From assembly GCF_002906655.1 (NCBI RefSeq), contig NZ_CP025795.1, positions 1,116,001 to 1,180,000 on the forward strand: DNA of 64,000 bases. Direction: 5' to 3'. How positions within the stretch are numbered: the stretch's first letter is position 1; every line of letters starts with the position of its first letter. The DNA comes from Vibrio hyugaensis (GTDB lineage Bacteria; Pseudomonadota; Gammaproteobacteria; Enterobacterales; Vibrionaceae). This document shows positions 1 to 64,000 of this stretch, in pieces. The position numbers were made by a program, and so were the translations under genes. The notes beneath the pieces are model-generated. The model saw only the letters and a program-made list of their open reading frames with translations. It had not been told where the DNA came from and made no database searches.

Positions 1-440
1 GAATTATGTGAGAACAATTGGTTTGGTAAAGGGACTTCACCAGATTCAATCGCCTGCTTAGTCATTGGTTGCTCTAGAATTCCGCTATTGAGCACAACGG
101 TAGCGTCACCGTTATCAAACATCTCTGATAACCTTGCAAGTTTGGGGTGCATCCCTAAAGGGACGGTATTACCTTGTTTGTCTGTCGCATTTAGCCCAAT
201 CGGAATAATAGTGTTTTTTGCAACGGATAACTTGCCTCTCACGTCTGCATATTGGTCATAATGAAAATCAGACAGTGGCAATATGGTGTTAATCGCATCG
301 TTACCCCCCGCCAAATAGACACAGATTAGGGCTCTAAAATCGTCATTCGGGGAAGCGAGAGTGTAAGCCGGAAGTCCAACGGTCGCTAATGCACCAAGAG
401 AAGCGGTTCCTTTGATAAAATTTCGTCGTGAAGTGTTCAT
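1..440 (-). CDS. DUF1501 domain-containing exported protein (3' end outside window)
   Basis: The reading frame starts with ATG at 438-440 and runs off the left edge of the window, giving 146 N-terminal residues. The N-terminus MNTSRRNFIKG carries a twin-arginine motif followed by a hydrophobic stretch, so Tat export is predicted. The following segment reads CVYLAGGNDAINTILPLSD, the glycine- and asparagine-rich start typical of the DUF1501 family (alkaline-phosphatase-like fold, function unknown). AGGAG lies just upstream and overlaps the end of the DUF1800 gene; the genes are 9 bp apart, so they are surely cotranscribed. DUF1800 and DUF1501 genes are commonly paired in bacteria. Family call is from recognition; the biochemical role is unknown. 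Confidence 0.85.
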   Translation of the reverse strand, partial: MNTSRRNFIKGTASLGALATVGLPAYTLASPNDDFRALICVYLAGGNDAINTILPLSDFHYDQYADVRGKLSVAKNTIIPIGLNATDKQGNTVPLGMHPKLARLSEMFDNGDATVVLNSGILEQPMTKQAIESGEVPLPNQLFSHN

Positions 441-449
441 AGTTCGCTC

Positions 450-2012
450 CTAATCTTGAATGTAAAATTCGCTGCCAGAAATCGCTGTAAAGATCACCAA
501 GGCTAGTTTGGTTTTTGGTACATAGTTAGTCTGATAATTATCGAGTACATCGAGCATGAGTTGTTTCAGCTCCGCAGAAGCGGTTTTAGCAAAGAAGCGA
601 GTATCAATGGCTTCGACCAACGCTGGATGGTTGTCTAACAAGCTGTAGAGTTCATCCATATCAAGGGTATAAGTGGCATCGGATTCTTTTCGAACGCTAT
701 AGAGCATAAAGTCGACCAGTTCGCTGTAGACAGACCAATCAAACAACTCGTATTCGGGTGAGACCATGCCCGTGAAAACGAAATCTGATGAAGGTTGGTA
801 ATCGGGTGAGTAGAAGTTGAATACGGAAGGAGAACGCATAGGTCCTTGATTAGCGATGTTCATTAACGTCACAGCGCCATCGTATCGCGATGCGGTAAGG
901 GTTAATCCCGCAGCACGATGAAAATTGGTAAGAACAAGAATTGGCTCTTTGATTTTCATTGGGCGGTGAGTGGTTAAGCCTCTGGCTTCGTCATCTAACA
1001 AAAGGGCTTTAATTACCGCACTTAAATCGCCTTTCACTCCTTCACCGTTATTGTTAAAGACCGACGCGACTCGTGAAACGTATTCTGGTGTTGGATTAGA
1101 AGTCACAAACCGTTGAATCAACAACTTAGACACAAATGGGCCAATATTGTTGTGTGCCATCAATATATCAACCACTCGATTTAGTTCTTCATCTGCTGTT
1201 AAGCCAGCAGGGATGGTGGTGCCAAGTACCGTTTTTTCTCCTGTATCATGACGGTTGCTAATCACCCGCATCGGCTTCACAAACGCAGTATCTGACATGT
1301 TCCAACCAGTCAGAGCGCGTGCCAATTCTTGTATGTCTGTTTGTGAATACGTCGCTAACGGTTGGCCCGTTTCTTGATCAAATTTAACGCTGCCATCAAG
1401 GTTGAGTTGGTACAAACCAATGGTAAATAACTGCATTAATTCCCGAGCAAAGTTTTCGTCTGGTAGGGCTCCTGTTACGGTGTTTTCTTTCGCGCTGCCC
1501 ATCATAGATAGGTAATTACCCATCACAGGGTGCTTGGCGGTGTGTAAAAGCAAATCTCGATAGTTGCCAAATGCATGTTCAACCAGCAAATCGTAGTAAT
1601 TTGTTAAGCCATCTGGCTTGCTAGACAGAATGCCACCATATCGGGAAACCACTAAAATTTGACTAAGAGCATATGCTGCTCTTTGTCTAAGTTGATCGTC
1701 GGCGGTAAGTGCTATTTGATACCAAGCATTTTCTCGATTGGCTTGTGCACCTTTATTGAAGGGCGTGGAGTAAAGATCGCTGTGAAAAGTAGGAGGTAGA
1801 AGAATTTGTTTTGTAATCCAGTCTTGATAACTGATTTGTTCAACTTGCTTGAGCAATTCAGGCGTTGGACCAAATGTAGTTTGATAGATAAAACGGGCGA
1901 TCGCTCGATCTGGGTCGTCTTCATCGGCAGATACAGGGCCTACAAAGAACAGCAACATTGCGACAAAGCCAAGCACCCAACAAGATATTTCGTTTTGTTT
2001 CTGACGTCTCAT
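450..2012 (-). CDS. DUF1800 domain-containing exported protein
   Basis: A 520-residue protein with an N-terminal hydrophobic signal (about residues 12-29, ending PVSA before DEDD). The region RFIYQTTFGPTPELLKQ matches the family start, where a helix around R-x-x-x-x-T-F-G-P is conserved. ENFARELMQLFTIGLYQLN, ALTGWNM and MKIKEPILVLTNFHRA are further DUF1800 landmarks. It ends 9 bp before the DUF1501 gene on the same strand. The pair is predicted to act in the periplasm or at the cell surface; no activity is established for the family as far as I know. The ribosome site before ATG 2012 is weak (GCGAG). Length is within the family range. Confidence 0.88.
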   Translation of the reverse strand: MRRQKQNEISCWVLGFVAMLLFFVGPVSADEDDPDRAIARFIYQTTFGPTPELLKQVEQISYQDWITKQILLPPTFHSDLYSTPFNKGAQANRENAWYQIALTADDQLRQRAAYALSQILVVSRYGGILSSKPDGLTNYYDLLVEHAFGNYRDLLLHTAKHPVMGNYLSMMGSAKENTVTGALPDENFARELMQLFTIGLYQLNLDGSVKFDQETGQPLATYSQTDIQELARALTGWNMSDTAFVKPMRVISNRHDTGEKTVLGTTIPAGLTADEELNRVVDILMAHNNIGPFVSKLLIQRFVTSNPTPEYVSRVASVFNNNGEGVKGDLSAVIKALLLDDEARGLTTHRPMKIKEPILVLTNFHRAAGLTLTASRYDGAVTLMNIANQGPMRSPSVFNFYSPDYQPSSDFVFTGMVSPEYELFDWSVYSELVDFMLYSVRKESDATYTLDMDELYSLLDNHPALVEAIDTRFFAKTASAELKQLMLDVLDNYQTNYVPKTKLALVIFTAISGSEFYIQD

Positions 2013-2589
2013 AGTTAACTCGCTTACCCAAGGAACGACTTAAATCCATTTAACGGGAGTAATGAAGCTCATGGTGAGCTAATTAATAAATTTAGTGAAA
2101 TCAAGCAGCTGCAGAACGGATTATAGACGGTAAAAATCACTAGCAAAGTTATTAATTGCAGAAAATAGTTTCGAGTACGCTTAATTTATGATGAGAAAAA
2201 ATATATAAGTGACTGAATCATCGAAATACCGATAAGATGTGAGCTAACTCAAATAAAATATGAAACTTTTTTGAATCGTTACTGTGAGATGAGGAATCGG
2301 TAAGTCAAAGTCGTGGTGATAATTACATCAAATATAACGCTTAGTTTGATTGCTTTGAGCTTTTAAGGAAATTTGGTCTAAAAAACATGCCAACACGAAC
2401 TCACTAATAATAAAAATGCCAATTGGGGCGCCTAAAGCGTGAATATGTTCACGATTGTACGTAAATCACACAGGGGAATGCGATCTGTTACTAACATTTA
2501 TCAAGTCGATCAGTCGACATTAATGGAGTTGCAGCTAGAAGATGGGAGACGTAATAGCTGCACAATAAATGTTGGATAGGAGAGCACAA
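2013..2589. other. Divergent intergenic region, 577 bp
   Basis: No convincing gene here. The region separates the minus-strand DUF1800/DUF1501 pair from the plus-strand lipoprotein gene, so it should hold promoters for both. It is AT-rich on the left half. The only clear structure is a perfect dyad at 2438-2453, listed separately. Confidence 0.6.
2438..2453. promoter_or_regulatory. Perfect 16-bp dyad, candidate operator
   Basis: CGTGAA-TATG-TTCACG is a perfect inverted repeat with a 4-bp centre, about 140 bp upstream of the lipoprotein start and 430 bp from the divergent DUF1800 gene. This size suits a dimeric helix-turn-helix regulator. No matching regulator is identified, so the role is inference. 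Confidence 0.35.
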
Positions 2590-5058
2590 ATGGAAGCTCG
2601 TAAAACTATGCTTGCTGTTGTTATTGCATCTGCCGTCGCCGCGTGTGGCAGTGATGATAATGACGAAAGCGCCAGTCAAACATACACGATCAAAGGCACC
2701 GTCGTTGATGGCTACATCTATAACGCATTGGTCTGGATGGACATCGATAGAGATGGTGAGCCCGATGCCGATGAACCTCAGGCGAATTCTGGGCTCGATG
2801 GGACATATTCATTTCAAATCACAGAAGCGCAAAAGAGTGCCTTAGTCGGTGTGCCTATTCTTGCTCAACTGACGAATTACTCTGTCGATGTGGGGATTGA
2901 ACCCCCAACCACAATGGAAGAGTTGGAACAGAAGCTTACGGCTAATGAAGCTGAGAAAGTCTTTAAAGATGCTGAAGATAGTCATGCCATTGTTCTAGGC
3001 ATGCCCCCTTTAACACAAGCCGACTTTGATGATCTTGAAGACGGCGAACTCGATGGTCAGGTTATTAATCCTTTTACTACCCAAGTTCATGAAGAGCTGA
3101 CCTCTAGAGTAAGTGCCGTATTAGAAGATCAAAACGTCGATGAACTCAGTGATGAAGAACAGGAAGCACTGCTTATCGCTCTCGGTAGTTTAGTGAACCA
3201 AGCGATTGACGATGCCGTTGAGGAGTTAAAAGAGGAACTCGAAGGCAGTGGACTGACTGATGAGGAGTTAAAAAAACGTTTGATGGGAGACTTCATCGCT
3301 GAGGGCGACTCGGGAGAGATCTTAGAACTTGCCGAAAGCAAAGTCGATGAACGCATATCGGATGAGCGAGTCGCCGAGGAACTGGAAGATGAATATCCGG
3401 ATGGCAAGGTGACCCATTACTCGTATACCGACAGTTACTATGGTACGCCAGACAACATGGACATCTCATTGGACTTTACGGTAGAGGGCAGTGAAACGGA
3501 GATCGTCGATGAAACAGCGAATACATTGACCTACCAAGCGACGGCTACAGAATATTATGAACGAGCCGGCGTAAAAACGGTGTTCAGTACCTTCACAGAG
3601 GAAGCGGTACAGAACCTAGATGACGGTGCGTTCACGGCCAAGATAACGTTTAAAGCAGACTTGAACTTCGATGGCGAGTTTGATTTCACCAGCCATGTAT
3701 ATGATGTCGGGGTGGCGAATGAGGGAGAGACGCGCAGCCAATGGAAATTCACTCGCTATATTGATGAATCCAACCCCGCCGATTCTGGTGGTGACAGCGT
3801 CACTACAGATGACCCAGAACGAGAGTTAAGCTACAGCACAGTTGATTTGCTGGCAGAAGCCGTCATGGCTGGCGACATGTCCGGTGTGGACTTGTTGCAA
3901 ACCATGGTTGAGGTGGAAGAAACAACGACCGAATACGATTACGAATCTCGTGAATTTAAAGAGTACGAACTAGATGCTGTAGTTCCATTAGAAGCCGCTA
4001 CCTATGCGCAAGTCCGTGAGCGCTGGGACTACGTTGATGGAGGTAACAAAGAAACCATCATGCACGATTGGGATGCAGATGGGTCTTACAATGAAACCAC
4101 GACGAGTATGAACAATGCGGACGGATCTGAATCCTTTACTACAGCTGGACCTATCTGGAACTGGGATGGTTCGGTTAACTTGGAATATCGAGTCAACTAT
4201 TGGGAAGAGTACACGTACACCAAAGATGTGAACGACGACTATCAAACAGTTGAAACGAGCGTTGGCGGTAAATACATTCTCGACGAAGCTAACACCGTTA
4301 AGAAGGTTAATGAAAACGGTGAAGGCATGATGTTCAACCGTTGGGATGAAGTTAAAACCTATTGGTCAGAGACAGATATTCGTACTCATGTTGAATGGCA
4401 ACACTTTGCAATTGAAGGGTATGACTACACCTTTAATGATGGTGGACAAAAATACAGTACTCTGATCAACGACAATTACACAGGTTATCCTGAGTACGTC
4501 GGTCCTTATATTGAAGACTTAGACGAACTGGTCGACGGTTGGCTCGAAGAAGGACTGTCTGAACAAGCGATCTGGTTGCGAGTAATTGGTGAGTCTATCC
4601 GTGGCGTGAGTCGCAGTGAAGGTTACGATTACTGTGAGGTCAATGCCACTGGCGCATCGGTGAATGCAGTGCTGTTGTCGTCGGAGCTGACAAACTGTGG
4701 CGGTCTTCAACCATTAACGGCGGATGATGTTGTCGATTCAAGACTGACGAGACGCAAAGGAAACGGAGTCGAAGTTCGTTTCTGGGACATCTATGAAGGT
4801 GGCATGGCCGATCGCGCGACTTGGAAAGCCGATGGCAATACTGAAAATCTCGGTTGGGATTGGAGTATCACGTCAGAAGGGTATTTGAAACTGAGTAAAG
4901 GAGATGACTTCGTCAGGTTAATAGCACCTTACTTCAAAGGTGAATATGGCGCTGCGGTTATCATCTTTGACGAGTACTCAGATACGAGTATGAACGAGAT
5001 GTGGAGTACGTATTTTGTTGATACTGTGGATTTATACATACCACCGCAACCAGAGTAA
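2590..5058 (+). CDS. Large acidic lipoprotein of unknown function
   Basis: ATG 2590 is preferred to the in-frame ATG 21 bp upstream because GGAGAG sits correctly before it. The 822-residue product begins MEARKTMLAVVIASAVAACGSDDND, a lipoprotein signal with lipobox VAAC; the +2 residue is Gly, which fits outer-membrane sorting. Near the N-terminus, VWMDIDRDGEPDADEPQ resembles a DxDxDG calcium loop, and a second loop appears as DLNFDGEFD. The middle (about 110-260) is rich in Glu/Asp and probably helical; the rest looks beta-rich with many Tyr, Trp and Thr. I do not recognise a named family. It is divergent from an exported DUF1800/DUF1501 pair, so a shared envelope role is possible but unproven. 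Confidence 0.85.
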   Translation: MEARKTMLAVVIASAVAACGSDDNDESASQTYTIKGTVVDGYIYNALVWMDIDRDGEPDADEPQANSGLDGTYSFQITEAQKSALVGVPILAQLTNYSVDVGIEPPTTMEELEQKLTANEAEKVFKDAEDSHAIVLGMPPLTQADFDDLEDGELDGQVINPFTTQVHEELTSRVSAVLEDQNVDELSDEEQEALLIALGSLVNQAIDDAVEELKEELEGSGLTDEELKKRLMGDFIAEGDSGEILELAESKVDERISDERVAEELEDEYPDGKVTHYSYTDSYYGTPDNMDISLDFTVEGSETEIVDETANTLTYQATATEYYERAGVKTVFSTFTEEAVQNLDDGAFTAKITFKADLNFDGEFDFTSHVYDVGVANEGETRSQWKFTRYIDESNPADSGGDSVTTDDPERELSYSTVDLLAEAVMAGDMSGVDLLQTMVEVEETTTEYDYESREFKEYELDAVVPLEAATYAQVRERWDYVDGGNKETIMHDWDADGSYNETTTSMNNADGSESFTTAGPIWNWDGSVNLEYRVNYWEEYTYTKDVNDDYQTVETSVGGKYILDEANTVKKVNENGEGMMFNRWDEVKTYWSETDIRTHVEWQHFAIEGYDYTFNDGGQKYSTLINDNYTGYPEYVGPYIEDLDELVDGWLEEGLSEQAIWLRVIGESIRGVSRSEGYDYCEVNATGASVNAVLLSSELTNCGGLQPLTADDVVDSRLTRRKGNGVEVRFWDIYEGGMADRATWKADGNTENLGWDWSITSEGYLKLSKGDDFVRLIAPYFKGEYGAAVIIFDEYSDTSMNEMWSTYFVDTVDLYIPPQPE

Positions 5059-5115
5059 AAAGCGAAATTGCTTATAGCATCGATAACGAAATAAGCAGAA
5101 GAGCTTCAACTAAAA

Positions 5116-5152
5116 AGCCGTTCACTCATTGTATTAACATGAGTGAGCGGCT
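5116..5152. terminator. Bidirectional terminator-like hairpin
   Basis: Arms AGCCGTTCACTCAT and ATGAGTGAGCGGCT pair with one mismatch, preceded by A5 and followed by a T-rich tail. It lies between convergent genes (lipoprotein plus, HMG-CoA reductase minus) and could serve both. Confidence 0.75.
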
Positions 5153-5181
5153 TTATATTCTAACGTTTTATGCTTAACGGT

Positions 5182-6445
5182 TTATTTTCTCGCTAGTTTA
5201 TGGTGCGCACGAGAGAAATGATCGGCACAGAATGCGCCAACAATGGAAAGCTCACCTGCCAAGCATAGGCCAGCAGCGACTTCTGCTAACGCTTTTGCTT
5301 TGCCATTACCGTGCAAGCCAAGTATATCCAAACACGCTTTTTGAGTTGGTAAGCCAGTACCACCGCCGACGGTGCCAACCATGATGTTTGGTAATGTCAC
5401 AGAGGCGTACAGATCACCATTCGTGTCGATATCCATTCTTGTAATACCAACTGCTGATTCGGCAACACATGCCGCGTCTTGGCCACATGCAATATAAAGT
5501 GCAGTGAGAGCATTCGCATAATGTGCATTAATACCGATCGATCCACTAAGCAAACCACCGACCATAGTCATTTTTCCAAATTTCACCATGGCTTCTGGGG
5601 TGGTATGCAGGTATTTCTCAACCAACGTTTTTGGAATGGTGACTTCCGCTGATACTTTTTTGCCCCGCACAGAGCGCAATGTGTGCGCATTTGCCTTCTT
5701 ATCGCCAGAGAGATTGCCATCTAAGAATGCATCTTTTGGTTGGATAGGACTGTGCTCAAGAATGTAGTGGAATACTTTGTGCGTTGCGATGGTCACCATG
5801 TTCTGACCAGATGCGTCGCCCGTCACGTATTCGAACACCAAGTAAACATGATTACCTTCGATGTTGACGTTGATGTCTTTCAGCTTGCCGTGCGTAGTGG
5901 TTGATTCGGCTTCTTTACGGAAGATATCGTATTGAGTCACCACCCAACTGACGAACTGCGCGGCTTCTGCAAGTGATTGGAATCCAAAAACAGGTGTACG
6001 ACTGACCCCTTCGCTGATCAAAAGGGTACTTGCACCACCAGCAGCGGTAATTAAGTTCGCGCCGCGGTTATAAGAAGCGACGAGAGCGGCTTCTGTTGTG
6101 GCGAGCGGTACTAGGTAGTCGTCATTCGCGAACAAGCCGTTAATACGTAGAGGTCCAGCAACACCTACAGGCAGATTCACCGTGCCAATAAAGTGCTCGA
6201 TGTTGTTGGCGTATTGGTCGTAATGCGATTGCGTGAAAGGATCCAGAAGAAGATCTTTGTCAGTCATGGATTCGAGGACTTTCCATCGGCGCTCGATGTG
6301 TTTTTTCCGTCAGACCTGCACTGAGGCAAAGTTTCTTCTCTGGTTTGTGGTATTTCGGTTCTAATGCCGACTGTACTTTTTCGCAGGTTTCATTATCAGA
6401 GAGTGCAGAGCTATTCCTTGCGCTGTCTAAATTTAATTTCGGCAT
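5182..6445 (-). pseudogene. mvaA: HMG-CoA reductase (class I type), frameshifted
   Basis: Two overlapping frames make one gene. The 5' frame starts at ATG 6445 (MPKLNLDSARNSSALSD) and is in frame up to GLTEK; it then runs out of homology and stops near 6260. The continuing frame resumes as KHIERRWKVLESMTDKDLL and covers the rest. The break is an extra base in the T6 run at 6301-6306 (A6 in the mRNA); removing one base restores about 420 residues, the expected size. The downstream part has TTEAALVAS (catalytic Glu region), SGDKKANAHTLRS (catalytic Lys), GDASGQNMVT and GTVGGGTGL (nucleotide binding) and a C-terminal HFSRAHHKL with the late His. These are class I features. If intact it would make mevalonate from HMG-CoA with NADPH. 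A homopolymer sequencing error, a true mutation or slippage rescue are all possible. A truncated product could start at ATG 6267. Confidence 0.85.
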
Positions 6446-6858
6446 ACAAACGTTTCTTTATTCATTTGGTTTGGAATTGTAGTGATACAAAACGTGATTA
6501 CAATCCCGCGTATACGTTTTGCAACAAAAGGCTGCTTAACTTCAAACTCACTGAAATCTTACTTGGCGAATAAATGGCCCCTTAAATGATTGGTATAAAG
6601 CGTCTGGTTTTCGCACCTTTTGCCGCTATATTATTGAAAAGAAGAGAAAGGGTGGGCGGATTTGAAAGGTTAAAGTCGAGCAATGAAGAGCTTGAATAGA
6701 AAATTCTTCTTTCTGTAAAGATTATGCAAAGTGGGCGTTCTACTCTAATTTGAGACAAAAAAATAATAGGTTGAAATGTGGTCAAGTGGCGTAAAATGGT
6801 AAATAACTTGGTTTGCGCCGCGGCATAATAGCCCCACGTTTTCAATTGAGGGTAACGT
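6446..6858. other. Intergenic region, 413 bp
   Basis: Separates the minus-strand HMG-CoA reductase from the plus-strand small ORF. No convincing gene. A weak plus-strand promoter is possible around 6771-6797 (TTGAAA, then TAAAAT at slightly short spacing). ORFs on either strand here lack ribosome binding sites and recognisable content. Confidence 0.4.
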
Positions 6859-6975
6859 ATGATTGTTTACTTTCGAGTTCAGGACGTAGAAGTGTTGTGT
6901 GATGAAATAGACCTCGCAACACTGATGCAAGCCAAACTCAAACAATTACCAAGTACCAAGCCTCATATGGACTGA
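6859..6975 (+). CDS. Small hypothetical protein, 38 residues
   Basis: ATG 6859 is preceded at good distance by GAGGGT (6848-6853). The product begins MIVYFRVQDVEVLCDEIDLA, with alternating hydrophobic and acidic residues that could form a strand and a helix; there is no signal peptide or membrane segment. It ends 12 bp from the stop of the convergent AraC gene. No family is recognised. The ribosome site and the clean gap between neighbours support it; length alone makes it uncertain. Confidence 0.4.
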   Translation: MIVYFRVQDVEVLCDEIDLATLMQAKLKQLPSTKPHMD

Positions 6976-6986
6976 GCAGTATAACG

Positions 6987-8000
6987 TCACGAAGTGCTGG
7001 ATGCGTTCAGCGCAATCGACTGTTTATACACTTTAGGAGATAACCCGGACACTCTTTTAAAGGCGCGCGAAAAGTGCGAAATACTGGTGTAGCCAAGTTG
7101 ATTGGATATATAAGTGAGAGAGTGTCCTTCTTCCATCAATTCACAAGAAACAGAGAACATCAATGACTCTTTAATATGTCGAAAAGAAGTGCCTTCATTC
7201 TTTAACTTTCTTTGAAAGGTTCGAACAGAATAGCTCAGCAACTGAGCCGCTTCTTCTATCGACAAATTACGCTCTCGGACATAAGGGCGCAGGAGTTCAA
7301 ACACGCTATCGGTAAAACTTGTATGCCACTGAATCTGACTCGGTTCAGCGCCTAACTGTGAGTCCGATATTTGGATTGGTACGTTAAGAATGTCCGCGGG
7401 AATGTAAACACCGGTCTTCTCTTGACCCACAAATATCTGGCACTGGCTAGGAACAACACTTTTTACGATATCGCTGTTGCTGCCTTGCAGGCGTACCTTG
7501 CTTGGATACCAAGCGGTTTTGGTCAAAATGCTAATGAGCTCAATGATGTAAATCACAGCAAATGCTTCAGACCAGTTAGCGATTTGCGTGTCTTTCTGTT
7601 CCGAATATCGACAGAACCAGGCATGACCATGATGGGTTTCGAAAGAAACGTTACTGCCAGGCGAGTCTAAACTGAAGATTTCATCGATGTGCTGCATTGA
7701 ATCGCCGATGGTTTGAAATGGCACAAACTGATGCAAGACATTGGGTATGACGCGGCGGCGAAAGACTAACACCAATAAGTCGGTGAATTTCGTTATACCA
7801 AGTTGGGAAGAAGTAAGATGAATCAAACGTTTTATCGATTCAGACGGAATGTAGTCGCTCTCGGTTTGGAATAAGTCCGCTGGTAAGCCAGCGTCACTCA
7901 GTAGCTTATGCTTGTCCAAGCCATAGTCGGCAAAGACTTCGACTAGGATTCGAGCATAGTTAGTCTGAATGACAGGTAGATGAAACGTTTGATTTGGCAT
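6987..8000 (-). CDS. AraC family transcriptional regulator
   Basis: A 337-residue protein from ATG 8000, preceded by AAGGAG at 8012-8017. An in-frame TTG at 8027 is less likely because it overlaps the end of the upstream repeat. The N-terminal two thirds match the Arabinose_bd-type ligand domain seen in OruR/ArgR-like AraC proteins (ILVEVFADYGLDKHKLLSDAGLP). The C-terminal about 100 residues hold two helix-turn-helix motifs: LSIEEAAQLLSYSVRTFQRK and the second ending YTSISHFSRAFKRVSGLSPK. The effector is not evident. The upstream region is occupied by a 249-bp fold-back element starting 19 bp before the ATG, which must lie in the promoter or leader. Confidence 0.9.
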   Translation of the reverse strand: MPNQTFHLPVIQTNYARILVEVFADYGLDKHKLLSDAGLPADLFQTESDYIPSESIKRLIHLTSSQLGITKFTDLLVLVFRRRVIPNVLHQFVPFQTIGDSMQHIDEIFSLDSPGSNVSFETHHGHAWFCRYSEQKDTQIANWSEAFAVIYIIELISILTKTAWYPSKVRLQGSNSDIVKSVVPSQCQIFVGQEKTGVYIPADILNVPIQISDSQLGAEPSQIQWHTSFTDSVFELLRPYVRERNLSIEEAAQLLSYSVRTFQRKLKNEGTSFRHIKESLMFSVSCELMEEGHSLTYISNQLGYTSISHFSRAFKRVSGLSPKVYKQSIALNASSTS

Positions 8001-8018
8001 TTTAGCGGATACTCCTTG

Positions 8019-8267
8019 TATACCCAAGTAACCTCTAAGTGCGAGGTTCAGCGAGAATGGCTTGGTTTGTAGACGCGGCGACGATTTGAAGATCTAGTGG
8101 TGCTACAAAGTATACATACCAAGCCAACTCGCCCTTAGGGAGCGTGTCACTGACTTGATTTCCGCGTCAAACAACTGGGAAATAGCTAGCTATTTCCCAG
8201 TTGCTTTCCTTGAACTTAAGCCAGTGACAGCGCTCTGAATCCGGCACTAAGAGGTCACTTGGGTATA
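8019..8267. repeat. Fold-back (MITE-like) repeat with 24-bp terminal inverted repeats
   Basis: The left end TATACCCAAGTAACCTCTAA (continuing GTGC) at 8019-8042 is repeated inverted at 8244-8267 with two mismatches in 24 bp. Inside are nested inverted repeats: TGGCTTGG near the left against CCAAGCCA; GTGTCACTGACTT against AAGCCAGTGACA; and a perfect 32-bp palindrome at 8172-8203. The whole can fold into one branched stem. It carries no ORF. The termini begin with TA, so a TA target is possible. Similar palindromic intergenic elements are familiar to me from Vibrio genomes, but I cannot name a family with certainty. Confidence 0.7.
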
Positions 8268-8398
8268 AATACCATTTTATCTTAGCGCATAACGCACGGT
8301 TTTAGATATAGCTCGCTATTTATTATTCAATTAATTGAAGGTTGAGCAGGACGGTATATTCTTAAAATGTTCAATCTATTCAATGGCAAGGGGATAAC

Positions 8399-9520
8399 AT
8401 GTCCGAGAACGAAAAACAAAAACAGCCAACGGAAGTGGCAGAAAACAAAGAGACGAATAAAAAAGACAAAGTAAAGACGGTTACCAACTATCTGCTTTTG
8501 TTCATTGTCGTCATGCTCGGGTTCAGCATTGTGTCAGACCGCATCATTCCAGTGACTGATAATGCGCGCGTTAAAGGCTATATCGTGCCGATAAAACCTC
8601 AGGTTTCTGGCAACGTTTTAGATATTAAGGTTCGTCCGAACCAACTTGTTGAAGAAGGTGACGAGCTCGCCGTTCTCGACAAATCAGATTATGAAATTGC
8701 AGTGAAGCAAGCCGAAGAGAATCTTGAAATCGCAGGGCAAAACGTTGGTGCGCAAACCGCATCAATCGCTTCGGCACAAGCAAGGTTAACTTCAGCGATT
8801 GTTGAACGCCAAAACACAGAAGCGCAAGCCAACCGTGTTCTTGCGATGGCGGAGAAAGGTGTGGTTTCTAAATCAGATGCAGACAAAGCACGAGCGTCAT
8901 TGGCAACCGCAAGAGCGAACGTAGTAAATGCAGAAGCGGATCTTGAAAAAGCGAAGCAACAACTGGGTGCCGAAGGCGAAGATAACAGCCAAGTAAAAGC
9001 AGCATTGCTGGCACTTGAGCAAGCTCAACTGAACTTAGAACGTACTGTGATTCGTGCGCCAACTCAAGGCGGTGTTTCAAACTTCAGCTTGGCCGAAGGC
9101 TTCTATGCTTCAGCAGGTCAGCCAATCATGACGTTCGTGTCGACAGAAGACATTTGGATTGAGGCGTACTTCCGTGAAAACAGTTTAGGCAACGTCAGCA
9201 TTGGTGACGAAGTAGAAATCGCCCTCGATTTTGTTCCTGGCAAAGTCATCAAAGGCAAAGTTAGCAGCATCGACTGGGGTGTCGATTGGGGACAAAACCA
9301 ACAAGCGGGTAAGCTCGCGCAAGCTAATCAACAAACAGGTTGGTTACGCCAAACGCAAATGCTACCAATCGCTATCGAGTTTGATCGTGAAGAAGTAACA
9401 GGAATGCTACGTGTTGGCGGGCAAGCAGATGTGATTGTCTACAGCGGTGACAACTTCGTGTTCAACACGCTTGGCAAACTTTGGATTCGTCTACTGAGCG
9501 TACTGTCTTATGTCCGATAA
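8399..9520 (+). CDS. HlyD/EmrA-type membrane fusion protein
   Basis: A 373-residue periplasmic adaptor with a charged cytoplasmic N-terminus, one membrane helix (about 33-53, LLLFIVVMLGF), then a biotinyl-lipoyl-like segment (DNARVKGYIVPIKPQVSGNV), a long helical hairpin of about 100 residues rich in Ala, Gln and Glu, the return lipoyl half (IRAPTQGGVSNFSLAEGFYA), and a beta-barrel ending. It would bridge an inner-membrane pump to an outer-membrane channel. The next gene overlaps it by 11 bp and encodes a DUF2955 membrane protein, a pairing typical of FUSC/aromatic-acid-efflux-like systems. The substrate is unknown. GGGG precedes the ATG. Confidence 0.9.
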   Translation: MSENEKQKQPTEVAENKETNKKDKVKTVTNYLLLFIVVMLGFSIVSDRIIPVTDNARVKGYIVPIKPQVSGNVLDIKVRPNQLVEEGDELAVLDKSDYEIAVKQAEENLEIAGQNVGAQTASIASAQARLTSAIVERQNTEAQANRVLAMAEKGVVSKSDADKARASLATARANVVNAEADLEKAKQQLGAEGEDNSQVKAALLALEQAQLNLERTVIRAPTQGGVSNFSLAEGFYASAGQPIMTFVSTEDIWIEAYFRENSLGNVSIGDEVEIALDFVPGKVIKGKVSSIDWGVDWGQNQQAGKLAQANQQTGWLRQTQMLPIAIEFDREEVTGMLRVGGQADVIVYSGDNFVFNTLGKLWIRLLSVLSYVR

Positions 9521-10523
9521 TCTGAGCATTGATAACGCAACTCAACGTCGGATTCTGCGCTTCACCATTGGTGTAGGTCTGGCGGTGTTTCTCGCTGCTT
9601 GGATTAATTGGCAACTGGCGTTTGTCGCGCCGGTATTTACCGCGAAGTTCTTGGTCGATAAGCCAAATCTTCATCGAGAAACGATTTACGAGTTGCTGCT
9701 GGCATTGATTGCCACCATGGGGTTGGGGCTGCTTCTTTCAGGAGGCATTACTCAGTATCCAATTGTTCTATTGATTGCCGTCGGTCTGATGATGGCATGG
9801 GGTTACTACTTGTTTACTGACCCCAAATGGAATCTATTCGCGACCATTTTGTTGATTGCGGTATTGATGTTGCCATTTATGGCAATAAACAATCCAGCGG
9901 TTTCCTTGGTTCTCGCAAGTGGCTTGGCGATTTCTGGAGCGGTATCGGTGGCGATTTTTGCTCTGGTTCATATCTATTTACCAGAACCAGACAGCGAGTT
10001 CGCTGGTTATGCGGCTCCACCAATTGGCAGTGAACAACGTTGGCATGCGTCATTTCGAGCCATGTTGATTTCATTTCCAGTGGTGTGCTTCTTCTTTGTC
10101 TTTCAGATTTCAGAAGCGCTGCTCACCATGATGTTTGTCGCGTTGCTGTCTTTGATGATTACGTCAGAGAAGTCAGTCAAATTAAGTGCGTTCTTAATCA
10201 TCAGTAACGGTATTGGCGGGATACTTGCCATCTTGGCTTTCTCGATTCTCGCTATTGTGCCAAGCATATTCTTTTACACCGCCTTTATTGCGTTATTGGC
10301 GGTATTGATAGGGAAGAAGATTTACACCGTGCCAGAGAAGGCACCGATATTCGCCACGGCGTTCAGTACCCTGCTTGTCTTAATCGGCAGCACGCTAATG
10401 AGCTCTGGAGATATCGACAGCAATACATTTATCCGAATCTTCCAATTGGTGTTGGTCGGGACGTACATGATCCTCGCATCACTCTTTTTGGAAACCCGAC
10501 AATGGAAGTTTTTGCAAACATAA
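9510..10523 (+). CDS. DUF2955 / FUSC-like inner membrane protein
   Basis: A 337-residue protein with about ten hydrophobic segments; it overlaps the adaptor gene by 11 bp, showing translational coupling. The first part, LAAWINWQLAFVAPVFTAKF, is like the membrane half of fusaric-acid-resistance (FUSC) type pumps and the DUF2955 family. It lacks the large cytoplasmic domain seen in full FUSC proteins. Together with the upstream HlyD-type protein it probably forms an export system for small, perhaps aromatic, compounds. Function is by analogy only. Confidence 0.85.
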   Translation: MSDNLSIDNATQRRILRFTIGVGLAVFLAAWINWQLAFVAPVFTAKFLVDKPNLHRETIYELLLALIATMGLGLLLSGGITQYPIVLLIAVGLMMAWGYYLFTDPKWNLFATILLIAVLMLPFMAINNPAVSLVLASGLAISGAVSVAIFALVHIYLPEPDSEFAGYAAPPIGSEQRWHASFRAMLISFPVVCFFFVFQISEALLTMMFVALLSLMITSEKSVKLSAFLIISNGIGGILAILAFSILAIVPSIFFYTAFIALLAVLIGKKIYTVPEKAPIFATAFSTLLVLIGSTLMSSGDIDSNTFIRIFQLVLVGTYMILASLFLETRQWKFLQT

Positions 10524-10551
10524 CACTTAACAGACAGTGAAAGGTAACGCT

Positions 10552-11673
10552 ATGAAAGCTTCAAATGATTTCTCTAAACAGGCGATAGACGCCGCTATCA
10601 AGATCGGAGCCGTAGCGTTACTGATCTGGTGGTGTTTCTCTATCCTCAGTCCATTCATTATGTTGGTCGTGTGGGGCGGCATTATTGCCATCGCTCTCAA
10701 CCCAGTCATGATGTCCCTTCATAATCGCTTAGGTATCTCAAAAGGTAAGGCGAGTGCGCTCCTCAGCACTATCGGTGTGCTGTTACTTTTAATTCCACTT
10801 ATCGCGCTCTCATCTGGTCTTTATACCAGTGGTACCGAGGTAGTCACTGGGTTGCAAGATGGCACTTTAGTTGTACCTAAGCCACAAGAAAGCTTAAAAG
10901 AGATCCCTGTCGTGGGCGACAAGCTGTTCGTTGCGGTTAACTACGCATCGACCAACATGGAAGGCTTCTTAGTCAAGTATGGCGAGCAAGTGAAAGGCTT
11001 CCTTTCTCAAGCAGCGTCCATCGTTGGCTCGGTAAGTGGTGGATTCATCCAGTTCATTATTTCGACCATGATTGCTGGTGCGTTCATGAGCAATGCAGAA
11101 GTGTGCCAGAAAGGCTTTACCAAGCTGGCTGACCGCCTCACCAACAAGAAAGGCGAAGCGTTGATTGATCTTTCAAAATCGACCGTTCGCAGTGTGGTTC
11201 AAGGTGTGATTGGTGTTGCTCTGATTCAATCGGTTATGGCAGGTGTTGGTATGGTCGCAGTAGGCGTTCCTGCTGCTGCGCTTTGGATGGTGGCCGTTAT
11301 TCTGATTGCGATTGTTCAATTGCCGCCGATTCTGGCATTGATTCCTGCGATTATTTACGTGTTTAGCGTCGAATCGACACTGGTTGCTGGCATCTTCCTA
11401 GTCTGGTGTATTTTGGTGAGCGCGAGTGATGCGGTACTGAAACCAGTACTTCTAAGCCGTGGTTCTGACACACCAATGCTTGTTACATTGTTAGGTGCTC
11501 TGGGTGGTATGGCAATGTCTGGTATCGTAGGTCTGTTTGTTGGTGCCGTGGTACTGAGTCTGACTTACCAGTTGATGGTGAACTGGTTAGATGAAGATGA
11601 CACTGAAGCAAACAAAGCAATGAGCATTGACCAAAAAGCGAAGGAGGAAGACAAAGCAGAGGTGGCATCATGA
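10552..11673 (+). CDS. AI-2E family transporter (PerM/TqsA-like)
   Basis: ATG 10552 with AAAGG upstream is preferred to the GTG at 10537. The 373-residue product has paired N-terminal membrane helices, a soluble segment (about 90-150), then a C-terminal helix bundle, the order expected for the AI-2E transporter family. The C-terminal segment with LIAIVQLPPILALIPAIIYV and DAVLKPVLLSRG is the family hallmark. Members include TqsA (autoinducer-2 export) and Na+/H+ antiporters, so the name does not fix the substrate. It lies 28 bp after the DUF2955 gene and overlaps the channel gene by 4 bp. The tail is acidic and lysine-rich. Confidence 0.9.
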   Translation: MKASNDFSKQAIDAAIKIGAVALLIWWCFSILSPFIMLVVWGGIIAIALNPVMMSLHNRLGISKGKASALLSTIGVLLLLIPLIALSSGLYTSGTEVVTGLQDGTLVVPKPQESLKEIPVVGDKLFVAVNYASTNMEGFLVKYGEQVKGFLSQAASIVGSVSGGFIQFIISTMIAGAFMSNAEVCQKGFTKLADRLTNKKGEALIDLSKSTVRSVVQGVIGVALIQSVMAGVGMVAVGVPAAALWMVAVILIAIVQLPPILALIPAIIYVFSVESTLVAGIFLVWCILVSASDAVLKPVLLSRGSDTPMLVTLLGALGGMAMSGIVGLFVGAVVLSLTYQLMVNWLDEDDTEANKAMSIDQKAKEEDKAEVAS

Positions 11674-12329
11674 AACCGATGACCAGGGAAGATAACTTTT
11701 ACTTTTTGTTCTTTGCACTTATTGCGTTGTTTTTTGGCTGTGCCGTGATGCATCAGTTTTATCCCGATGGTCAGGAATTTGTTCTTGCTCTTTTGGTGGT
11801 GACGCTAGGTGCTTCGATTGCAGGCATCAACAAGAAGAACAAATCCAATCGTACATGGTATGGTGTGTTACTGATTGTTGCCGTCATCTCCTATGGTATG
11901 TCGTTTTTAGAGCATTTAGACCTGTCCATTTTGACGCTAGGTGCATTACTGGTTTTCTTGTTTTCACATATATACTCGGCGCTAAAGCAGGTGGTTTTGA
12001 CCAAGTCGGTCACGACAAACCACATCATCGGTTCGATTTGTATCTATCTGCTGCTAGGGCTTGCGTGGGCGGTAATTTACTTGTTGGTGTTGGAGTTTTT
12101 CCCAAGCTCTTTCACAGGATTAGAAGCAAAACCTTGGCTGTCGAACTTGTTTAATGCTTTGTACTTTAGCTTTATCACATTAACGACAGTGGGCTATGGT
12201 GACATTTCACCGACGGTTCCGGTGGCTCAATTCTTCGTTTTCTTTGAAGCGATAGTCGGGAGCTTTTACTTAGCCATCATGGTGGCAAGTTTGGTGAGTA
12301 TTCGTTTGGCTCAAGCACAGAGTGAGTAA
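11670..12329 (+). CDS. Potassium channel, two-TM pore family
   Basis: The 219-residue protein has four to five N-terminal membrane segments and a C-terminal pore module with the selectivity filter TLTTVGYGDISP (about residues 168-179) before the last helix. There is no RCK/TrkA-N domain after the pore, so gating by nucleotide is not expected. It starts at ATG 11670 overlapping the preceding stop (ATGA) with GAGGTGG upstream. As the last gene of a four-gene operon it may balance charge or membrane potential for the transporters; this is inference. Confidence 0.9.
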   Translation: MKPMTREDNFYFLFFALIALFFGCAVMHQFYPDGQEFVLALLVVTLGASIAGINKKNKSNRTWYGVLLIVAVISYGMSFLEHLDLSILTLGALLVFLFSHIYSALKQVVLTKSVTTNHIIGSICIYLLLGLAWAVIYLLVLEFFPSSFTGLEAKPWLSNLFNALYFSFITLTTVGYGDISPTVPVAQFFVFFEAIVGSFYLAIMVASLVSIRLAQAQSE

Positions 12330-12336
12330 ACAAATG

Positions 12337-12371
12337 AATGGCGGAGCGGAAAAGTCTCCGCCATTTTTGTT
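12337..12371 (+). terminator. Intrinsic terminator of the HlyD-DUF2955-AI-2E-channel operon
   Basis: Perfect arms AATGGCGGAG and CTCCGCCATT with a 9-nt loop, followed by TTTGTTTT. Confidence 0.85.
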
Positions 12372-12387
12372 TTAAGAGGAAATGAAC

Positions 12388-13596
12388 TTAGCCATTAAAT
12401 GCACGAGCAACGCGACCTTCACAACGGATTGTGTAGCTACCCACATAAGCAGGAATGAAAGCCGATTGCCCTTTACCAAGCACTAATGTTTCGCCGCTTT
12501 TTGCAAGAAGCGTTACGTCTGCATCGATCGGCATTAGGATTTCCGCACTGCTCATCTCAACTTGTTGATCTTTTGGCTCTTGGAACACAGAGAATTTGAA
12601 GTCTTGTACAGGGACTGGGAAGTTGTGCTCACAGCCGTCGATTACTGCTTGGGTTAGTAGCGTGTTCATTGGTTTTGGAATGAAGTCGGTACACTTAACC
12701 AGTTCTTCCACATCCATGTGTTTTGGTGTTAAACCAGCGCGAAGTACGTTATCTGAGTTCGCCATGATTTCCAGACCGGTACCTTTAATGTACGCGTGAG
12801 GCGTTCTCGCGCTTAAGAACATAGCTTCACCGGGTTTTAGCGTAATAACATTCAGCAGTAATGGGGCAAACAAACCCACGTCATTCGGGTATTGCTCAGC
12901 AAGGTCTAAAATCAATTCACACACAGGGCGTGCTTGGTTGGCTGCTGCGTAACTTAATAAGTGATCCACTGCGTTAAACTTGCGTGCTTCTTCCATGGAA
13001 AGAATCTCCACGAAGAACTGACACAAGCCGTCTTGGTTAGGGTTGCGTTTAAATTGCTCTAGGTAACCGTTAATCTCTGGAATGTCACACAGGCGGAACT
13101 CAGCGATGATTTCATCAAACGGGCGAAAGCCGTTCATTGCTTGGTATTCAGTAAGTGCGTAAACCAGTTCTGGCTTGTGGTTGGCATCTTTGTAATTACG
13201 ATTGAATGCACTCAGCGGTACACCTAGCTGTTGTTCTTTTGCATAACCGAGCTCCGCATCTTGCTTGTTTGGGTGCACTTGAATAGACAATGCTTTATCC
13301 GCCGCAAGAATCTTGAATAGGAAAGGTAGGTCACCAAAGGCTTCAGCCGTGCTTTGAGATAGAAATGCTGACGGATCCTGCTTGATCAATTCTGATAAAG
13401 ACACATTTGTACTTCCTTGTTTAACGATAGAGCAACCATTCGGATGCGTGCCCATCCAAACTTCGGCCTGAGGTTGCTGAGCTTCGTTAGCAAAGCCAAA
13501 CAAATCGTGGATAGCTGTGCGGCTTCCCCAGTCGTAGTTTTGGATCTTATTGTCCATTTTAAAGAAGCATTTTGATGAAATAGTATTCGAATTCAT
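12388..13596 (-). CDS. manA: Mannose-6-phosphate isomerase, class I
   Basis: A 402-residue type I phosphomannose isomerase interconverting mannose-6-P and fructose-6-P. The N-terminal NYDWGSRTAIHDLFG, the zinc-site motif LSIQVHPNK (Gln and His ligands), the Glu in HKPELVYAL and the ARTPHAYIKG-GLEIMANSDNVLRAGLTPKH region (last His and active-site Arg) are all present. The start at ATG 13596 has only a weak GGG site; an internal ATG at 13557 (MDNKIQNYDWGS) is possible. It lies 118 bp downstream of uhpC on the same strand, which fits use of mannose-6-P imported by UhpT. Confidence 0.95.
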   Translation of the reverse strand: MNSNTISSKCFFKMDNKIQNYDWGSRTAIHDLFGFANEAQQPQAEVWMGTHPNGCSIVKQGSTNVSLSELIKQDPSAFLSQSTAEAFGDLPFLFKILAADKALSIQVHPNKQDAELGYAKEQQLGVPLSAFNRNYKDANHKPELVYALTEYQAMNGFRPFDEIIAEFRLCDIPEINGYLEQFKRNPNQDGLCQFFVEILSMEEARKFNAVDHLLSYAAANQARPVCELILDLAEQYPNDVGLFAPLLLNVITLKPGEAMFLSARTPHAYIKGTGLEIMANSDNVLRAGLTPKHMDVEELVKCTDFIPKPMNTLLTQAVIDGCEHNFPVPVQDFKFSVFQEPKDQQVEMSSAEILMPIDADVTLLAKSGETLVLGKGQSAFIPAYVGSYTIRCEGRVARAFNG

Positions 13597-13682
13597 GAAT
13601 TTTACCCGTAGAAAACCCTCCGAATTGAATCGGAAGCAAAAAATAGTGGAGATTGGGCGGGTGAGCGGTTAACTCACCCTAA

Positions 13683-13705
13683 AAGATGTAGAAGTCGCTT
13701 CTACA
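13683..13705 (-). terminator. Hairpin after uhpC
   Basis: Arms TGTAGAAG and CTTCTACA with a 3-nt loop; read on the minus strand it is followed by TCTTTT. A modest terminator between uhpC and manA. Confidence 0.55.
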
Positions 13706-13714
13706 ATCAGATGT

Positions 13715-15055
13715 CTATAACCTAAGCTTGGGAGCGAGCGGCTTTCTCGAAGGTTGAGCCTGCAAAAACGGTAATAACAACAAGCCAATAACGGCTGCGC
13801 ATACCGAGATAGTGATAAAGAATCCAGTCCAGCTGTACCCTTCAAGAATCAATGCCAATGGGTAGCCAGAAAGTGCAGCTCCCATATAAGCAAACAAACC
13901 AACAAAGCCCGTGGCAGCACCAGCAGAATCTTTGTGTGAACATTCCGCTGCAGCCATGCCAATCAACATTTGTGGACCAAACACAAAGAAGCCAATCGAG
14001 AACAGTCCCGCAGCTTGGAACGCGAAGTTGGTTAAAGGCATTAACCATAGTGCTGCGACAGATAGGAATATACCTGCGGCAAACAATAGGTTCATTGGGC
14101 CTCGGTTACCACCGAACAATTTATCCGAGCCCCAACCAGCCACTAGAGAACCAACAAAGCCACCGATTTCAAACATCGACAATGCAGCGTTGGCATTGAT
14201 TAGGCTGTAGTGGTGTTGTTCTGTCAGGTACAAGTTACCCCAGTCATTGATGGCGGTGCGGACGATGTAAACCAGTACATAGCTGAATGCGAGCAACCAA
14301 ATGTACTTGTTGTTGAACACGTATTGTTTGAGGATTTCTTTGTAGTTAAGACCTTGTCCGTGATTCTCTTGGGCCAGTTCTAACTTGTCATCACGCCATT
14401 GACCAACCGTTGGCAGTCCTTGAGTGGTCGGTTTATCGCGCAAGCGCCAACAAACAATGACACCAAGAATGACGCCGATAATGCCCGGTACGATAAAGCC
14501 TTCTCGCCAGCTGTAATGGAACGTAAGAAATCCAACAAGTAGGGGAATTAAAGCGCCGCCTACGTTATGGGCGGTGTTCCAAATGGCCCACAAGAAACCA
14601 CGTTCTGAGCGCGAATACCAAGTGGTAAGTAACTTAGAGCACGAAGGCCAACCCCAACCTTGGAACCAAGCGTTCATTACCCAAAGTGCTGCGAGTGCAA
14701 CCAAAGAGCTAGAGAAGCCAAATGCGATATTGATCAAGCCCGTCGCGATTAAACCGACACCCATGAAAAAGCGAGGGTTAGAACGGTCAGAAATGGTGCC
14801 CGAGATAAACTTCGATAAACCATAGGTGATGTAGAAAAGCGTACCAATCATACCGATATCGGCTTTATCTAAACCTAAATCAGCAATCATCGCGGGTGCG
14901 GCGTAGTTAAATGTTTTGCGAGTGAAGTAAAAGCCCGCATAACCGAGATACATGCCCAGCATGATGTGCAGACGCCAATAACGATAACGTTCATCCACTT
15001 GGTCTTTACTAAGGGGAGCTTGGTTGTAGCTCGGAGACTGAAATAATCCAAACAT
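13715..15055 (-). CDS. uhpC: Hexose-phosphate sensor, MFS protein UhpC
   Basis: A 446-residue 12-helix major facilitator protein of the organophosphate:phosphate antiporter family. Family marks include YAGFYFTRKTFNYAAPAMI, GKF-type loop ISGTISDRSNPRFFMG and GWGWPSCSKLLTTWYSRSER. It lies 5 bp after uhpB in the order uhpA-uhpB-uhpC, so it is assigned as UhpC, the transporter-like receptor that senses external glucose-6-P and activates UhpB at the inner membrane. It could still have weak transport activity. Compared with the UhpT of this window it has a shorter tail. Confidence 0.9.
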   Translation of the reverse strand: MFGLFQSPSYNQAPLSKDQVDERYRYWRLHIMLGMYLGYAGFYFTRKTFNYAAPAMIADLGLDKADIGMIGTLFYITYGLSKFISGTISDRSNPRFFMGVGLIATGLINIAFGFSSSLVALAALWVMNAWFQGWGWPSCSKLLTTWYSRSERGFLWAIWNTAHNVGGALIPLLVGFLTFHYSWREGFIVPGIIGVILGVIVCWRLRDKPTTQGLPTVGQWRDDKLELAQENHGQGLNYKEILKQYVFNNKYIWLLAFSYVLVYIVRTAINDWGNLYLTEQHHYSLINANAALSMFEIGGFVGSLVAGWGSDKLFGGNRGPMNLLFAAGIFLSVAALWLMPLTNFAFQAAGLFSIGFFVFGPQMLIGMAAAECSHKDSAGAATGFVGLFAYMGAALSGYPLALILEGYSWTGFFITISVCAAVIGLLLLPFLQAQPSRKPLAPKLRL

Positions 15056-15060
15056 GCTCG

Positions 15061-16560
15061 TTACACCTTAGGTAATGTGATGGCGATTTGTGTGCCATCC
15101 ACATGATCGTTCAAAGAGTAGATATACATTTTGCCGCCGAGTGCTTGTACGCGTTCTTGCATGCCACGAACGCCCATGCCTTTCATGCAGTCTTCGGTTT
15201 TGAAACCAATGCCGTTGTCTGCGATGTTCAACGAAATGTTCTCGTCAATAGACAGCTCGATAACAATAGACGTCGCGTTCGCATATTTCGCAGCGTTGTT
15301 TAACGCTTCTTGGCACAAACGGAATAGGGTGACTTTTAGCGTGTCGCCTAAAGACTCATAGTCACCTTGCCAATCAAGCACAACGCGAGTGCCATGATTG
15401 TCGAACTCCATTTCACGGGTTAACTGGTGAACGGAGTCTTTCAAATCCAGATCGTCGAGCATTTTCGGACGCAGTTTGCTCAGCAAATGTTTGGTGGTGT
15501 CATAAACATTGAGTGATAGGTTTTCAATCATGTCGGCACAGCGTGTGTTCATTTCGGCATTATCAACCCGCTTAATGATGCTGGCTTGGGTACGAATCGC
15601 TGTGATGTTCTGACCAATTTCATCGTGCAGTTCTCTTGCCACGTCACGACGCACCGACTCTTCCGCTTGAATGAGTTTTCGAGACAAGGTTTGGTTTCTC
15701 GTCAGTTCGCCACGTAGCTTTTGGTTAAGATCTTTTTGTTTCTGCACTGCTAAACCGAGCATGATGCCCGTTAAGGTTTGTGCAGAAAGGGACAACAGCA
15801 GGTCAGTGATTTCTAGGTTCGAAACACCGCTTCGCGCAGCGATCAAGGCAATACTGTTTAACATGGTCGCAAGCAGTGCACCTTGCCAGCCGTAGCGTAG
15901 CGCAAGCACAATGATTGGGATTGCCATGCAGAAAGGCGCGAAGCGTTTTAACTCATCTGGCAAGCTGGTTTGAACCAAAATGCTGGCAATCAACAGCACG
16001 CTATAAAGCAGAATATGACGAACTTTGAATTGGACTTCGTTCGCCAGTAGATTCGAGGTCAAAGGCGACCAAGGGCTCTGGAAGAGATAGTTCCAGAGTA
16101 GGTAACACATTGGCAGAATCAACAAACCGCCAGCAATACTTGCCAACCATGCCATGTATACAGATTGAACATGATAACCAACCGCAAGTACGTTAATGCA
16201 AGACGTAACGAGCAACACGACCGCCATCACCGCTAAGTGCTGATTCTGATCGCCTCTGTAATAACGCTTAGCAAAGTACGCTACGGGAATGCTCAATACG
16301 CTGGCCACCAACACCATCAACCATTGTGGCTGTTCAAGAAGTAGAGCGAGTGCAACGGTTAATCCCCATTCGGCGAGGTAAATCGTTGCCCAATACTTTG
16401 TGCGCGTGTGCAGTGTTAATCCCAAACGCAACGCGAAGGGGAACAACAAGATCGCAAGCTCGGCATCGTTCACAAAGTAATAAGCGATCACCCAAAGACA
16501 GAACCACGAGCATCCTGTCATGAATAAACCGCAAATAGAGGTGATGGTGTAGCTACGCAT
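15061..16560 (-). CDS. uhpB: Sensor histidine kinase UhpB
   Basis: A 499-residue kinase. The first about 270 residues are very hydrophobic with about eight membrane helices (MASE1-like). The HisKA_3 box is VARELHDEIGQNITAIRTQ with the phosphorylated His, followed by the N box LCQEALNNAAKYANA and the G box DNGIGF. The product phosphorylates UhpA under control of UhpC. Its start overlaps the uhpA stop by one base (TAATG), so translation is coupled. Confidence 0.95.
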   Translation of the reverse strand: MRSYTITSICGLFMTGCSWFCLWVIAYYFVNDAELAILLFPFALRLGLTLHTRTKYWATIYLAEWGLTVALALLLEQPQWLMVLVASVLSIPVAYFAKRYYRGDQNQHLAVMAVVLLVTSCINVLAVGYHVQSVYMAWLASIAGGLLILPMCYLLWNYLFQSPWSPLTSNLLANEVQFKVRHILLYSVLLIASILVQTSLPDELKRFAPFCMAIPIIVLALRYGWQGALLATMLNSIALIAARSGVSNLEITDLLLSLSAQTLTGIMLGLAVQKQKDLNQKLRGELTRNQTLSRKLIQAEESVRRDVARELHDEIGQNITAIRTQASIIKRVDNAEMNTRCADMIENLSLNVYDTTKHLLSKLRPKMLDDLDLKDSVHQLTREMEFDNHGTRVVLDWQGDYESLGDTLKVTLFRLCQEALNNAAKYANATSIVIELSIDENISLNIADNGIGFKTEDCMKGMGVRGMQERVQALGGKMYIYSLNDHVDGTQIAITLPKV

Positions 16561-17168
16561 TAAAACGACTCTTGCGAGAACAGTTTGGCGAGTTCAACGT
16601 TGTTCTTTACGCCTAGCTTATCCATGGCGTTTGCACGGTGAACGTGAACGGTTTTATGGCTTAAGCCAAGCTCAGTGGCGATTGACTTCACATCCAAACC
16701 ACGAGCCAGCAATTGACACACTTCGTTTTCTCGGCGAGTCAATTGAGTCAGCGTCGCCGCTTTGTCACTTGGTGTCGCAAGCTTCAACGCAATATCGGGC
16801 GTTAGGTAACAACCGCCCGATGCACTGGTTCTTACGGCTTGAATCAACTCGTCAGGGCTACAACGTTTACTTAGGTAACCTTTTGCGCCGAGTTTAAGTG
16901 ACTTTTCAACCATTGCTGGCGAGTCATGTACGCTCAACATGACACAAGCAATACCAGAAGGGATTTCGGAGAGTAGGGCAAGCCCACTTTCGTCTGCCAT
17001 CGAGATATCTAGGATAACCACATCTGGCTTGCACGCAGGTAATCCCACTCGAGCTTCTGCTACCGAGCTAAATTCACCTACAACATTCATGTCTGTCTCA
17101 AGGCTCAACAACTGAGCAAATCCAGAACGAACAATGACATGGTCATCAACAAGCGCTACGTTAATCAT
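16560..17168 (-). CDS. uhpA: Response regulator UhpA (NarL/FixJ family)
   Basis: From ATG 17168 the product is 202 residues, beginning [16 protein letters not shown] as in known UhpA; an in-frame TTG four codons upstream is unlikely. The receiver has the acidic pair DD at 8-9, the phosphoacceptor Asp54 in VVILDISM and Lys in GAKGYLSKR. The C-terminal LuxR-type HTH is [20 protein letters not shown] then [20 protein letters not shown]. It should activate uhpT, whose upstream dyad at 18860-18876 suits this type of regulator. Confidence 0.95.
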
Positions 17169-17318
17169 CTTAAATACCAAACTTCAGCAATACACAAACG
17201 AAAATGAGCTCAATACCAATTGGCGCTAGATAGGAGACAATCCTTTGGCACCTTTGATATAGAGAGCTCAATAAAAACCTACAATGATACTAAATTGACC
17301 AAGTTTATTTAATGATCT

Positions 17319-17345
17319 AGCGCGCTTTGACTAGCAAAGCGCGCT
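17319..17345 (-). terminator. Hairpin between uhpT and uhpA
   Basis: Perfect arms AGCGCGCTTTG and CAAAGCGCGCT with a 5-nt loop, 7 bp beyond the uhpT stop. The downstream tail on the minus strand (AGATCATTAAATAAA) is poor in U, so it may attenuate rather than fully stop transcription into uhpABC, or stabilise the uhpT mRNA 3' end. Confidence 0.6.
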
Positions 17346-17351
17346 GTTTGA

Positions 17352-18749
17352 TTAAGCTTGGTTTTCTGCGAGTTCAAGCTTCTTCTTGTTTTGACGAATC
17401 TTTTTCTCTTCTGCGATAGCAACGAAAGCAAGCAAAACAATACAAATCATTGCTGAGGTATCTAGGGCAGCGAACGTGCCTTTCCAACCCGTTAGACCAA
17501 AGATTGGCGTACCGTCTGCAATCATACCTAGACCCAACTTCGCGAAGCTGTCACCAATTAGGTAAGCGAATGTGCCTTTTACGCCGTCTGCCACACTGAT
17601 TGCTTTTTTAGGAACAAAGCCAACCGCAGCAACACCGATAAGCAGTTGAGGACCAAACACTAGGAAGCCAATAACAAATAGCGACGCTAGGTACATGAAC
17701 TCACTGGTTGCGTGTTGGTAGAACTCAAGTGATACGATGATCAAACCTAAAGAAACACAAGCCACTAGCGCACGGCGACCATTTGCAAGGTCAGATAGGT
17801 AACCCCACATCAACGTACCCACAAGCGCACCCACTTCGAATAGGGTAAAGCCAGAGATTGCTGCTTCTTTTGATAGACCAAGTTCTTGGTATGCGTAAAC
17901 CGTTGACCATTGGTCGATACCGATACGCACGATGTAAAGGAAGATGTTTGCAAAGCAAAGTAGCCAGATCACTTTGTTTTTCAGAACGTACTCAACAAAG
18001 ATCTCTTTCTTAGTCATTTGATTGCCTTCAGCCGCTTCGTCTTCTTCGCTGACTGCTTCATCAAATAGCTCTTCTACTTTACCTAGACCGTAGGCTTCCG
18101 GAGAGTCGTTACCATAGCGCATACCGATGAAACCAACGATGATCGCAATGATAGAAGGGAACACGAACATGCCGATTACGTGACCGTCGAACAAGTAGTT
18201 AGCACCAAACAGAGCCACACCTGCAGCACCTGCGCCACCTACGTTGTGAGACATGTTCCAAAGACCTAGGTAAGAACCACGCTTGTTACGCGGTGTCCAT
18301 TTAGTAATGGTCGAGTAACTAGAAGGACCACCAGTACTTTGGAAGAAACCACTCAGTGCATAGAATGCGACCATCATGAACAAGCTCGCGCTACCGCCAC
18401 CCATGCTGAAGCTGAACCCAAGCATCGCCAGACCAGAAAGGATAAGCATAAAAGGGAGGAACTGCTTGGTATTTTTGCCATCGGCGTAGTAGGAAACTAC
18501 GGTCTTACCGATGCCGTAAGTAATCGAGAAACCCAGACCAATCAAACCTAGATCGGTCATCGACAAACCGTAAGTTGAAATCATGTCGTTTTGCGCGACG
18601 TTGAAGTTTTTACGGATCAGGTACATGGTCAAATAGCCAATAAATACCACTAGGTAGGATTGGATAAATGGTTTGAACCACATTTTTCTACGTACTTCGA
18701 CAGGAAGATCGAGGGTAGGCTTCCGGACTTGTTCAAGGAATTTTAACAT
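17352..18749 (-). CDS. uhpT: Hexose-6-phosphate:phosphate antiporter UhpT
   Basis: ATG 18749 with AGAGAG upstream is preferred to a GTG ten codons earlier. The 465-residue MFS protein has 12 membrane helices and the organophosphate antiporter marks [34 protein letters not shown] and [19 protein letters not shown]. It exchanges external hexose-6-P (glucose-, mannose-, fructose-6-P) for internal phosphate in the inner membrane. It lies first in the minus-strand series uhpT, uhpA, uhpB, uhpC, manA. A glutamate-rich insertion ([10 protein letters not shown]) is in the central loop. Confidence 0.95.
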
Positions 18750-18810
18750 CGTGAACTCTCTTGTATTAGTGTGATGCACTTGCGTGCTCGCTTTCTTTTA
18801 GCTGTCGGCG

Positions 18811-18915
18811 ATTGTAGAGAGTCCTCTTTTGAACCACATGAGAGGAGGGCTTAGATCGACTAGGAAAAATTCCTAGAAAACGATTGCTGATTAAGAAAGC
18901 GTGAAAATCATCACA
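18811..18915 (-). promoter_or_regulatory. uhpT promoter region: -10, UhpA-like dyad and CRP site
   Basis: On the minus strand: TACAAT at 18811-18816 is a good -10, with a poor -35 (ATGTGG, 18834-18839). CTAGGAA-AAA-TTCCTAG at 18860-18876 is a perfect dyad centred at 18868. CGTGAAAATCATCACA at 18900-18915 matches the CRP consensus TGTGA-N6-TCACA at 9 of 10 positions, centred at 18907.5. If transcription starts near 18804, the dyad centre is at about -64 and the CRP centre at about -103.5, the positions I know for UhpA and CRP at E. coli uhpT. A weaker TCCTCT...AGAGGA pair (18822-18846) is centred near -30. The whole arrangement is read from the sequence; binding is inference. Confidence 0.7.
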
Positions 18916-19051
18916 TTCTGTGCGGGATAGCCTTAATTCGAGCAATAAGCATCCAGTTACCTAGTTAGTTTCTTCCTTGGCGTAAAATGGTAAGGATTAA
19001 AAACTGCACAAAATAAAATCACTGTCTGATTTCTTCTCAAGGTAATAAGCC

Positions 19052-19393
19052 ATGATACGAAAGGTGATTATATTAACGATGCTAATCTCTGGCAGTGCAT
19101 CGGCAAATTTACATATTTGGAAAGAGAGAGAGTTCACCGCATATACCGATATGACGGAAGTTCAATTTCTTTTAAAGAATAAGTACAACAAAAAAGCGGA
19201 TTATTATCTCAGAATCGATGATAAGACGTTCAACAGTAAAATAACACTCGATCCTCAACAAGAAGTGTCATTAAACGTTCGAGTCAAAACACCTGCGGGC
19301 CAAATAAGCAAAAAGAAAATTTGTACTCGAATGGTGAATAACACACCAAATAGCTACGAAGTGTGTTCTAACATCCGGTTAAAAAGGTATTAA
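19052..19393 (+). CDS. Small exported protein of unknown function (cluster gene 1)
   Basis: A 113-residue protein with signal peptide MIRKVIILTMLISGSASA. The mature part, about 95 residues, alternates hydrophobic and charged residues like a beta sandwich (VQFLLKNKYNKKADYYLRID, ITLDPQQEVSLNVRVKTPAG) and has two Cys near the end (ICTRM, EVCSN) that could form a disulfide. The pattern is reminiscent of an Ig-like or pilus-chaperone-like domain, but I do not recognise a family. AAGG precedes the ATG. It leads a four-gene set with gaps of 2-41 bp. Confidence 0.75.
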   Translation: MIRKVIILTMLISGSASANLHIWKEREFTAYTDMTEVQFLLKNKYNKKADYYLRIDDKTFNSKITLDPQQEVSLNVRVKTPAGQISKKKICTRMVNNTPNSYEVCSNIRLKRY

Positions 19394-19396
19394 AGC

Positions 19397-19855
19397 ATGA
19401 TCACGATTGCTAGCAAGCGTGTTCTGTATTGTGGCTTGCCTTTGTTACTGCTGAGTTTTGGTGTTATCGCAAATCCTATTCCCAGTGTTTCAAACCCATC
19501 GGGTACAGACAGAATCAGAACGTCTGAAGGCGCAACCTGTGAGCAAGCCGTGTCAACTGGTAAAACCTTTCAGGTCGGTACGTATGGCGCAACGGGTCAA
19601 GAAGACAGTGATAACTACTACAACAACTATTACCAGCAAAACCAAGATGAGGCGGGCGTATACGCGTCACTGACTTTTCAATTCGGTGGTGAGGAACGAG
19701 TCGATTGTACTCGTCTTTATGAATTCGAATTGCGAGAGAGAAAACGGCAGGAAGAACTCGCTCAGGCAGAGCACGAGCTGAAGCTTTTGCAAATTCAAGT
19801 AGAAACACAAAGGCTCAAGAGAATGAAGCAAACTCAAACCACTTTTTCGGAGTGA
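19397..19855 (+). CDS. Exported protein with C-terminal coiled coil (cluster gene 2)
   Basis: A 152-residue protein with an N-terminal hydrophobic signal (LYCGLPLLLLSFGVIA) ending before NPIPSV. The middle is polar with a Tyr/Asn/Gln stretch (DNYYNNYYQQNQDE), then a beta-like GVYASLTFQFGG. Two Cys (TCEQ and DCTR) probably pair. The last 45 residues form a charged helix likely to be a coiled coil. No family recognised. It begins 3 bp after gene 1 and ends just before gene 3, whose ribosome site overlaps its stop. Together these features suggest a periplasmic or outer-membrane assembly component; this is inference. Confidence 0.75.
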   Translation: MITIASKRVLYCGLPLLLLSFGVIANPIPSVSNPSGTDRIRTSEGATCEQAVSTGKTFQVGTYGATGQEDSDNYYNNYYQQNQDEAGVYASLTFQFGGEERVDCTRLYEFELRERKRQEELAQAEHELKLLQIQVETQRLKRMKQTQTTFSE

Positions 19856-19857
19856 AC

Positions 19858-20361
19858 ATGAAACTCAAGAAACGACCGGTCCGCATTGCGTTGTTAGCAA
19901 CCCTTATTGCTGCGACTGGTGTACAGGCTCAAGCGCTTAAAGATAAGGACGAAGCTACGAGTGACGACGTCACGTTTAGTGCAACTATTCAAGAACAATG
20001 CGGCATTGATGTCACCATCGCGAACGCTGATCTTGCTTTTGGTGAGCAATACAACGATTCCAAAGCTCAAGTTAAGTTGATTAATAACGAAGACGACGGA
20101 AAAATTGAGCTGAGCCTTGAACCATTAAAAGAGCATGAACTCGGTAACCATATTGATAAAGAAGATGTGTGGTTTAAATCCGGCGGTGTCCATGAAGAAA
20201 ATATGAATGCTAAAGATTGGGAGTCAGGCATAGAATATTCCCGTGATGACATTCGAAATAATAACCTAGTTGACTTGTCTGCTCGAATTAATGTGGATGA
20301 AAGCAATTTAGATGCGGACCAATATACATTAGTCACTAATTGGGTTATCGAGTGTGATTAA
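19858..20361 (+). CDS. Exported SCPU/pilin-like protein (cluster gene 3)
   Basis: ATG 19858 follows CGGAG at proper distance, better than the GTG two codons upstream. The 167-residue product has a signal peptide ending GVQAQA. The mature part begins with DVTFSATIQEQCGIDV then NADLAFGEQYND; the pattern Cys...Leu-x-Phe-Gly near the first strand recalls the spore-coat-U (SCPU) and fimbrial subunit families. A second Cys is near the C-terminus (VIECD), positioned for a disulfide between terminal strands. It is a paralogue of the next gene (shared C-G-I-[DE]-V, W-x-x-G-I-E, [LR]-S-A-R-[IV]-[ND]-[VM]). The structural resemblance is weak evidence. Confidence 0.75.
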   Translation: MKLKKRPVRIALLATLIAATGVQAQALKDKDEATSDDVTFSATIQEQCGIDVTIANADLAFGEQYNDSKAQVKLINNEDDGKIELSLEPLKEHELGNHIDKEDVWFKSGGVHEENMNAKDWESGIEYSRDDIRNNNLVDLSARINVDESNLDADQYTLVTNWVIECD

Positions 20362-20375
20362 TAATAAATTAATGA

Positions 20376-20402
20376 AAGCCCTTTAATAGGGCTTGTTTTC
20401 TT
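20376..20402 (+). terminator. Terminator-like hairpin overlapping the ribosome site of the next gene
   Basis: Arms AAGCCCT (20376-20382) and AGGGCTT (20388-20394) with a 5-nt loop are followed by GTTTTCTT and then directly ATG 20403. The AGGG of the 3' arm is the only Shine-Dalgarno candidate for that gene. The hairpin may therefore act both as attenuator and as a translational gate. Confidence 0.6.
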
Positions 20403-20867
20403 ATGAAGCAATTTCTAATTTCATTATTAGCAGTCGCGCTGTTAAGCGTGAGCTCGCTTTCTCGTGCGGCGCAAGTTCATTTTCATAAACATATCGATGA
20501 GTCTTGTGGCATTGAAGTGATTAAAGAGCGTGGCGAAATTCATTTCGGTCGAAGATTTGGTAGTGATTCACTAACGCTCAAACTACTTGCGAATAACCGA
20601 GATAAGCGTCTCTATTTTCGTTTGTCCTATTTCAATATCGATATGGGTGCAGAGACCATCAGTCCGGAGCGTATTCACTTTAAAGTGGATACGCCGGAAC
20701 GTTTTGTCGGTAATCTTGACTACTGGCGGCAAGGCATTGAGCTAAACCTTGAGCAATTAGATTCGAGTAAAGAAGTTCGAATCAGCGCCAGAGTTGATAT
20801 GAACGAGTATCAGATGCCTGCAGGTGAGTTCTCTCTCAATATGGAATGGCACTTAGATTGCTATTAA
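20403..20867 (+). CDS. Exported SCPU/pilin-like protein (cluster gene 4)
   Basis: A 154-residue protein with signal peptide ending SLSRAA. The mature chain starts QVHFHKHIDESCGIEV and continues GEIHFGRRFG, paralleling cluster gene 3; YWRQGIELNLEQLD, VRISARVDMNEYQMPAGEFS and the terminal WHLDCY also align with it. One Cys near each end suggests a terminal disulfide. It differs in having a more basic, aromatic-rich body. The start codon abuts a terminator-like hairpin, so it may be made at a lower or conditional level than gene 3. Function unknown. Confidence 0.75.
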   Translation: MKQFLISLLAVALLSVSSLSRAAQVHFHKHIDESCGIEVIKERGEIHFGRRFGSDSLTLKLLANNRDKRLYFRLSYFNIDMGAETISPERIHFKVDTPERFVGNLDYWRQGIELNLEQLDSSKEVRISARVDMNEYQMPAGEFSLNMEWHLDCY

Positions 20868-20918
20868 TGACAGCTCGGAAGTTTGTGCATAAACTAGAGT
20901 AATCCTCGGTATTTTAAG

Positions 20919-21929
20919 ATGATAGCTTGCATGCCCAATACAGATATTCCTTTGGTTCACTCGGAAGAAGTAAAGCTTTTTGCCACTATGCTCAATGAGC
21001 TTGATGGAGATATTCACTCATTACTTGAATCCGCCCGAATGCCACAGGATATCTTGTCTAACCAATCCCTTGACGCGTTTGTTCCCGAGAGCGCGCTAAA
21101 AGCAGTCTTCCAAACGTTAGGTGAACGCGCATCACCAGAGAAGTTTGCTTTGCTCACTTGGACGCTTTGTCACGACATCTATGTGCCTAGATTTGCGAAT
21201 CAAATTACCCTGACGCATTCGCTTAAAGCAGCATTAGAAGAGGTATCGCAGCTGCTCAAACAGATCTCCGATAACGTCAGTATTTCGGTCCAATCTCGCG
21301 GCGGAAAATGGTGGTTAGTAAGAGAAAAGCAAAACGCTGAGAAAGAGTGGTTTCGTTATGCAGAAATGTTCTCTGCAATGTTCATGAATGAACTGCTCAA
21401 GAGGCTAGTTGGTTCGAAATGGAAACTGGCAGAAGTCGGGATTCAAGACGTAGAAGCAGAGCCATTCAATCAATTACCGGGTATGAAGAGCGCGCAGTTC
21501 TTTACTGGTAGACCGGTTACTGCAATCTCAATCCCTAATGAATGGATTAACAAGCCGATAGCTTATATTCCATCTCAGACGGTTCTGGATAAAGGCTCGC
21601 GAGGTGATGATGATAAGTTCAGTAACGCCTTGGCTAGGGCGCTAACACCTTATCTATCCATGGGTAAAATTTCTATTCAGTTTGCTGGGGAGCTTATTGA
21701 TATGAACGCTCGCACGATCCAAAGACGACTAGCAAGCGAGAGCACGTCTTACCGCGAAGTGATTGAAAGCTTAGTGCTTAAACAAACGCTTGAACTCTTG
21801 GCTGACCGAGACCTCAGCATCACGCATATTGCGCTCAAAACAGGCTATTCAGACTCTGCCCACTTCACTCGTGCGTTTAAGCGGATGATGAAAATGACGC
21901 CTAAAGCGTATCGCCAGTCTTTATCTTAA
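20919..21929 (+). CDS. AraC family transcriptional regulator
   Basis: A 336-residue protein; ATG 20919 is used, with ATG 20931 (MPNTDIP) possible since neither has a strong ribosome site. The N-terminal domain (LLESARMPQDILSNQSLDAFV) is the Arabinose_bd type, distantly like the regulator at 6987-8000. The C-terminal HTH pair is ISIQFAGELIDMNARTIQRR and the segment ending SDSAHFTRAFKRMMKMTPKA. It lies 51 bp after the four-gene exported cluster in the same direction and may control it. The effector is unknown. Confidence 0.88.
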   Translation: MIACMPNTDIPLVHSEEVKLFATMLNELDGDIHSLLESARMPQDILSNQSLDAFVPESALKAVFQTLGERASPEKFALLTWTLCHDIYVPRFANQITLTHSLKAALEEVSQLLKQISDNVSISVQSRGGKWWLVREKQNAEKEWFRYAEMFSAMFMNELLKRLVGSKWKLAEVGIQDVEAEPFNQLPGMKSAQFFTGRPVTAISIPNEWINKPIAYIPSQTVLDKGSRGDDDKFSNALARALTPYLSMGKISIQFAGELIDMNARTIQRRLASESTSYREVIESLVLKQTLELLADRDLSITHIALKTGYSDSAHFTRAFKRMMKMTPKAYRQSLS

Positions 21930-22179
21930 TTCGTAACACATAGAGCCTCTGAATTATCGGAGGTTTCCGTAGCAACTCACATTTCCACACAATCTGCGAA
22001 TGTTGTCGTGTAAAGGCAATTAACCGACCTTGAAGTCCGGCATTATAACTTCTATGTTTTGAGTGTAAGTGCTCTGTTTCATATGTAGTTTTTATGGAAT
22101 CGGCTTTCTCATAACACCGTTGTTCTCGTAAGGGAAGTTATGGGAAATGGACCCAAATATCCAAAACATAGGTGTAATA

Positions 22180-23511
22180 ATGACAATTTCTAAGAAGAAC
22201 CTTTCCTTAGTTGCGCTATCTTGTGCGTTTGCGCTCAACGCGAATGCAACATCAACGCTGTTTACCGATGTTGATGTCTTCAACGGTAAGGATGAAAAGC
22301 TACTGCAAAATCAGAACGTACTGGTTGTCGATAACTTGATTAAAGAGATTTCCCCAAAGCCAATTAAAACGGATAAGCAAACCACGACGATTAACGGCGA
22401 AGGCTTAACCATGATTCCTGGCTTGATCGACATGCACTCACACATGTGTATTCAGGAAGGCATGTTGGTAGGGCGCGATGGTTATGACCAAATGGCGATG
22501 GGCGCTCGTGCTCACGTTTCGATGATGCAGTACCTCGACCAAGGCTTTACTACGGCTCGTGACGCTGGCTGTAATATTCTTGGTATGGCGAAAGCCATCA
22601 ACAATGGTTTGCTAGAAGGCCCTCGATTATTCCCAGCGGGCGGTTTCTTGAGTCAAACCGGTGGTCACGCGGATACTGGCAGCTTCAATGATGTACCAGG
22701 ACGTGTTGACGATCTTGAACGCCATGGCTTTGGTTATATCGTTGATGGTGAAACAGAGGCTCGTCGTGCTGCGCGTCAGAATCTACGTTCGGGGGCTACT
22801 CAAATCAAGATCATGGCTGGCGGCGGTGTTGCGAGTGAGTTTGACCCAATCCATATGACGCAATTCTCCAAAGAAGAAATGGAAGCGATTGTGGGTGTAG
22901 CGGAAGATTATGGCACTTATGTCATGGCGCACGCTTATCATGACCGTTCGGTTAACCGTGCCATTGATGCTGGCATTAAAGTGATTGAGCATAACTTCTT
23001 GATTTCCGAAGAGACCATTAAGCGAATGAAAGAGAAGGGCGTGGCGCTCTCTGCTCAAGCGGTGATGTCTCTCGAAGCCTTTGCAGAGCCAGAAAAGATC
23101 ACCTTCTTCAGTCCCGATCAAAAAGCCAAAGCGACCAAGGTAAACGAAGGCGCGAAACAGATGTTTGAGTGGGCGCGTAAGTACGACTTGTTGATTGTAA
23201 CGGGCGGCGATATGTTTGGCCCGTCTTACAATACGCGCCAAGCAGACAACATGGTTTGGATGGAAAAAGTCGGCTTCACTCCATACCAGATCATGAAAAT
23301 GGGGACATCGAACGCAGCAGAAGTACTGAGTTGGTCAGGCGGAATGAACCCATATAAATACGGAAAACTCGGCGTTGTAGAGTCGGGGGCTTATGCCGAT
23401 GTGGTGCTGGTGGATGGAAATCCTTTGCAAGACATCACAGTTCTTAACGATTACCAAGATAAATTCAAAGTAATTATGAAAGACGGCAAGATCCACAAGA
23501 ACACCTTGTAG
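22180..23511 (+). CDS. Exported amidohydrolase (imidazolonepropionase/prolidase-like)
   Basis: ATG 22180 gives a signal peptide (MTISKKNLSLVALSCAFALN ending NANA); the upstream in-frame ATG would bury it. The 443-residue mature enzyme has the amidohydrolase metal set: IDMHSHMC (HxH), the Lys in TQIKIMAGGG, His in VMAHAYHD and VIEHNFLI, and Asp in VTGGDMFG. It resembles the Xaa-Pro dipeptidase-like amidohydrolases that cleave dipeptides or organophosphate-type compounds. Location should be periplasmic. A strong terminator follows. Substrate is not predictable from the sequence. Confidence 0.88.
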   Translation: MTISKKNLSLVALSCAFALNANATSTLFTDVDVFNGKDEKLLQNQNVLVVDNLIKEISPKPIKTDKQTTTINGEGLTMIPGLIDMHSHMCIQEGMLVGRDGYDQMAMGARAHVSMMQYLDQGFTTARDAGCNILGMAKAINNGLLEGPRLFPAGGFLSQTGGHADTGSFNDVPGRVDDLERHGFGYIVDGETEARRAARQNLRSGATQIKIMAGGGVASEFDPIHMTQFSKEEMEAIVGVAEDYGTYVMAHAYHDRSVNRAIDAGIKVIEHNFLISEETIKRMKEKGVALSAQAVMSLEAFAEPEKITFFSPDQKAKATKVNEGAKQMFEWARKYDLLIVTGGDMFGPSYNTRQADNMVWMEKVGFTPYQIMKMGTSNAAEVLSWSGGMNPYKYGKLGVVESGAYADVVLVDGNPLQDITVLNDYQDKFKVIMKDGKIHKNTL

Positions 23512-23527
23512 TAAACTCTTTCGACTA

Positions 23528-23557
23528 TTTGGGGACGGAGGTTGTCCCCAAATTTTT
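23528..23557 (+). terminator. Intrinsic terminator after amidohydrolase
   Basis: Perfect 9-bp arms TTTGGGGAC and GTCCCCAAA, 7-nt loop, then TTTTT. Confidence 0.85.
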
Positions 23558-23590
23558 CTCTAAAAGACAAAGAACGATTCAAGGGAACGT

Positions 23591-24223
23591 ATGAAGAAGT
23601 ACCTATTAGCTGGCTTAGTTTTGCTGGCTTCATCAAATGTATCCGCCGACCAACTTAGTTGGCAGCAATTATTGCCAGTCAATGTTCCTCAAATTGAAGA
23701 CCCATTTGTAAAACTTACCGATCAACAGCTTTTTGAACTTGGTTCTCTTGCAAGATACCGCGATTCTCAAAATCTTAATGAGCAACAGAAGCAAACCATG
23801 AAAGAGTTAGAAGACAGTTTAAAAGCTGACGACTTAGACATTGAATGGTTGTTCAAAAAGCGCAACGAAATTACTGAACATCGTCGTATGTTGGCATCAA
23901 TGCCAAACGCAACACTTACCGAAGATACTTATGAAATTCCTGGCTTTGTAACGCCAGTAGAATTTAACAATGACGTTGTCACAAAATTCTTCCTTGTTCC
24001 CACCATGGGCGCATGTATCCATACACCACCACCTCCAGCAAACCAGATTGTGTTGGTTGATTACCCGAAAGGTTTGAAACTGACTTCTCTTTACGAGCCA
24101 ATTTGGGTGAAAGGGGATCTGCACGTGAAAAAGACCAAAGCAGACGTTTCATACTCTGATGGTGCTGCGAACGTAGAAACAATCTACCAAATGGACGAGG
24201 TTTCTATCCGACCTTACCAATAA
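23591..24223 (+). CDS. DUF3299 domain-containing exported protein
   Basis: A 210-residue protein with signal peptide MKKYLLAGLVLLASSNVSA and AAGGGA before the ATG. The second half has the DUF3299 hallmark FFLVPTMGACIHTPPPPANQ, preceded by the conserved IPGFVTPVEF. The family is widespread in proteobacteria and often near transport or envelope genes; the conserved Cys-x-His suggests metal binding but no activity is known to me. It follows the amidohydrolase and precedes a porin. Confidence 0.85.
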   Translation: MKKYLLAGLVLLASSNVSADQLSWQQLLPVNVPQIEDPFVKLTDQQLFELGSLARYRDSQNLNEQQKQTMKELEDSLKADDLDIEWLFKKRNEITEHRRMLASMPNATLTEDTYEIPGFVTPVEFNNDVVTKFFLVPTMGACIHTPPPPANQIVLVDYPKGLKLTSLYEPIWVKGDLHVKKTKADVSYSDGAANVETIYQMDEVSIRPYQ

Positions 24224-24334
24224 GAGTCTATTATCGAAATGACATAAAGCAGTGAGCTGTCGCTTAATGGCAATTTTCAAAACTCTGAATCATTAAAATC
24301 TCTTTCTAGAAATCAATTTAATGAGAACCCAGAC

Positions 24335-25561
24335 ATGAAAGTAACTGTTCCCAAGCTTAGTTTTATCGCTCTTTCACTTGTAATGGCATCATCGGTTAAC
24401 GCGGCGAACTTTGGTAGCCCTGATACGGTAGACAATACTATTGCAGAAAATGCTCGAGAAAAACGCTCATGGCGTGAGTCATTAGCAGAGGAACACAATG
24501 TTACTTTCGGTCTGGACTATCAATTCCTTGGTCTAACTGCCTCAGACCCTCAAAGTGGTGGTGAAGATACAGCAAGCGCTGGAGTTGCTCGCTTCTACGG
24601 TAGTTGGAATCTGATCGGCCTTGAATCTGGCAATACGGGCGGATTGGTTTGGAAAGTCGAACACCGCCATGCTTATAGCGATTTGTCACCGAAAGAATTT
24701 AGCTTTATTGGTAACGGGTTAGGTTACGCAGGCATGATTGGCCCAGCGTACAGCGATCAAGGAGCTCGTCTAACCAACCTATATTGGAAGCAAAAACTGA
24801 ATGATGGCAAGACCTCGTTCATGGTTGGTTTCCTAGATACGACTGACTATGTTGATGCCTATGCATTAGCAAGCCCTTGGACCGGATTTACCAACCTTGC
24901 ATTCAGTACTGGTGGTGGCTCTATTGGTCTGCCGGATGATGGGATTCTTGGGTTAGCAGTCGGTCACATGTTGTCAGACAATTTCTATATAATTGCAGGT
25001 GTGGCTGATGGTAAAGGGCGTTCAGATGAGCCATTTGATGGCTTCGATACCTTATTCAACGATCATAAATTGTTTACGACGTTCGAACTGGGTTGGACGG
25101 CGTCACAAGATCAAATCTATACCGATAATGTTCACCTAACGGCTTGGCATTTGGATGGCGACACGCAACACAACCTAACGAATAAAGATAGCGGACAGGG
25201 TATCAACTTTTCAGCAAGCTACTTTGCAACAGAACAATTAATGCCATTTGTTCGTGGTGGTTTCTCTGAAGGTGATGTGGCGCTTTATGATCGCTCTCTA
25301 ACGGTGGGGATTGGTTACTTTGGTTTAGGTAAGCCAACAAACAACCTAGGCTTCGCGGTCAACTGGAGCCATGTTAACGATAACTTAGAGCACGCTTATG
25401 GTCTGGATGACTCTGAACAGTTCACTGCCGAGCTTTACTACAACATGCAGTTGAACGACTACATTCAAATAACGCCAGATATTCAGTACATCAAAGACCC
25501 TGCATTTTCGAACAAAAGCAGCACTTGGGTGTTAGGTTTGCGTGCGAGAATATTCATCTAG
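24335..25561 (+). CDS. Carbohydrate porin, OprB-like
   Basis: A 408-residue outer-membrane protein with signal peptide ending SSVNAA. The body is made of alternating amphipathic strands. Landmarks of the OprB family are SWRESLAEEHNVTFGLDYQF near the start, LYWKQKLNDGKTSFMVGFLD, and the C-terminal TPDIQYIKDPAF with terminal Phe-Ile. OprB-type porins take up sugars. Its position after an amidohydrolase and DUF3299 gene suggests scavenging of an external compound, but separate terminators argue against a single operon. Confidence 0.85.
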   Translation: MKVTVPKLSFIALSLVMASSVNAANFGSPDTVDNTIAENAREKRSWRESLAEEHNVTFGLDYQFLGLTASDPQSGGEDTASAGVARFYGSWNLIGLESGNTGGLVWKVEHRHAYSDLSPKEFSFIGNGLGYAGMIGPAYSDQGARLTNLYWKQKLNDGKTSFMVGFLDTTDYVDAYALASPWTGFTNLAFSTGGGSIGLPDDGILGLAVGHMLSDNFYIIAGVADGKGRSDEPFDGFDTLFNDHKLFTTFELGWTASQDQIYTDNVHLTAWHLDGDTQHNLTNKDSGQGINFSASYFATEQLMPFVRGGFSEGDVALYDRSLTVGIGYFGLGKPTNNLGFAVNWSHVNDNLEHAYGLDDSEQFTAELYYNMQLNDYIQITPDIQYIKDPAFSNKSSTWVLGLRARIFI

Positions 25562-25585
25562 ATGATTATGTTTATTTGCCTTACC

Positions 25586-25622
25586 AAGAATAACTGTATA
25601 TAAATGCAGTTATTCTTGTTTT
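25586..25622 (+). terminator. Intrinsic terminator after porin gene
   Basis: Perfect 11-bp arms AAGAATAACTG and CAGTTATTCTT with a 10-nt loop, followed by GTTTT. Confidence 0.85.
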
Positions 25623-25660
25623 GGGTTAATTTTGCTATCGCAAAGAGAAAGGGAAAGGCA

Positions 25661-25879
25661 ATGAATATAGCGTTAAGAGACAAAATCATTCAGGTGTGTA
25701 GGAAGAAAATAGAGCAGAAAGGCGACAATGTTGGTGTGTCCTTTTATGCCTTTTTCGCCAATAAGAATGACAATCCTGAGTTATTGATGGAAGCGGCAAC
25801 TTGGTGGATTCAAACTCATCAACTCGACCACTTCGAAAAAGCGACCAAGATTATTCATTTGGTCGAATCCGAAATGTAA
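25661..25879 (+). CDS. DUF6500 family small protein
   Basis: ATG 25661 with AAGG upstream gives 72 residues; the longer frame from 25604 overlaps the previous terminator and is not credible. The sequence SFYAFFANKNDNPELLMEAA and TWWIQTHQLDHFEKA is what I recall for DUF6500, a short cytoplasmic protein. No function is known. Confidence 0.75.
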   Translation: MNIALRDKIIQVCRKKIEQKGDNVGVSFYAFFANKNDNPELLMEAATWWIQTHQLDHFEKATKIIHLVESEM

Positions 25880-25880
25880 G

Positions 25881-25903
25881 AAGGGGCACATTACGTGCCC
25901 CTT
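25881..25903. terminator. Bidirectional terminator-like hairpin
   Basis: Perfect 9-bp arms AAGGGGCAC and GTGCCCCTT with a 5-nt loop, between convergent genes; flanks carry short T runs on both strands. Confidence 0.75.
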
Positions 25904-25923
25904 TGCCTATGCAAAGTCAGAGA

Positions 25924-27627
25924 TTAAGCTTTTGCGAACTTGTAAGTACGGTAACCGCCAAGCAGGTTGCGTGCTTTAAAGCCTGAGTTGACCAGTTGAC
26001 GATAAGCGACGTTACCGCGTAAACCAACCTGACAATAAATCACGATCTCTTTGTCTTTTGGCAGTTCGTTCATACGTTGACGAAGTTGGTCGACAGGAAT
26101 ATTGATTGCGCCTTCAATGAAGCCTACAGATTCCAATTCTCCCGGATTACGAACATCAAGCAGCACTTGATCTTCTGAGAGGTTGTCGATTTCATCAAAA
26201 TGAATCGCTGTTGCGTCACCTTTAATGATGTTGTTCGCAACGAAAGCAGCTTGGTTAATCACATCTTTCGCTGAGCCATACGGTGGCGCGTAAGTGAGTT
26301 CAAGGTGTTGTAGCTGTTCTACCGTCATACCAGCACGCTGAGCAACTGCCATTACGTCGATACGTTTATCAACGCCATCTTTGCCTACTGCTTGTGCACC
26401 TAATATCTTCCCGGTTGCTGGATCAAACAACATTTTGAACGACACAGTTTCTGCACCAGGGTAGTAGCTCGCATGACTTGCTGTATGGACATACACTTTT
26501 TCATAAGCGATGTTTTCACGTTTAAGCTGCTTCTCGTTTTTACCTGTAGAAGCGACGGCTAAATCAAAGATCTTACAGATCGCCGTGCCTTGTGTACCTT
26601 GATAAGTTTCTTGGCGGCCAAGCATGTTGTCTGCTGCCATACGACCTTGACGGTTTGCCGGACCTGCCAACGGAACAAGTGTTTGTTCACCAGTGACAAA
26701 GTCTTTCTCTTCAACCGCATCACCAACGGCATAAATAGAAGGATCGCTAGTCTGCATGTACTCGTTTGTGTAAATACCACCCAGCGCACCAATTTGAAGA
26801 CCGGCTTCTTGTGCTAGTTTTGTTTCTGGGCGAACACCAATTGCCATGATCAGGATATCGGTATCCAGCTGGTCACCATTGTTTAGAGACAGTGTCAGCT
26901 TTCCTTGAAGGTGTTGGTGTGCATCATCTTCGCCCGCTTCAGTGTTAGCGACAGATTGGTTCGCAACATATTCAACTGAAGATAGAGCAACGCCTAAACG
27001 CAGGTCGATGCCTTTCTCACGGATTTCAGCATGAGCAAAGCCAGCCATTTCTCGGTCAACGGGGGTCATCACTTGATCCGCCATTTCAACCAATGTGGTT
27101 TTTACGCCAAGCTGGTGGAAGGCTTCCATCATTTCCAAACCGATAAAGCCACCACCAACGACCGTAGCGTGTTCAACTTTGTTGGTTTCAATCGTTTTAA
27201 TGATGCGATCCATATCAGGAATATTGCGCAACGAGTGCGTTAGTGGGTTATCAATCCCCGGAATAGGCGGCACAACTGGACCTGCACCAGGGCTGAGTAG
27301 AAGAAAGTCGTAGCTCTCTTGGTATTCAGAGCCATCAAGCAAATTCTTAACCGTAACCGTTTTATCTTGGCGGTTAATTGAAACCACTTCGTTCATCGCA
27401 CGAACATCAACATTGAAACGCGCTAAAAAGCTTTCAGGCGTTTGAAGAAGCAGTTTACTTCGTTCTTGAATATCGCCACCAATGTGGTAAGGCAAGCCAC
27501 AGTTTGCAAATGACACAAATGGACCGCGTTCAAACATAATGATTTCTGCGTCTTCACTAAGACGACGAGCGCGAGCTGCTGCAGATGCACCGCCAGCAAC
27601 ACCACCAATAATCACGATTTTGCTCAT
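25924..27627 (-). CDS. CoA-disulfide reductase / NAD(P)H-dependent persulfide reductase with rhodanese domain
   Basis: A 567-residue flavoenzyme. Residues 1-about 450 are a pyridine-nucleotide-disulfide oxidoreductase: GGVAGGASAAARARR (FAD Rossmann), active-site Cys43 in SFANCGLPYHIGG, VVGGGFIGLEMMEAF (NADH site) and AVGDAVE. The last about 100 residues are a rhodanese domain with VLLDVRNPGELE and the catalytic Cys in IVIYCQVGLRGN. This fusion is the CoADR-RHD/Npsr type that reduces polysulfide, persulfide or CoA-disulfides. It is divergent from a two-Cys ArsR regulator and YeeE/YedE channels, giving a coherent sulfur module. Confidence 0.92.
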   Translation of the reverse strand: MSKIVIIGGVAGGASAAARARRLSEDAEIIMFERGPFVSFANCGLPYHIGGDIQERSKLLLQTPESFLARFNVDVRAMNEVVSINRQDKTVTVKNLLDGSEYQESYDFLLLSPGAGPVVPPIPGIDNPLTHSLRNIPDMDRIIKTIETNKVEHATVVGGGFIGLEMMEAFHQLGVKTTLVEMADQVMTPVDREMAGFAHAEIREKGIDLRLGVALSSVEYVANQSVANTEAGEDDAHQHLQGKLTLSLNNGDQLDTDILIMAIGVRPETKLAQEAGLQIGALGGIYTNEYMQTSDPSIYAVGDAVEEKDFVTGEQTLVPLAGPANRQGRMAADNMLGRQETYQGTQGTAICKIFDLAVASTGKNEKQLKRENIAYEKVYVHTASHASYYPGAETVSFKMLFDPATGKILGAQAVGKDGVDKRIDVMAVAQRAGMTVEQLQHLELTYAPPYGSAKDVINQAAFVANNIIKGDATAIHFDEIDNLSEDQVLLDVRNPGELESVGFIEGAINIPVDQLRQRMNELPKDKEIVIYCQVGLRGNVAYRQLVNSGFKARNLLGGYRTYKFAKA

Positions 27628-27687
27628 GGATTTCTCCTACTGAATGATCGAAAACGCCTACACCTTACTTAAATAAATTAGTTGTGT

Positions 27688-27746
27688 CTAATGTTAATTA
27701 AGCTACATTAGCATTGACTTAATAATATTAATTAGTAATATCTAAT
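27688..27746. promoter_or_regulatory. Candidate operators for the ArsR-type persulfide regulator
   Basis: In the divergent promoter region: CTAATGT-N10-ACATTAG (27688-27711) and ATATTA-N5-TAATAT (27725-27741), the latter overlapping ATTAG-N6-CTAAT (27731-27746). AT-rich dyads of this type are typical for BigR/SqrR-class repressors. Their position lets one regulator control both transcripts. Binding is inference. Confidence 0.5.
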
Positions 27747-27778
27747 AAAACTTAACGTATTGATGAAGGGGCATAAGA

Positions 27779-28072
27779 ATGGGCGACAGTATGCTACAAA
27801 GCGCGACCGAAGCGAGTGAGCTACTTAAAATTATGGCTCATCCGGAGCGCCTAATCGTGATGTGCAAGCTGATTGAAGGCGAAAAAGGAGTCGGCGAACT
27901 GTTTGAAGGCTCAACATTAAGCCAATCAGCCTTTTCACAACACCTCACCGTATTGAGAAAACACGACATCATCAAAGCTCGAAAGGTTTCTCAGCAGGTG
28001 TTTTATTCGATCTCTGATGGGAGAGTCGCTCCGCTGATTGAAGCGTTTAACCAAGTTTTCTGTAAGCAATAA
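27779..28072 (+). CDS. ArsR-family regulator, BigR/SqrR/YgaV type
   Basis: A 97-residue winged-helix repressor (ATG 27791 is an alternative start). The recognition region is STLSQSAFSQHLTVLRKHDI. Two Cys are present at 29 (VMCKLIEG) and 95 (QVFCKQ); their spacing of 66 residues is the same as for the persulfide-sensing pair in BigR and SqrR as I recall it. Metal-site motifs of ArsR/SmtB are absent. It should sense sulfide or persulfide by forming an interprotein-cysteine polysulfide bridge and release the operators upstream. The next two genes encode membrane proteins of sulfur transport. Confidence 0.88.
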   Translation: MGDSMLQSATEASELLKIMAHPERLIVMCKLIEGEKGVGELFEGSTLSQSAFSQHLTVLRKHDIIKARKVSQQVFYSISDGRVAPLIEAFNQVFCKQ

Positions 28073-28097
28073 TTCAAACTTTATATTGGTGGTTGTT

Positions 28098-28499
28098 ATG
28101 TTTGAAGTTCCTTGGATGTCGCTTTTGGGCGGAGTCATGGTCGGCGCATCAGCGGTCATATTGATGCTTTTCACTGGTAAGACGGCGGGAATCAGCGGGA
28201 TATTAAATGGCGCTGTTGAGAATACAGATCGCGTTTGGCGAATTGTGTTCTTAATTGCCATGGCATTAGGCGGTGTATTTGCTGTTTATGCCCTTGGCGG
28301 ACACGTACCAACTGAGTACAGCGGTTCTCTTGGTTTGGTTGTCGTTGCTGGTTTGCTTGTCGGAATCGGTACACGTATCGGTAATGGTTGTACAAGTGGT
28401 CATGGTATTTGTGGGATGGGGCGTTTCTCTGTCCGTTCTGTTGTCGCGACGTGTACTTTTATGGCCACAGCCATGTTAACCGTCTTGCTAGTATCGTGA
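28098..28499 (+). CDS. YeeE/YedE-type sulfur transport protein (PmpA-like)
   Basis: ATG 28098 gives 133 residues, mostly membrane helices. The motif GNGCTSGHGICGMGRFS is the cysteine-bearing signature of the YeeE/YedE (TsuA) family, which passes thiosulfate or related sulfur compounds through conserved Cys. This is a half-size protein completed by the next gene. It lies 25 bp after the ArsR regulator. Confidence 0.85.
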   Translation: MFEVPWMSLLGGVMVGASAVILMLFTGKTAGISGILNGAVENTDRVWRIVFLIAMALGGVFAVYALGGHVPTEYSGSLGLVVVAGLLVGIGTRIGNGCTSGHGICGMGRFSVRSVVATCTFMATAMLTVLLVS

Positions 28500-28513
28500 G
28501 GAATAGTGTCGTT

Positions 28514-28954
28514 ATGAAAACTCACGTAATGAAAAGTATTAAGCAAATTTCCATCGTTACATTTTCTGGTGTGCTTTTTGGCATTGGTATGGTGATTTCC
28601 GGTATGGCTGATCCGGCAAAAGTGATTGGCTTTCTAAACATTACTGGTGAGTGGGATCCAAGCTTAGCCTTCGTTATGGGCGGAGCACTTGCGGCTTTCG
28701 TTCCTGCTTATCTTTTATTAATAAAGCCAAGAAGTGAATCTGTGTTTGGTGATGAGATTATTTGTCCAACTTCTAAAGTGATAGACAAAAAGTTAGTCGG
28801 CGGTGCGGCACTGTTTGGTATTGGGTGGGGCTTACTGGGTGTATGTCCTGGTCCTGCGGTTGCCAGCCTTTTCACTGGCAACACTCAAGTTCTGCTCTTT
28901 ATAGCGGCAATGTTGGTTGGGTCATTCACCGCTAAAAGAATCGTTCGTCGCTAA
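28514..28954 (+). CDS. DUF6691 / YeeE-YedE partner membrane protein (PmpB-like)
   Basis: ATG 28514 gives 146 residues; the longer frame starting inside the previous gene is not credible. Four membrane helices are visible, with GVLFGIGMVISGMADPAKV and the Cys motif GWGLLGVCPGPAVASL conserved in the family. It pairs with the previous gene as two halves of one YeeE-like channel. The set fits uptake or release of reduced sulfur species. Confidence 0.85.
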   Translation: MKTHVMKSIKQISIVTFSGVLFGIGMVISGMADPAKVIGFLNITGEWDPSLAFVMGGALAAFVPAYLLLIKPRSESVFGDEIICPTSKVIDKKLVGGAALFGIGWGLLGVCPGPAVASLFTGNTQVLLFIAAMLVGSFTAKRIVRR

Positions 28955-28990
28955 AGAGCGAACTTCAACCCTAAAAAGAGTATCTCAACG

Positions 28991-29854
28991 CTAAAAAGAG
29001 AGCGTCGTAGAAACCGGGCAATGATCACTCAGTTTATAGTCGAGCGCATCTTGTGTTTTGAAAACGGTCTGAACACCAGACGACGCCTTTAAATCACCAC
29101 TCACAATGATGTGATCGATCACCGAGCGGAATTGGTGAATTTTATTCGGATTACGATTAGAGCGCACTTTGCATTCCGCTTTGGTGTTTTTGGTCACTAG
29201 CTTTGCATCGGTCTTGTCCGATAGCACGTCCCATAACCAATCTCCGCGATACCCCAAATTGTGGTTAAAGTCGCCAAGCACGACATAGTGTTGTTTATTG
29301 TCCTCGCGCGCTTTCATCCACTTGGCTAGTGCCTGTCCTTGTTGTTTCACTATCTTACAATCGCGGTTATTGCGATAGGCACCACTGCAACCCGCTTTTA
29401 GATGCACAGAGAGTAGGTGAGTCTCGTTGTCTTGGTGTGGATTCAAAACAAGGTAGCTGGCGAAGCGGAGCTTGCTGTTGCCTCGTGTGATAGAAAAGTC
29501 AGGCTTGTCTAATACGTTTACGCCATTGCGTACCGCGAAACCTGTGTATTGGTTAGTATCGTTGAACTGAAGATGTCGATTAGAAGCGTTCGCACGATCA
29601 GACAGATAAATAGTGAAGTCATTACCAACCGTTTTTTGGATTGCAGCTGCACTTTCGACTTCTTGAAAAGTGAGAATATCAACTTGTGTTTTATCCACAT
29701 AGTGGGCCAGTTTTTCAAAATCTTGTGGTGTTCTCGAGACTTTACCACCACTTATAGATAACCATTCTATATTCCAGCTGGTTAAGTTGACGGAATTTTG
29801 AGCAAATGAAAAAGAACTAAAAAGTAATATCGTCGTAACAAAAAGTGATCGCAT
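28991..29854 (-). CDS. Exported endonuclease/exonuclease/phosphatase family protein
   Basis: A 287-residue protein with signal peptide MRSLFVTTILLFSSFSFA. EEP-fold motifs in order: LTSWNIEWLS (Asn), LTFQEVES (metal Glu), LLSVHLKAGCSG, YVVLGDFNHNL (Asp-x-Asn) and the final LSDHCPVST (Asp-His). Two or three Cys (SGAYRNNRDCK, AECKVRS, DHC) suggest disulfides for a secreted enzyme. It could be a nuclease or phosphoesterase; the substrate is not clear. It is convergent with the sulfur operon and divergent from nrdD. Confidence 0.85.
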   Translation of the reverse strand: MRSLFVTTILLFSSFSFAQNSVNLTSWNIEWLSISGGKVSRTPQDFEKLAHYVDKTQVDILTFQEVESAAAIQKTVGNDFTIYLSDRANASNRHLQFNDTNQYTGFAVRNGVNVLDKPDFSITRGNSKLRFASYLVLNPHQDNETHLLSVHLKAGCSGAYRNNRDCKIVKQQGQALAKWMKAREDNKQHYVVLGDFNHNLGYRGDWLWDVLSDKTDAKLVTKNTKAECKVRSNRNPNKIHQFRSVIDHIIVSGDLKASSGVQTVFKTQDALDYKLSDHCPVSTTLSF

Positions 29855-30027
29855 TTTGGTCTATTGCACTCCTATCTTTTAGCGCATTCCTTTCCATCCT
29901 TTATCCTATAAGACCTCTAAAAAAAGCAAGTGGATTTCGCTCCAATTTTGCAATTTTCACAGTTTTCTTCGCAACTGAGATCAACGCCAATAAGATCGAT
30001 TTGTTCTTGTTCGCTACCCATTTTTTA

Positions 30028-30041
30028 TTGATCAAAGTCAA
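30028..30041 (+). promoter_or_regulatory. FNR-type site upstream of nrdD
   Basis: TTGATCAAAGTCAA matches TTGAT-N4-ATCAA with a single mismatch. It is 122 bp before the nrdD start. FNR control fits an oxygen-sensitive enzyme. Confidence 0.65.
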
Positions 30042-30072
30042 TGTTTTCAATTGGTGCTTCTCGTTAAATACG

Positions 30073-30119
30073 CCACAATATATTGTGTCATCAGAATAAG
30101 AAATAACCCCATATAGTGT
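30073..30119 (+). promoter_or_regulatory. Tandem NrdR boxes upstream of nrdD
   Basis: CCACAATATATTGTGT at 30073-30088 matches the NrdR consensus (ACACWATATATWGTGT) at 15 of 16. A second, weaker box at 30104-30119 ends in ATATAGTGT and matches about 10 of 16. Their starts are exactly 31 bp apart, three helical turns, which is the spacing known for NrdR pairs. They lie 44-90 bp before the start codon, so NrdR repression is expected when dATP is high. Confidence 0.8.
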
Positions 30120-30162
30120 ATTTGTGGATAAGTCTGTGAGTATTTTGGGGTAAGGAGAAAAA

Positions 30163-32283
30163 GTGAAACCAATCGTAATCAAGCGTGACGGCTCAAGAGC
30201 TCCGTTTAACAGGGATCGTATTCAAGCAGCAGTAGAAGCTGCAGCGGAAAACAAAGACAAAGATGTCGCCATTTATGCACTAAATGTTGCTCTGGCAGTT
30301 GAGTTACAGCTTCAGGATCACGATGAAGTTCACATTCATGAGATTCAAGACTTAGTCGAAAATGAACTCATGCAAGGTCCTTACAAAGCCCTAGCTCGCT
30401 CTTACATTGAATACCGCCACGATCGCGATATTGCTCGTGAGAAGCAAAGCGCGCTAACTCGCGAAATTGAAGGTCTGATTGAAGAAAGCAACTTGGATCT
30501 AATCAACGAGAACGCGAACAAAGACGGTAAAGTGATTCCGACTCAACGTGACTTGTTGGCTGGTATTGTAGCGAAACACTACGCGAAGACACATATCCTT
30601 CCTCGCGATGTAGTTCAAGCGCACGAAGTAGGTGATATTCACTACCACGATTTGGATTACGCTCCGTTCTTCCCAATGTTTAACTGTATGCTTATCGATC
30701 TTAAAGGCATGCTAACGCACGGCTTTAAAATGGGTAACGCTGAGATTGATACTCCTAAATCAATTTCGACAGCAACAGCAGTAACGGCACAGATCATTGC
30801 TCAAGTAGCGAGCCACATATACGGCGGTACAACCATCAACCGTATTGATGAAGTACTAGAACCGTACGTAATGACAAGCTACGAGAAACACCTAGAGATC
30901 GCAAAAGAGTGGAACATTGCTGAGCCAGAAGAGTTCGCAAAATCACGCACTGAGAAAGAGTGTTACGACGCGTTCCAATCTCTAGAATACGAAGTAAACA
31001 CACTGCACACGGCGAACGGGCAAACCCCATTCGTTACGTTTGGTTTTGGTCTTGGTACAAGCTGGGCATCACGCCTTATCCAGAAGTCTATTCTGAAGAA
31101 CCGTATTGCAGGTCTAGGTAAGAACCGTAAAACAGCGGTATTCCCTAAACTTGTATTCGGCATCAAAGATGGCTTGAACCACAAATCAGAAGATCCAAAC
31201 TACGACATCAAGCAACTTGCGCTTGAGTGTGCGTCTAAGCGTATGTACCCAGACATTCTTAACTACGACAAAGTAGTAGAAGTAACTGGTTCATTCAAAA
31301 CGCCAATGGGCTGTCGTAGCTTCCTTGGTACTTACGAAGAGAACGGCGAACTGATTCACGAAGGTCGTAACAACCTTGGTGTAGTAAGCTTGAATCTTCC
31401 TCGTATCGCTATCCGTGCAAACGGCAGTGAAGAGAAATTCTACGAGCTTCTAAACGATCGTCTACGTCTTGCTCGCAAAGCGCTAGAAACACGTATCTCT
31501 CGTCTAGAAAACGTGAAAGCACGTGTTGCTCCGATCCTTTACATGGAAGGTGCGTGTGGTGTTCGCCTGAAAGCTGACGACTCAATCGCAGATATCTTCA
31601 AGAACGGTCGTGCGTCTATTTCTCTTGGTTACATCGGTGTACACGAGACAATTAACGCGCTATTCGGTACAGAAGCGCACGTTTACGATGACGCTGTTCT
31701 GCGTGAAAAAGCAGTAGCAATCATCAAGCACCTGAAAGACACAGTAAACGGCTGGGCGGAAGATACTGGTTACGGTTTTAGCCTATACGCAACGCCAAGT
31801 GAAAACCTATGTAGCCGTTTCTGCCGCATCGACGCGAAAGAGTTTGGCGTCATTGAAGGCGTAACAGACAAAGGTTACTACACCAACAGCTTCCACCTAG
31901 ATGTTGAGAAGAAGGTGAACCCATACGACAAGATCGACTTTGAGATGCCTTACCCAGAAATCTCAAGCGGCGGCTTTATCTGTTACGGCGAGTTCCCGAA
32001 CATGCAACGTAACGTCGAAGCACTAGAAAACGTATGGGACTACAGTTACACCCGCGTACCTTACTACGGTACAAACACACCAATTGATGAGTGTTACGAG
32101 TGTGGCTATAACGGTGAGTTTGACTGTACAAGTAAAGGCTTCACTTGCCCAAGCTGTGGCAACCATGACTCAACCAAAGTGTCAGTGACACGTCGTGTTT
32201 GTGGCTACCTAGGCAGCCCAGATGCACGTCCGTTTAACTTCGGTAAGCAAGAAGAAGTGAAGCGTCGAGTTAAACACCTGTAA
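30163..32283 (+). CDS. nrdD: Anaerobic ribonucleoside-triphosphate reductase
   Basis: A 706-residue glycyl-radical class III reductase starting with GTG after AAGGAG. An ATP-cone (KPIVIKRDGSRAPFNRDRIQ) opens the protein, then the catalytic barrel with GCRSFLGTYEENG and GRNNLGVVSLNLPRIA. The zinc site is CYECGYNGEFDC ... CPSCGN, and the glycyl radical is in RRVCGYLGSP near residue 681. It makes dNTPs without oxygen using formate, with NrdG as activase. FNR and NrdR sites lie upstream. Length matches E. coli NrdD (712). Confidence 0.97.
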   Translation: MKPIVIKRDGSRAPFNRDRIQAAVEAAAENKDKDVAIYALNVALAVELQLQDHDEVHIHEIQDLVENELMQGPYKALARSYIEYRHDRDIAREKQSALTREIEGLIEESNLDLINENANKDGKVIPTQRDLLAGIVAKHYAKTHILPRDVVQAHEVGDIHYHDLDYAPFFPMFNCMLIDLKGMLTHGFKMGNAEIDTPKSISTATAVTAQIIAQVASHIYGGTTINRIDEVLEPYVMTSYEKHLEIAKEWNIAEPEEFAKSRTEKECYDAFQSLEYEVNTLHTANGQTPFVTFGFGLGTSWASRLIQKSILKNRIAGLGKNRKTAVFPKLVFGIKDGLNHKSEDPNYDIKQLALECASKRMYPDILNYDKVVEVTGSFKTPMGCRSFLGTYEENGELIHEGRNNLGVVSLNLPRIAIRANGSEEKFYELLNDRLRLARKALETRISRLENVKARVAPILYMEGACGVRLKADDSIADIFKNGRASISLGYIGVHETINALFGTEAHVYDDAVLREKAVAIIKHLKDTVNGWAEDTGYGFSLYATPSENLCSRFCRIDAKEFGVIEGVTDKGYYTNSFHLDVEKKVNPYDKIDFEMPYPEISSGGFICYGEFPNMQRNVEALENVWDYSYTRVPYYGTNTPIDECYECGYNGEFDCTSKGFTCPSCGNHDSTKVSVTRRVCGYLGSPDARPFNFGKQEEVKRRVKHL

Positions 32284-32310
32284 GGTTTACTTAAGCTCAA
32301 ACCCAATAAT

Positions 32311-32344
32311 GAAAATCAACCTGTCGTGGGTTGATTTTCTTTTC
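32311..32344 (+). terminator. Hairpin between nrdD and nrdG
   Basis: Perfect 11-bp arms GAAAATCAACC and GGTTGATTTTC with a 7-nt loop, then TTTTC. It probably limits readthrough so NrdG is made in lower amounts than NrdD. Confidence 0.75.
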
Positions 32345-32368
32345 TAGCCAGCAAAACAAGGCACGATT

Positions 32369-32839
32369 ATGAACTACCACCAATACTATCCAATTGACGT
32401 TGTTAACGGACCAGGTACACGCTGCACGCTATTTGTGTCGGGCTGTGTACACCAGTGCCGCGGCTGTTATAACCAGTCGACGCAACGCTTGGATTCTGGT
32501 GTGTTTTTCACGCAAGAAGCGGAAGACAAAATCATTGCAGACCTAAACGACACGCGCATCAAACGCCGCGGTTTATCTCTGTCCGGTGGTGATCCTTTGC
32601 ATCCAGCAAACGTGCCGCACATTCTTAAGCTTGTAAAACGCGTAAGAGAAGAGTGCCCAGGCAAAGATATTTGGGTTTGGACAGGTTACACGCTTGAAGA
32701 GTTAGACGATGCGCAGCGTGAAGTAACGCAGTACATTGACACATTAATCGATGGCAAATACGAGCAAGATAAACGAGACCTCAATCTAGAATGGCGAGGC
32801 AGCTCGAATCAAATTATCCATCGATTCACTGAGCTTTAA
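32369..32839 (+). CDS. nrdG: Anaerobic NrdD-activating radical SAM protein
   Basis: A 156-residue radical SAM enzyme with the cluster motif SGCVHQCRGC (CxxxCxxC) and the SAM-binding SGGDP. It installs the glycyl radical on NrdD. Small size is typical for NrdG. It follows nrdD after an 85-bp gap with an attenuator-like hairpin and is followed by a strong terminator. Confidence 0.97.
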   Translation: MNYHQYYPIDVVNGPGTRCTLFVSGCVHQCRGCYNQSTQRLDSGVFFTQEAEDKIIADLNDTRIKRRGLSLSGGDPLHPANVPHILKLVKRVREECPGKDIWVWTGYTLEELDDAQREVTQYIDTLIDGKYEQDKRDLNLEWRGSSNQIIHRFTEL

Positions 32840-32868
32840 GCGTTCCAACTCAAGAAAAGCCAAATATA

Positions 32869-32905
32869 AAAAGGGCACATTCGGATATTTCGAATGTGCC
32901 CTTTT
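32869..32905. terminator. Strong terminator after nrdG
   Basis: Arms AAAAGGGCACATTCG and CGAATGTGCCCTTTT are perfect over 15 bp with a 7-nt loop; it can work on both strands between convergent nrdG and the MATE gene. Confidence 0.9.
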
Positions 32906-32986
32906 GGTGTGAGTTCTTTTAAAGCTTTGATTGATGAAATCGTGCGGTGTGAGGGTTAACTCAACAACTATAGCACAACGCTTCAG

Positions 32987-34372
32987 TTACGCTGTCACAC
33001 TGGAGTCATCATCAACCATGTTATTAATCCATCGCTTAGATTGAATTCGGTGAGTCGTTAGAATGCCTTTTACTAATTCTTCGACCAGTAGGGACATCAA
33101 CACCCAATGCAGTGGTAAACCTAACACCATCCCAGTGTAGTAGGTAAGCGGAATACCAATCGCCCATTGACCAAACGTGTCGATGAAAATGCTATAGCGA
33201 ATATCAGCGCCACTCTTTAATACGCCTCCAATACCAACCATATTAAACACGCGCAGTATCATGCCTAATGCGAGCACCAAACATACATTCAACGCCATTT
33301 GTGTGTCTGTGAGCGGGCTCATCTCTAACAAATTCAAAATCAAAGGCGAGCAAATCCATACGGCAAAGAACAAAATGGTTGCCAACACTGCGCTAGTTAA
33401 TACATACCACCAAGCCGTTTTCTCTACACGGTCATATTGCTGAGCGCCAATGTCATTCCCCAGCAGTACAGACGCGGCAACAGCGAATCCCATAAAGGTT
33501 GAAATCAACACGCCTTCAATCGGAGATAAGAACGAGATAATCGCCAGTTCTGTTACGCCCAACTGACCGTAAATGATGCTGTAGACAATCAAACCGCCAG
33601 TCCACAACGCATCGTGGATCAGCATTGGCATAGAAACTTTGAAATATTTGTTTCGATACTTCTTGACTGTACCTTCACGCCAATCTGAACGAGTAGGGAG
33701 CAGATGTGAATACCGACGCCAAAAGAAGTAAACCAGCACCGCAGTTTGGAAAAAGCGCGAAATAAAAGTCCCCACTGCTGCGCCAAATACGCCCCATTGC
33801 GGGAAACCGAGTAAGCCAAAGATCAAAACCGCATTAAGGAAAATGTTCACGATGATAGCGGCAATACTGACGTAAGTCGGCATCTTTGCCTCACCGACGG
33901 ATCTCAACACCGATTCAATAGGCACAACAACTGCCGTGCCTATCAAACTCAAACCTGTGACGACTAAGTATTCTCTCGCATAGCCAACATACTCAGGATC
34001 GTCCGCCATAAAAGAGACGATTTCTTTGTCATAAACCACGTACAGCCAAATGAATGGCAAAGTCACTACCAGCGAAATAAACCAGGATTGGGCGAGTGTT
34101 CGTCTTATTCCTGCAAGGTTTCCCGAGCCATAATATTGAGAGGCTAAAACCGTTACTGCACCACACAATCCAAACACCACGGCGAGATTAAAGAAAAAAA
34201 TTCGGTTACCAACGCCAACAGCTGCTGTTGCAGATTCACCTAACTGACTCACCATAAAAATATCGATGGCACCGAGTAACGAAAACAGCATGGATTGCAG
34301 TGACACAGGTACACCGATCGCAATCAATTTTTTCCAAAATGCTTTGTCTATGTATTGACGTGTTAAGAGCAT
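32987..34372 (-). CDS. MATE family efflux transporter
   Basis: A 461-residue protein with 12 membrane helices in two repeated halves. The start IAIGVPVSLQSMLFSLLGAIDIFMVSQLGE and ASQYYGSGNL are MATE family signatures, repeated later as SPIEGVLISTFMGFAVAASV and LLGNDIGA. GAGGAG precedes the ATG. It would export cationic drugs or metabolites using Na+ or H+. It is divergent from an AraC regulator, which may control it. Confidence 0.93.
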   Translation of the reverse strand: MLLTRQYIDKAFWKKLIAIGVPVSLQSMLFSLLGAIDIFMVSQLGESATAAVGVGNRIFFFNLAVVFGLCGAVTVLASQYYGSGNLAGIRRTLAQSWFISLVVTLPFIWLYVVYDKEIVSFMADDPEYVGYAREYLVVTGLSLIGTAVVVPIESVLRSVGEAKMPTYVSIAAIIVNIFLNAVLIFGLLGFPQWGVFGAAVGTFISRFFQTAVLVYFFWRRYSHLLPTRSDWREGTVKKYRNKYFKVSMPMLIHDALWTGGLIVYSIIYGQLGVTELAIISFLSPIEGVLISTFMGFAVAASVLLGNDIGAQQYDRVEKTAWWYVLTSAVLATILFFAVWICSPLILNLLEMSPLTDTQMALNVCLVLALGMILRVFNMVGIGGVLKSGADIRYSIFIDTFGQWAIGIPLTYYTGMVLGLPLHWVLMSLLVEELVKGILTTHRIQSKRWINNMVDDDSSVTA

Positions 34373-34527
34373 CGCATTTCTCCTCTAAGAACAATGCGAG
34401 TAGTTTATCCGTATGATTTTGCGGTGTATTTTTCAAAGACATCCAAAAGTTTTGTCAAACTATCCAGTCTTTATCGATGCTTTGATAAAACACGTTTGCC
34501 TTGAGTGCATTTGTGAGTTGTCGTCCC

Positions 34528-35385
34528 ATGGAAGAAAAACAAGAACGCTACGCTATTTCAGATAAGACCTATCAAGAATTTGTCGATCACACTCGAGTAC
34601 TTGCCCTCGAAGAAAGAGGGATCGTCCAATGCGGCATCGCGACTTGCCGAGATTTCTTTTCGGTTTATCGCAAAAACCAGAAGAAACACATGTTGCTTTA
34701 CACGGTTCGTGGCAAAGGCTGGTTGGAGAGCGGAGCTTGTCGTTATGAACTTGAGCCAGGATCGTTAGTGATCGTGCCAGCAGGCATTGAAAATGGCTTC
34801 GGGATGGAAGATGAAACATGGCAAATCGCTTGGGTTTTCCTTTCACAAGATAAAGAATGGCCAATGGTTAATGAAGAGATCGAGTACCAACTGACCCCTG
34901 CACCAGAAGTGCTGTATTCCTGCATTCAAACTCTACTGCGCAGTATCAACTTGCCTATTGACTACGGAGGTGAGGTAGGAGCTCACAGCGTTGCTCAGTT
35001 AGAGCTTATGCTAAATATGCCACACTCAGATTCCCTTTCGCGTAATCAATTAAAACTACGACGTGTGTTCGATCTAGTGCAACGGCAACTTCATAAAGAT
35101 TGGACAGTTGAACAACTCGCGGCGTTATATCCTTGTTCTGAGCCGCACCTTCATCGTTTAACTCAGCAACAATTTGGAAGAAGTCCCATAGCACATCTCA
35201 CACGCATGCGGATGGAATATGCAGCTCGATTGTTGCGTTCGACAGAATGGTCAATTCAACACATTGGTGAAATCGTTGGGTATCCTACTAGTGCGAACTT
35301 CAGTACCCGTTTTAAAGCCTGGTCGAGCATGACCCCACGTGAATTTAGAAAGAACGGTAAACTTGACTCAAACTCGGATGAGTGA
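34528..35385 (+). CDS. AraC family transcriptional regulator with cupin sensor
   Basis: ATG 34528 gives 285 residues; a TTG at 34501 is less likely. The N-terminal half is a cupin-type ligand domain (LLYTVRGKGWLESGACRYEL then PGSLVIVPAG). The C-terminal HTH pair is WTVEQLAALYPCSEPHLHRL and YPTSANFSTRFKAWSSMTPREF. The 155-bp divergent spacer to the MATE gene makes that gene a likely target. The signal is unknown. Confidence 0.88.
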   Translation: MEEKQERYAISDKTYQEFVDHTRVLALEERGIVQCGIATCRDFFSVYRKNQKKHMLLYTVRGKGWLESGACRYELEPGSLVIVPAGIENGFGMEDETWQIAWVFLSQDKEWPMVNEEIEYQLTPAPEVLYSCIQTLLRSINLPIDYGGEVGAHSVAQLELMLNMPHSDSLSRNQLKLRRVFDLVQRQLHKDWTVEQLAALYPCSEPHLHRLTQQQFGRSPIAHLTRMRMEYAARLLRSTEWSIQHIGEIVGYPTSANFSTRFKAWSSMTPREFRKNGKLDSNSDE

Positions 35386-35540
35386 ATCGTTCTTTTTATA
35401 ACCGATTGAGATCATAAAACGCGTTGGTTCCCAGTATTTTGTCCTCTAATTGATGAAATCCGTTAAAAATCCTTTCGCCATTTTTAACGAAAGTGTTACC
35501 GTGAGGGTCGATACTTGAATTTCAAAGGGTTATGACTTTC

Positions 35541-36728
35541 ATGCTTTCTAATCTACCAACTCCTGTATTAGATCCTATTTTATCTCTTTCCGTCGCATAT
35601 CGCGGCGATGAGCGTCCGAACAAGGTTGACCTTGGTATTGGCGTATACAAAAACAGCGCTGGCGAAACACCAATCATGAAAGCCATTCAAATGGCACAAG
35701 AAGTGGTCGTCGAGAACCAAAAGACCAAATCTTATGTTGGTCTTGCAGGCTGTGAAGAATTCAACCAAAGCATGATCGATCTCCTTCTAACGGGAACGTC
35801 AGCCACAGATCGCGTTGCTGCTATTCAAACGCCTGGGGCAAGTGGTGCATTGCGTATGCTGGGTGACCTAATGAAGGTCGCACAACCAGATACGACGGTT
35901 TGGATTTCAAACCCTAGCTACGTAAATCACAAACCAGTGATGGAAGCTGCTGGGCTGAAAGTGAAGTTCTACCATTACTTCTCTCCAGAAAGCAAGCAAG
36001 TCGATACAGCAAAAATGCTCGAAGACCTATCTAAAGCAGGCCCTTCTGATGTAGTTCTTCTCCATGGTTGTTGCCACAACCCAACGGGTGCAGATATTGA
36101 TTTTTCAGCGTGGCAGGCAATCACTGAGCTTTCTCAAAAGAATGGTTTTACTCCGTTTGTAGATATTGCTTACCAAGGTTTTGGTGACGGTTTAGAAGAA
36201 GACGCAAAAGGTCTTCGCTTTATGGCTGACAACGTTGAAGAAATGCTGATCACGACTTCTTGTTCTAAAAACTTTGGTTTGTACCGTGAACGTACTGGTG
36301 CAGCGATTGTGATCGGTAAGAATGCAAAAGATGTGGCGAATGCGAAAGGTAAACTGCTTACGCTAGCACGTTCAACATACACTATGCCGCCAGATCACGG
36401 CGCAGCATTAGTAAAAACCATTCTTCAAGATGCAAACCTCACTTCCGTTTGGAAACAAGAATTGAACGAAATGCAGCAGCGCTTGTTGAATCTTCGTCAA
36501 ACTTTGTGTAACGAATTGAGAAACAACCATAATACAGATCAATTTGATTTCATTGAGAGTCACAAAGGCATGTTTACTGTGCTAGGCTTTAGTGAAAACC
36601 AAATGGCGCAACTGCGTGAAGATTATGGCATTTATGGTGTCGGTGATGGTCGTATCAACATCGCTGGTTTAACCGAAACTCATATTCCTTACGTTGCTGA
36701 CGCGATCCAAAAAATATCTCAACGTTAA
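35541..36728 (+). CDS. Aromatic amino acid aminotransferase (class I, TyrB/AspC-like)
   Basis: Start chosen at ATG 35541 because MLSNLPTPVLDPILSLSVAY is where relatives begin and AGGG is at better distance; ATG 35532 is the alternative. The 395-residue PLP enzyme has the aspartate aminotransferase landmarks KVDLGIGVYKN, HGCCHNPTGAD (with the Asn/Asp of the cofactor site), and TTSCSKNFGLYRERTGA with the Schiff-base Lys. The C-terminal Arg for the alpha-carboxylate is in DGRINIAGL. It should transfer amino groups between aromatic or acidic amino acids and 2-oxoglutarate. Confidence 0.92.
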   Translation: MLSNLPTPVLDPILSLSVAYRGDERPNKVDLGIGVYKNSAGETPIMKAIQMAQEVVVENQKTKSYVGLAGCEEFNQSMIDLLLTGTSATDRVAAIQTPGASGALRMLGDLMKVAQPDTTVWISNPSYVNHKPVMEAAGLKVKFYHYFSPESKQVDTAKMLEDLSKAGPSDVVLLHGCCHNPTGADIDFSAWQAITELSQKNGFTPFVDIAYQGFGDGLEEDAKGLRFMADNVEEMLITTSCSKNFGLYRERTGAAIVIGKNAKDVANAKGKLLTLARSTYTMPPDHGAALVKTILQDANLTSVWKQELNEMQQRLLNLRQTLCNELRNNHNTDQFDFIESHKGMFTVLGFSENQMAQLREDYGIYGVGDGRINIAGLTETHIPYVADAIQKISQR

Positions 36729-36740
36729 TTGGGAGAGTTA

Positions 36741-37418
36741 ATGAAGAACTGGAAACTGATTCTGCCGCTAATGATGAGCGGCGGTCTTATTGCTTGTACG
36801 TCGACACCGACGACCACTGAACCTGTTGAGCCAGAAAAACCAGTCGTGGAGCAACCGGTAGAAAAACCGGATGTAAAACCAGAAGTAGACACAAAACCTG
36901 AGCTGAAGCCCGAACAAAAACCGGAAACTAAGCCTGAGAAGAAACCCGATCCTAAACCGGCAAAACCACCACAGGCAAAGAAAACACCTGATGGCATGTT
37001 GATCCTTGGTTCGGAAGAGTGGGTTTATGTACCAGACATTGACCAAACATTTAAAGGTCGCGTCGATACCGGCGCAACCACATCATCAATCAGCGCGACA
37101 GAAATAGTGCCGTTTGAACGAGATGGTAAAGACTGGGTTAAGTTCAAAATCGATATTAATGGTAAAGCGAGCAAAGAGTTCAAGTTACCTGTCGAGCGTT
37201 GGGCAAAAGTTCGTCAATCCTCTTCAGAAGAAGTAGATAAGCGCGCTGTTGTTGTGGCTTACATTCAAGTTGGTGATCTAAAAGAGAAAACGGAATTCAC
37301 ACTGGCTGAGCGAGGCCACATGAATTTCCCAATCCTGCTTGGTCGAAGCTTCTTCCGCGACGTTGCTGTTGTGGACGTATCTAAGAAGTATGTTCAAAAC
37401 AAGCCAAGCGGTAAGTAA
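36741..37418 (+). CDS. Retropepsin-like (RimB-type, 'ATP-dependent zinc protease') lipoprotein
   Basis: ATG 36741 after GGGAGAG gives 225 residues starting MKNWKLILPLMMSGGLIACT, a lipoprotein signal with Cys in LIAC. A Pro-Glu-Lys-rich linker of about 55 residues follows (repeats like KPE, KPV, KPD), suitable to cross the periplasm or peptidoglycan. The C-terminal 150 residues are PF05618-like: ILGSEEWVYVPDI, then GRVDTGATTSS with the Asp-Thr-Gly of retropepsin-type aspartic proteases, and LLGRSFFRDVAVVDV. The old name zinc protease is misleading. It follows the aminotransferase by 12 bp. Substrate unknown. Confidence 0.88.
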   Translation: MKNWKLILPLMMSGGLIACTSTPTTTEPVEPEKPVVEQPVEKPDVKPEVDTKPELKPEQKPETKPEKKPDPKPAKPPQAKKTPDGMLILGSEEWVYVPDIDQTFKGRVDTGATTSSISATEIVPFERDGKDWVKFKIDINGKASKEFKLPVERWAKVRQSSSEEVDKRAVVVAYIQVGDLKEKTEFTLAERGHMNFPILLGRSFFRDVAVVDVSKKYVQNKPSGK

Positions 37419-37446
37419 CTGAAGACGTTCTGTTTAAATTAACGAC

Positions 37447-37476
37447 AAAAAGCCTCTCACACGCGAGAGGCTTTTT
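37447..37476. terminator. Bidirectional terminator
   Basis: Perfect arms AAAAAGCCTCTC and GAGAGGCTTTTT with a 6-nt loop between convergent genes. Confidence 0.9.
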
Positions 37477-37515
37477 ACTTTTTTATCAATGGATTATTTT
37501 CTAAAATGGCGGCGG

Positions 37516-38046
37516 TTAGTAGGCAAAGCGCGCAGATAGAACAAGTTGTTGACCGTAAGTACCATTGTTTTTTAAGTCAGCGCCAAGCGACAGTTGTTGT
37601 GTCGAGTGAAAACGAGCGCCTAAATTGTAGATAGTTTTAGAATCATCGTTATCAATCAGCTGACCAATGCGACCATGTAGTTCGATGTTCTGCATAAACC
37701 AAATGCGCGTACCGATGTTGACTTCCGTCTTCCACTCATCACCATCGCCATTGTCTTTTTTGATGTTGTGAACCAGCATCTGACCATAAATGTCTGCAAA
37801 CTGACCAGCAGGGCCATTAAAACCAATACCGCCAGCAAGATCCCAATCGCCACTGAATTCACTATCAGCACGACCAACAAAATGGGTGTTTTCAGTGAAG
37901 TACGTTGTGACCTCACCACCAAACGTACCTGGGCTGGTACCCATGCGGAATTCCATTGTGTTGTAGTTGAAATTGTTTGCGTGAGCAGAAAGTGGCAAAA
38001 CAGCGCACAAACCAAAGGCAGCAACCTTTAGAGCTTTACCTAGCAT
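37516..38046 (-). CDS. Outer membrane beta-barrel protein, YfaZ-like
   Basis: ATG 38046 with GGAG upstream; the longer frame lacks support. The 176-residue protein has a signal peptide ending LSAHA, then about eight alternating strands (TYFTENTHFVGRADSEF, LAGGIGFNGPAG, VNIGTRIWFM, YNLGARFHSTQQLSLGAD) and a C-terminal aromatic (ARFAY), the usual end of an outer-membrane barrel. It resembles small YfaZ-type porins but the family call is uncertain. Confidence 0.75.
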   Translation of the reverse strand: MLGKALKVAAFGLCAVLPLSAHANNFNYNTMEFRMGTSPGTFGGEVTTYFTENTHFVGRADSEFSGDWDLAGGIGFNGPAGQFADIYGQMLVHNIKKDNGDGDEWKTEVNIGTRIWFMQNIELHGRIGQLIDNDDSKTIYNLGARFHSTQQLSLGADLKNNGTYGQQLVLSARFAY

Positions 38047-38080
38047 GGGTGTCTCCGGGCAAGAAAAATAATACGAACGA

Positions 38081-38105
38081 AAAAAAGGTCTGCAAAATGC
38101 AGACC
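38081..38105 (-). terminator. Terminator downstream of the BOF-family gene
   Basis: Arms GGTCTGCA and TGCAGACC with a 3-nt loop; on the minus strand six T follow. It lies about 110 bp after the BOF gene stop and before the outer-membrane protein start. Confidence 0.8.
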
Positions 38106-38212
38106 AATATTTACAAAATATCATTTCAGGTGTTTCCCGTCACCTTAAACACTAGGACAGAGTGCTTATGATCATGGTGATGACGCCCAATTAAGCGGCA
38201 AGAGAGCTGTGC

Positions 38213-38584
38213 TTACATCACCACTAAGTGTTCAACTTCGATCTCTGGCTTGCTACCACCTTCAAACTCACCAAACAGACGAACTTTTGTGGTCTGGTCA
38301 ATTGGCGTCGCTAGACGGATGTCGTCGTCCAACTCAACCATAATCTCGCCAGAGCCATCGCTAAAGATAAACTGGTCTGAACGTGTTTGACGAAGTAGGT
38401 TGCCTTCTACGACAACGTCTTTCTCAGTGAACATGCTTGAGTCTTTAATCAATGCATCGACTTTTTCAACAGTGACAGGGCCATTAAATTGAATGTTTGA
38501 TTGACCGTGGTTGTGGTCTTTAGCCATTGCAACAGTAGGAGCGATAGCAAGTGCAGCGATAGTAGCGATAACAGTGTTTTTCAT
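38213..38584 (-). CDS. YgiW/YdeI-type BOF domain stress protein
   Basis: A 123-residue periplasmic protein with signal peptide ending TVAMA. The BOF domain spans the mature part: QFNGPVTVEKVDALIKDS, VVVEGNLLRQ, FIFSDGSGEIMVELDDD and KVRLFGEFEGG. Relatives (YgiW, YdeI, VisP) help cells resist peroxide, acid or antimicrobial peptides. A His-rich DHNHGQ follows the signal. The upstream gap shows no regulator site I can name. Confidence 0.9.
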   Translation of the reverse strand: MKNTVIATIAALAIAPTVAMAKDHNHGQSNIQFNGPVTVEKVDALIKDSSMFTEKDVVVEGNLLRQTRSDQFIFSDGSGEIMVELDDDIRLATPIDQTTKVRLFGEFEGGSKPEIEVEHLVVM

Positions 38585-38747
38585 AATTTGGTTTCTCTAT
38601 TAAGGTGTTCGTTTTGATGGTGCTATTAAAACAAACCTTATTTGAACCATTACTGATTCGAACATTCATATTCGATTCATTTTCTTGAGTCCTATGCTGA
38701 GATAACGTTATGATTGTTCACCTTCTTTTTTCTCTTATTAAACGTTC

Positions 38748-40199
38748 ATGAAATCACCAATCCCTTCATTAATGGTTCAAGGCACAACTTCAGATGCCGG
38801 AAAAAGCGTCCTTGTGGCAGGTTTATGCCGTGTGTTAGCTCGTAGAGGGATAAAAGTTGCCCCGTTCAAGCCACAGAACATGGCTTTAAACAGTGCAGTA
38901 ACGAAAGATGGCGGTGAGATTGGACGTGCTCAAGCCGCTCAAGCGCAAGCCTGCAACGTCGAGCCTACGGTTCATATGAACCCTGTGTTGATTAAGCCAA
39001 ACAGCGATACGGGCGCTCAAATCATCTTACAAGGTAAAGCATTGTCCAATATGGACGCTGTCGGCTTTCACGATTACAAAAAAGTCGCAATGGGCACGGT
39101 ATTAGACTCTTTCTCTAAACTGACCGAAGAATTCGAATCAGTGATGATTGAAGGCGCTGGCAGTCCAGCAGAAATCAACTTAAGAGAAAATGATATCGCC
39201 AACATGGGATTTGCCGAGGAAGCGGACGTTCCCGTCATTATTATTGCGGATATTGACCGCGGTGGCGTGTTTGCCCATCTTTACGGGACACTAGCGTTAT
39301 TATCCGAATCTGAACAAGCGCGCGTTAAAGGTTTCGTAATTAATCGCTTCCGTGGCGACATCGCTTTGCTTGAATCTGGTCTGGATTGGTTAGAAGAAAA
39401 AACTGGCAAGCCTGTACTCGGAGTATTGCCGTACCTTCACGGTTTAAACCTTGAAGCAGAAGATGCTATTACGGATCAGCAAGAGCTATCTTCACAAGTT
39501 AAACTCAATGTCGTGGTACCAGTTTTAACGCGCATTAGTAACCATACTGATTTTGATGTATTGCGTCTTAATCCAGACATTAACCTTCGCTACGTTGGCA
39601 AAGGTGAGAAGATCGATAAAGCCGATCTCGTTATCTTGCCGGGCACTAAATCAGTCCGAGACGATTTGGATTATCTACGTAGCCAAGGGTGGGACAAAGA
39701 CATTCAACGCCACATCCGCTTGGGCGGCAAAGTCATTGGCATCTGTGGTGGCTACCAGATGCTTGGCAACTTAATTGATGACCCAAATGGCGTAGAGGGC
39801 CAGCCTGGTATTAGTGAAGGCCTTGGTTTGTTAGACATCACCACAACTCTAACCGATAGCAAACAGCTTACAAACACACAAGCAGAGCTTTCTCTTAACG
39901 GTAAAAAAGCCAATGTTAAGGGTTATGAAATCCATGTGGGAAGAAGTGAAGTGCAGGGTGCTCAACCTATCCAGTTAAATTCTGGCGAAGCAGAAGGCGC
40001 GCTTAGTGAATGTGGCCAAATTATGGGAACCTACCTACACGGGTTCTTCGATGAGGCAGATGTCTTGAGCCTTGTGTCAGAATGGGTAAACGGCACTCAA
40101 ATCAAACAACAAGACTTTGAACAGCTCAAAGAACAGGGCATTAATCGAATTGCAGATGCGATAGAACAACATATGAATCTTGACTTTCTGTTCAAATAA
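38748..40199 (+). CDS. cobQ: Cobyric acid synthase
   Basis: A 483-residue glutamine-dependent amidase of late cobalamin synthesis that amidates four carboxylates of adenosylcobyrinic a,c-diamide. The N-terminal P-loop-like [19 protein letters not shown] and [11 protein letters not shown] are family signatures; the C-terminal glutamine amidotransferase has the nucleophile Cys in [12 protein letters not shown] and the His in [10 protein letters not shown]. No other cob gene is in the window and no cobalamin riboswitch was seen before it. It is followed by modABC in the same direction. Confidence 0.95.
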
Positions 40200-40289
40200 A
40201 ACCAGTTTTTAACTGTCTGAAGCATAAATAAAAGTGGAGATTGCTTTCCACTTATTCACCTTCTGCCTGTCTAGCACCGGAGTGTTTTT

Positions 40290-41042
40290 ATGAAAGCATG
40301 GAAAATTCATGCTTGCCTAGTGGCAATATTGAGCGTTTCATCAGCAGCAAACGCGGCAACTGACTTAAAAATTTATGCAGCGTCGTCAATGACTAATGCG
40401 ATTGATGATATTGCTCAAAAATTCGAGCAAAAATACGATGTATCAGTCACACCTGTATACGGTGGTTCATCATCCATCGCTCGCCAAATTCTAAATGGCG
40501 CACCGGCCGATGTGTTTATCTCTGCAAACACTAAATGGATGAACTACCTAGTAAAATCAAAAGCAGTAAGGGGTGACAATGTCACTAATTTAGTGCGAAA
40601 TTCACTCGTTGTCATTGCGCCGCAAGATAGCCGTATTACAACATTTGATTTCTCTGATGCTGATGCTTGGAATAAGGCGTTAGACGGCAATCGCCTTGCT
40701 TTAGGCAATCCAGTGTCCGTTCCTGCTGGAATGTATGCAAGAGAGTCTTTAACTAACCTTGGCGTGTGGAAAGTACTAGAACGCCAAATTGCTCCAGCAA
40801 AGAACGTTCGTCTTGCACTTGCATTAGTAGAGCGAGCGGAAGCCCCGTTGGGAGTGGTCTACAAAACGGATACACAATTGACAACTAAGGTAAAAATAGT
40901 TGGAGAATTTGCAAGCGACACCCACGCAGACATCGTTTACCCAGCCGCGATTGTGAAAGACTCAATACAATCAAAACAATTCTTCCAGTACTTGAAGTCG
41001 GATGAAGCAAAACAAGTCTTTGCTCATTACGGTTTTCAATAA
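40290..41042 (+). CDS. modA: Molybdate-binding periplasmic protein
   Basis: A 250-residue binding protein with signal peptide ending SAANA. The mature start DLKIYAASSMTNAIDDIAQ and YGGSSSIARQILNGAPADVF are typical ModA motifs, where the Ser residues hold the oxyanion; GVVYKTD is the late ligand loop. GGAG precedes the ATG. It is the first gene of modABC and delivers molybdate (or tungstate). Confidence 0.95.
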   Translation: MKAWKIHACLVAILSVSSAANAATDLKIYAASSMTNAIDDIAQKFEQKYDVSVTPVYGGSSSIARQILNGAPADVFISANTKWMNYLVKSKAVRGDNVTNLVRNSLVVIAPQDSRITTFDFSDADAWNKALDGNRLALGNPVSVPAGMYARESLTNLGVWKVLERQIAPAKNVRLALALVERAEAPLGVVYKTDTQLTTKVKIVGEFASDTHADIVYPAAIVKDSIQSKQFFQYLKSDEAKQVFAHYGFQ

Positions 41043-41054
41043 AAAGGGATCAGA

Positions 41055-41744
41055 GTGTCAGAACTTGAATACCAAGCCTTAATGCTAAGCCTAAAAGTCG
41101 GCGCCTATGCCGTCGTTTGGTTGATTCCATTAGGTGTTGCTCTCGCTTGGTTACTGTCTAGAAAAGAGTTTATCGGTAAGTCCATATTAGATAGCTTGAT
41201 TCATCTTCCACTCGTATTACCCCCTGTGGTTATTGGTTACTTGCTACTGATCTCTCTTGGTCGTCAAGGATACTTAGGTGGGTGGCTATATGAACACTTT
41301 GGTTTAATATTCAGTTTCAACTGGAAGGGGGCCGTCATCGCCTGTATCGTCGTGGCCTTACCATTGATGGTCCGTTCGGTCCGATTGAGTTTAGATACCG
41401 TCGACCCCAAATTAGAACACGCAGCATCAACCCTCGGAGCGTCGCCGTTAAAAGTCTTTGTCACAATTACGCTTCCGTTAACTATTCCTGGAATCATTAC
41501 TGGTACCATGCTCTCGTTTGCACGCAGTTTAGGAGAGTTCGGTGCCACTATCAGCTTCGTTTCGAACATACCAGGGGAAACGCAAACCATCCCACTAGCC
41601 ATGTACAACTTTATAGAAACGCCTGGTGCTGAAATGGAAGCCGCACGCTTGTGCATTATTTCTATTGCCTTAGCTCTATCGACGTTAATGATCTCAGAAT
41701 GGTTAAATCGTAAAGCCGCAGCGCGTCTGGGAGCCAAGCAATGA
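41055..41744 (+). CDS. modB: Molybdate ABC transporter permease
   Basis: A 229-residue inner-membrane permease starting with GTG after AAAGGGAT. The EAA loop is [20 protein letters not shown] and the following [14 protein letters not shown] is characteristic of ModB. Five or six membrane helices. It begins 12 bp after modA and overlaps modC by 4 bp. Confidence 0.95.
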
Positions 41745-42847
41745 GTATAGAAATTCAATTTAAACAATCACTTGGTGAAACCAACTTTGATATCAACTTG
41801 TCATTACCGCGTAACGGAATAAGTGCGCTATTTGGTCGCTCCGGCGCCGGAAAAACTACCCTAATTAACGTTATTAGTGGATTAGTCACACCACAGCAAG
41901 GCAAAGTGGCGATTGGCGAGCACATCCTTTTCGATAGTGATGCGGGTATTAATCTACCGACGCATAAGCGCAAAATTGGTTATGTATTTCAAGATTCTCG
42001 CTTGTTTCCGCATTATTCAGTAAAAGGAAACTTGCTCTATGGTGTTGTGGAAAAAGATGAAGAGTATTTCGATAAGGTCACGGAATTACTTGCTATTAAA
42101 CCACTGTTAAAACGCTTTCCAGTCTCTTTGTCGGGCGGTGAAAAGCAACGTGTAGCCATTGCGCGAGCACTGCTTTCTAAGCCTAATCTGCTTTTGATGG
42201 ATGAGCCTTTGGCTTCCTTAGATATGCCACGTAAGCGAGAAGTCATGCCGTTTTTGGAAGAGCTTTCTGAACAAGTAAACATTCCTATTGTTTATGTGAC
42301 GCACAGCTTACAGGAAATTCTTCGTTTAGCGCAGCATCTGTCGATTCTCGATAAAGGTCGAATCATGACGTCGGGTAAACTAGAGGATGTTTGGGCATCT
42401 CATGCTATGCGTCCTTGGCAGTCTTTCTCTGACCACAGTAGTTTATTCGAAGGGAAGATTGCGAACCACCATGAAAAATACGCGCTGACATGTGTAAAGC
42501 TCGCGCCAAATGCTTGTTTATGGGTACAAAAAGTCGACGGTGAACCAGGTACGTCAATCCGTCTTCAAGTTCGTGCCAATGATGTCTCAATCGCCTTAGA
42601 GAAACCTGTATCCACATCCATTCGTAATGTACTGCCTGCTACCGTCGCATCAATTGAAGAGTTCAATGCTGGCGAAGACAAACAAAGTATTACGGTATCA
42701 CTGAAATTAGATACTGACTGCCATTTATGGGCGACTATCACGCCTTGGGCATTAGATGACTTGAATTTAAAAGTCGGGGATGCGGTGTTTGCGCAGGTGA
42801 AAGGGGTCAGTGTGACACAACGAGACATTGCATTAGCGCATCACTAA
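41741..42847 (+). CDS. modC: Molybdate ABC transporter ATP-binding protein
   Basis: A 368-residue ATPase. Walker A is [14 protein letters not shown], the signature is [17 protein letters not shown], Walker [13 protein letters not shown] and the switch His in VYVTHS. The C-terminal about 70 residues form a TOBE (molybdate-binding) domain ([13 protein letters not shown]). It powers ModB. Translation is coupled to modB through ATGA. A terminator follows. Confidence 0.96.
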
Positions 42848-42870
42848 TTGACCAACTAGCGATGATAAAA

Positions 42871-42890
42871 AAGGCCGCGATTGCGGCCTT
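42871..42890. terminator. Bidirectional terminator
   Basis: Perfect arms AAGGCCGC and GCGGCCTT with a 4-nt loop between convergent modC and the DUF3069 gene; an A run precedes it, giving a U run on the minus strand. Confidence 0.8.
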
Positions 42891-42917
42891 AAACTTAATA
42901 GGAGTAAATGGGAAGAA

Positions 42918-43355
42918 TTACTTCGCAAATACTTCTTTAAATTCGCGCTTAAGAAGAGGATCGCGACGCGCTTTCTTAAGTTGCTTAACCATGTCTTTCA
43001 CACAGTTGTGAAGGACATTGTCAAGAAGTTGAGAGCGGTAGTCTTCTTTGTCTTCATCTGTCATGTTCTCTGGCAGATTTAGAGTCGGGAATTCTTCCAT
43101 TACGTTTAGACCAGCGAACGCTTGGCCAACCGATACTAGAGCGTGGAACTGCTCGAAGTTGTCCAGAATGTTTTGTGCACTTGCAGGCATTTCGTCCCAA
43201 GACGCACGAACAGCTTCTTCAGACACTTCATGGATAGAGGTAACCATCTCAAACATTTGCTCAGGAACTTCGTCAAATTCGATAACTTTACGCAGTTCAG
43301 GAGAAATAGTTTCTAGATCGATTTTTTTGCTTTCGTTGTTAGTTGCTTCTGACAT
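42918..43355 (-). CDS. DUF3069 domain-containing protein
   Basis: A 145-residue acidic, mostly helical cytoplasmic protein without signal or membrane segment. IDLETISPELRKVIEFDEVP, SWDEMPASAQNILDNFEQFH and a lysine-rich C-terminus agree with the DUF3069 family of Vibrio and relatives. No function is known to me. A hairpin pair CAAATGC...GCATTTG lies upstream at 43394-43428. Confidence 0.82.
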   Translation of the reverse strand: MSEATNNESKKIDLETISPELRKVIEFDEVPEQMFEMVTSIHEVSEEAVRASWDEMPASAQNILDNFEQFHALVSVGQAFAGLNVMEEFPTLNLPENMTDEDKEDYRSQLLDNVLHNCVKDMVKQLKKARRDPLLKREFKEVFAK

Positions 43356-43539
43356 GGTGTGTCTCTCGTTACAAAAGGCGGGAATATTAATACCAAATGC
43401 ATCAAATAGCTACCATAAGAAGCATTTGATTCCGTGACCACTCAACAAAAAAATATAGCACTAAATGAGTGGCGTAATGCAACAAACTCGTGAGTATGAT
43501 ATATGTTTAATAAAGACTTATAAAAGAATGGGACGCGCT

Positions 43540-44499
43540 ATGCAACCGACAGGGACATCTATGCGCATTCTACTGGTTGATGACGTTCAGCTGGATCGAA
43601 TGCAGTTGGCTATCCGTTTAAAGCAGCAAGGTCACATCGTTAAAGCAGTAGGAAGCGGTCTAGAAGCTTTGAATACTTACGAAAGTTTTGATCCAGAGCT
43701 TGTGTTGCTTGATATCGCCATGCCTGATATGAATGGCTTTGAAGTTTCACTTCATATCAGAGAGACATTCCCAGACTGGATCCCAATCATCTTCCTAAGT
43801 AGCCATGAAGAGCCTGAAATGATCGCGAAAGCCATCGAGGCCGGTGGAGATGATTACCTTATTAAACCGGTCGATAAGCTTGTCCTTAATTCTAAGCTAA
43901 TGGCAATGCAGCGTATCGCGCACATGCGCCGAGAGCTAAAACAAGCAACGGCCCAGCTAGAAGAAATGAATTCACGTTTGCAACAACAAGCCAATGAAGA
44001 TGGCCTTACTAAGTTATACAACCGTCGCTACATAGATCAAAAGCTGGAAACCATGATTGCGTGGCACGGCCGTCATCATATGCCAATGGCGCTGATTCTT
44101 CTTGACGTCGACTTCTTTAAACCTTTCAATGACAACTACGGACACATAGAAGGGGATCGCTGTCTCCAAGCCATTGCGAATCAACTTAAAGCAACATTTT
44201 GTCGTTCTGGTGAGTATGTAGGGCGTTATGGTGGTGAAGAGTTTGTGATTTTACTGAACAGTACCGATGCAAAAACAGCAGAAAGAGAAGCGGAACGCGT
44301 TCAAGAAGCCATGTACTTCCTCGATTACCCGCATGCGTATTCAAGCATTGCAAATAGAGTGACAGTGTCACAGGGCGTGTTTGCTTTCCAACCAACAGGG
44401 AAAGACAATATTACAGAGCTATACGCAACGGCAGACAGAGCGCTCTATTCCGCAAAATCCTTAGGAAGAAATACTTATACCGTGGTTAATGCAAGTTGA
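43540..44499 (+). CDS. Response regulator diguanylate cyclase (REC-GGEEF)
   Basis: The start is uncertain: ATG 43540 has GGGA at good distance and ATG 43561 has AGGGA; the frame is open back to 43465, but that stretch looks like a promoter (TATGAT, TATAAA). The 319-residue product has a receiver (MRILLVDDVQLDRMQL; Asp in VLLDIAMPDMNG; Lys in YLIKPVDK), a helical linker, and a GGDEF domain with DGLTKLYNRRYID, DVDFFKPFNDNYGH and the active GGEEF. The inhibitory site is RSGE rather than RxxD five residues before it. It should make c-di-GMP when phosphorylated by an unknown kinase. Confidence 0.9.
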   Translation: MQPTGTSMRILLVDDVQLDRMQLAIRLKQQGHIVKAVGSGLEALNTYESFDPELVLLDIAMPDMNGFEVSLHIRETFPDWIPIIFLSSHEEPEMIAKAIEAGGDDYLIKPVDKLVLNSKLMAMQRIAHMRRELKQATAQLEEMNSRLQQQANEDGLTKLYNRRYIDQKLETMIAWHGRHHMPMALILLDVDFFKPFNDNYGHIEGDRCLQAIANQLKATFCRSGEYVGRYGGEEFVILLNSTDAKTAEREAERVQEAMYFLDYPHAYSSIANRVTVSQGVFAFQPTGKDNITELYATADRALYSAKSLGRNTYTVVNAS

Positions 44500-44516
44500 T
44501 TCAAATAGTTAAAGTT

Positions 44517-45485
44517 ATGAAGTCTATGGTGACATTGTCACTTATTTCTAGTATCTGTTACGCAAACCCGGTGCAGCACACATTGCAAAAACAGTTTGAA
44601 CGCAACTTTGCAATCGGAATTGTGCTGTCCGACAGTGATGTATTTACTTTAGGTTTTCACGACTTCGATCCAAACAAATACCTCAATATTGATAACGAAG
44701 ATATCGGCACTCAGGACTCTGTTGACTTAAGAAAACAAGTAGCGCTTACGACACTCCCTTATCATTTATCTCTCGCTGAGAACGCAGACTCTTCGGTAAA
44801 ATATGACCTTAAAGGTCGTTTTTATGCGTTAGGTATTGACCAAAACGTGGCGGTCAATGAGGACAAAATACCGGACAGAAACAAAGAATTGATACTTGGG
44901 GCTTATACTGAGATTGAGCGACAAAACCAGCTTACTGAACATTTATCCCTGAGTGGAGCCGCAGGTGCCCACTTAATGTATTACCGAAACGAGTATTCCT
45001 ACCGTAGTGATGCGCTCGATAACCTCAAGCCTTATATTGAAGGTGTTTACCTCAATACCGATGCTTGGGCGTTGGTCGGAGAGGTCAACGCGGAGATCAA
45101 GTACCTCGAAAATGAAAATTGGGGGAAATGGTACGTTTGGTCGTCGCCACATTACTTCTATGGAATGGGTTGGGGCGAAGGAAACCATGGCGATGTAGGA
45201 AACCCAGAAGGCTGGTATTGGGTGAACGGTGTCAAATTGTTTTACGACATCACCAAAGTGGGCAGAACCGTTCAGTCTGTATACACCAGTTTCAATCGAG
45301 TTGATGTTGGCGGTGATACGAGTAAGCCGATGAATACCTCACACTACTATGAAGCAAGCTTTGGTTGGTTAATGACACCACCGTTCAAAAGCGATTGGAT
45401 TGATAACATAGGTCTCGGCCTGTCAGTCAATTACGGCAGTGCACTAAAAGGCGGAAGCCTTGTTTTGTTCTTTAATCAGGAGTAA
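44517..45485 (+). CDS. Solitary outer membrane autotransporter-like beta-barrel protein (copy 1)
   Basis: ATG 44517 gives 322 residues with a signal peptide ending ICYA. The first mature part QKQFERNFAIGIVLSDSDVF and the C-terminal GSALKGGSLVLFFNQE are shared with the next gene. The chain is full of amphipathic strands and matches the Omp_AT (solitary autotransporter barrel) family, which has the translocator barrel without a passenger. It begins 17 bp after a diguanylate cyclase, so the two are likely cotranscribed. The ribosome site (AAAG) is weak and very close. Confidence 0.82.
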   Translation: MKSMVTLSLISSICYANPVQHTLQKQFERNFAIGIVLSDSDVFTLGFHDFDPNKYLNIDNEDIGTQDSVDLRKQVALTTLPYHLSLAENADSSVKYDLKGRFYALGIDQNVAVNEDKIPDRNKELILGAYTEIERQNQLTEHLSLSGAAGAHLMYYRNEYSYRSDALDNLKPYIEGVYLNTDAWALVGEVNAEIKYLENENWGKWYVWSSPHYFYGMGWGEGNHGDVGNPEGWYWVNGVKLFYDITKVGRTVQSVYTSFNRVDVGGDTSKPMNTSHYYEASFGWLMTPPFKSDWIDNIGLGLSVNYGSALKGGSLVLFFNQE

Positions 45486-45614
45486 TTCCGCAATGGCAAA
45501 GAAAACCATTGCATTTCCTCACTCGGCGAGCCAAAATCGCGCCCCATTTTGCTTAATAGGAACATAAGCACATAAACCTAGTCATGGAACGACAATAACA
45601 AACCTATAAAAGTT

Positions 45615-46589
45615 ATGCGTAAGTTGGCTTGTTTGGCGATGTGTTTCGCCTCTACTTCATCTTATTCCAGCACCGTTGAAAAGCAGCTGCAAAAAGAGTT
45701 CGATTATAACTTCGCCTCCAGCATTGTCCTCTCAGACAGTGATGTGTTCACCTTTGGCTTCTCAAACTTTGACCCTAACGAATACCTCAATCTAGATGAT
45801 GATTCTTTAGGTGATAACGAATCCGTCGATCTTCGGAAGAAAATCTCGGTATTGTCGTTGCCATTCAGTATTCCGGCGAGCAGTTACCGTTATTCCCCAT
45901 ACCAAACAAAGGTAAACGGGCGAGGCTATCTGCTTCCTTCTCAACAAAAAGTGTCCGCGTTAAATGCCGACACACCTGACGACCTCGATGAGCTTGTTTT
46001 GGGTGGCTACTTAGAAGTTGAGCAAGAAGCGTATCTGAATCGCAACATCACATTGAGTGCAGCGGCGGGGACGCACATCATGTACTACCAAAATGATTAC
46101 GCTTATCGTAGTGATACTTTGGAGGATTATCGAGACCAAATTGATGGCATTTACGTCAATACCAACGCGTTAGCGATGGTCGGCGAGCTCAATGCGACAC
46201 TAAAATACAGCCCTTATGGTCATTTTGGTCAATGGTACTTTTGGTCTTCACCACATTACTTTAACGGCGTTGGTATCAATCTCGGAAAAGGTGACAACGT
46301 AATTAATCCCGAAGGCTGGTATTGGGTTAATGGCGTAAAGGTCTTTCATCGTCTAGCGATATGGCAAAACATGGTTCAGTCGTTTTATACCAGCTTCAAC
46401 CGAGTTGACATAGGTGGCGACACAAAGAAACCGTTAAACACGGATCACTACTATGAAGCGAGTATGGGTTGGCTTATGACACCACCGATTAAAATCCCAT
46501 TTGTGGTGAACATAGGTGTAGGGATGAGTCTCAACTATGGCAGTGCATTTAAAGGTGGTAGTTTGGTCATGTTCTTCAACCAAGTTTAA
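45615..46589 (+). CDS. Solitary outer membrane autotransporter-like beta-barrel protein (copy 2)
   Basis: A 324-residue paralogue of the preceding gene. Shared blocks include VLSDSDVFTFGFSNFDPNEY, SVDLRKK, SAAAGTHIMYYQNDY, WYFWSSPHYF, NPEGWYWVNGVK, SFNRVDIGGDT and the ending GSLVMFFNQV. The signal peptide is short (MRKLACLAMCFASTSSYS). The copies differ mostly in the loop around 95-125, probably surface exposed. The gap of 129 bp has no clear terminator, so the pair may be one transcript. Confidence 0.82.
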   Translation: MRKLACLAMCFASTSSYSSTVEKQLQKEFDYNFASSIVLSDSDVFTFGFSNFDPNEYLNLDDDSLGDNESVDLRKKISVLSLPFSIPASSYRYSPYQTKVNGRGYLLPSQQKVSALNADTPDDLDELVLGGYLEVEQEAYLNRNITLSAAAGTHIMYYQNDYAYRSDTLEDYRDQIDGIYVNTNALAMVGELNATLKYSPYGHFGQWYFWSSPHYFNGVGINLGKGDNVINPEGWYWVNGVKVFHRLAIWQNMVQSFYTSFNRVDIGGDTKKPLNTDHYYEASMGWLMTPPIKIPFVVNIGVGMSLNYGSAFKGGSLVMFFNQV

Positions 46590-46634
46590 CGCTTTTCAGA
46601 TTTCAACGACTCTTGTAAGCAGAAAATAGGACAA

Positions 46635-47879
46635 TTAAGCGTGGCAGAACTTCACACAGTTTCGGCCCGCTTTTTTTGCTTTATACAAGGCGTCATCAGC
46701 AAGTTTAATCACGTCTGCTGGATTTCGTGCACTACGGCTGTCAGCAACCCCAAAACTCGCAGTGACAGATACGGTCTTTTTCTTTGAATCAGCACTTCCG
46801 CGCTTTTTACGGCCTTGTTTATTGTCATCAGGTCGACTGTCTTGATCGCGCAGAATCATTTCATATTCAGCAATCAGTTCGCGAACTTCTTCCACATGTG
46901 TTTCGCAGTCTTCGGTGTACTTACCTTTAAAGACAATGGTGAACTCTTCACCACCAAAACGATACACCTTTGCACCACCTTGTGTCTTCATTAGGCGCGA
47001 AGCTACCATCTTTAACACATCATCACCGGTGTCGTGACCGTAGGTGTCATTAAACTTCTTAAAATGATCAACATCCAGCATCGCAATGGTGAACTTACGT
47101 CCCATATGCTTAAGGTCCAGATCCAACGCACGACGGCTAGGAATGAGCGTCAAGCTATCAGTAAAAGCCAGTTGATGGCTCGCTGACGTAGAGTAAATGA
47201 TGATCAATAGGCCCGTTAGCGTAAACATGGTGCTAGAGATATATTGGACGTCGAAGAAGATAAACGTCGCCGAGGCTAACACCATCGCAGAATAAGTCAT
47301 CGCGTGAATGATCTTATTCTTCTTCAGCACCAAAATACCAAGGAAGCACACAATACCAACGCAATAGAGCACAAGTACTAGAGGAAGTTTGGAAACCTTG
47401 GGAACAATAAACAAGATGCCATTGGTCCACTCATCGAATCCACCTTCTACGTAATAGGTCAGCGTCACATAGGACCAAAAGACAAACATAACCAGCACAA
47501 AAATGTAGGCTAACGTGGCTTTGGAATCGAAACCTTCTTTATTGAACAGAAACACCGCTAGGAAAGAGACGGGTAAAAGACTCGCTAAAATGGTGAGCTC
47601 TAAAAGCGCAGTTCCCGTTTGAAGCGGAACTTGTAGGCGATGTTGGATTACGAAATAGGCAAGTAGCATGGCAATGCAAACCATAGACTCGCGACCTTGC
47701 TTGAATGAGTAACACATTAACAGTGCACAGCCCAACAAAATATATGGCAAATTCGAAGCAATGCCCCAGTTAGACTGAGTCATCTGAATGATGCTATCCA
47801 TACCCAAGCTGATCATACCCAACAGTATAATTGGAAATAGAAACCGAAAGCCTGGAGAGGTCATTAAAGATGAAGCCAT
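46635..47879 (-). CDS. Membrane-bound diguanylate cyclase (GGEEF)
   Basis: A 414-residue protein with about seven or eight membrane helices in the first 230 residues and a C-terminal GGDEF domain: TLIPSRRALDLDLKH, MLDVDHFKKFNDTYGH and the active GGEEF. There is no RxxD inhibitory site in the usual place. An unusual Lys/Arg/Asp-rich insertion of about 25 residues (RPDDNKQGRKKRGSADSKKK) lies between the catalytic loop and the last strand block VTASFGVADS. It is convergent with the barrel gene and divergent from the ComFB-like gene. Confidence 0.92.
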   Translation of the reverse strand: MASSLMTSPGFRFLFPIILLGMISLGMDSIIQMTQSNWGIASNLPYILLGCALLMCYSFKQGRESMVCIAMLLAYFVIQHRLQVPLQTGTALLELTILASLLPVSFLAVFLFNKEGFDSKATLAYIFVLVMFVFWSYVTLTYYVEGGFDEWTNGILFIVPKVSKLPLVLVLYCVGIVCFLGILVLKKNKIIHAMTYSAMVLASATFIFFDVQYISSTMFTLTGLLIIIYSTSASHQLAFTDSLTLIPSRRALDLDLKHMGRKFTIAMLDVDHFKKFNDTYGHDTGDDVLKMVASRLMKTQGGAKVYRFGGEEFTIVFKGKYTEDCETHVEEVRELIAEYEMILRDQDSRPDDNKQGRKKRGSADSKKKTVSVTASFGVADSRSARNPADVIKLADDALYKAKKAGRNCVKFCHA

Positions 47880-48134
47880 CTACTACAAATCACCTGCAAA
47901 TAGTTGAGTATATCTAAAGAGTTACATTAAGCATTCAATTAATACCGTGTGTGGGCAGTATATATTCTGACGCTTTCAAAACTAACAAGAATACGTGTAT
48001 TTGCGAATTTTCCAAGTGTTTTACAGTCGATGATTACAAAAAGAGAGAGGTTGATTAAATTAAGACCAATCAACAAGTTGCACGATAGTTGTGACTGCTA
48101 TAATTTCGTAGTGTTGAGCAAAGGAGAAAAATCG

Positions 48135-48503
48135 ATGCAAATCAGTTCAGATGTACACAATTATATGGAGACCCTCGTAGGGCAAGAACTCTCTTCAGAG
48201 CGATACGTCGATCAGTTTGATCATGAACAGTTGGCTGACATCGCTTGCTTGGCGCTGATCCAATTAAAACCAGTTTATATCCGCCATGATATCGATTTTC
48301 TGTCTGCTCTACCTGAGCGTAAACTGACGCAGTTTAAAGATAGTGTCTATATCGCGGTAGAAAATGCAGCAGCGATGGTGCAAGAAGATCGACGCACGAA
48401 TCGTAACAATGATGTACCTGTAATTTTCTCGCATACCAGTTATGATGAAGACAAAGAACTGGATTGGTTTGAGAAGCCAATTCTCAACGTCAACATTAAG
48501 TAA
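48135..48503 (+). CDS. ComFB-family protein, candidate c-di-GMP receptor
   Basis: ATG 48135 with AGGAG upstream gives 122 residues; the longer open frame from 47949 has no support. The core VHNYMETLVGQELSS then ADIACLALIQLKPVYIRHDI fits the late-competence ComFB family, small alpha-helical dimers. ComFB-type proteins have been reported as c-di-GMP-binding proteins in cyanobacteria and other bacteria. Being between two diguanylate cyclases and an HlyU-family gene supports such a role here, but binding is inference. The gene lies 51 bp before the next and may be cotranscribed. Confidence 0.78.
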   Translation: MQISSDVHNYMETLVGQELSSERYVDQFDHEQLADIACLALIQLKPVYIRHDIDFLSALPERKLTQFKDSVYIAVENAAAMVQEDRRTNRNNDVPVIFSHTSYDEDKELDWFEKPILNVNIK

Positions 48504-48553
48504 TGAGTGTCTTAATCAGTCTCAAATAGATAAGGCATGCCCAAGGAGGAATT

Positions 48554-48835
48554 GTGGGATTCTTTTCGCGCTTGTTTGGTGGTGGTGATAAAACTGCCGC
48601 AGTTAAAACCGTAGACCCCGTCGAATATAAAGGCTTTTTGATTTACCAAGAGAGTATTTCAGAAGGTGGTCAGTACCGCATTGCAGGACGGATTGAGAAA
48701 GAGTTCGATGGAGAAGTGAAAACCCACCGCTTTATTCGTTCCGACTTGATAGGATCAGTACAAGACGCCAATGAGCTGATGCTGAAAAAAGCGCAGATGT
48801 TCATCGACCAAATGGGTGAAAAAATCTTCAATTAA
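48554..48835 (+). CDS. HlyU family protein
   Basis: A 93-residue protein starting with GTG after a perfect AAGGAGG. MGFFSRLFGGGDK is a typical N-terminus, followed by the compact beta fold YKGFLIYQESISEGGQYRIA and GEVKTHRFIRSDLI of the PF10115 HlyU family. This differs from the ArsR-type HlyU of V. cholerae and V. vulnificus despite the shared name; the protein has no clear HTH. The role is unknown. Confidence 0.82.
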   Translation: MGFFSRLFGGGDKTAAVKTVDPVEYKGFLIYQESISEGGQYRIAGRIEKEFDGEVKTHRFIRSDLIGSVQDANELMLKKAQMFIDQMGEKIFN

Positions 48836-48870
48836 GAACTCACTGCAACTTGATTCGAATCATCTCCAAG

Positions 48871-48910
48871 AGAGCCATTAGTGTATATGCTGATGGCTCT
48901 CTTTCTTTTT
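48871..48910 (+). terminator. Terminator-like hairpin after HlyU family gene
   Basis: Arms AGAGCCAT and ATGGCTCT with a 14-nt loop, followed by CTTTCTTTTT. Confidence 0.65.
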
Positions 48911-49270
48911 ATGGCTTAATTACCTGTTAAATTAACCACTTAACATTCATCTGGTTAGACCTCTGTCTAATGGCGCTAATCGTTGTTATTTTTCAGCGCG
49001 AAGTAGAGAATTATTCATTACTTAGCGTTATATGTAATGAAATTTAGTATTTTTATTACAAACTACTTGAAGTCATGATGGACGTTCGTTAAAAACAGAA
49101 GAATAACAGGGCTGTTAGTCAAGATTTGACTGTGCAAATGGGTGACCCAAAACACCATCATTCGTTTGCGTTTTCTTGCGTAGTAAACAGATAGAAATAA
49201 AAAAGAATTAGAGTAGAGCAACGCTCTGTTTTGGGACTAATTATTGATATGTATACAAGGAGTATGCGTT
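48911..49270. other. Intergenic region upstream of pntA
   Basis: About 360 bp, AT-rich, with no credible ORF on either strand. It should contain the pntAB promoter; no operator was recognised. Confidence 0.4.
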
Positions 49271-50827
49271 TTGCAAATCGGTGTACCTAGAGAAATACTC
49301 GCGGGTGAATCGCGAGTAGCTGCATCACCTAAATCGGTTGAGCAGTTAATTAAGTTGGGGTTCGATGTCGCAATCGAATCACAAGCGGGGGGGCTAGCCA
49401 GTTTCGACAATGCGGCTTATGAAGCAGCAGGGGCGACAATTGTATCTAGCGACGAAGTATGGCAATCAGGCTTAATTCTTAAAGTGAATGCGCCTCATGT
49501 TGATGAAGAAAATGGCATCGATGAGATCGCATTGTTACAAGATGGCGCAACATTGGTTAGCTTTATCTGGCCAGCGCAAAACGCGGAGTTAATGGAACAG
49601 CTCTCAAGCAAGAACATCAACGTTCTCGCAATGGACTCCGTTCCTCGTATCTCACGTGCGCAAGCATTAGACGCACTCTCTTCTATGGCTAACATCGCCG
49701 GTTACCGCGCAGTGGTTGAAGCTGCTCATGAATTCGGTCGTTTCTTCACTGGCCAAATTACTGCCGCTGGTAAAGTACCACCAGCTAAAGTGTTAGTTGC
49801 TGGTGCAGGTGTCGCTGGACTTGCAGCAATCGGTGCGGCTGGTAGCCTTGGCGCGATCGTTCGTTCTTTCGACGTTCGTCCTGAAGTGAAAGAACAAGTC
49901 GAATCGATGGGCGCTGAGTTCCTGACGGTAGATTTCAAAGAAGACTCAGGCTCAGGTGACGGTTACGCCAAAGAAATGTCTGATGAGTTCAACAAGAAAG
50001 CGGCTGAGCTATACGCTGAGCAAGCGAAAGATGTTGATATCATCATCACTACGGCGCTAATTCCTGGCCGCCCAGCACCGACGTTGATCACCAAAGAAAT
50101 GGTCGACAGCATGAAAGCGGGCAGCGTGATCGTTGATCTGGCGGCTGCCAATGGCGGTAACTGTGAATATACAGAAAAAGACAAAGTCATCACGACAGCC
50201 AATGGCGTAAAAATCGTTGGTTACACTGACATGGTAGGCCGTCTGCCAACGCAATCTTCTCAGCTCTACGCAACCAACCTTGTAAACCTTCTAAAACTGT
50301 TGTGCAAAGAGAAAGATGGCAACATCGATATCGACTTTGAAGACGTTGTGTTACGTGGTGTGACCGTCGTGAAAGAAGGCGAAATCACTTGGCCAGCACC
50401 ACCGATTCAAGTTTCTGCTCAACCACAAGCAAAAACCCAAGAACCGGTCAAAAAAGAGCCGAAAGTTGAAGAGCCAACTTCACCAGTTAAGAAATTCGCA
50501 CCACTGGTTATTGGTTTGGGTGCGTTTGGCTGGGTTGCATCAGTCGCTCCGGCTGCATTCCTATCACACTTCACCGTTTTCGTATTGGCGTGTGTGGTAG
50601 GTTACTACGTAGTTTGGAACGTGACTCACGCACTGCATACACCACTTATGTCGGTAACAAACGCGATTTCCGGCATCATCGTAGTGGGTGCGCTACTGCA
50701 AATTGGTCAAGGTAATGGTGTAGTTACCTTCCTATCATTCATTGCTGTTCTCATTGCAAGCATAAACATCTTTGGTGGCTTTACCGTGACCAAACGTATG
50801 CTTGAAATGTTCCGCAAAGACAAATAA
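49271..50827 (+). CDS. pntA: NAD(P) transhydrogenase alpha subunit
   Basis: Start chosen at TTG 49271, placed properly after AAGGAG, giving [18 protein letters not shown], the usual PntA N-terminus; upstream in-frame codons are not needed. The 518-residue subunit has the NAD(H)-binding domain ([40 protein letters not shown]), a Pro/Lys-rich linker near 390-420, and four C-terminal membrane helices. With PntB it uses the proton gradient to reduce NADP+ with NADH. Length fits E. coli PntA (510). Confidence 0.95.
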
Positions 50828-50839
50828 TAGGAGTTACCA

Positions 50840-52234
50840 ATGTCTGCAGGATTAGTACAAGCGGCATACATTATTGCTGCGCTATTTTTCATCTTAAGTC
50901 TCGCGGGACTTTCTAAACAAGAATCAGCACGAAATGGTAACTACTACGGTATTGCTGGTATGGCAATTGCGCTTATTGCGACAATTTTCAGCCCAAGTGC
51001 CGAAGGCTTTGCATGGGTCATCATCGCGATGGTGATCGGTGGTGGTATTGGTATCCACTACGCGAAGAAAGTAGAAATGACAGAAATGCCAGAATTGGTT
51101 GCGATTCTACATAGCTTCGTGGGTATGGCCGCGGTACTTGTTGGTTACAACAGCTACCTAGAGCCACCAGCACCAGTATCAACAGATCTTGCTGGTATTC
51201 ACGCAGAGCACGTTATCCACCTTGTAGAAGTATTCCTTGGTGTGTTCATCGGTGCGGTAACCTTTACTGGTTCTATCGTAGCGTTTGGTAAGCTTCGTGG
51301 GATCATTTCTTCTTCACCACTTAACCTACCTCACAAACACAAGATGAACCTCGCTGCGATCGTTGTTTCAACACTGCTTATGATTTACTTCGTAAAAGCA
51401 GACGGCAGCATGTTCGCACTGATCTTGATGACACTGATTGCTTTTGCATTCGGTTACCACTTAGTGGCATCAATCGGTGGTGCAGATATGCCAGTTGTTG
51501 TTTCAATGCTGAACTCATACTCCGGTTGGGCGGCTGCGGCAGCAGGCTTCATGCTAGCAAACGATCTATTGATCGTGACTGGTGCGCTGGTTGGTTCTTC
51601 AGGTGCCATCCTTTCTTACATCATGTGTAAAGCAATGAACCGATCGTTTGTAAGCGTAATTGCAGGCGGCTTCGGTCAAGAAGTAGTGATTTCAAGTGAT
51701 GAAGAACAGGGGGAACATCGCGAAACATCAGCTGAAGAAGTTGCTGAAATGCTGAAAAACTCGAAGTCCGTAATCATCACCCCAGGATACGGGATGGCAG
51801 TGGCACAAGCTCAATACCCAGTACATGAGATCACAGACAAGCTACGAGCTCAAGGCATTGAAGTTCGCTTTGGTATTCACCCAGTAGCTGGCCGTCTACC
51901 TGGTCACATGAACGTTCTATTGGCTGAAGCGAAAGTACCGTATGACATCGTACTAGAAATGGACGAAATCAATGACGACTTCCCAGCAACAGATACGGTT
52001 CTGGTCATCGGCGCAAACGACACAGTAAACCCAGCGGCACTAGAAGATCCAAACAGCCCGATTGCTGGTATGCCAGTATTAGAAGTTTGGAATGCGCAAA
52101 ATGTCATCGTATTCAAGCGTTCAATGAATACAGGTTACGCAGGCGTTCAAAACCCACTGTTCTTTAAAGAGAATACATCGATGTTGTTCGGTGATGCGAA
52201 AGAGAGCGTAGAAGCAATCTCCAAAGCACTGTAA
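50840..52234 (+). CDS. pntB: NAD(P) transhydrogenase beta subunit
   Basis: A 464-residue protein with about nine membrane helices and a C-terminal NADP(H)-binding domain: [52 protein letters not shown] and [12 protein letters not shown]. It lies 12 bp after pntA with AGGAG before its ATG. Length matches E. coli PntB (462). A strong terminator follows. Confidence 0.97.
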
Positions 52235-52290
52235 GCGTAGGGGACATCAGCATCTGCTTCGAATGGAAGTATTTGCTTTAAAACTCATCA

Positions 52291-52317
52291 AGGCCAGCAT
52301 TCGCTGGCCTTTTTTTG
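52291..52317 (+). terminator. Intrinsic terminator of pntAB
   Basis: Perfect arms AGGCCAGC and GCTGGCCT with a 4-nt loop and then seven T. Confidence 0.92.
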
Positions 52318-52421
52318 TGGGCTTTCAATGTTATAGTACTGCAAATCCTTAAGCTGCCTAATGTCATTTGTTTTTAGATTGATGTATAGTTCTGGCTAAT
52401 GTAACAAGTACCGGTAACAGT

Positions 52422-53876
52422 TTGATTAAACAGTTTTTGCTCCGTTCTGCCTTAATGCTGCCACTTTTCTCGGCAAGCGCATTTGCAGATTCATTACCAG
52501 AACGAATAGATACGTTTACAGAGCTATTTAATTATGAAGTGGCCCTTAAATCGTATGACATACGCATACTGCAATCAAACTACCCAACCAAATTGCTTTC
52601 ACCGGACTCAATGTTGCCACAAACGGCCGATTATCCGCTAAAAGACATTCAACAGCTGTATCGCCTGGCGAACACATGTCGCGGAAAACTGCCGTTAAGT
52701 CCTTTAATTACGGAACCTTTGGTGTTTACTCGTGCCTTATGTAAAGGAACGCAACTCACACCACGTTGGTTTTCTCGTAGTGGGTTGATTCACCCAGGAG
52801 GCGGCACTTACGCAGCTCGTTACGCTGAGAAATATCCAGAACTGCGCCCTAAGCTTGCACAGTACATGCACATTAAAGAGCGCACTAACGACGATGGCGA
52901 CGAACTGCTAGAAAGCTTGCAAAGCATGGATGATGATGCAATAAACGCACTCATCGCTGGTGCGAGCATGTTCATTGAAGGGAAGGAGCTTTGGCTACGC
53001 CGCGGTGATCACTACTTCGTTTTCTCTAAAAATGTTTGGCAAGAAAACGTTGCGAATGCTGGTCTGTCTTACGGACTCGCATCAGAAAGCCGAAGCTGCT
53101 TTGTGAAACGCGGTAACATTTGTTGGGATGTAGAAGATCATTCGCAAGTGTTGCGGATCAGCATGATCATTCTTGTGATTGCCAACATCTTATTGGTAAT
53201 CGGCTGGGCAGTGTACCGCTGGAACAGCAAACGAGAAGAAATGCGCAGTCGCATGTTGGTGCTGCAAATTCTTACTCACGAACTAAGAACGCCGATTGCG
53301 TCTTTGTCTTTAACCGTTGAAGGTTTCCGTCGTGAGTTCGAACATCTTCCAGAAACCGTTTACGACGAATTTCGTCGATTATGCGAAGATACGCGCCGAT
53401 TACGCCAGTTAGCAGAGGCAAGTAAAGATTATTTGCAATCTGATAACCAAATGCTTGCAACAGACTGGGTTCCTTCTGTTGCAGAATGGCTAGAATATAA
53501 GATTGAAGAAGAATTTGATAACGCTGTACTTTTCAAAATAAACGAAGATGTAGCTGCTAAAGTTAACGTGTATTGGCTCGGAACCTGTATCGATAACTTG
53601 CTACGAAACGCATTGAAGTACGGTAAAGCACCGGTCGAACTATGTGTAGAAACCAGTGCGGATAAAATCATTATCCAAGTCATAGATGCCGGCAGTTTAA
53701 CTGCAAAAGATTGGGCAAACCTAAGAAAGCCGTTCGTAAGTAAGAGCGGACTAGGGCTTGGATTAACAATAGTTGAATCAATGGTAGGCCGCATGGGCGG
53801 AAAAATGTCCCTAATGGGACCACCTACAACCTTTATATTGGAGATACCTTGTGAAACAGACACTGCTTCTCGTTGA
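52422..53876 (+). CDS. vxrA: Sensor histidine kinase VxrA (WigK), DUF3404 sensor
   Basis: The frame begins at TTG 52422, needed to include the signal sequence (MIKQFLLRSALMLPLFSASA); the ribosome site is weak (GGT). The 484-residue kinase has a periplasmic domain of about 220 residues with several Cys (DUF3404), one membrane helix (ISMIILVIANILLVIGWAVY), and a kinase core with His286 in LTHELRTPIASL, N box CIDNLLRNALKYG and G box SGLGLGLTIVESM. In V. cholerae VxrAB (WigKR) responds to cell-wall stress and controls type VI secretion, biofilm and wall synthesis. It overlaps vxrB by 26 bp. Confidence 0.92.
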   Translation: MIKQFLLRSALMLPLFSASAFADSLPERIDTFTELFNYEVALKSYDIRILQSNYPTKLLSPDSMLPQTADYPLKDIQQLYRLANTCRGKLPLSPLITEPLVFTRALCKGTQLTPRWFSRSGLIHPGGGTYAARYAEKYPELRPKLAQYMHIKERTNDDGDELLESLQSMDDDAINALIAGASMFIEGKELWLRRGDHYFVFSKNVWQENVANAGLSYGLASESRSCFVKRGNICWDVEDHSQVLRISMIILVIANILLVIGWAVYRWNSKREEMRSRMLVLQILTHELRTPIASLSLTVEGFRREFEHLPETVYDEFRRLCEDTRRLRQLAEASKDYLQSDNQMLATDWVPSVAEWLEYKIEEEFDNAVLFKINEDVAAKVNVYWLGTCIDNLLRNALKYGKAPVELCVETSADKIIIQVIDAGSLTAKDWANLRKPFVSKSGLGLGLTIVESMVGRMGGKMSLMGPPTTFILEIPCETDTASR

Positions 53877-54513
53877 GGACGATAAAAACTTGGCTGACGG
53901 CCTGTTAGTAAGCCTGGAACAAGCAGGATATGAGTGTTTACATGTGGAGCGTATTTCAGACGTTGAGCCACAATGGAAAAAGGCTGACTTAGTCATTCTG
54001 GACCGCCAACTACCAGACGGCGACTCAGTACAATCTCTTCCTGAATGGAAAAAAATTAAAGATATCCCTGTAATCCTTCTTACTGCACTGGTTACTGTAA
54101 AAGATAAAGTTGCGGGTCTAGATTCTGGTGCAAACGATTACTTAACAAAACCATTTGCAGAAGCGGAACTGTTTGCGCGTATCCGAGCACAACTTCGCGC
54201 ACCAGATTCAGCGGAACAGGGTAATGCAGACAAAGTGATGACCAAAGACCTTGAGATCGACCGCGCAACTCGCGAAGTCGTATTCCAAGGTGAAATGATC
54301 ACACTGACTCGTACCGAGTTCGATCTACTGCTGTTCTTGGCATCTAATTTAGGTCGCGTATTTACACGTGATGAATTATTAGATCACGTTTGGGGTTACA
54401 ACCATTTCCCAACAACGCGTACTGTAGATACTCACGTACTTCAGTTACGTCAAAAGCTACCGGGTCTAGAAATCGAAACGCTACGTGGCGTTGGTTACAA
54501 GATGAAAGCGTAA
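53851..54513 (+). CDS. vxrB: Response regulator VxrB (WigR)
   Basis: A 220-residue OmpR-type regulator that starts at GTG 53851 inside vxrA, after GGAG. The receiver has EDD at 9-11, Asp51 in LVILDRQLPDGDS and Lys in DYLTKPFAEAE. The winged helix has LTRTEFDLLLFLASNLGRVF and RTVDTHVLQLRQKLPG. It is the partner of VxrA. Autoregulation is likely given family behaviour, but no operator was identified. Confidence 0.93.
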   Translation: MKQTLLLVEDDKNLADGLLVSLEQAGYECLHVERISDVEPQWKKADLVILDRQLPDGDSVQSLPEWKKIKDIPVILLTALVTVKDKVAGLDSGANDYLTKPFAEAELFARIRAQLRAPDSAEQGNADKVMTKDLEIDRATREVVFQGEMITLTRTEFDLLLFLASNLGRVFTRDELLDHVWGYNHFPTTRTVDTHVLQLRQKLPGLEIETLRGVGYKMKA

Positions 54514-54522
54514 CGGCAAAGA

Positions 54523-55404
54523 ATGAAAACACTACTTCCTGTAGTTCTCTCATTGCTATTAGTGAAACCAGTCCAAGCTACGGACTGGTTTCAAACTAAT
54601 ACACCACTGACACAAGCTCACCAGCATCTGCTCGAAGATGACCTTGGTGGCATGTTCAATTCCCTTGTCGAACTATGGCAAAGTGAACCAAACAAAGAAC
54701 TCACACCACACCTCAATGATTTATTAGCACAATCACTTTCTAGAGACTGCGGCAAATCATTAACTGGTGTCACGCTTCCTGATTGGATAAGCGGCATTAA
54801 CGTTATTCGACAAACCATTCAAAGCCCAGGCAGAGATACTTATCGACTTGTCGTTAAACTGCGTGCAACAACGGATATTGAAGACATCTCTTTCCGCCGT
54901 TGGGTTGACAGTACGATCTCTGCAGACAGCTCATTCAATTTTGAAGAGCAACCGGAAGGCGCAGAACTGGCAAATGAACGCAGCTTTTTAAAACGCTACA
55001 ATCTAACCGGCAAGTTGGATGCGGGCTTATATCACTTATCGGTTACGACAAAAGACAAACGTACTTACCGTACATGGGTGATTTTAGGCGATTCAAACTC
55101 GACACAATATGTTCGTTGGACTTCAAAAGAGAACTGGAAGGTAGAGAAGAGCGCGTTACGGAACCCACATTGTCCGCTACCACAGCTAGAAGTCGGCCTT
55201 TATGACTATGTCGAAGGCCAATATGACCAAGTATGGAAAAAGACATACGAATCTAATTACCCAAATTCTCTAGAATTAGATGGAATCCCTAATGACCGAT
55301 ATGTGTTAGCTGTGAGCATTAACAGTCGACGTTGGCAAGGTGACATTATTGTTGAGCAGGCTCAAACTATTAGCCGAACTTATGATGTTTCTCTCGAAGA
55401 ATAG
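54523..55404 (+). CDS. vxrC: VxrC, DUF2861 exported protein
   Basis: A 293-residue protein with signal peptide MKTLLPVVLSLLLVKPVQA. ATDWFQTNTPLTQAHQHLLE opens the mature part; beta-rich segments follow (TYRLVVKLRATTDIEDISFR, YHLSVTTKDKRTYRTWVILG). Two Cys (RDCGKS, NPHCPLP) may pair. It agrees with the DUF2861 family seen beside VxrAB. It starts 9 bp after vxrB. It may tune sensing by VxrA in the periplasm; the function is unproven. Confidence 0.85.
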   Translation: MKTLLPVVLSLLLVKPVQATDWFQTNTPLTQAHQHLLEDDLGGMFNSLVELWQSEPNKELTPHLNDLLAQSLSRDCGKSLTGVTLPDWISGINVIRQTIQSPGRDTYRLVVKLRATTDIEDISFRRWVDSTISADSSFNFEEQPEGAELANERSFLKRYNLTGKLDAGLYHLSVTTKDKRTYRTWVILGDSNSTQYVRWTSKENWKVEKSALRNPHCPLPQLEVGLYDYVEGQYDQVWKKTYESNYPNSLELDGIPNDRYVLAVSINSRRWQGDIIVEQAQTISRTYDVSLEE

Positions 55405-55414
55405 CTAAAGAAAT

Positions 55415-55461
55415 TACACTTGTGCCGATATAAGTTCAGGACGAACGAAATCACAAGTGTA
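55415..55461 (+). promoter_or_regulatory. Stem-loop just upstream of vxrD
   Basis: TACACTTGTG (55415-55424) and CACAAGTGTA (55452-55461) form a perfect 10-bp stem with a 27-nt loop; the 3' arm ends 2 bp before ATG 55464. The AGGA in the loop and the AAGTG in the arm are the only ribosome-site candidates, so translation of vxrD may depend on this fold. Confidence 0.5.
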
Positions 55462-55463
55462 GT

Positions 55464-56585
55464 ATGAAGACACAATTCAAAATTTTAACCACGACCATCA
55501 CAGCAGCGTTATGCTCTAGCGCTGCTTTTGCTGGCACTTACGCAATCGAAGCTCGTAGTGACGCAATGGGTGGAGTCGGCACCGTATCAGCCTCTTACCT
55601 AACTGCACCATTCTTTAACCCGGCATTAACGGCAATCTACCGCCGTAATGATGATGCAGGTATGATCGTGCCAAGTTTTGGCGTTAACTATAACGACCAA
55701 GACGGTTTAATCGACGAAATCGAACGCATCGGTAAGCTGACCGATCCAACGGAAATCGTAAACTCCTTAGACGCGATTAACGGACAAAAGATGGATTTTG
55801 ACCTTGGTGGTGTCGTCGCCGTTGGTATTCCAAATAAATTCTTATCTGCAACGGCTTACGGAAAACTTTATACCGAGTCTTTCGTTGAACCAACTATCGA
55901 CACGGCAAGTGGTGACCCGTTAAATGATAGCTACGTGCGCGGCGTCTCTATTGGTGTGGCAGAGGCGGGGATCTCCCTCGCTAAATACACCAACTTCATG
56001 AATCAACATTTGTCATTTGGTATTACACCAAAACTACAGCGCATATACACTTACTCTTACGCAACAAGCTTTGCTGCGTTCGACACCAAAGATTTGCGTG
56101 AAAATGAAACCGCAGAAACCATGTTTAACCTTGATGCGGGTGCATTGTGGTTCTATGGTCCTTACCGCTTAGGTATTTCAGCGAAAAACTTAATCGGTCG
56201 CGACGTGAAAACGAAATCTTTCACCTACAACGGCGATACCATTCAATCCTACGAATACAGCATGCGACCGGTCTACACCGTAGGTGCCGGATATGTCGCA
56301 GATTACTTCAGCTTCAGCGTTGACTACGATTTGAATGAAGAGAAAAAGTTCTCAACATTTGATGACAACACACAAATGGTTCGAGCCGGTTTTGAAATTG
56401 ACGTACTTCGCCAGCTAGCACTGCGTGGGGGATACATGAAAAACCTTGCACGTTCAGATGATGAGGGAACGATCACGGCGGGTATTGGTTTGTCGCCGTT
56501 GAACTTAATCGAACTTGATATTGCAGCGCAATACACCAATGAAAACGCAATGGGTGCTTCGATTAATTTCCTTGCGACCTACTAA
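55464..56585 (+). CDS. vxrD: VxrD, TraF-like outer membrane protein
   Basis: A 373-residue exported protein with signal peptide ending SSAAFA, followed by GTYAIEARSDAMGGVGTVSA, the start of the TraF_2/FadL-like family of outer-membrane barrels. Later strands include FGITPKLQRIYTYSYATSF, YRLGISAKNLIGR, FSFSVDYDLNEEKKF and the C-terminal GASINFLATY. It lies 59 bp after vxrC with a stem-loop in between. Probably an outer-membrane protein made under cell-wall stress. Confidence 0.85.
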   Translation: MKTQFKILTTTITAALCSSAAFAGTYAIEARSDAMGGVGTVSASYLTAPFFNPALTAIYRRNDDAGMIVPSFGVNYNDQDGLIDEIERIGKLTDPTEIVNSLDAINGQKMDFDLGGVVAVGIPNKFLSATAYGKLYTESFVEPTIDTASGDPLNDSYVRGVSIGVAEAGISLAKYTNFMNQHLSFGITPKLQRIYTYSYATSFAAFDTKDLRENETAETMFNLDAGALWFYGPYRLGISAKNLIGRDVKTKSFTYNGDTIQSYEYSMRPVYTVGAGYVADYFSFSVDYDLNEEKKFSTFDDNTQMVRAGFEIDVLRQLALRGGYMKNLARSDDEGTITAGIGLSPLNLIELDIAAQYTNENAMGASINFLATY

Positions 56586-56601
56586 GCGACCCGTTATAGT
56601 C

Positions 56602-56627
56602 AGCTCCTCATATTGAGGAGCTTTTTT
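56602..56627 (+). terminator. Terminator hairpin containing the ribosome site of the next gene
   Basis: AGCTCCTCA (56602-56610) pairs perfectly with TGAGGAGCT (56614-56622) with a 3-nt loop, followed by a T6 run that ends at the start codon ATG 56628. GAGGAG inside the 3' arm is at ideal spacing for that ATG. The element is both a good intrinsic terminator and a hidden Shine-Dalgarno. Confidence 0.75.
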
Positions 56628-56783
56628 ATGTTTGACGATTTACCACCTCTGTCTCATCAAGAGCAGCAACAAGCTGTAGAACGTATTCAAGAACTAATGC
56701 AGAAGGGTACCAGTACCGCAGAAGCGATTAAGATCGTAGCCCAGCAAATTCGAGCAGAATACGCCGCGAAGAAACAAGACTAA
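56628..56783 (+). CDS. YoaH family (UPF0181) small protein, VxrE position
   Basis: A 51-residue protein: [20 protein letters not shown] continuing [20 protein letters not shown]. This matches YoaH/UPF0181 of enterobacteria, with its conserved leading L-P-x-L-x-H-x-x-Q and E-x-I-Q-x-L-M. Two helices are predicted. GAGGAG is 7 bp before the ATG but lies within the terminator hairpin. It occupies the fifth position of the vxrABCDE order, so it is probably what is called VxrE. The function of YoaH is unknown to me. Confidence 0.82.
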
Positions 56784-56796
56784 GAAATTACGAAGA

Positions 56797-56820
56797 GCAG
56801 GGCACAGACCCTGCTTTTTT
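56797..56820 (+). terminator. Intrinsic terminator of the vxr operon
   Basis: Arms GCAGGG and CCCTGC with a 6-nt loop, followed by six T. Confidence 0.85.
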
Positions 56821-57589
56821 ACGCCCCTCACATATATCGCCAAAACAAACAGCTCACCGTCCTCTCACCACACTACCTTAAACAAATTCAACGTTACCAC
56901 GTCACCCAATAGGTCAAAGGTGGAGTAGAAATACCTGCCATAATAAGTTGGTAAAATTTTACTAACGACAGTTAACTGTCACTTTTAAAATGCAGGCAAA
57001 ATCACTACCAAAGTACAAAAACTCAAATAAAACCCTTTAAATACAACGACTTATCGTATAATAATCATTCAATCACCACGCCTCTCCTATCTCGTTTTGT
57101 AATTTAATTACAGCAACGAATTCAATGACCATATCCGATAGTGAAATATTCTGCAAAAACATAAAAGAGACACCGTCACTTTGATTGGCGGAAAATTAAG
57201 ACATATAAAATGGTACTTATGAAAACAGTAAGTACTTGCGGACTAAAACCGAACCGAATCTGAAACCGTACTTAAAACAGAAAAAGAGAATGAGTAAACG
57301 GTGTTTTTCAACGTGAGATTTAGATGGAATGAGCGCAACTTTTTTCAAAAAATGATCACTGGCCTACATTGATATATAAACGCAATTTTACTTACGTATT
57401 ACACTGTAACGTTATAAGGTTAAAAGTGAGATGGTGGGGTGAACTATTGATGACGAAGATATGGGTAAAGTTTGCAGTTAATTCTTAAGCCTTTTTCTGC
57501 ATCATAGATACTCAGTTCGTTAATGTTGAGCGCCAGATAAAGGCGGCAGGAGCGACGAGTTATGTATAGTGTGTCTAAACAATATGTAA
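56821..57589. other. Long intergenic stretch without a supported gene
   Basis: About 770 bp, AT-rich, with no ORF having both a ribosome site and protein-like composition. A perfect palindrome GACAGTTAACTGTC is at 56967-56980. Several promoter-like stretches occur (for example TATAGT at 57565-57570). The region may be regulatory for the vxr side or for the putative sRNA to the right. Confidence 0.45.
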
Positions 57590-57788
57590 GTAGAATCTAA
57601 TAAGCGCTTAAACCTTTCGATCTAGTTCAGACCTGCACTAATGATGATTTACACAACGCTCGCTGAACCGATACCTTGGGCATGTCTATTGACCTAGACG
57701 GCTTCGAAAATGTTACTACATACGTTTCCATGATCAGTGAGAAGCCAACTAAAAAGCCGAACCCTTGGCGATGGGGTTCGGCTTTTTT
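57590..57788 (+). ncRNA. Putative small RNA ending at a strong terminator
   Basis: A strong intrinsic terminator at 57751-57788 (arms AAGCCGAACCC and GGGTTCGGCTT, 9-nt loop, six T) has no protein gene before it for about 970 bp. Upstream are -10-like TATAGT (57565-57570) and TAGAAT (57591-57596). The stretch 57630-57750 contains imperfect local inverted repeats and no credible ORF. The 5' end is a guess, and the strand is not certain since the hairpin has a T run on the minus strand too. I cannot match it to Qrr, RyhB, Spot 42 or other Vibrio sRNAs by eye. Confidence 0.35.
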
Positions 57789-58263
57789 AGAAGAGTAATC
57801 ATTCTGAGATAAGTTTGAGCGTATTAAGTTTGGTGTCATCACTTATACGGTTGCTTACCATGAACAAAAGATTCCACACCAAACACTCTAAATGTTTAAA
57901 GTAAAAGAACAAATGCCGATAGTTTTTTCCAATCCCAATCGCATCTTGGTGCTTTCGTCGCAATCAATCTTCCTTAAACCTAGAAGCGGTCATAAGACAG
58001 ATTCACTTGGAAATATTAGGACATTATCGCTTTGGGTTTACACTTTAAGTGCGCATTATGTATATTATGTTAAATTAAGTGTCCGTGTACGCCAAATCTT
58101 CTCTAGTTTGGTCTCCTATCCCTCTCAGATTTCAAAATACAACGCTTCCTGTGAGTGCCATTAAACATAACCATGATTTACCATAAAATAGCTAATATGG
58201 ATCTATCAATCTACGATTGCTCGCTCTGCTATTAGCTCGTTCTCGTACACCAATTACAGATAC
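57789..58263. other. Intergenic stretch, 475 bp, nothing recognised
   Basis: An open frame of 90 codons at 57892-58164 (plus) has no ribosome site and unlikely composition, so it is not called. No other signals seen. Confidence 0.4.
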
Positions 58264-58292
58264 AAAAAGAGCGTCTGTGTGAGACGCTCTTT
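58264..58292 (-). terminator. Terminator of the DUF3319-yciH transcript
   Basis: Perfect arms AAAGAGCGTCT and AGACGCTCTTT with a 5-nt loop; on the minus strand the stem is followed by further T. It lies 23 bp after the yciH stop. Confidence 0.88.
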
Positions 58293-58314
58293 AAAATCTT
58301 TTGCTTAGTTTAAA

Positions 58315-58626
58315 TTAACCGCCGGCTAATTTAACTGTCATGCCTTTCTTTTCAAGGTGTGCTTTGATCTTGTCACGTGCATCACCTTGTATTTCGATGT
58401 TGCCATCTTTAACTGAGCCGCCACAGCCACATACTTTTTTCAGCTCTGCTGCTAGCAGCTTTAGTGGCGCGTCATCTAAATCTAAACCTGATACGATACA
58501 AACGCCTTTTCCTTTACGACCTTTAGTTTGTCGTTGAATACGAACAACACCGTCGCCTTTAGGACGTTCGACTTTTTCTTCTTCAGGTTTGATTCGACCA
58601 GTTTCTGTTGAATATACGAGAGACAT
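58315..58626 (-). CDS. yciH: SUI1/eIF1-like translation initiation factor YciH
   Basis: ATG 58626 gives 103 residues (MSLVYSTETGRIKPEEEK...); the longer frame runs into the previous gene. VRIQRQTKGRKGKGVCIVSG and LAAELKKVCGCGGSVKDGNI with EIQGDARDKIKAHLEKKGM are the SUI1 fold. YciH may influence start-codon choice or block initiation under stress. It follows the DUF3319 gene by 4 bp. Confidence 0.92.
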   Translation of the reverse strand: MSLVYSTETGRIKPEEEKVERPKGDGVVRIQRQTKGRKGKGVCIVSGLDLDDAPLKLLAAELKKVCGCGGSVKDGNIEIQGDARDKIKAHLEKKGMTVKLAGG

Positions 58627-58630
58627 ACTC

Positions 58631-59014
58631 TTATTTCTTTTGCTGTTGTGCTTGCATCGCTTTTTGCTTTGCAACTAAATACGCTTCGATATGACGTTGA
58701 ATTGCTGCTTTCGCACCTTTAATCAACTTGCCATTGAACATACAGTACCAAGCATTTGGCTCTCCTGTATCGTTCTTTATCGTGTAGCCATTAAATACTT
58801 CAGATTGAGGGTTGCCGGTGCTTTGCGTTCGTTGACCTAAAGAAGAAAACTCTTTGGGATCGATAATAGACGCGGTATCACACCACCAATCAATGCTCTT
58901 TTTTACCGCCGTTAAACTGCCTTGTAAAACGTGGTTTTTGATTTTAACCCTCCAAACGCTACCATCAGATCCGCCTGATTGCAGGTTAAAACCTCTATAA
59001 TTTGAAATTGCCAT
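58631..59014 (-). CDS. DUF3319 domain-containing protein
   Basis: ATG 59014 (MAISNYRGFNLQSGGSDG) gives 127 residues; the longer frame from 59068 has no ribosome site. The protein seems to hold two related halves: SVWRVKIKNHVLQGSLTAVK and NAWYCMFNGKLIKGAKAAIQ, each ending in a helix. It agrees with DUF3319 of Vibrio as I remember it. The C-terminal QKAMQAQQQKK is a basic tail. No function known. It is cotranscribed with yciH. Confidence 0.75.
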   Translation of the reverse strand: MAISNYRGFNLQSGGSDGSVWRVKIKNHVLQGSLTAVKKSIDWWCDTASIIDPKEFSSLGQRTQSTGNPQSEVFNGYTIKNDTGEPNAWYCMFNGKLIKGAKAAIQRHIEAYLVAKQKAMQAQQQKK

Positions 59015-59142
59015 ACCACTGAGCCATCTATCTAATGCTTTGATACAATCATAATTATAACCGAACAATATTCAAACACTAATGCCTTACAAAAGTTCGG
59101 TTATTCTTATTTCTACCACAAAACGAATGACGGTAACGTTAG

Positions 59143-60132
59143 TTAGCTTGCAGTATTAATACAATCAGCTAAAAACTCGTGGAACTGATGGCCATTATTT
59201 TGCAGCATTTTAGGGAACATCGAAATCGGCGTCATACCTGGGAAAGTATTTACCTCATTCAAATAGATTTCGTTGTCTTCTGTTAAGAAGAAATCGATAC
59301 GCGATAAATGACGAAGATTCATTTGCTTAAAGATTGTCTGTGAAGCTTCAAGAATCGCATCCACCTGCTCTTCTGTTAAGTTCTTTGCTTCAACTTCTGT
59401 CAGCGAATGACTCGCACTGCTGTACTTCTCATCGTAAGAATAGAAGGCACCATCAGGCGCGATTACCTCACCGGGTTTGGTAATGTGCAGTTGGCCATCC
59501 ATCTCATAAGCTGCGACTTCAAGCTCACGTGGTTTCACTGACTTTTCAATCAACACCTGCTCAGAAAAACCGAAGGCATCGTTGACTGCTTGTCGCAATT
59601 CTGACTTTTCGGTGACGCTGTAACACCCAACAGAAGAACCTTGACGAGCGGCTTTGACAAACACTTTTCCCCATTTATCAAATGCTTGTTGCGCTTGCTC
59701 GTGGGCGTATTCATCATTACGAGTCAGAAATAAGTATGGAGTGTTTGGGATACCAATTGCATCGTACCAAAGCTTAGATGTGATCTTATTGAAGCTGTTG
59801 CTGCTCGCCTCAGGACCGCAACCAAGGTATGGAATGCCAGCGATTTCAAACATGGACTGAATATCGCCAGTTTCACCAGGGAAACCATGAATACAAGGAA
59901 CGATAAAATCGACGGCTAAACTCGAGGTATCTGAACAAAGTTGTTTTGTGTTCAAGTCTAGGTAAACCAACTCATTTTGGTTTGTTACCCAACCTTCATT
60001 TTTGATTTCTACGCGCGTTACTTTAACGTTTTCAATCAAATTTAATTGCTGCTCGACGAAGTTTGCAGACAATAATGAGATCTCGTGTTCCGATGAACAA
60101 CCACCGCATAGAAGAAGAATATTTTTAATCAT
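59143..60132 (-). CDS. ddl: D-alanine--D-alanine ligase
   Basis: A 329-residue ATP-grasp ligase. NILLLCGGCSSEHEISLLSA is the family start; PCIHGFPGETGDIQSMFEIA, KAARQGSSVGCYSV, EKSVKPRELEVAAYEM and IYLNEVNTFPGMTPISMFPK follow, the last binding ATP/Mg and the second D-Ala. It supplies D-Ala-D-Ala for peptidoglycan. Length suits DdlA/DdlB (about 306-365). Its place next to the Vxr cell-wall stress locus is notable. Confidence 0.95.
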   Translation of the reverse strand: MIKNILLLCGGCSSEHEISLLSANFVEQQLNLIENVKVTRVEIKNEGWVTNQNELVYLDLNTKQLCSDTSSLAVDFIVPCIHGFPGETGDIQSMFEIAGIPYLGCGPEASSNSFNKITSKLWYDAIGIPNTPYLFLTRNDEYAHEQAQQAFDKWGKVFVKAARQGSSVGCYSVTEKSELRQAVNDAFGFSEQVLIEKSVKPRELEVAAYEMDGQLHITKPGEVIAPDGAFYSYDEKYSSASHSLTEVEAKNLTEEQVDAILEASQTIFKQMNLRHLSRIDFFLTEDNEIYLNEVNTFPGMTPISMFPKMLQNNGHQFHEFLADCINTAS

Positions 60133-60247
60133 GAATCAATCTTTCCGTGATTTTAAAAAGATACTATTCAGTATGATAAACTTTTGGTTAGCAACGTACA
60201 GTAATTTTACTGTGAAGAATGCTGTTCGAATAGGATTTAACCAAAGA

Positions 60248-60279
60248 AAGAAGGGAGCAATTTGCTCCCTTCTTTTTGT
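60248..60279. terminator. Hairpin after SPOR lipoprotein gene
   Basis: Arms AAGAAGGGAGC and GCTCCCTTCTT with a 5-nt loop; T-rich flanks on both strands. On the minus strand it ends the SPOR gene before ddl. Confidence 0.8.
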
Positions 60280-60283
60280 GTTA

Positions 60284-60853
60284 TTAGTTGAGTTTATTAA
60301 GTGTTGGGTATGCCGAGTTTTTAATGGCATCGATACTCTTAACAAATGGCTTCAACTGCTGAAAATACCCAGGAAGCGTCGATATTGCTTGTTGTGCTTC
60401 AGCGCTAGTTGCGTAATCGCCGTAAAGCACCGAGAACCACTTAGTGCCATTGACTACTTTGTAGTTTTCCCAAATAGGTTGGCTGTTTTGTGGAAGCTTG
60501 CTCGCGAATTGGTCTACTTTCGCTTGGCTGCCGACGGCAACAACTTGGATGGTGTAACCAAAGCGTTGAATGCTCGCTTGCTTTTTACTTGGTGGGATGA
60601 TCTTAACTGGCTTCGCTTGATCTTTAGGGGTTAATTTAACCACCTTCTTCTCTTCTGGCTTCGCAGTCATTTTGACAACGGTAGGCTCTACGTCTTTTTC
60701 TACCACTGCGTTTTCAGAAGACATAATTGGCTTAGAGACAGCCTGAGATTGGTAGTCTTCTTGGTAACTTTCTGATGTCACGTCAGTGATGTAAGTTTCC
60801 GAGGCACAAGCAGAAAGTAGTACTGACAAGCCGATGATTGCGATTTTTTTCAT
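60284..60853 (-). CDS. SPOR domain-containing lipoprotein
   Basis: A 189-residue protein with lipoprotein signal MKKIAIIGLSVLLSACAS. A Lys/Pro/Val-rich linker of about 70 residues is followed by a C-terminal SPOR domain (about 105-185): FGYTIQVVAVGSQAKVDQFA, KWFSVLYGDYATSAEAQQAI and LPGYFQQLKPFVKSI. SPOR domains bind glycan strands stripped of stem peptides, mainly at the septum. It may be an outer-membrane lipoprotein contacting peptidoglycan. The next gene on this strand is ddl. Confidence 0.92.
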   Translation of the reverse strand: MKKIAIIGLSVLLSACASETYITDVTSESYQEDYQSQAVSKPIMSSENAVVEKDVEPTVVKMTAKPEEKKVVKLTPKDQAKPVKIIPPSKKQASIQRFGYTIQVVAVGSQAKVDQFASKLPQNSQPIWENYKVVNGTKWFSVLYGDYATSAEAQQAISTLPGYFQQLKPFVKSIDAIKNSAYPTLNKLN

Positions 60854-61089
60854 GAAGTAACAAACGCTCTGAACAAATATTACGATAAATCATGCCGATA
60901 GCAGGCTATTTTATCAAGCACCAAACACAATAATCTTTGAATTTGATGTGATGAGTGACACAAACTCTACAAGCATGGTTTAGATTTGCACCAATGTCTG
61001 GCTTATTCATATTTAAACAGAAAGTTATTCGTTTATGATTGTATAAGGACTAACCACTCGCTTTCGACGTCTATGGCCAAGGAGTAACA

Positions 61090-63723
61090 ATGAACAAACT
61101 ACAAAAACTCTTCAAACCGAATTCTGTTGCAGTGGTCGGCGCATCACAAAAAGAGCTGCGAGCTGGGCAAATTGTGATGCGTAATTTACTCCAAAGTGGT
61201 TTTGGCGGTGCCATAATGCCAGTCACACCAAAATACAAGTCGGTATCTGGTGTCATTGCTTATCCGAACGTAGCTTCCCTACCCTATACACCTGATATCG
61301 CGATCCTCTGTACAAACGTTTCTCGTAATAAACAGCTTTTAAAAGATCTTGATGCTCGTGGTACTGCATTCGCTATTGTTATTTCTGACGACGCTGAAAG
61401 CATCGATATTTCAGAGCTGAATATTCGTGTTTTAGGTCCAAATAGCCTTGGCATTATTCTGCCTTGGCATAACTTCAATTGCTCTTTTTCTCCCGTTGCT
61501 GCCCGACCAGGAAAGATAGCTTTTATTTCACAGTCGGCAGCAGTATGTACAACCGTTCTTGATTGGGCCAACGACAAGAACATCGGTTTTTCTTCTTTCA
61601 TTTCTATTGGACAAGGTCAAGACATCGATTTTGCGGAACTTCTCGACTATTTAAGTATGGATGGGAAAACCGAGGCCATCTTGCTCTACGTTGATTCAAT
61701 TAAAGATGCTCGACGTTTCATGTCCGCTGCTCGTGCTGCCTCACGTAACCGAAGAATTTTGGTTTTAAAAGCTGGCCGCTCTAAACAAGCTCGCTCTTTA
61801 GATGAAGAAAGCATCGATGCGTTAGATATCATTTATGATTCTGCGATACGTAGAACTGGTATGTTGCGCGTTGGCAATACGCATGAATTGTTTGCAGCTG
61901 TAGAGACGCTCACTCATTCGGTGCCACTTCGCGGAGAGCGCCTCGCCATTGTGACGAATGGTGGCGGGCCCGCAGTGATGGCCGTTGACACGTTACTAGA
62001 ACTAGGGGGAAAACTCGCCTCTCTTGATGAAGAGTCAATCAACCAATTACAAGCCGCTTTGCCCAGCAATTGGCGAGGAATCAACCCTATCGACTTAGCT
62101 GGAGACGCGACGAAAAAGCGTTATGTAGATACAATCAATGCCATCATGAATAATGATTGTACTGATGCAATCTTGATCATGCACAGCCCTTCAGCGGTAT
62201 CAGATTCATTGGATACCGCGAATGCCGTTATTGAAGCGATTCAAGCACACCCAAGGCACAAGCATTTCAATATCCTGACAAATTGGTCTGGCGAACAAAC
62301 CTCTAGAGAAGCACGTTTGACGTTTACCCAAGCCGGTATTCCCACCTACCGTACACCTGAGAGTGCGGTCGTCGCATACATGCACTTAGTCGAGTACAGA
62401 CGCAACCAAAAACAGCTGATGGAAACACCAACGACGGCAGAACCACTGCACTCAGGCAGCGTCAACCTTGCCCATGATTGGGTAAATGACCAACTACTGG
62501 ATAAAACATCAGTAGTACTCGATACGCACCAGACAAGTCCATTATTCGAACAGTTTGGTTTTAAGATGCTACCGACTTGGATTGCCTCTGATGTAACAGA
62601 AGCGCTTCATATGGCAGAAAATATTGGGTATCCAGTAGCAGTAAAACTGCGTTCTCCCGACATTCCTCATAAATCTGATGTTCATGGCGTTGCGTTGAAC
62701 CTAAGGAACAGCCAAGAAGTATCAAGTGCAGCACAAGCAATCCTTGATACAGCGAAACTGAGTTATCCATCTGCAAACCTTCAGGGTCTTCTCGTACAAG
62801 GCATGGCTAAGCTTGGTAGTGCGGAAGAACTGCGGGTAAGTATTGTAGTAGATAGCGTATTTGGGCCCGTAATTCTGCTTGGTCAAGGCGGTTCAGATTG
62901 GAACATCACCCAAGATGCTGTTGCCGCTTTGCCTCCTCTAAATATGAATTTGGCGCGTTACTTAATCGTGATAGCACTCAAATCTGGCAAAATACGATTA
63001 CAAAAACACAAAGATGCCATCGACATTACCGAGTTGTCTAAATTCCTAGTTCGAATCTCACAAATGGCGGTTGAGCTACCTGAAATAGAAAGGCTGGATA
63101 TTCATCCAGTACTTGCATCAGGTAGTGATTTTACCATCATTGATGCCGACTTAACGCTCAGGAAGTACCAAGGGGATGCTCAAGAACGTTTGGCTATCCG
63201 CCCTTTCCCTGCTGAGTTTGTGGAAACCGTCACGTTAAGAGATGGGCAACCAATCTTACTTCGCCCAATCTTGCCGGAAGATGAACCCATCCATGCTCAG
63301 TTTATTAATAGTGTGTCAAAGGAAGACTTGTACAATCGCTTCTTCTCGGACGTTGGCGAGTTTAATCATGAAACGCTTGCGAATCTAACTCAGATTGATT
63401 ACGACCGTGAAATGGCGTTTGTTGCTGTTGCTTTTGATGAAGATGGGCCTTCTATCATCGGTGTAGCAAGAGCGTTGATTACACCTGACAATAGCGATGC
63501 TGAGTTTGCAATATTGGTTCGGTCTGACTTGAAAGGTAAAGGGCTCGGTAAAGTTCTGATGCAGAAAATCATTAGTTATTGCCAAGTAAAAGGGACCAAA
63601 CAGATGTCTGGAATGACAATGCCGACTAACCGAGGGATGCTTTCTCTAGCACAAAGTTTAGGCTTCGAACTCGATGTTCAGTTTGCTGATGGCACTGCAG
63701 ATATGGTTTTGCCGTTAAATTAG
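61090..63723 (+). CDS. Protein lysine acetyltransferase Pat/YfiQ-like (acyl-CoA ligase fold plus GNAT)
   Basis: An 877-residue protein with the order seen in Pat/YfiQ (PatZ; 886 residues in E. coli): CoA-binding domain (SVAVVGASQKELRAGQIVMR), succinyl-CoA-synthetase-like middle (GKIAFISQSAAVCTTVLDWA, IVTNGGGPAVMAVDTLLELG), ATP-grasp-like part (GYPVAVKLRSPDIPHKSDVH), and C-terminal GNAT (ILVRSDLKGKGLGKVLMQKI). It probably acetylates Lys of acetyl-CoA synthetase and other enzymes. GGAG precedes the ATG. The His normally phosphorylated in true ADP-forming ligases is not obvious in the expected region (GINPIDLAGDA), which agrees with a regulatory role. Confidence 0.92.
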   Translation: MNKLQKLFKPNSVAVVGASQKELRAGQIVMRNLLQSGFGGAIMPVTPKYKSVSGVIAYPNVASLPYTPDIAILCTNVSRNKQLLKDLDARGTAFAIVISDDAESIDISELNIRVLGPNSLGIILPWHNFNCSFSPVAARPGKIAFISQSAAVCTTVLDWANDKNIGFSSFISIGQGQDIDFAELLDYLSMDGKTEAILLYVDSIKDARRFMSAARAASRNRRILVLKAGRSKQARSLDEESIDALDIIYDSAIRRTGMLRVGNTHELFAAVETLTHSVPLRGERLAIVTNGGGPAVMAVDTLLELGGKLASLDEESINQLQAALPSNWRGINPIDLAGDATKKRYVDTINAIMNNDCTDAILIMHSPSAVSDSLDTANAVIEAIQAHPRHKHFNILTNWSGEQTSREARLTFTQAGIPTYRTPESAVVAYMHLVEYRRNQKQLMETPTTAEPLHSGSVNLAHDWVNDQLLDKTSVVLDTHQTSPLFEQFGFKMLPTWIASDVTEALHMAENIGYPVAVKLRSPDIPHKSDVHGVALNLRNSQEVSSAAQAILDTAKLSYPSANLQGLLVQGMAKLGSAEELRVSIVVDSVFGPVILLGQGGSDWNITQDAVAALPPLNMNLARYLIVIALKSGKIRLQKHKDAIDITELSKFLVRISQMAVELPEIERLDIHPVLASGSDFTIIDADLTLRKYQGDAQERLAIRPFPAEFVETVTLRDGQPILLRPILPEDEPIHAQFINSVSKEDLYNRFFSDVGEFNHETLANLTQIDYDREMAFVAVAFDEDGPSIIGVARALITPDNSDAEFAILVRSDLKGKGLGKVLMQKIISYCQVKGTKQMSGMTMPTNRGMLSLAQSLGFELDVQFADGTADMVLPLN

Positions 63724-63802
63724 CCGTGCTATGCAGATGTAGTTTAAGAGCTCAAAATTGTCACAGCGGATAGAGTATGTGCACAGCAACCCTCGAATCC
63801 GA

Positions 63803-63834
63803 CAGAAAAAACAAGGGACGTTGTGCGCGTCCCT
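63803..63834 (-). terminator. Terminator of the partial right-edge gene
   Basis: Arms AGGGACG and CGTCCCT with a 7-nt loop; on the minus strand a TGTTTTTT tail follows. Confidence 0.75.
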
Positions 63835-63879
63835 ATTGATTTCTAAGCGTCTGCTTTATTAGCCACAAGCGTGACAAGG

Positions 63880-64000
63880 TCACTTTAATTTCCAGTTTTT
63901 CTTCAAATACTGAACGCACCATGACTTCGCTTCTCCCATGGCGTTTCTGCGCCAAGCAAGGATTATCTCGATGGGCTGCTCTTCAGTACCTTCGATACGT
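63880..64000 (-). CDS. C-terminal end of a probable LysR-type regulator (partial)
   Basis: An open minus-strand frame enters from the right edge and stops at TGA 63880-63882, followed by a terminator. The visible 39 residues end LAWRRNAMGEAKSWCVQYLK plus six more. The pattern of a hydrophobic strand followed by W-R and an amphipathic helix with Trp is what LysR-type effector domains often show at their end. The family call is tentative since only the tail is visible. Confidence 0.45.
   Translation of the reverse strand, partial: RIEGTEEQPIEIILAWRRNAMGEAKSWCVQYLKKNWKLK

Follow-up and report, generated by a model that had tools for sequence, protein, structure and literature searches.

The locus examined here raises the question of what four small exported proteins, encoded side by side in a Vibrio hyugaensis genome and belonging to no recognised family, may do together. 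The window, i.e. the whole stretch of 64,000 nucleotides that was analysed, lies on the second contig of a two-contig genome of 5.6 Mb, and the features considered in the following are:

19052..19393, + strand: gene 1, a small exported all-beta (Ig-like) protein of 113 aa (ORF, family alignments, AlphaFold2)
19397..19855, + strand: gene 2, an exported protein of 152 aa, the signature gene of the module (ORF, conserved alignments, phrog_37374)
19858..20361, + strand: gene 3, an exported pilin-like protein of 167 aa from the ATG, with Cys48 and Cys166 (ORF, AlphaFold2, pilin matches)
20376..20394, + strand: a hairpin with a T-rich tail between genes 3 and 4 (folding z -2.6)
20403..20867, + strand: gene 4, an exported protein of 154 aa, paralogue of gene 3 (ORF, paralogy, family alignment)
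20919..21929, + strand: an AraC-family regulator (HTH_18, 9.3e-19), a neighbour and no conserved part of the module

The preliminary description had read this region as a cluster of small exported proteins without recognised family, and both observations are confirmed. All four ORFs lie on the + strand with gaps of 3, 2 and 41 nt (and 51 nt to the AraC gene), their N-termini are signal-peptide-like as judged by eye, and none of the four has a match above cut-off in Pfam or NCBIfam. An alternative GTG start of gene 3 at 19852 would overlap gene 2, and the nearest named gene 3 protein is that of Vibrio owensii (98%). A promoter scan gave nothing better than shuffles. Since the gene order, 1-2-3-(gX)-4 with an optional gene gX described below, recurs across several different chromosomal contexts, the cluster is not a product of chance. 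The regulator said to follow gene 4 was rightly identified and placed, but it is not conserved with the module: among 16 loci compared, an AraC relative is found directly downstream in the window, L032, L033 and, in pieces, L040 only, and upstream of gene 1 in L042 and L043, and we therefore do not count it as part of the conserved module. Elsewhere in the window, a second AraC-type gene (6987-8027) is related to the one after gene 4 (E 3e-39), and a histidine kinase and a response regulator flanked by two MFS-type transporters (13715-18779) resemble, by eye, a uhp hexose-phosphate system.

When the genus was searched, relatives of gene 3 were found in 16 of 148 genomes, counting the window's own, and the gene 2 profile matched 42 of 296 genomes of the family, 14 of 394 at the order level (two with good scores from families other than the window's, and one marginal) and, among 369 genomes at the class level, the own genome only. 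We opened 41 bacterial loci, namely the window, 15 loci of the genus, all 17 divergent family-level places and eight more; eight further window-type places of the family search lie outside these 41, and 18 named loci (17 from Vibrio or Aliivibrio, one a weak Bacteroidetes match) were left out of the analysis. Gene 1 lies beside gene 2 in all 41 loci (in L040 as a 61-aa remnant), although these gene 1 and gene 2 counts are partly circular because the two profiles contained many of the counted rows. The subunit profile was built from window-type rows and five database homologues only, so that its matches in far loci are independent. With this profile, a gene-3/4-like subunit was detected at E<0.05 in 39 of the 41 loci, L110 and L116 having a candidate ORF that the profile leaves unassigned; in the far loci the count is 17 of 19, with 14 below E 0.001 and L107, L111 and L113 weaker. 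The subunit gene stands some genes away from genes 1 and 2, and not directly beside gene 2, in L105-L109 and L112. Co-conservation of the set is thus strong.

The four-gene composition itself recurs but is not the commonest form, as most window-type relatives (16 of 22; L034-L039, L043-L046 and L138-L143) carry a fifth gene, gX, between the two subunits, which is missing from the window, L032, L033, L040, L041 and L042. It encodes an extra exported protein of about 135 aa with two Cys in nearly all members, and eight members scanned gave sub-threshold Pfam matches only. One Vibrio carries a decaying copy (L040, 8476-11385), in which gene 1 is a remnant, the subunit and AraC genes are broken and gene 2 is intact; the module seems dispensable there. 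EAL-domain genes adjoin the module in L110, L119 and L121 and an HD/GAF gene does so in L136, hinting at control by cyclic-di-GMP.

Genes 3 and 4, which had been called paralogous, share 25% identity (E 1.4e-10), and their families align with an hhalign probability of 99.9%. Of two other statements about them, one needs correction and one is not supported: instead of terminal Cys pairs, each subunit has one Cys near the mature start and one at the C-terminus, and neither protein has an SCPU match at E<=1. The AlphaFold2 model of gene 3 (pLDDT 84.6) is nearest in fold to chaperone-usher pilins, with TasA also among its fold matches. For gene 1, the Ig-like pattern noticed at the outset agrees with an all-beta Ig-like model (pLDDT 86.8) and by a sub-threshold Pfam match to the Ig domain FixG_C (E 0.002); the best PDB fold matches of the model are to Caf1M, nearest to the N-domains of fimbrial chaperones. 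Structure prediction thus places gene 1 near chaperone N-domains and gene 3 near pilins, although neither model is clear of other Ig-like folds. Gene 1 has two Cys, comprises one domain in its 113 aa and shows no PF00345 match at E<=1; judging from the model, we regard it as a predicted single-domain periplasmic chaperone.

Sequence-profile searches of the PDB with alignments of genes 1, 2, 3 and gX returned nothing credible. The same search with gene 4 matched EtpA (E 7e-6) and many nanobodies; no EtpA stretch passes alone, and we discarded these as repeat or composition matches. Also set aside were a weak match of gene 3 to phrog_658, which is absent from all eight module phages and matches 10 of 14 control genomes, and one of a gene 1 relative to T4 gp30.8 (E 0.07), the T4 annotation table showing nothing trio-like.

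Gene 2 is matched by phrog_37374 in all 16 members (best 5.3e-12), residues 25-124 of the window protein aligning to 12-102 of 111. With two Cys (C48 and C104) and an alternation peak at residues 88-96, it is predicted to form a beta-hairpin between C48 and C104 followed by a C-terminal coiled coil. The three long gene 2 relatives tested all carry an OmpA domain (PF00691), and six relatives are long enough for a C-terminal one; the window gene 2 has neither an OmpA domain nor any other Pfam match, and the part common to the relatives is a family of roughly 130 residues, hairpin and coiled coil, without Pfam match. The OmpA-domain relatives point to a location of gene 2 at the outer membrane. 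In the profile searches as a whole, the module proteins match strongly only phage families without known function, plus this OmpA domain in some relatives.

The Cys pairs of genes 1, 2 and 3 are lost together in L113, L115 and L137, apart from one residual Cys in an L115 subunit and one counted in L137 that lies, by eye, within the signal peptide. In the gene 2 tree these loci form one clade, and the loss counts as one event, but as a concerted one.

Two further features concern the subunits. Downstream of gene 3, RNA folding is more stable than in shuffled sequences (z<-2) in 16 of 30 loci, compared with 1/30 after gene 1, 1/30 after gene 2 and 2/23 after gene 4, these 30 loci being related and hence not 30 independent events; the stem sequences vary between lineages. 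We propose that the hairpin at 20376..20394 is a partial terminator or mRNA-stabilising element and that gene 3 encodes the major (abundant) subunit. Moreover, seven far loci encode an exported two-part protein of about 300 aa, whose C-terminal part aligns modestly with the local subunits (hhalign 82%, E 1.1e-5); a direct profile test did not beat shuffles, as the real domain scores shown reached 8.9 at best and a shuffled sequence, one among 350, reached 12.8, and the point is based on the hhalign comparison. A two-part architecture with a subunit-like C-terminal part is typical of tip adhesins.

Taken together, the model folds of genes 1 and 3, the OmpA-domain relatives of gene 2 and the co-conservation of the genes support the first interpretation of the locus, that of subunits encoded together with assembly proteins, but with no usher, secretin or chaperone of a known kind. 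We put at about 50% the probability that the genes constitute an usher-less assembly module which builds a surface-exposed or envelope-spanning structure. In such a module, the one-domain Ig chaperone encoded by gene 1 would hold gene 3/gene 4-type subunits, with their putative incomplete-Ig, pilin-like fold, in the periplasm. Gene 2 would be located in the outer membrane or on its periplasmic side, where its predicted beta-hairpin, closed by a disulfide, may insert or oligomerise; its coiled coil would extend into the periplasm, and in relatives that have an OmpA domain this could clamp the cell wall. A ring of gene 2 might then let subunits through or receive them, and these would polymerise, possibly by strand exchange into a fibre, or form a cap; gene 3 would supply the abundant subunit, and gene 4 a minor one or one at the base or tip.

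A static tether of the envelope is an unlikely alternative, in which genes 1-4 would form a periplasmic Ig-domain scaffold and gene 2 would join it to the outer membrane and the cell wall, with neither export nor a fibre. The OmpA domain of gene 2 relatives, the small size and export of all module proteins and the failure to find an exit pore of a known type at the loci are all compatible with this arrangement, but the two or three subunit genes of many loci, the 300-aa two-part proteins and the hairpin after gene 3 fit a polymer better.

The reading as an assembly module of the envelope, although supported, must also accommodate phages, which carry the module as well and lay outside the view of the preliminary description. 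Of 50,697 phage records, tblastn matched 188 to the window gene 2 (183 Vibrio, 3 Erwinia, 2 Klebsiella) and 196 to its counterpart in phage K478b (185 Vibrio, 6 Klebsiella, 3 Erwinia, 1 Stenotrophomonas, 1 Raoultella). Gene 1 and gene 3 of phage K249, whose K478b counterparts belong to phrog_25455 and phrog_25895, were each found in 179 Vibrio phage records; many of the records in these searches are near-copies of one another. Four Streptococcus phage matches in one of the K249 searches were attributed to chance, the two displayed having 38% coverage at E 0.03. A scan of viral_contigs with the bacterial gene 2 alignment, using patterns that were probably too specific, gave no relative. Some phage records, OZ195910 and MG649966 among them, place the start of gene 2 late or show other hypothetical ORFs overlapping it.

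We opened ten phage loci, from Schizotequatrovirus, Cetovirus, Queuovirinae, Henunavirus, Miamivirus and phages without finer classification, and all ten have a gene-1-like and a gene-3-like gene beside gene 2 (L145 and L146 by eye). In K478b (L066), phrog_37374, phrog_25455 and phrog_25895 stand side by side, like genes 2, 1 and 3. The order is 1-2-3 in L065, L067, L070, L145 and L146 and 3-1-2 in L066, L068, L069, L071 and L072. The latter five, from phages of differing genome sizes, have a small lipoprotein after gene 2 (phrog_16916 in L066, the one tested) and large phrog_10818 proteins preceding the module; two of these proteins examined have no signal peptide and are tail-fibre-like by eye. 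In phage Ceto the trio is followed closely by genes with holin and peptidase annotations, and phage K249 has an annotated anti-repressor; T4-like and T5-like phages are lytic.

Between phage and bacterial proteins, gene 2 gives a strong sequence link and gene 3 a moderate one, with an hhalign probability of 96% and, across eight phages, hmmsearch E values of 2e-9 to 0.025; that of gene 1 is weak (hhalign 6%). For gene 1, hmmsearch gave E 2.6e-8 in phage 1.081.O, 0.014 in an Erwinia phage and >0.05 or nothing in the other six, where the call rests on place, size and a C-terminal Cys motif. Searching a viral fold library with the gene 1 model, the third best match was a 111-aa protein of Erwinia phage pEp_SNUABM_01 (E 6e-4) and the eighth best a 100-aa protein of Vibrio phage Ceto (E 5e-3), and these lengths agree with those of the genes annotated immediately ahead of gene 2 in the two phages (matched by phage and length, not by accession). 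In the gene 2 tree, phage and bacterial rows interleave; as it contains many long branches, our claim regarding transfers between phages and bacteria is limited to this interleaving, without direction or number.

These phage copies bear on a second, improbable alternative, in which phages use the proteins to alter the surface of the infected cell and mask receptors (superinfection exclusion), vibrios keeping related copies that protect them from phages. It would account for the trio in every opened phage locus, its position after tail-fibre-like proteins in five phages or upstream of the holin and peptidase annotations in Ceto and the interleaved tree, and T5 llp, beside its receptor-binding gene, provides a precedent. 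However, none of five proteins matched PADLOC-DB at E<=0.01, in the bacterial loci whose surroundings were read the neighbours look by eye like ordinary chromosomal and not prophage genes, and the four bacterial loci adjoining EAL or HD-domain genes fit adhesion or biofilm formation. On the favoured reading as an assembly module, too, remodelling of the infected cell's surface, e.g. masking of a receptor, would be the most likely role of the trio in phages.

The usher-less nature of the proposed assembly module depends on where ushers are encoded. As initially claimed, no usher, secretin or known chaperone was found with the genes: when the ORFs of the 41 loci were compared with the divergent usher of the window's genome, none was homologous at E<=0.01, and there is no strong profile match. 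That usher belongs to a separate chaperone-usher locus of the same genome (L144, G000:C1:2929788-2932184). At the level of whole genomes, a PF00577 usher match is present in 25 of the 39 module genomes (the genomes of the opened loci); in the remaining 14, the own-usher query found none and CooC_C two, leaving 12 of 39 without usher by three probes, which divergent ushers may escape. The window genome has three usher-like genes, of which two lie on its first contig and the third shares the module's contig at a great distance, and use in trans is therefore possible there.

We nevertheless judge it very unlikely that the genes encode accessory subunits and a half-chaperone for a conventional usher elsewhere in the genome: ushers are frequent in module genomes, the window genome included, but 12 genomes have none by these probes, PF00577 places sharing a contig with the module are never nearer than about 70 kb (G015), and gene 2 co-occurs with gene 1 in every opened locus. 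Least probable of all is periplasmic metal handling by gene 1 as a histidine-brace-like beta-sandwich with an N-terminal His, which would suit the His that closely follows the probable site of signal cleavage, detected by script in 27 of 28 gene 1 rows and by eye in the remaining one, but not its occurrence in only four of eight phage rows by script (some doubtful), its absence by eye from T5-type mature starts, fold matches not led by any copper protein, and neighbourhoods in which no metal-transport partner genes were seen; the conserved His could be structural or metal-binding.

On the databases and literature searched, we regard the module as a new gene system; the titles and abstract openings surveyed contain no description of it. 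More tentatively, and as a possibility rather than an expectation, it may represent a new class of envelope machine, in which donor-strand fibres would be built with a half-chaperone and a 15-kDa beta-hairpin/coiled-coil ring of gene 2, sometimes OmpA-fused, would serve as passage or anchor. Vibrios would thereby gain a structure on their surface, and T4-like, T5-like and other phages, unrelated to one another, a means to remodel the surface of the infected cell. If the module works as proposed, Gram-negative cells would place pilin-like subunits on their surface without an usher, via a far smaller outer-membrane partner. It also becomes testable why exported proteins with paired Cys are encoded by these phages, in half of the ten loci next to large genes of tail-fibre-like appearance. 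The module also provides function leads for phrog_37374, phrog_25455 and phrog_25895, phage families of unknown function. To our knowledge, with nearly 200 phage records, T4-like and T5-like phages included, it would be the first chaperone-and-subunit set in such phages.

How, then, does the module compare with known systems? Membership in SCPU, fimbrial, curli or other catalogued secretion systems is not supported by profile, no such Pfam or NCBIfam model being matched. It shares with chaperone-usher pili (FimC/FimD/FimA, Caf1M/Caf1, CsuC/CsuA/B) an exported protein whose predicted Ig-like fold may be that of a chaperone, beside subunits of putative pilin fold, the tip-adhesin-like two-part protein of seven far loci, a hairpin after the proposed major subunit and the subunit Cys pair. 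Unlike these pili, it has no usher found at the locus, a one-domain instead of a two-domain chaperone, no Pfam or credible PDB sequence match and, in the presumed outer-membrane place, the 15-kDa gene 2 protein; it also occurs in phages. Because two defining features fail, namely the usher at the locus and the two-domain chaperone, we do not file the module under the chaperone-usher pathway, although it may well work like it.

Usher-less donor-strand fibres such as TasA/TapA and the archaeal thread and bundling pili would resemble the proposed structure in their incomplete beta-sandwich subunits and in polymerisation without an usher. They belong to single-membrane or archaeal envelopes and have no outer-membrane partner, whereas the module has a candidate for one in gene 2. 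Its likeness to the OmpA family is confined to the C-terminal domain of some long gene 2 relatives, and is not shared by the window protein. Close counterparts are the phage proteins of phrog_37374, phrog_25455 and phrog_25895, through the match of gene 2 and the trio of K478b, while half of the opened phage loci differ from the window in the order 3-1-2 and the lipoprotein after gene 2. Finally, T5 Llp, a lipoprotein that mediates superinfection exclusion and is encoded beside a receptor-binding gene, is likewise an exported phage product next to tail or receptor-binding genes; Llp acts as a single lipoprotein, whereas the module comprises a putative chaperone together with its subunits.
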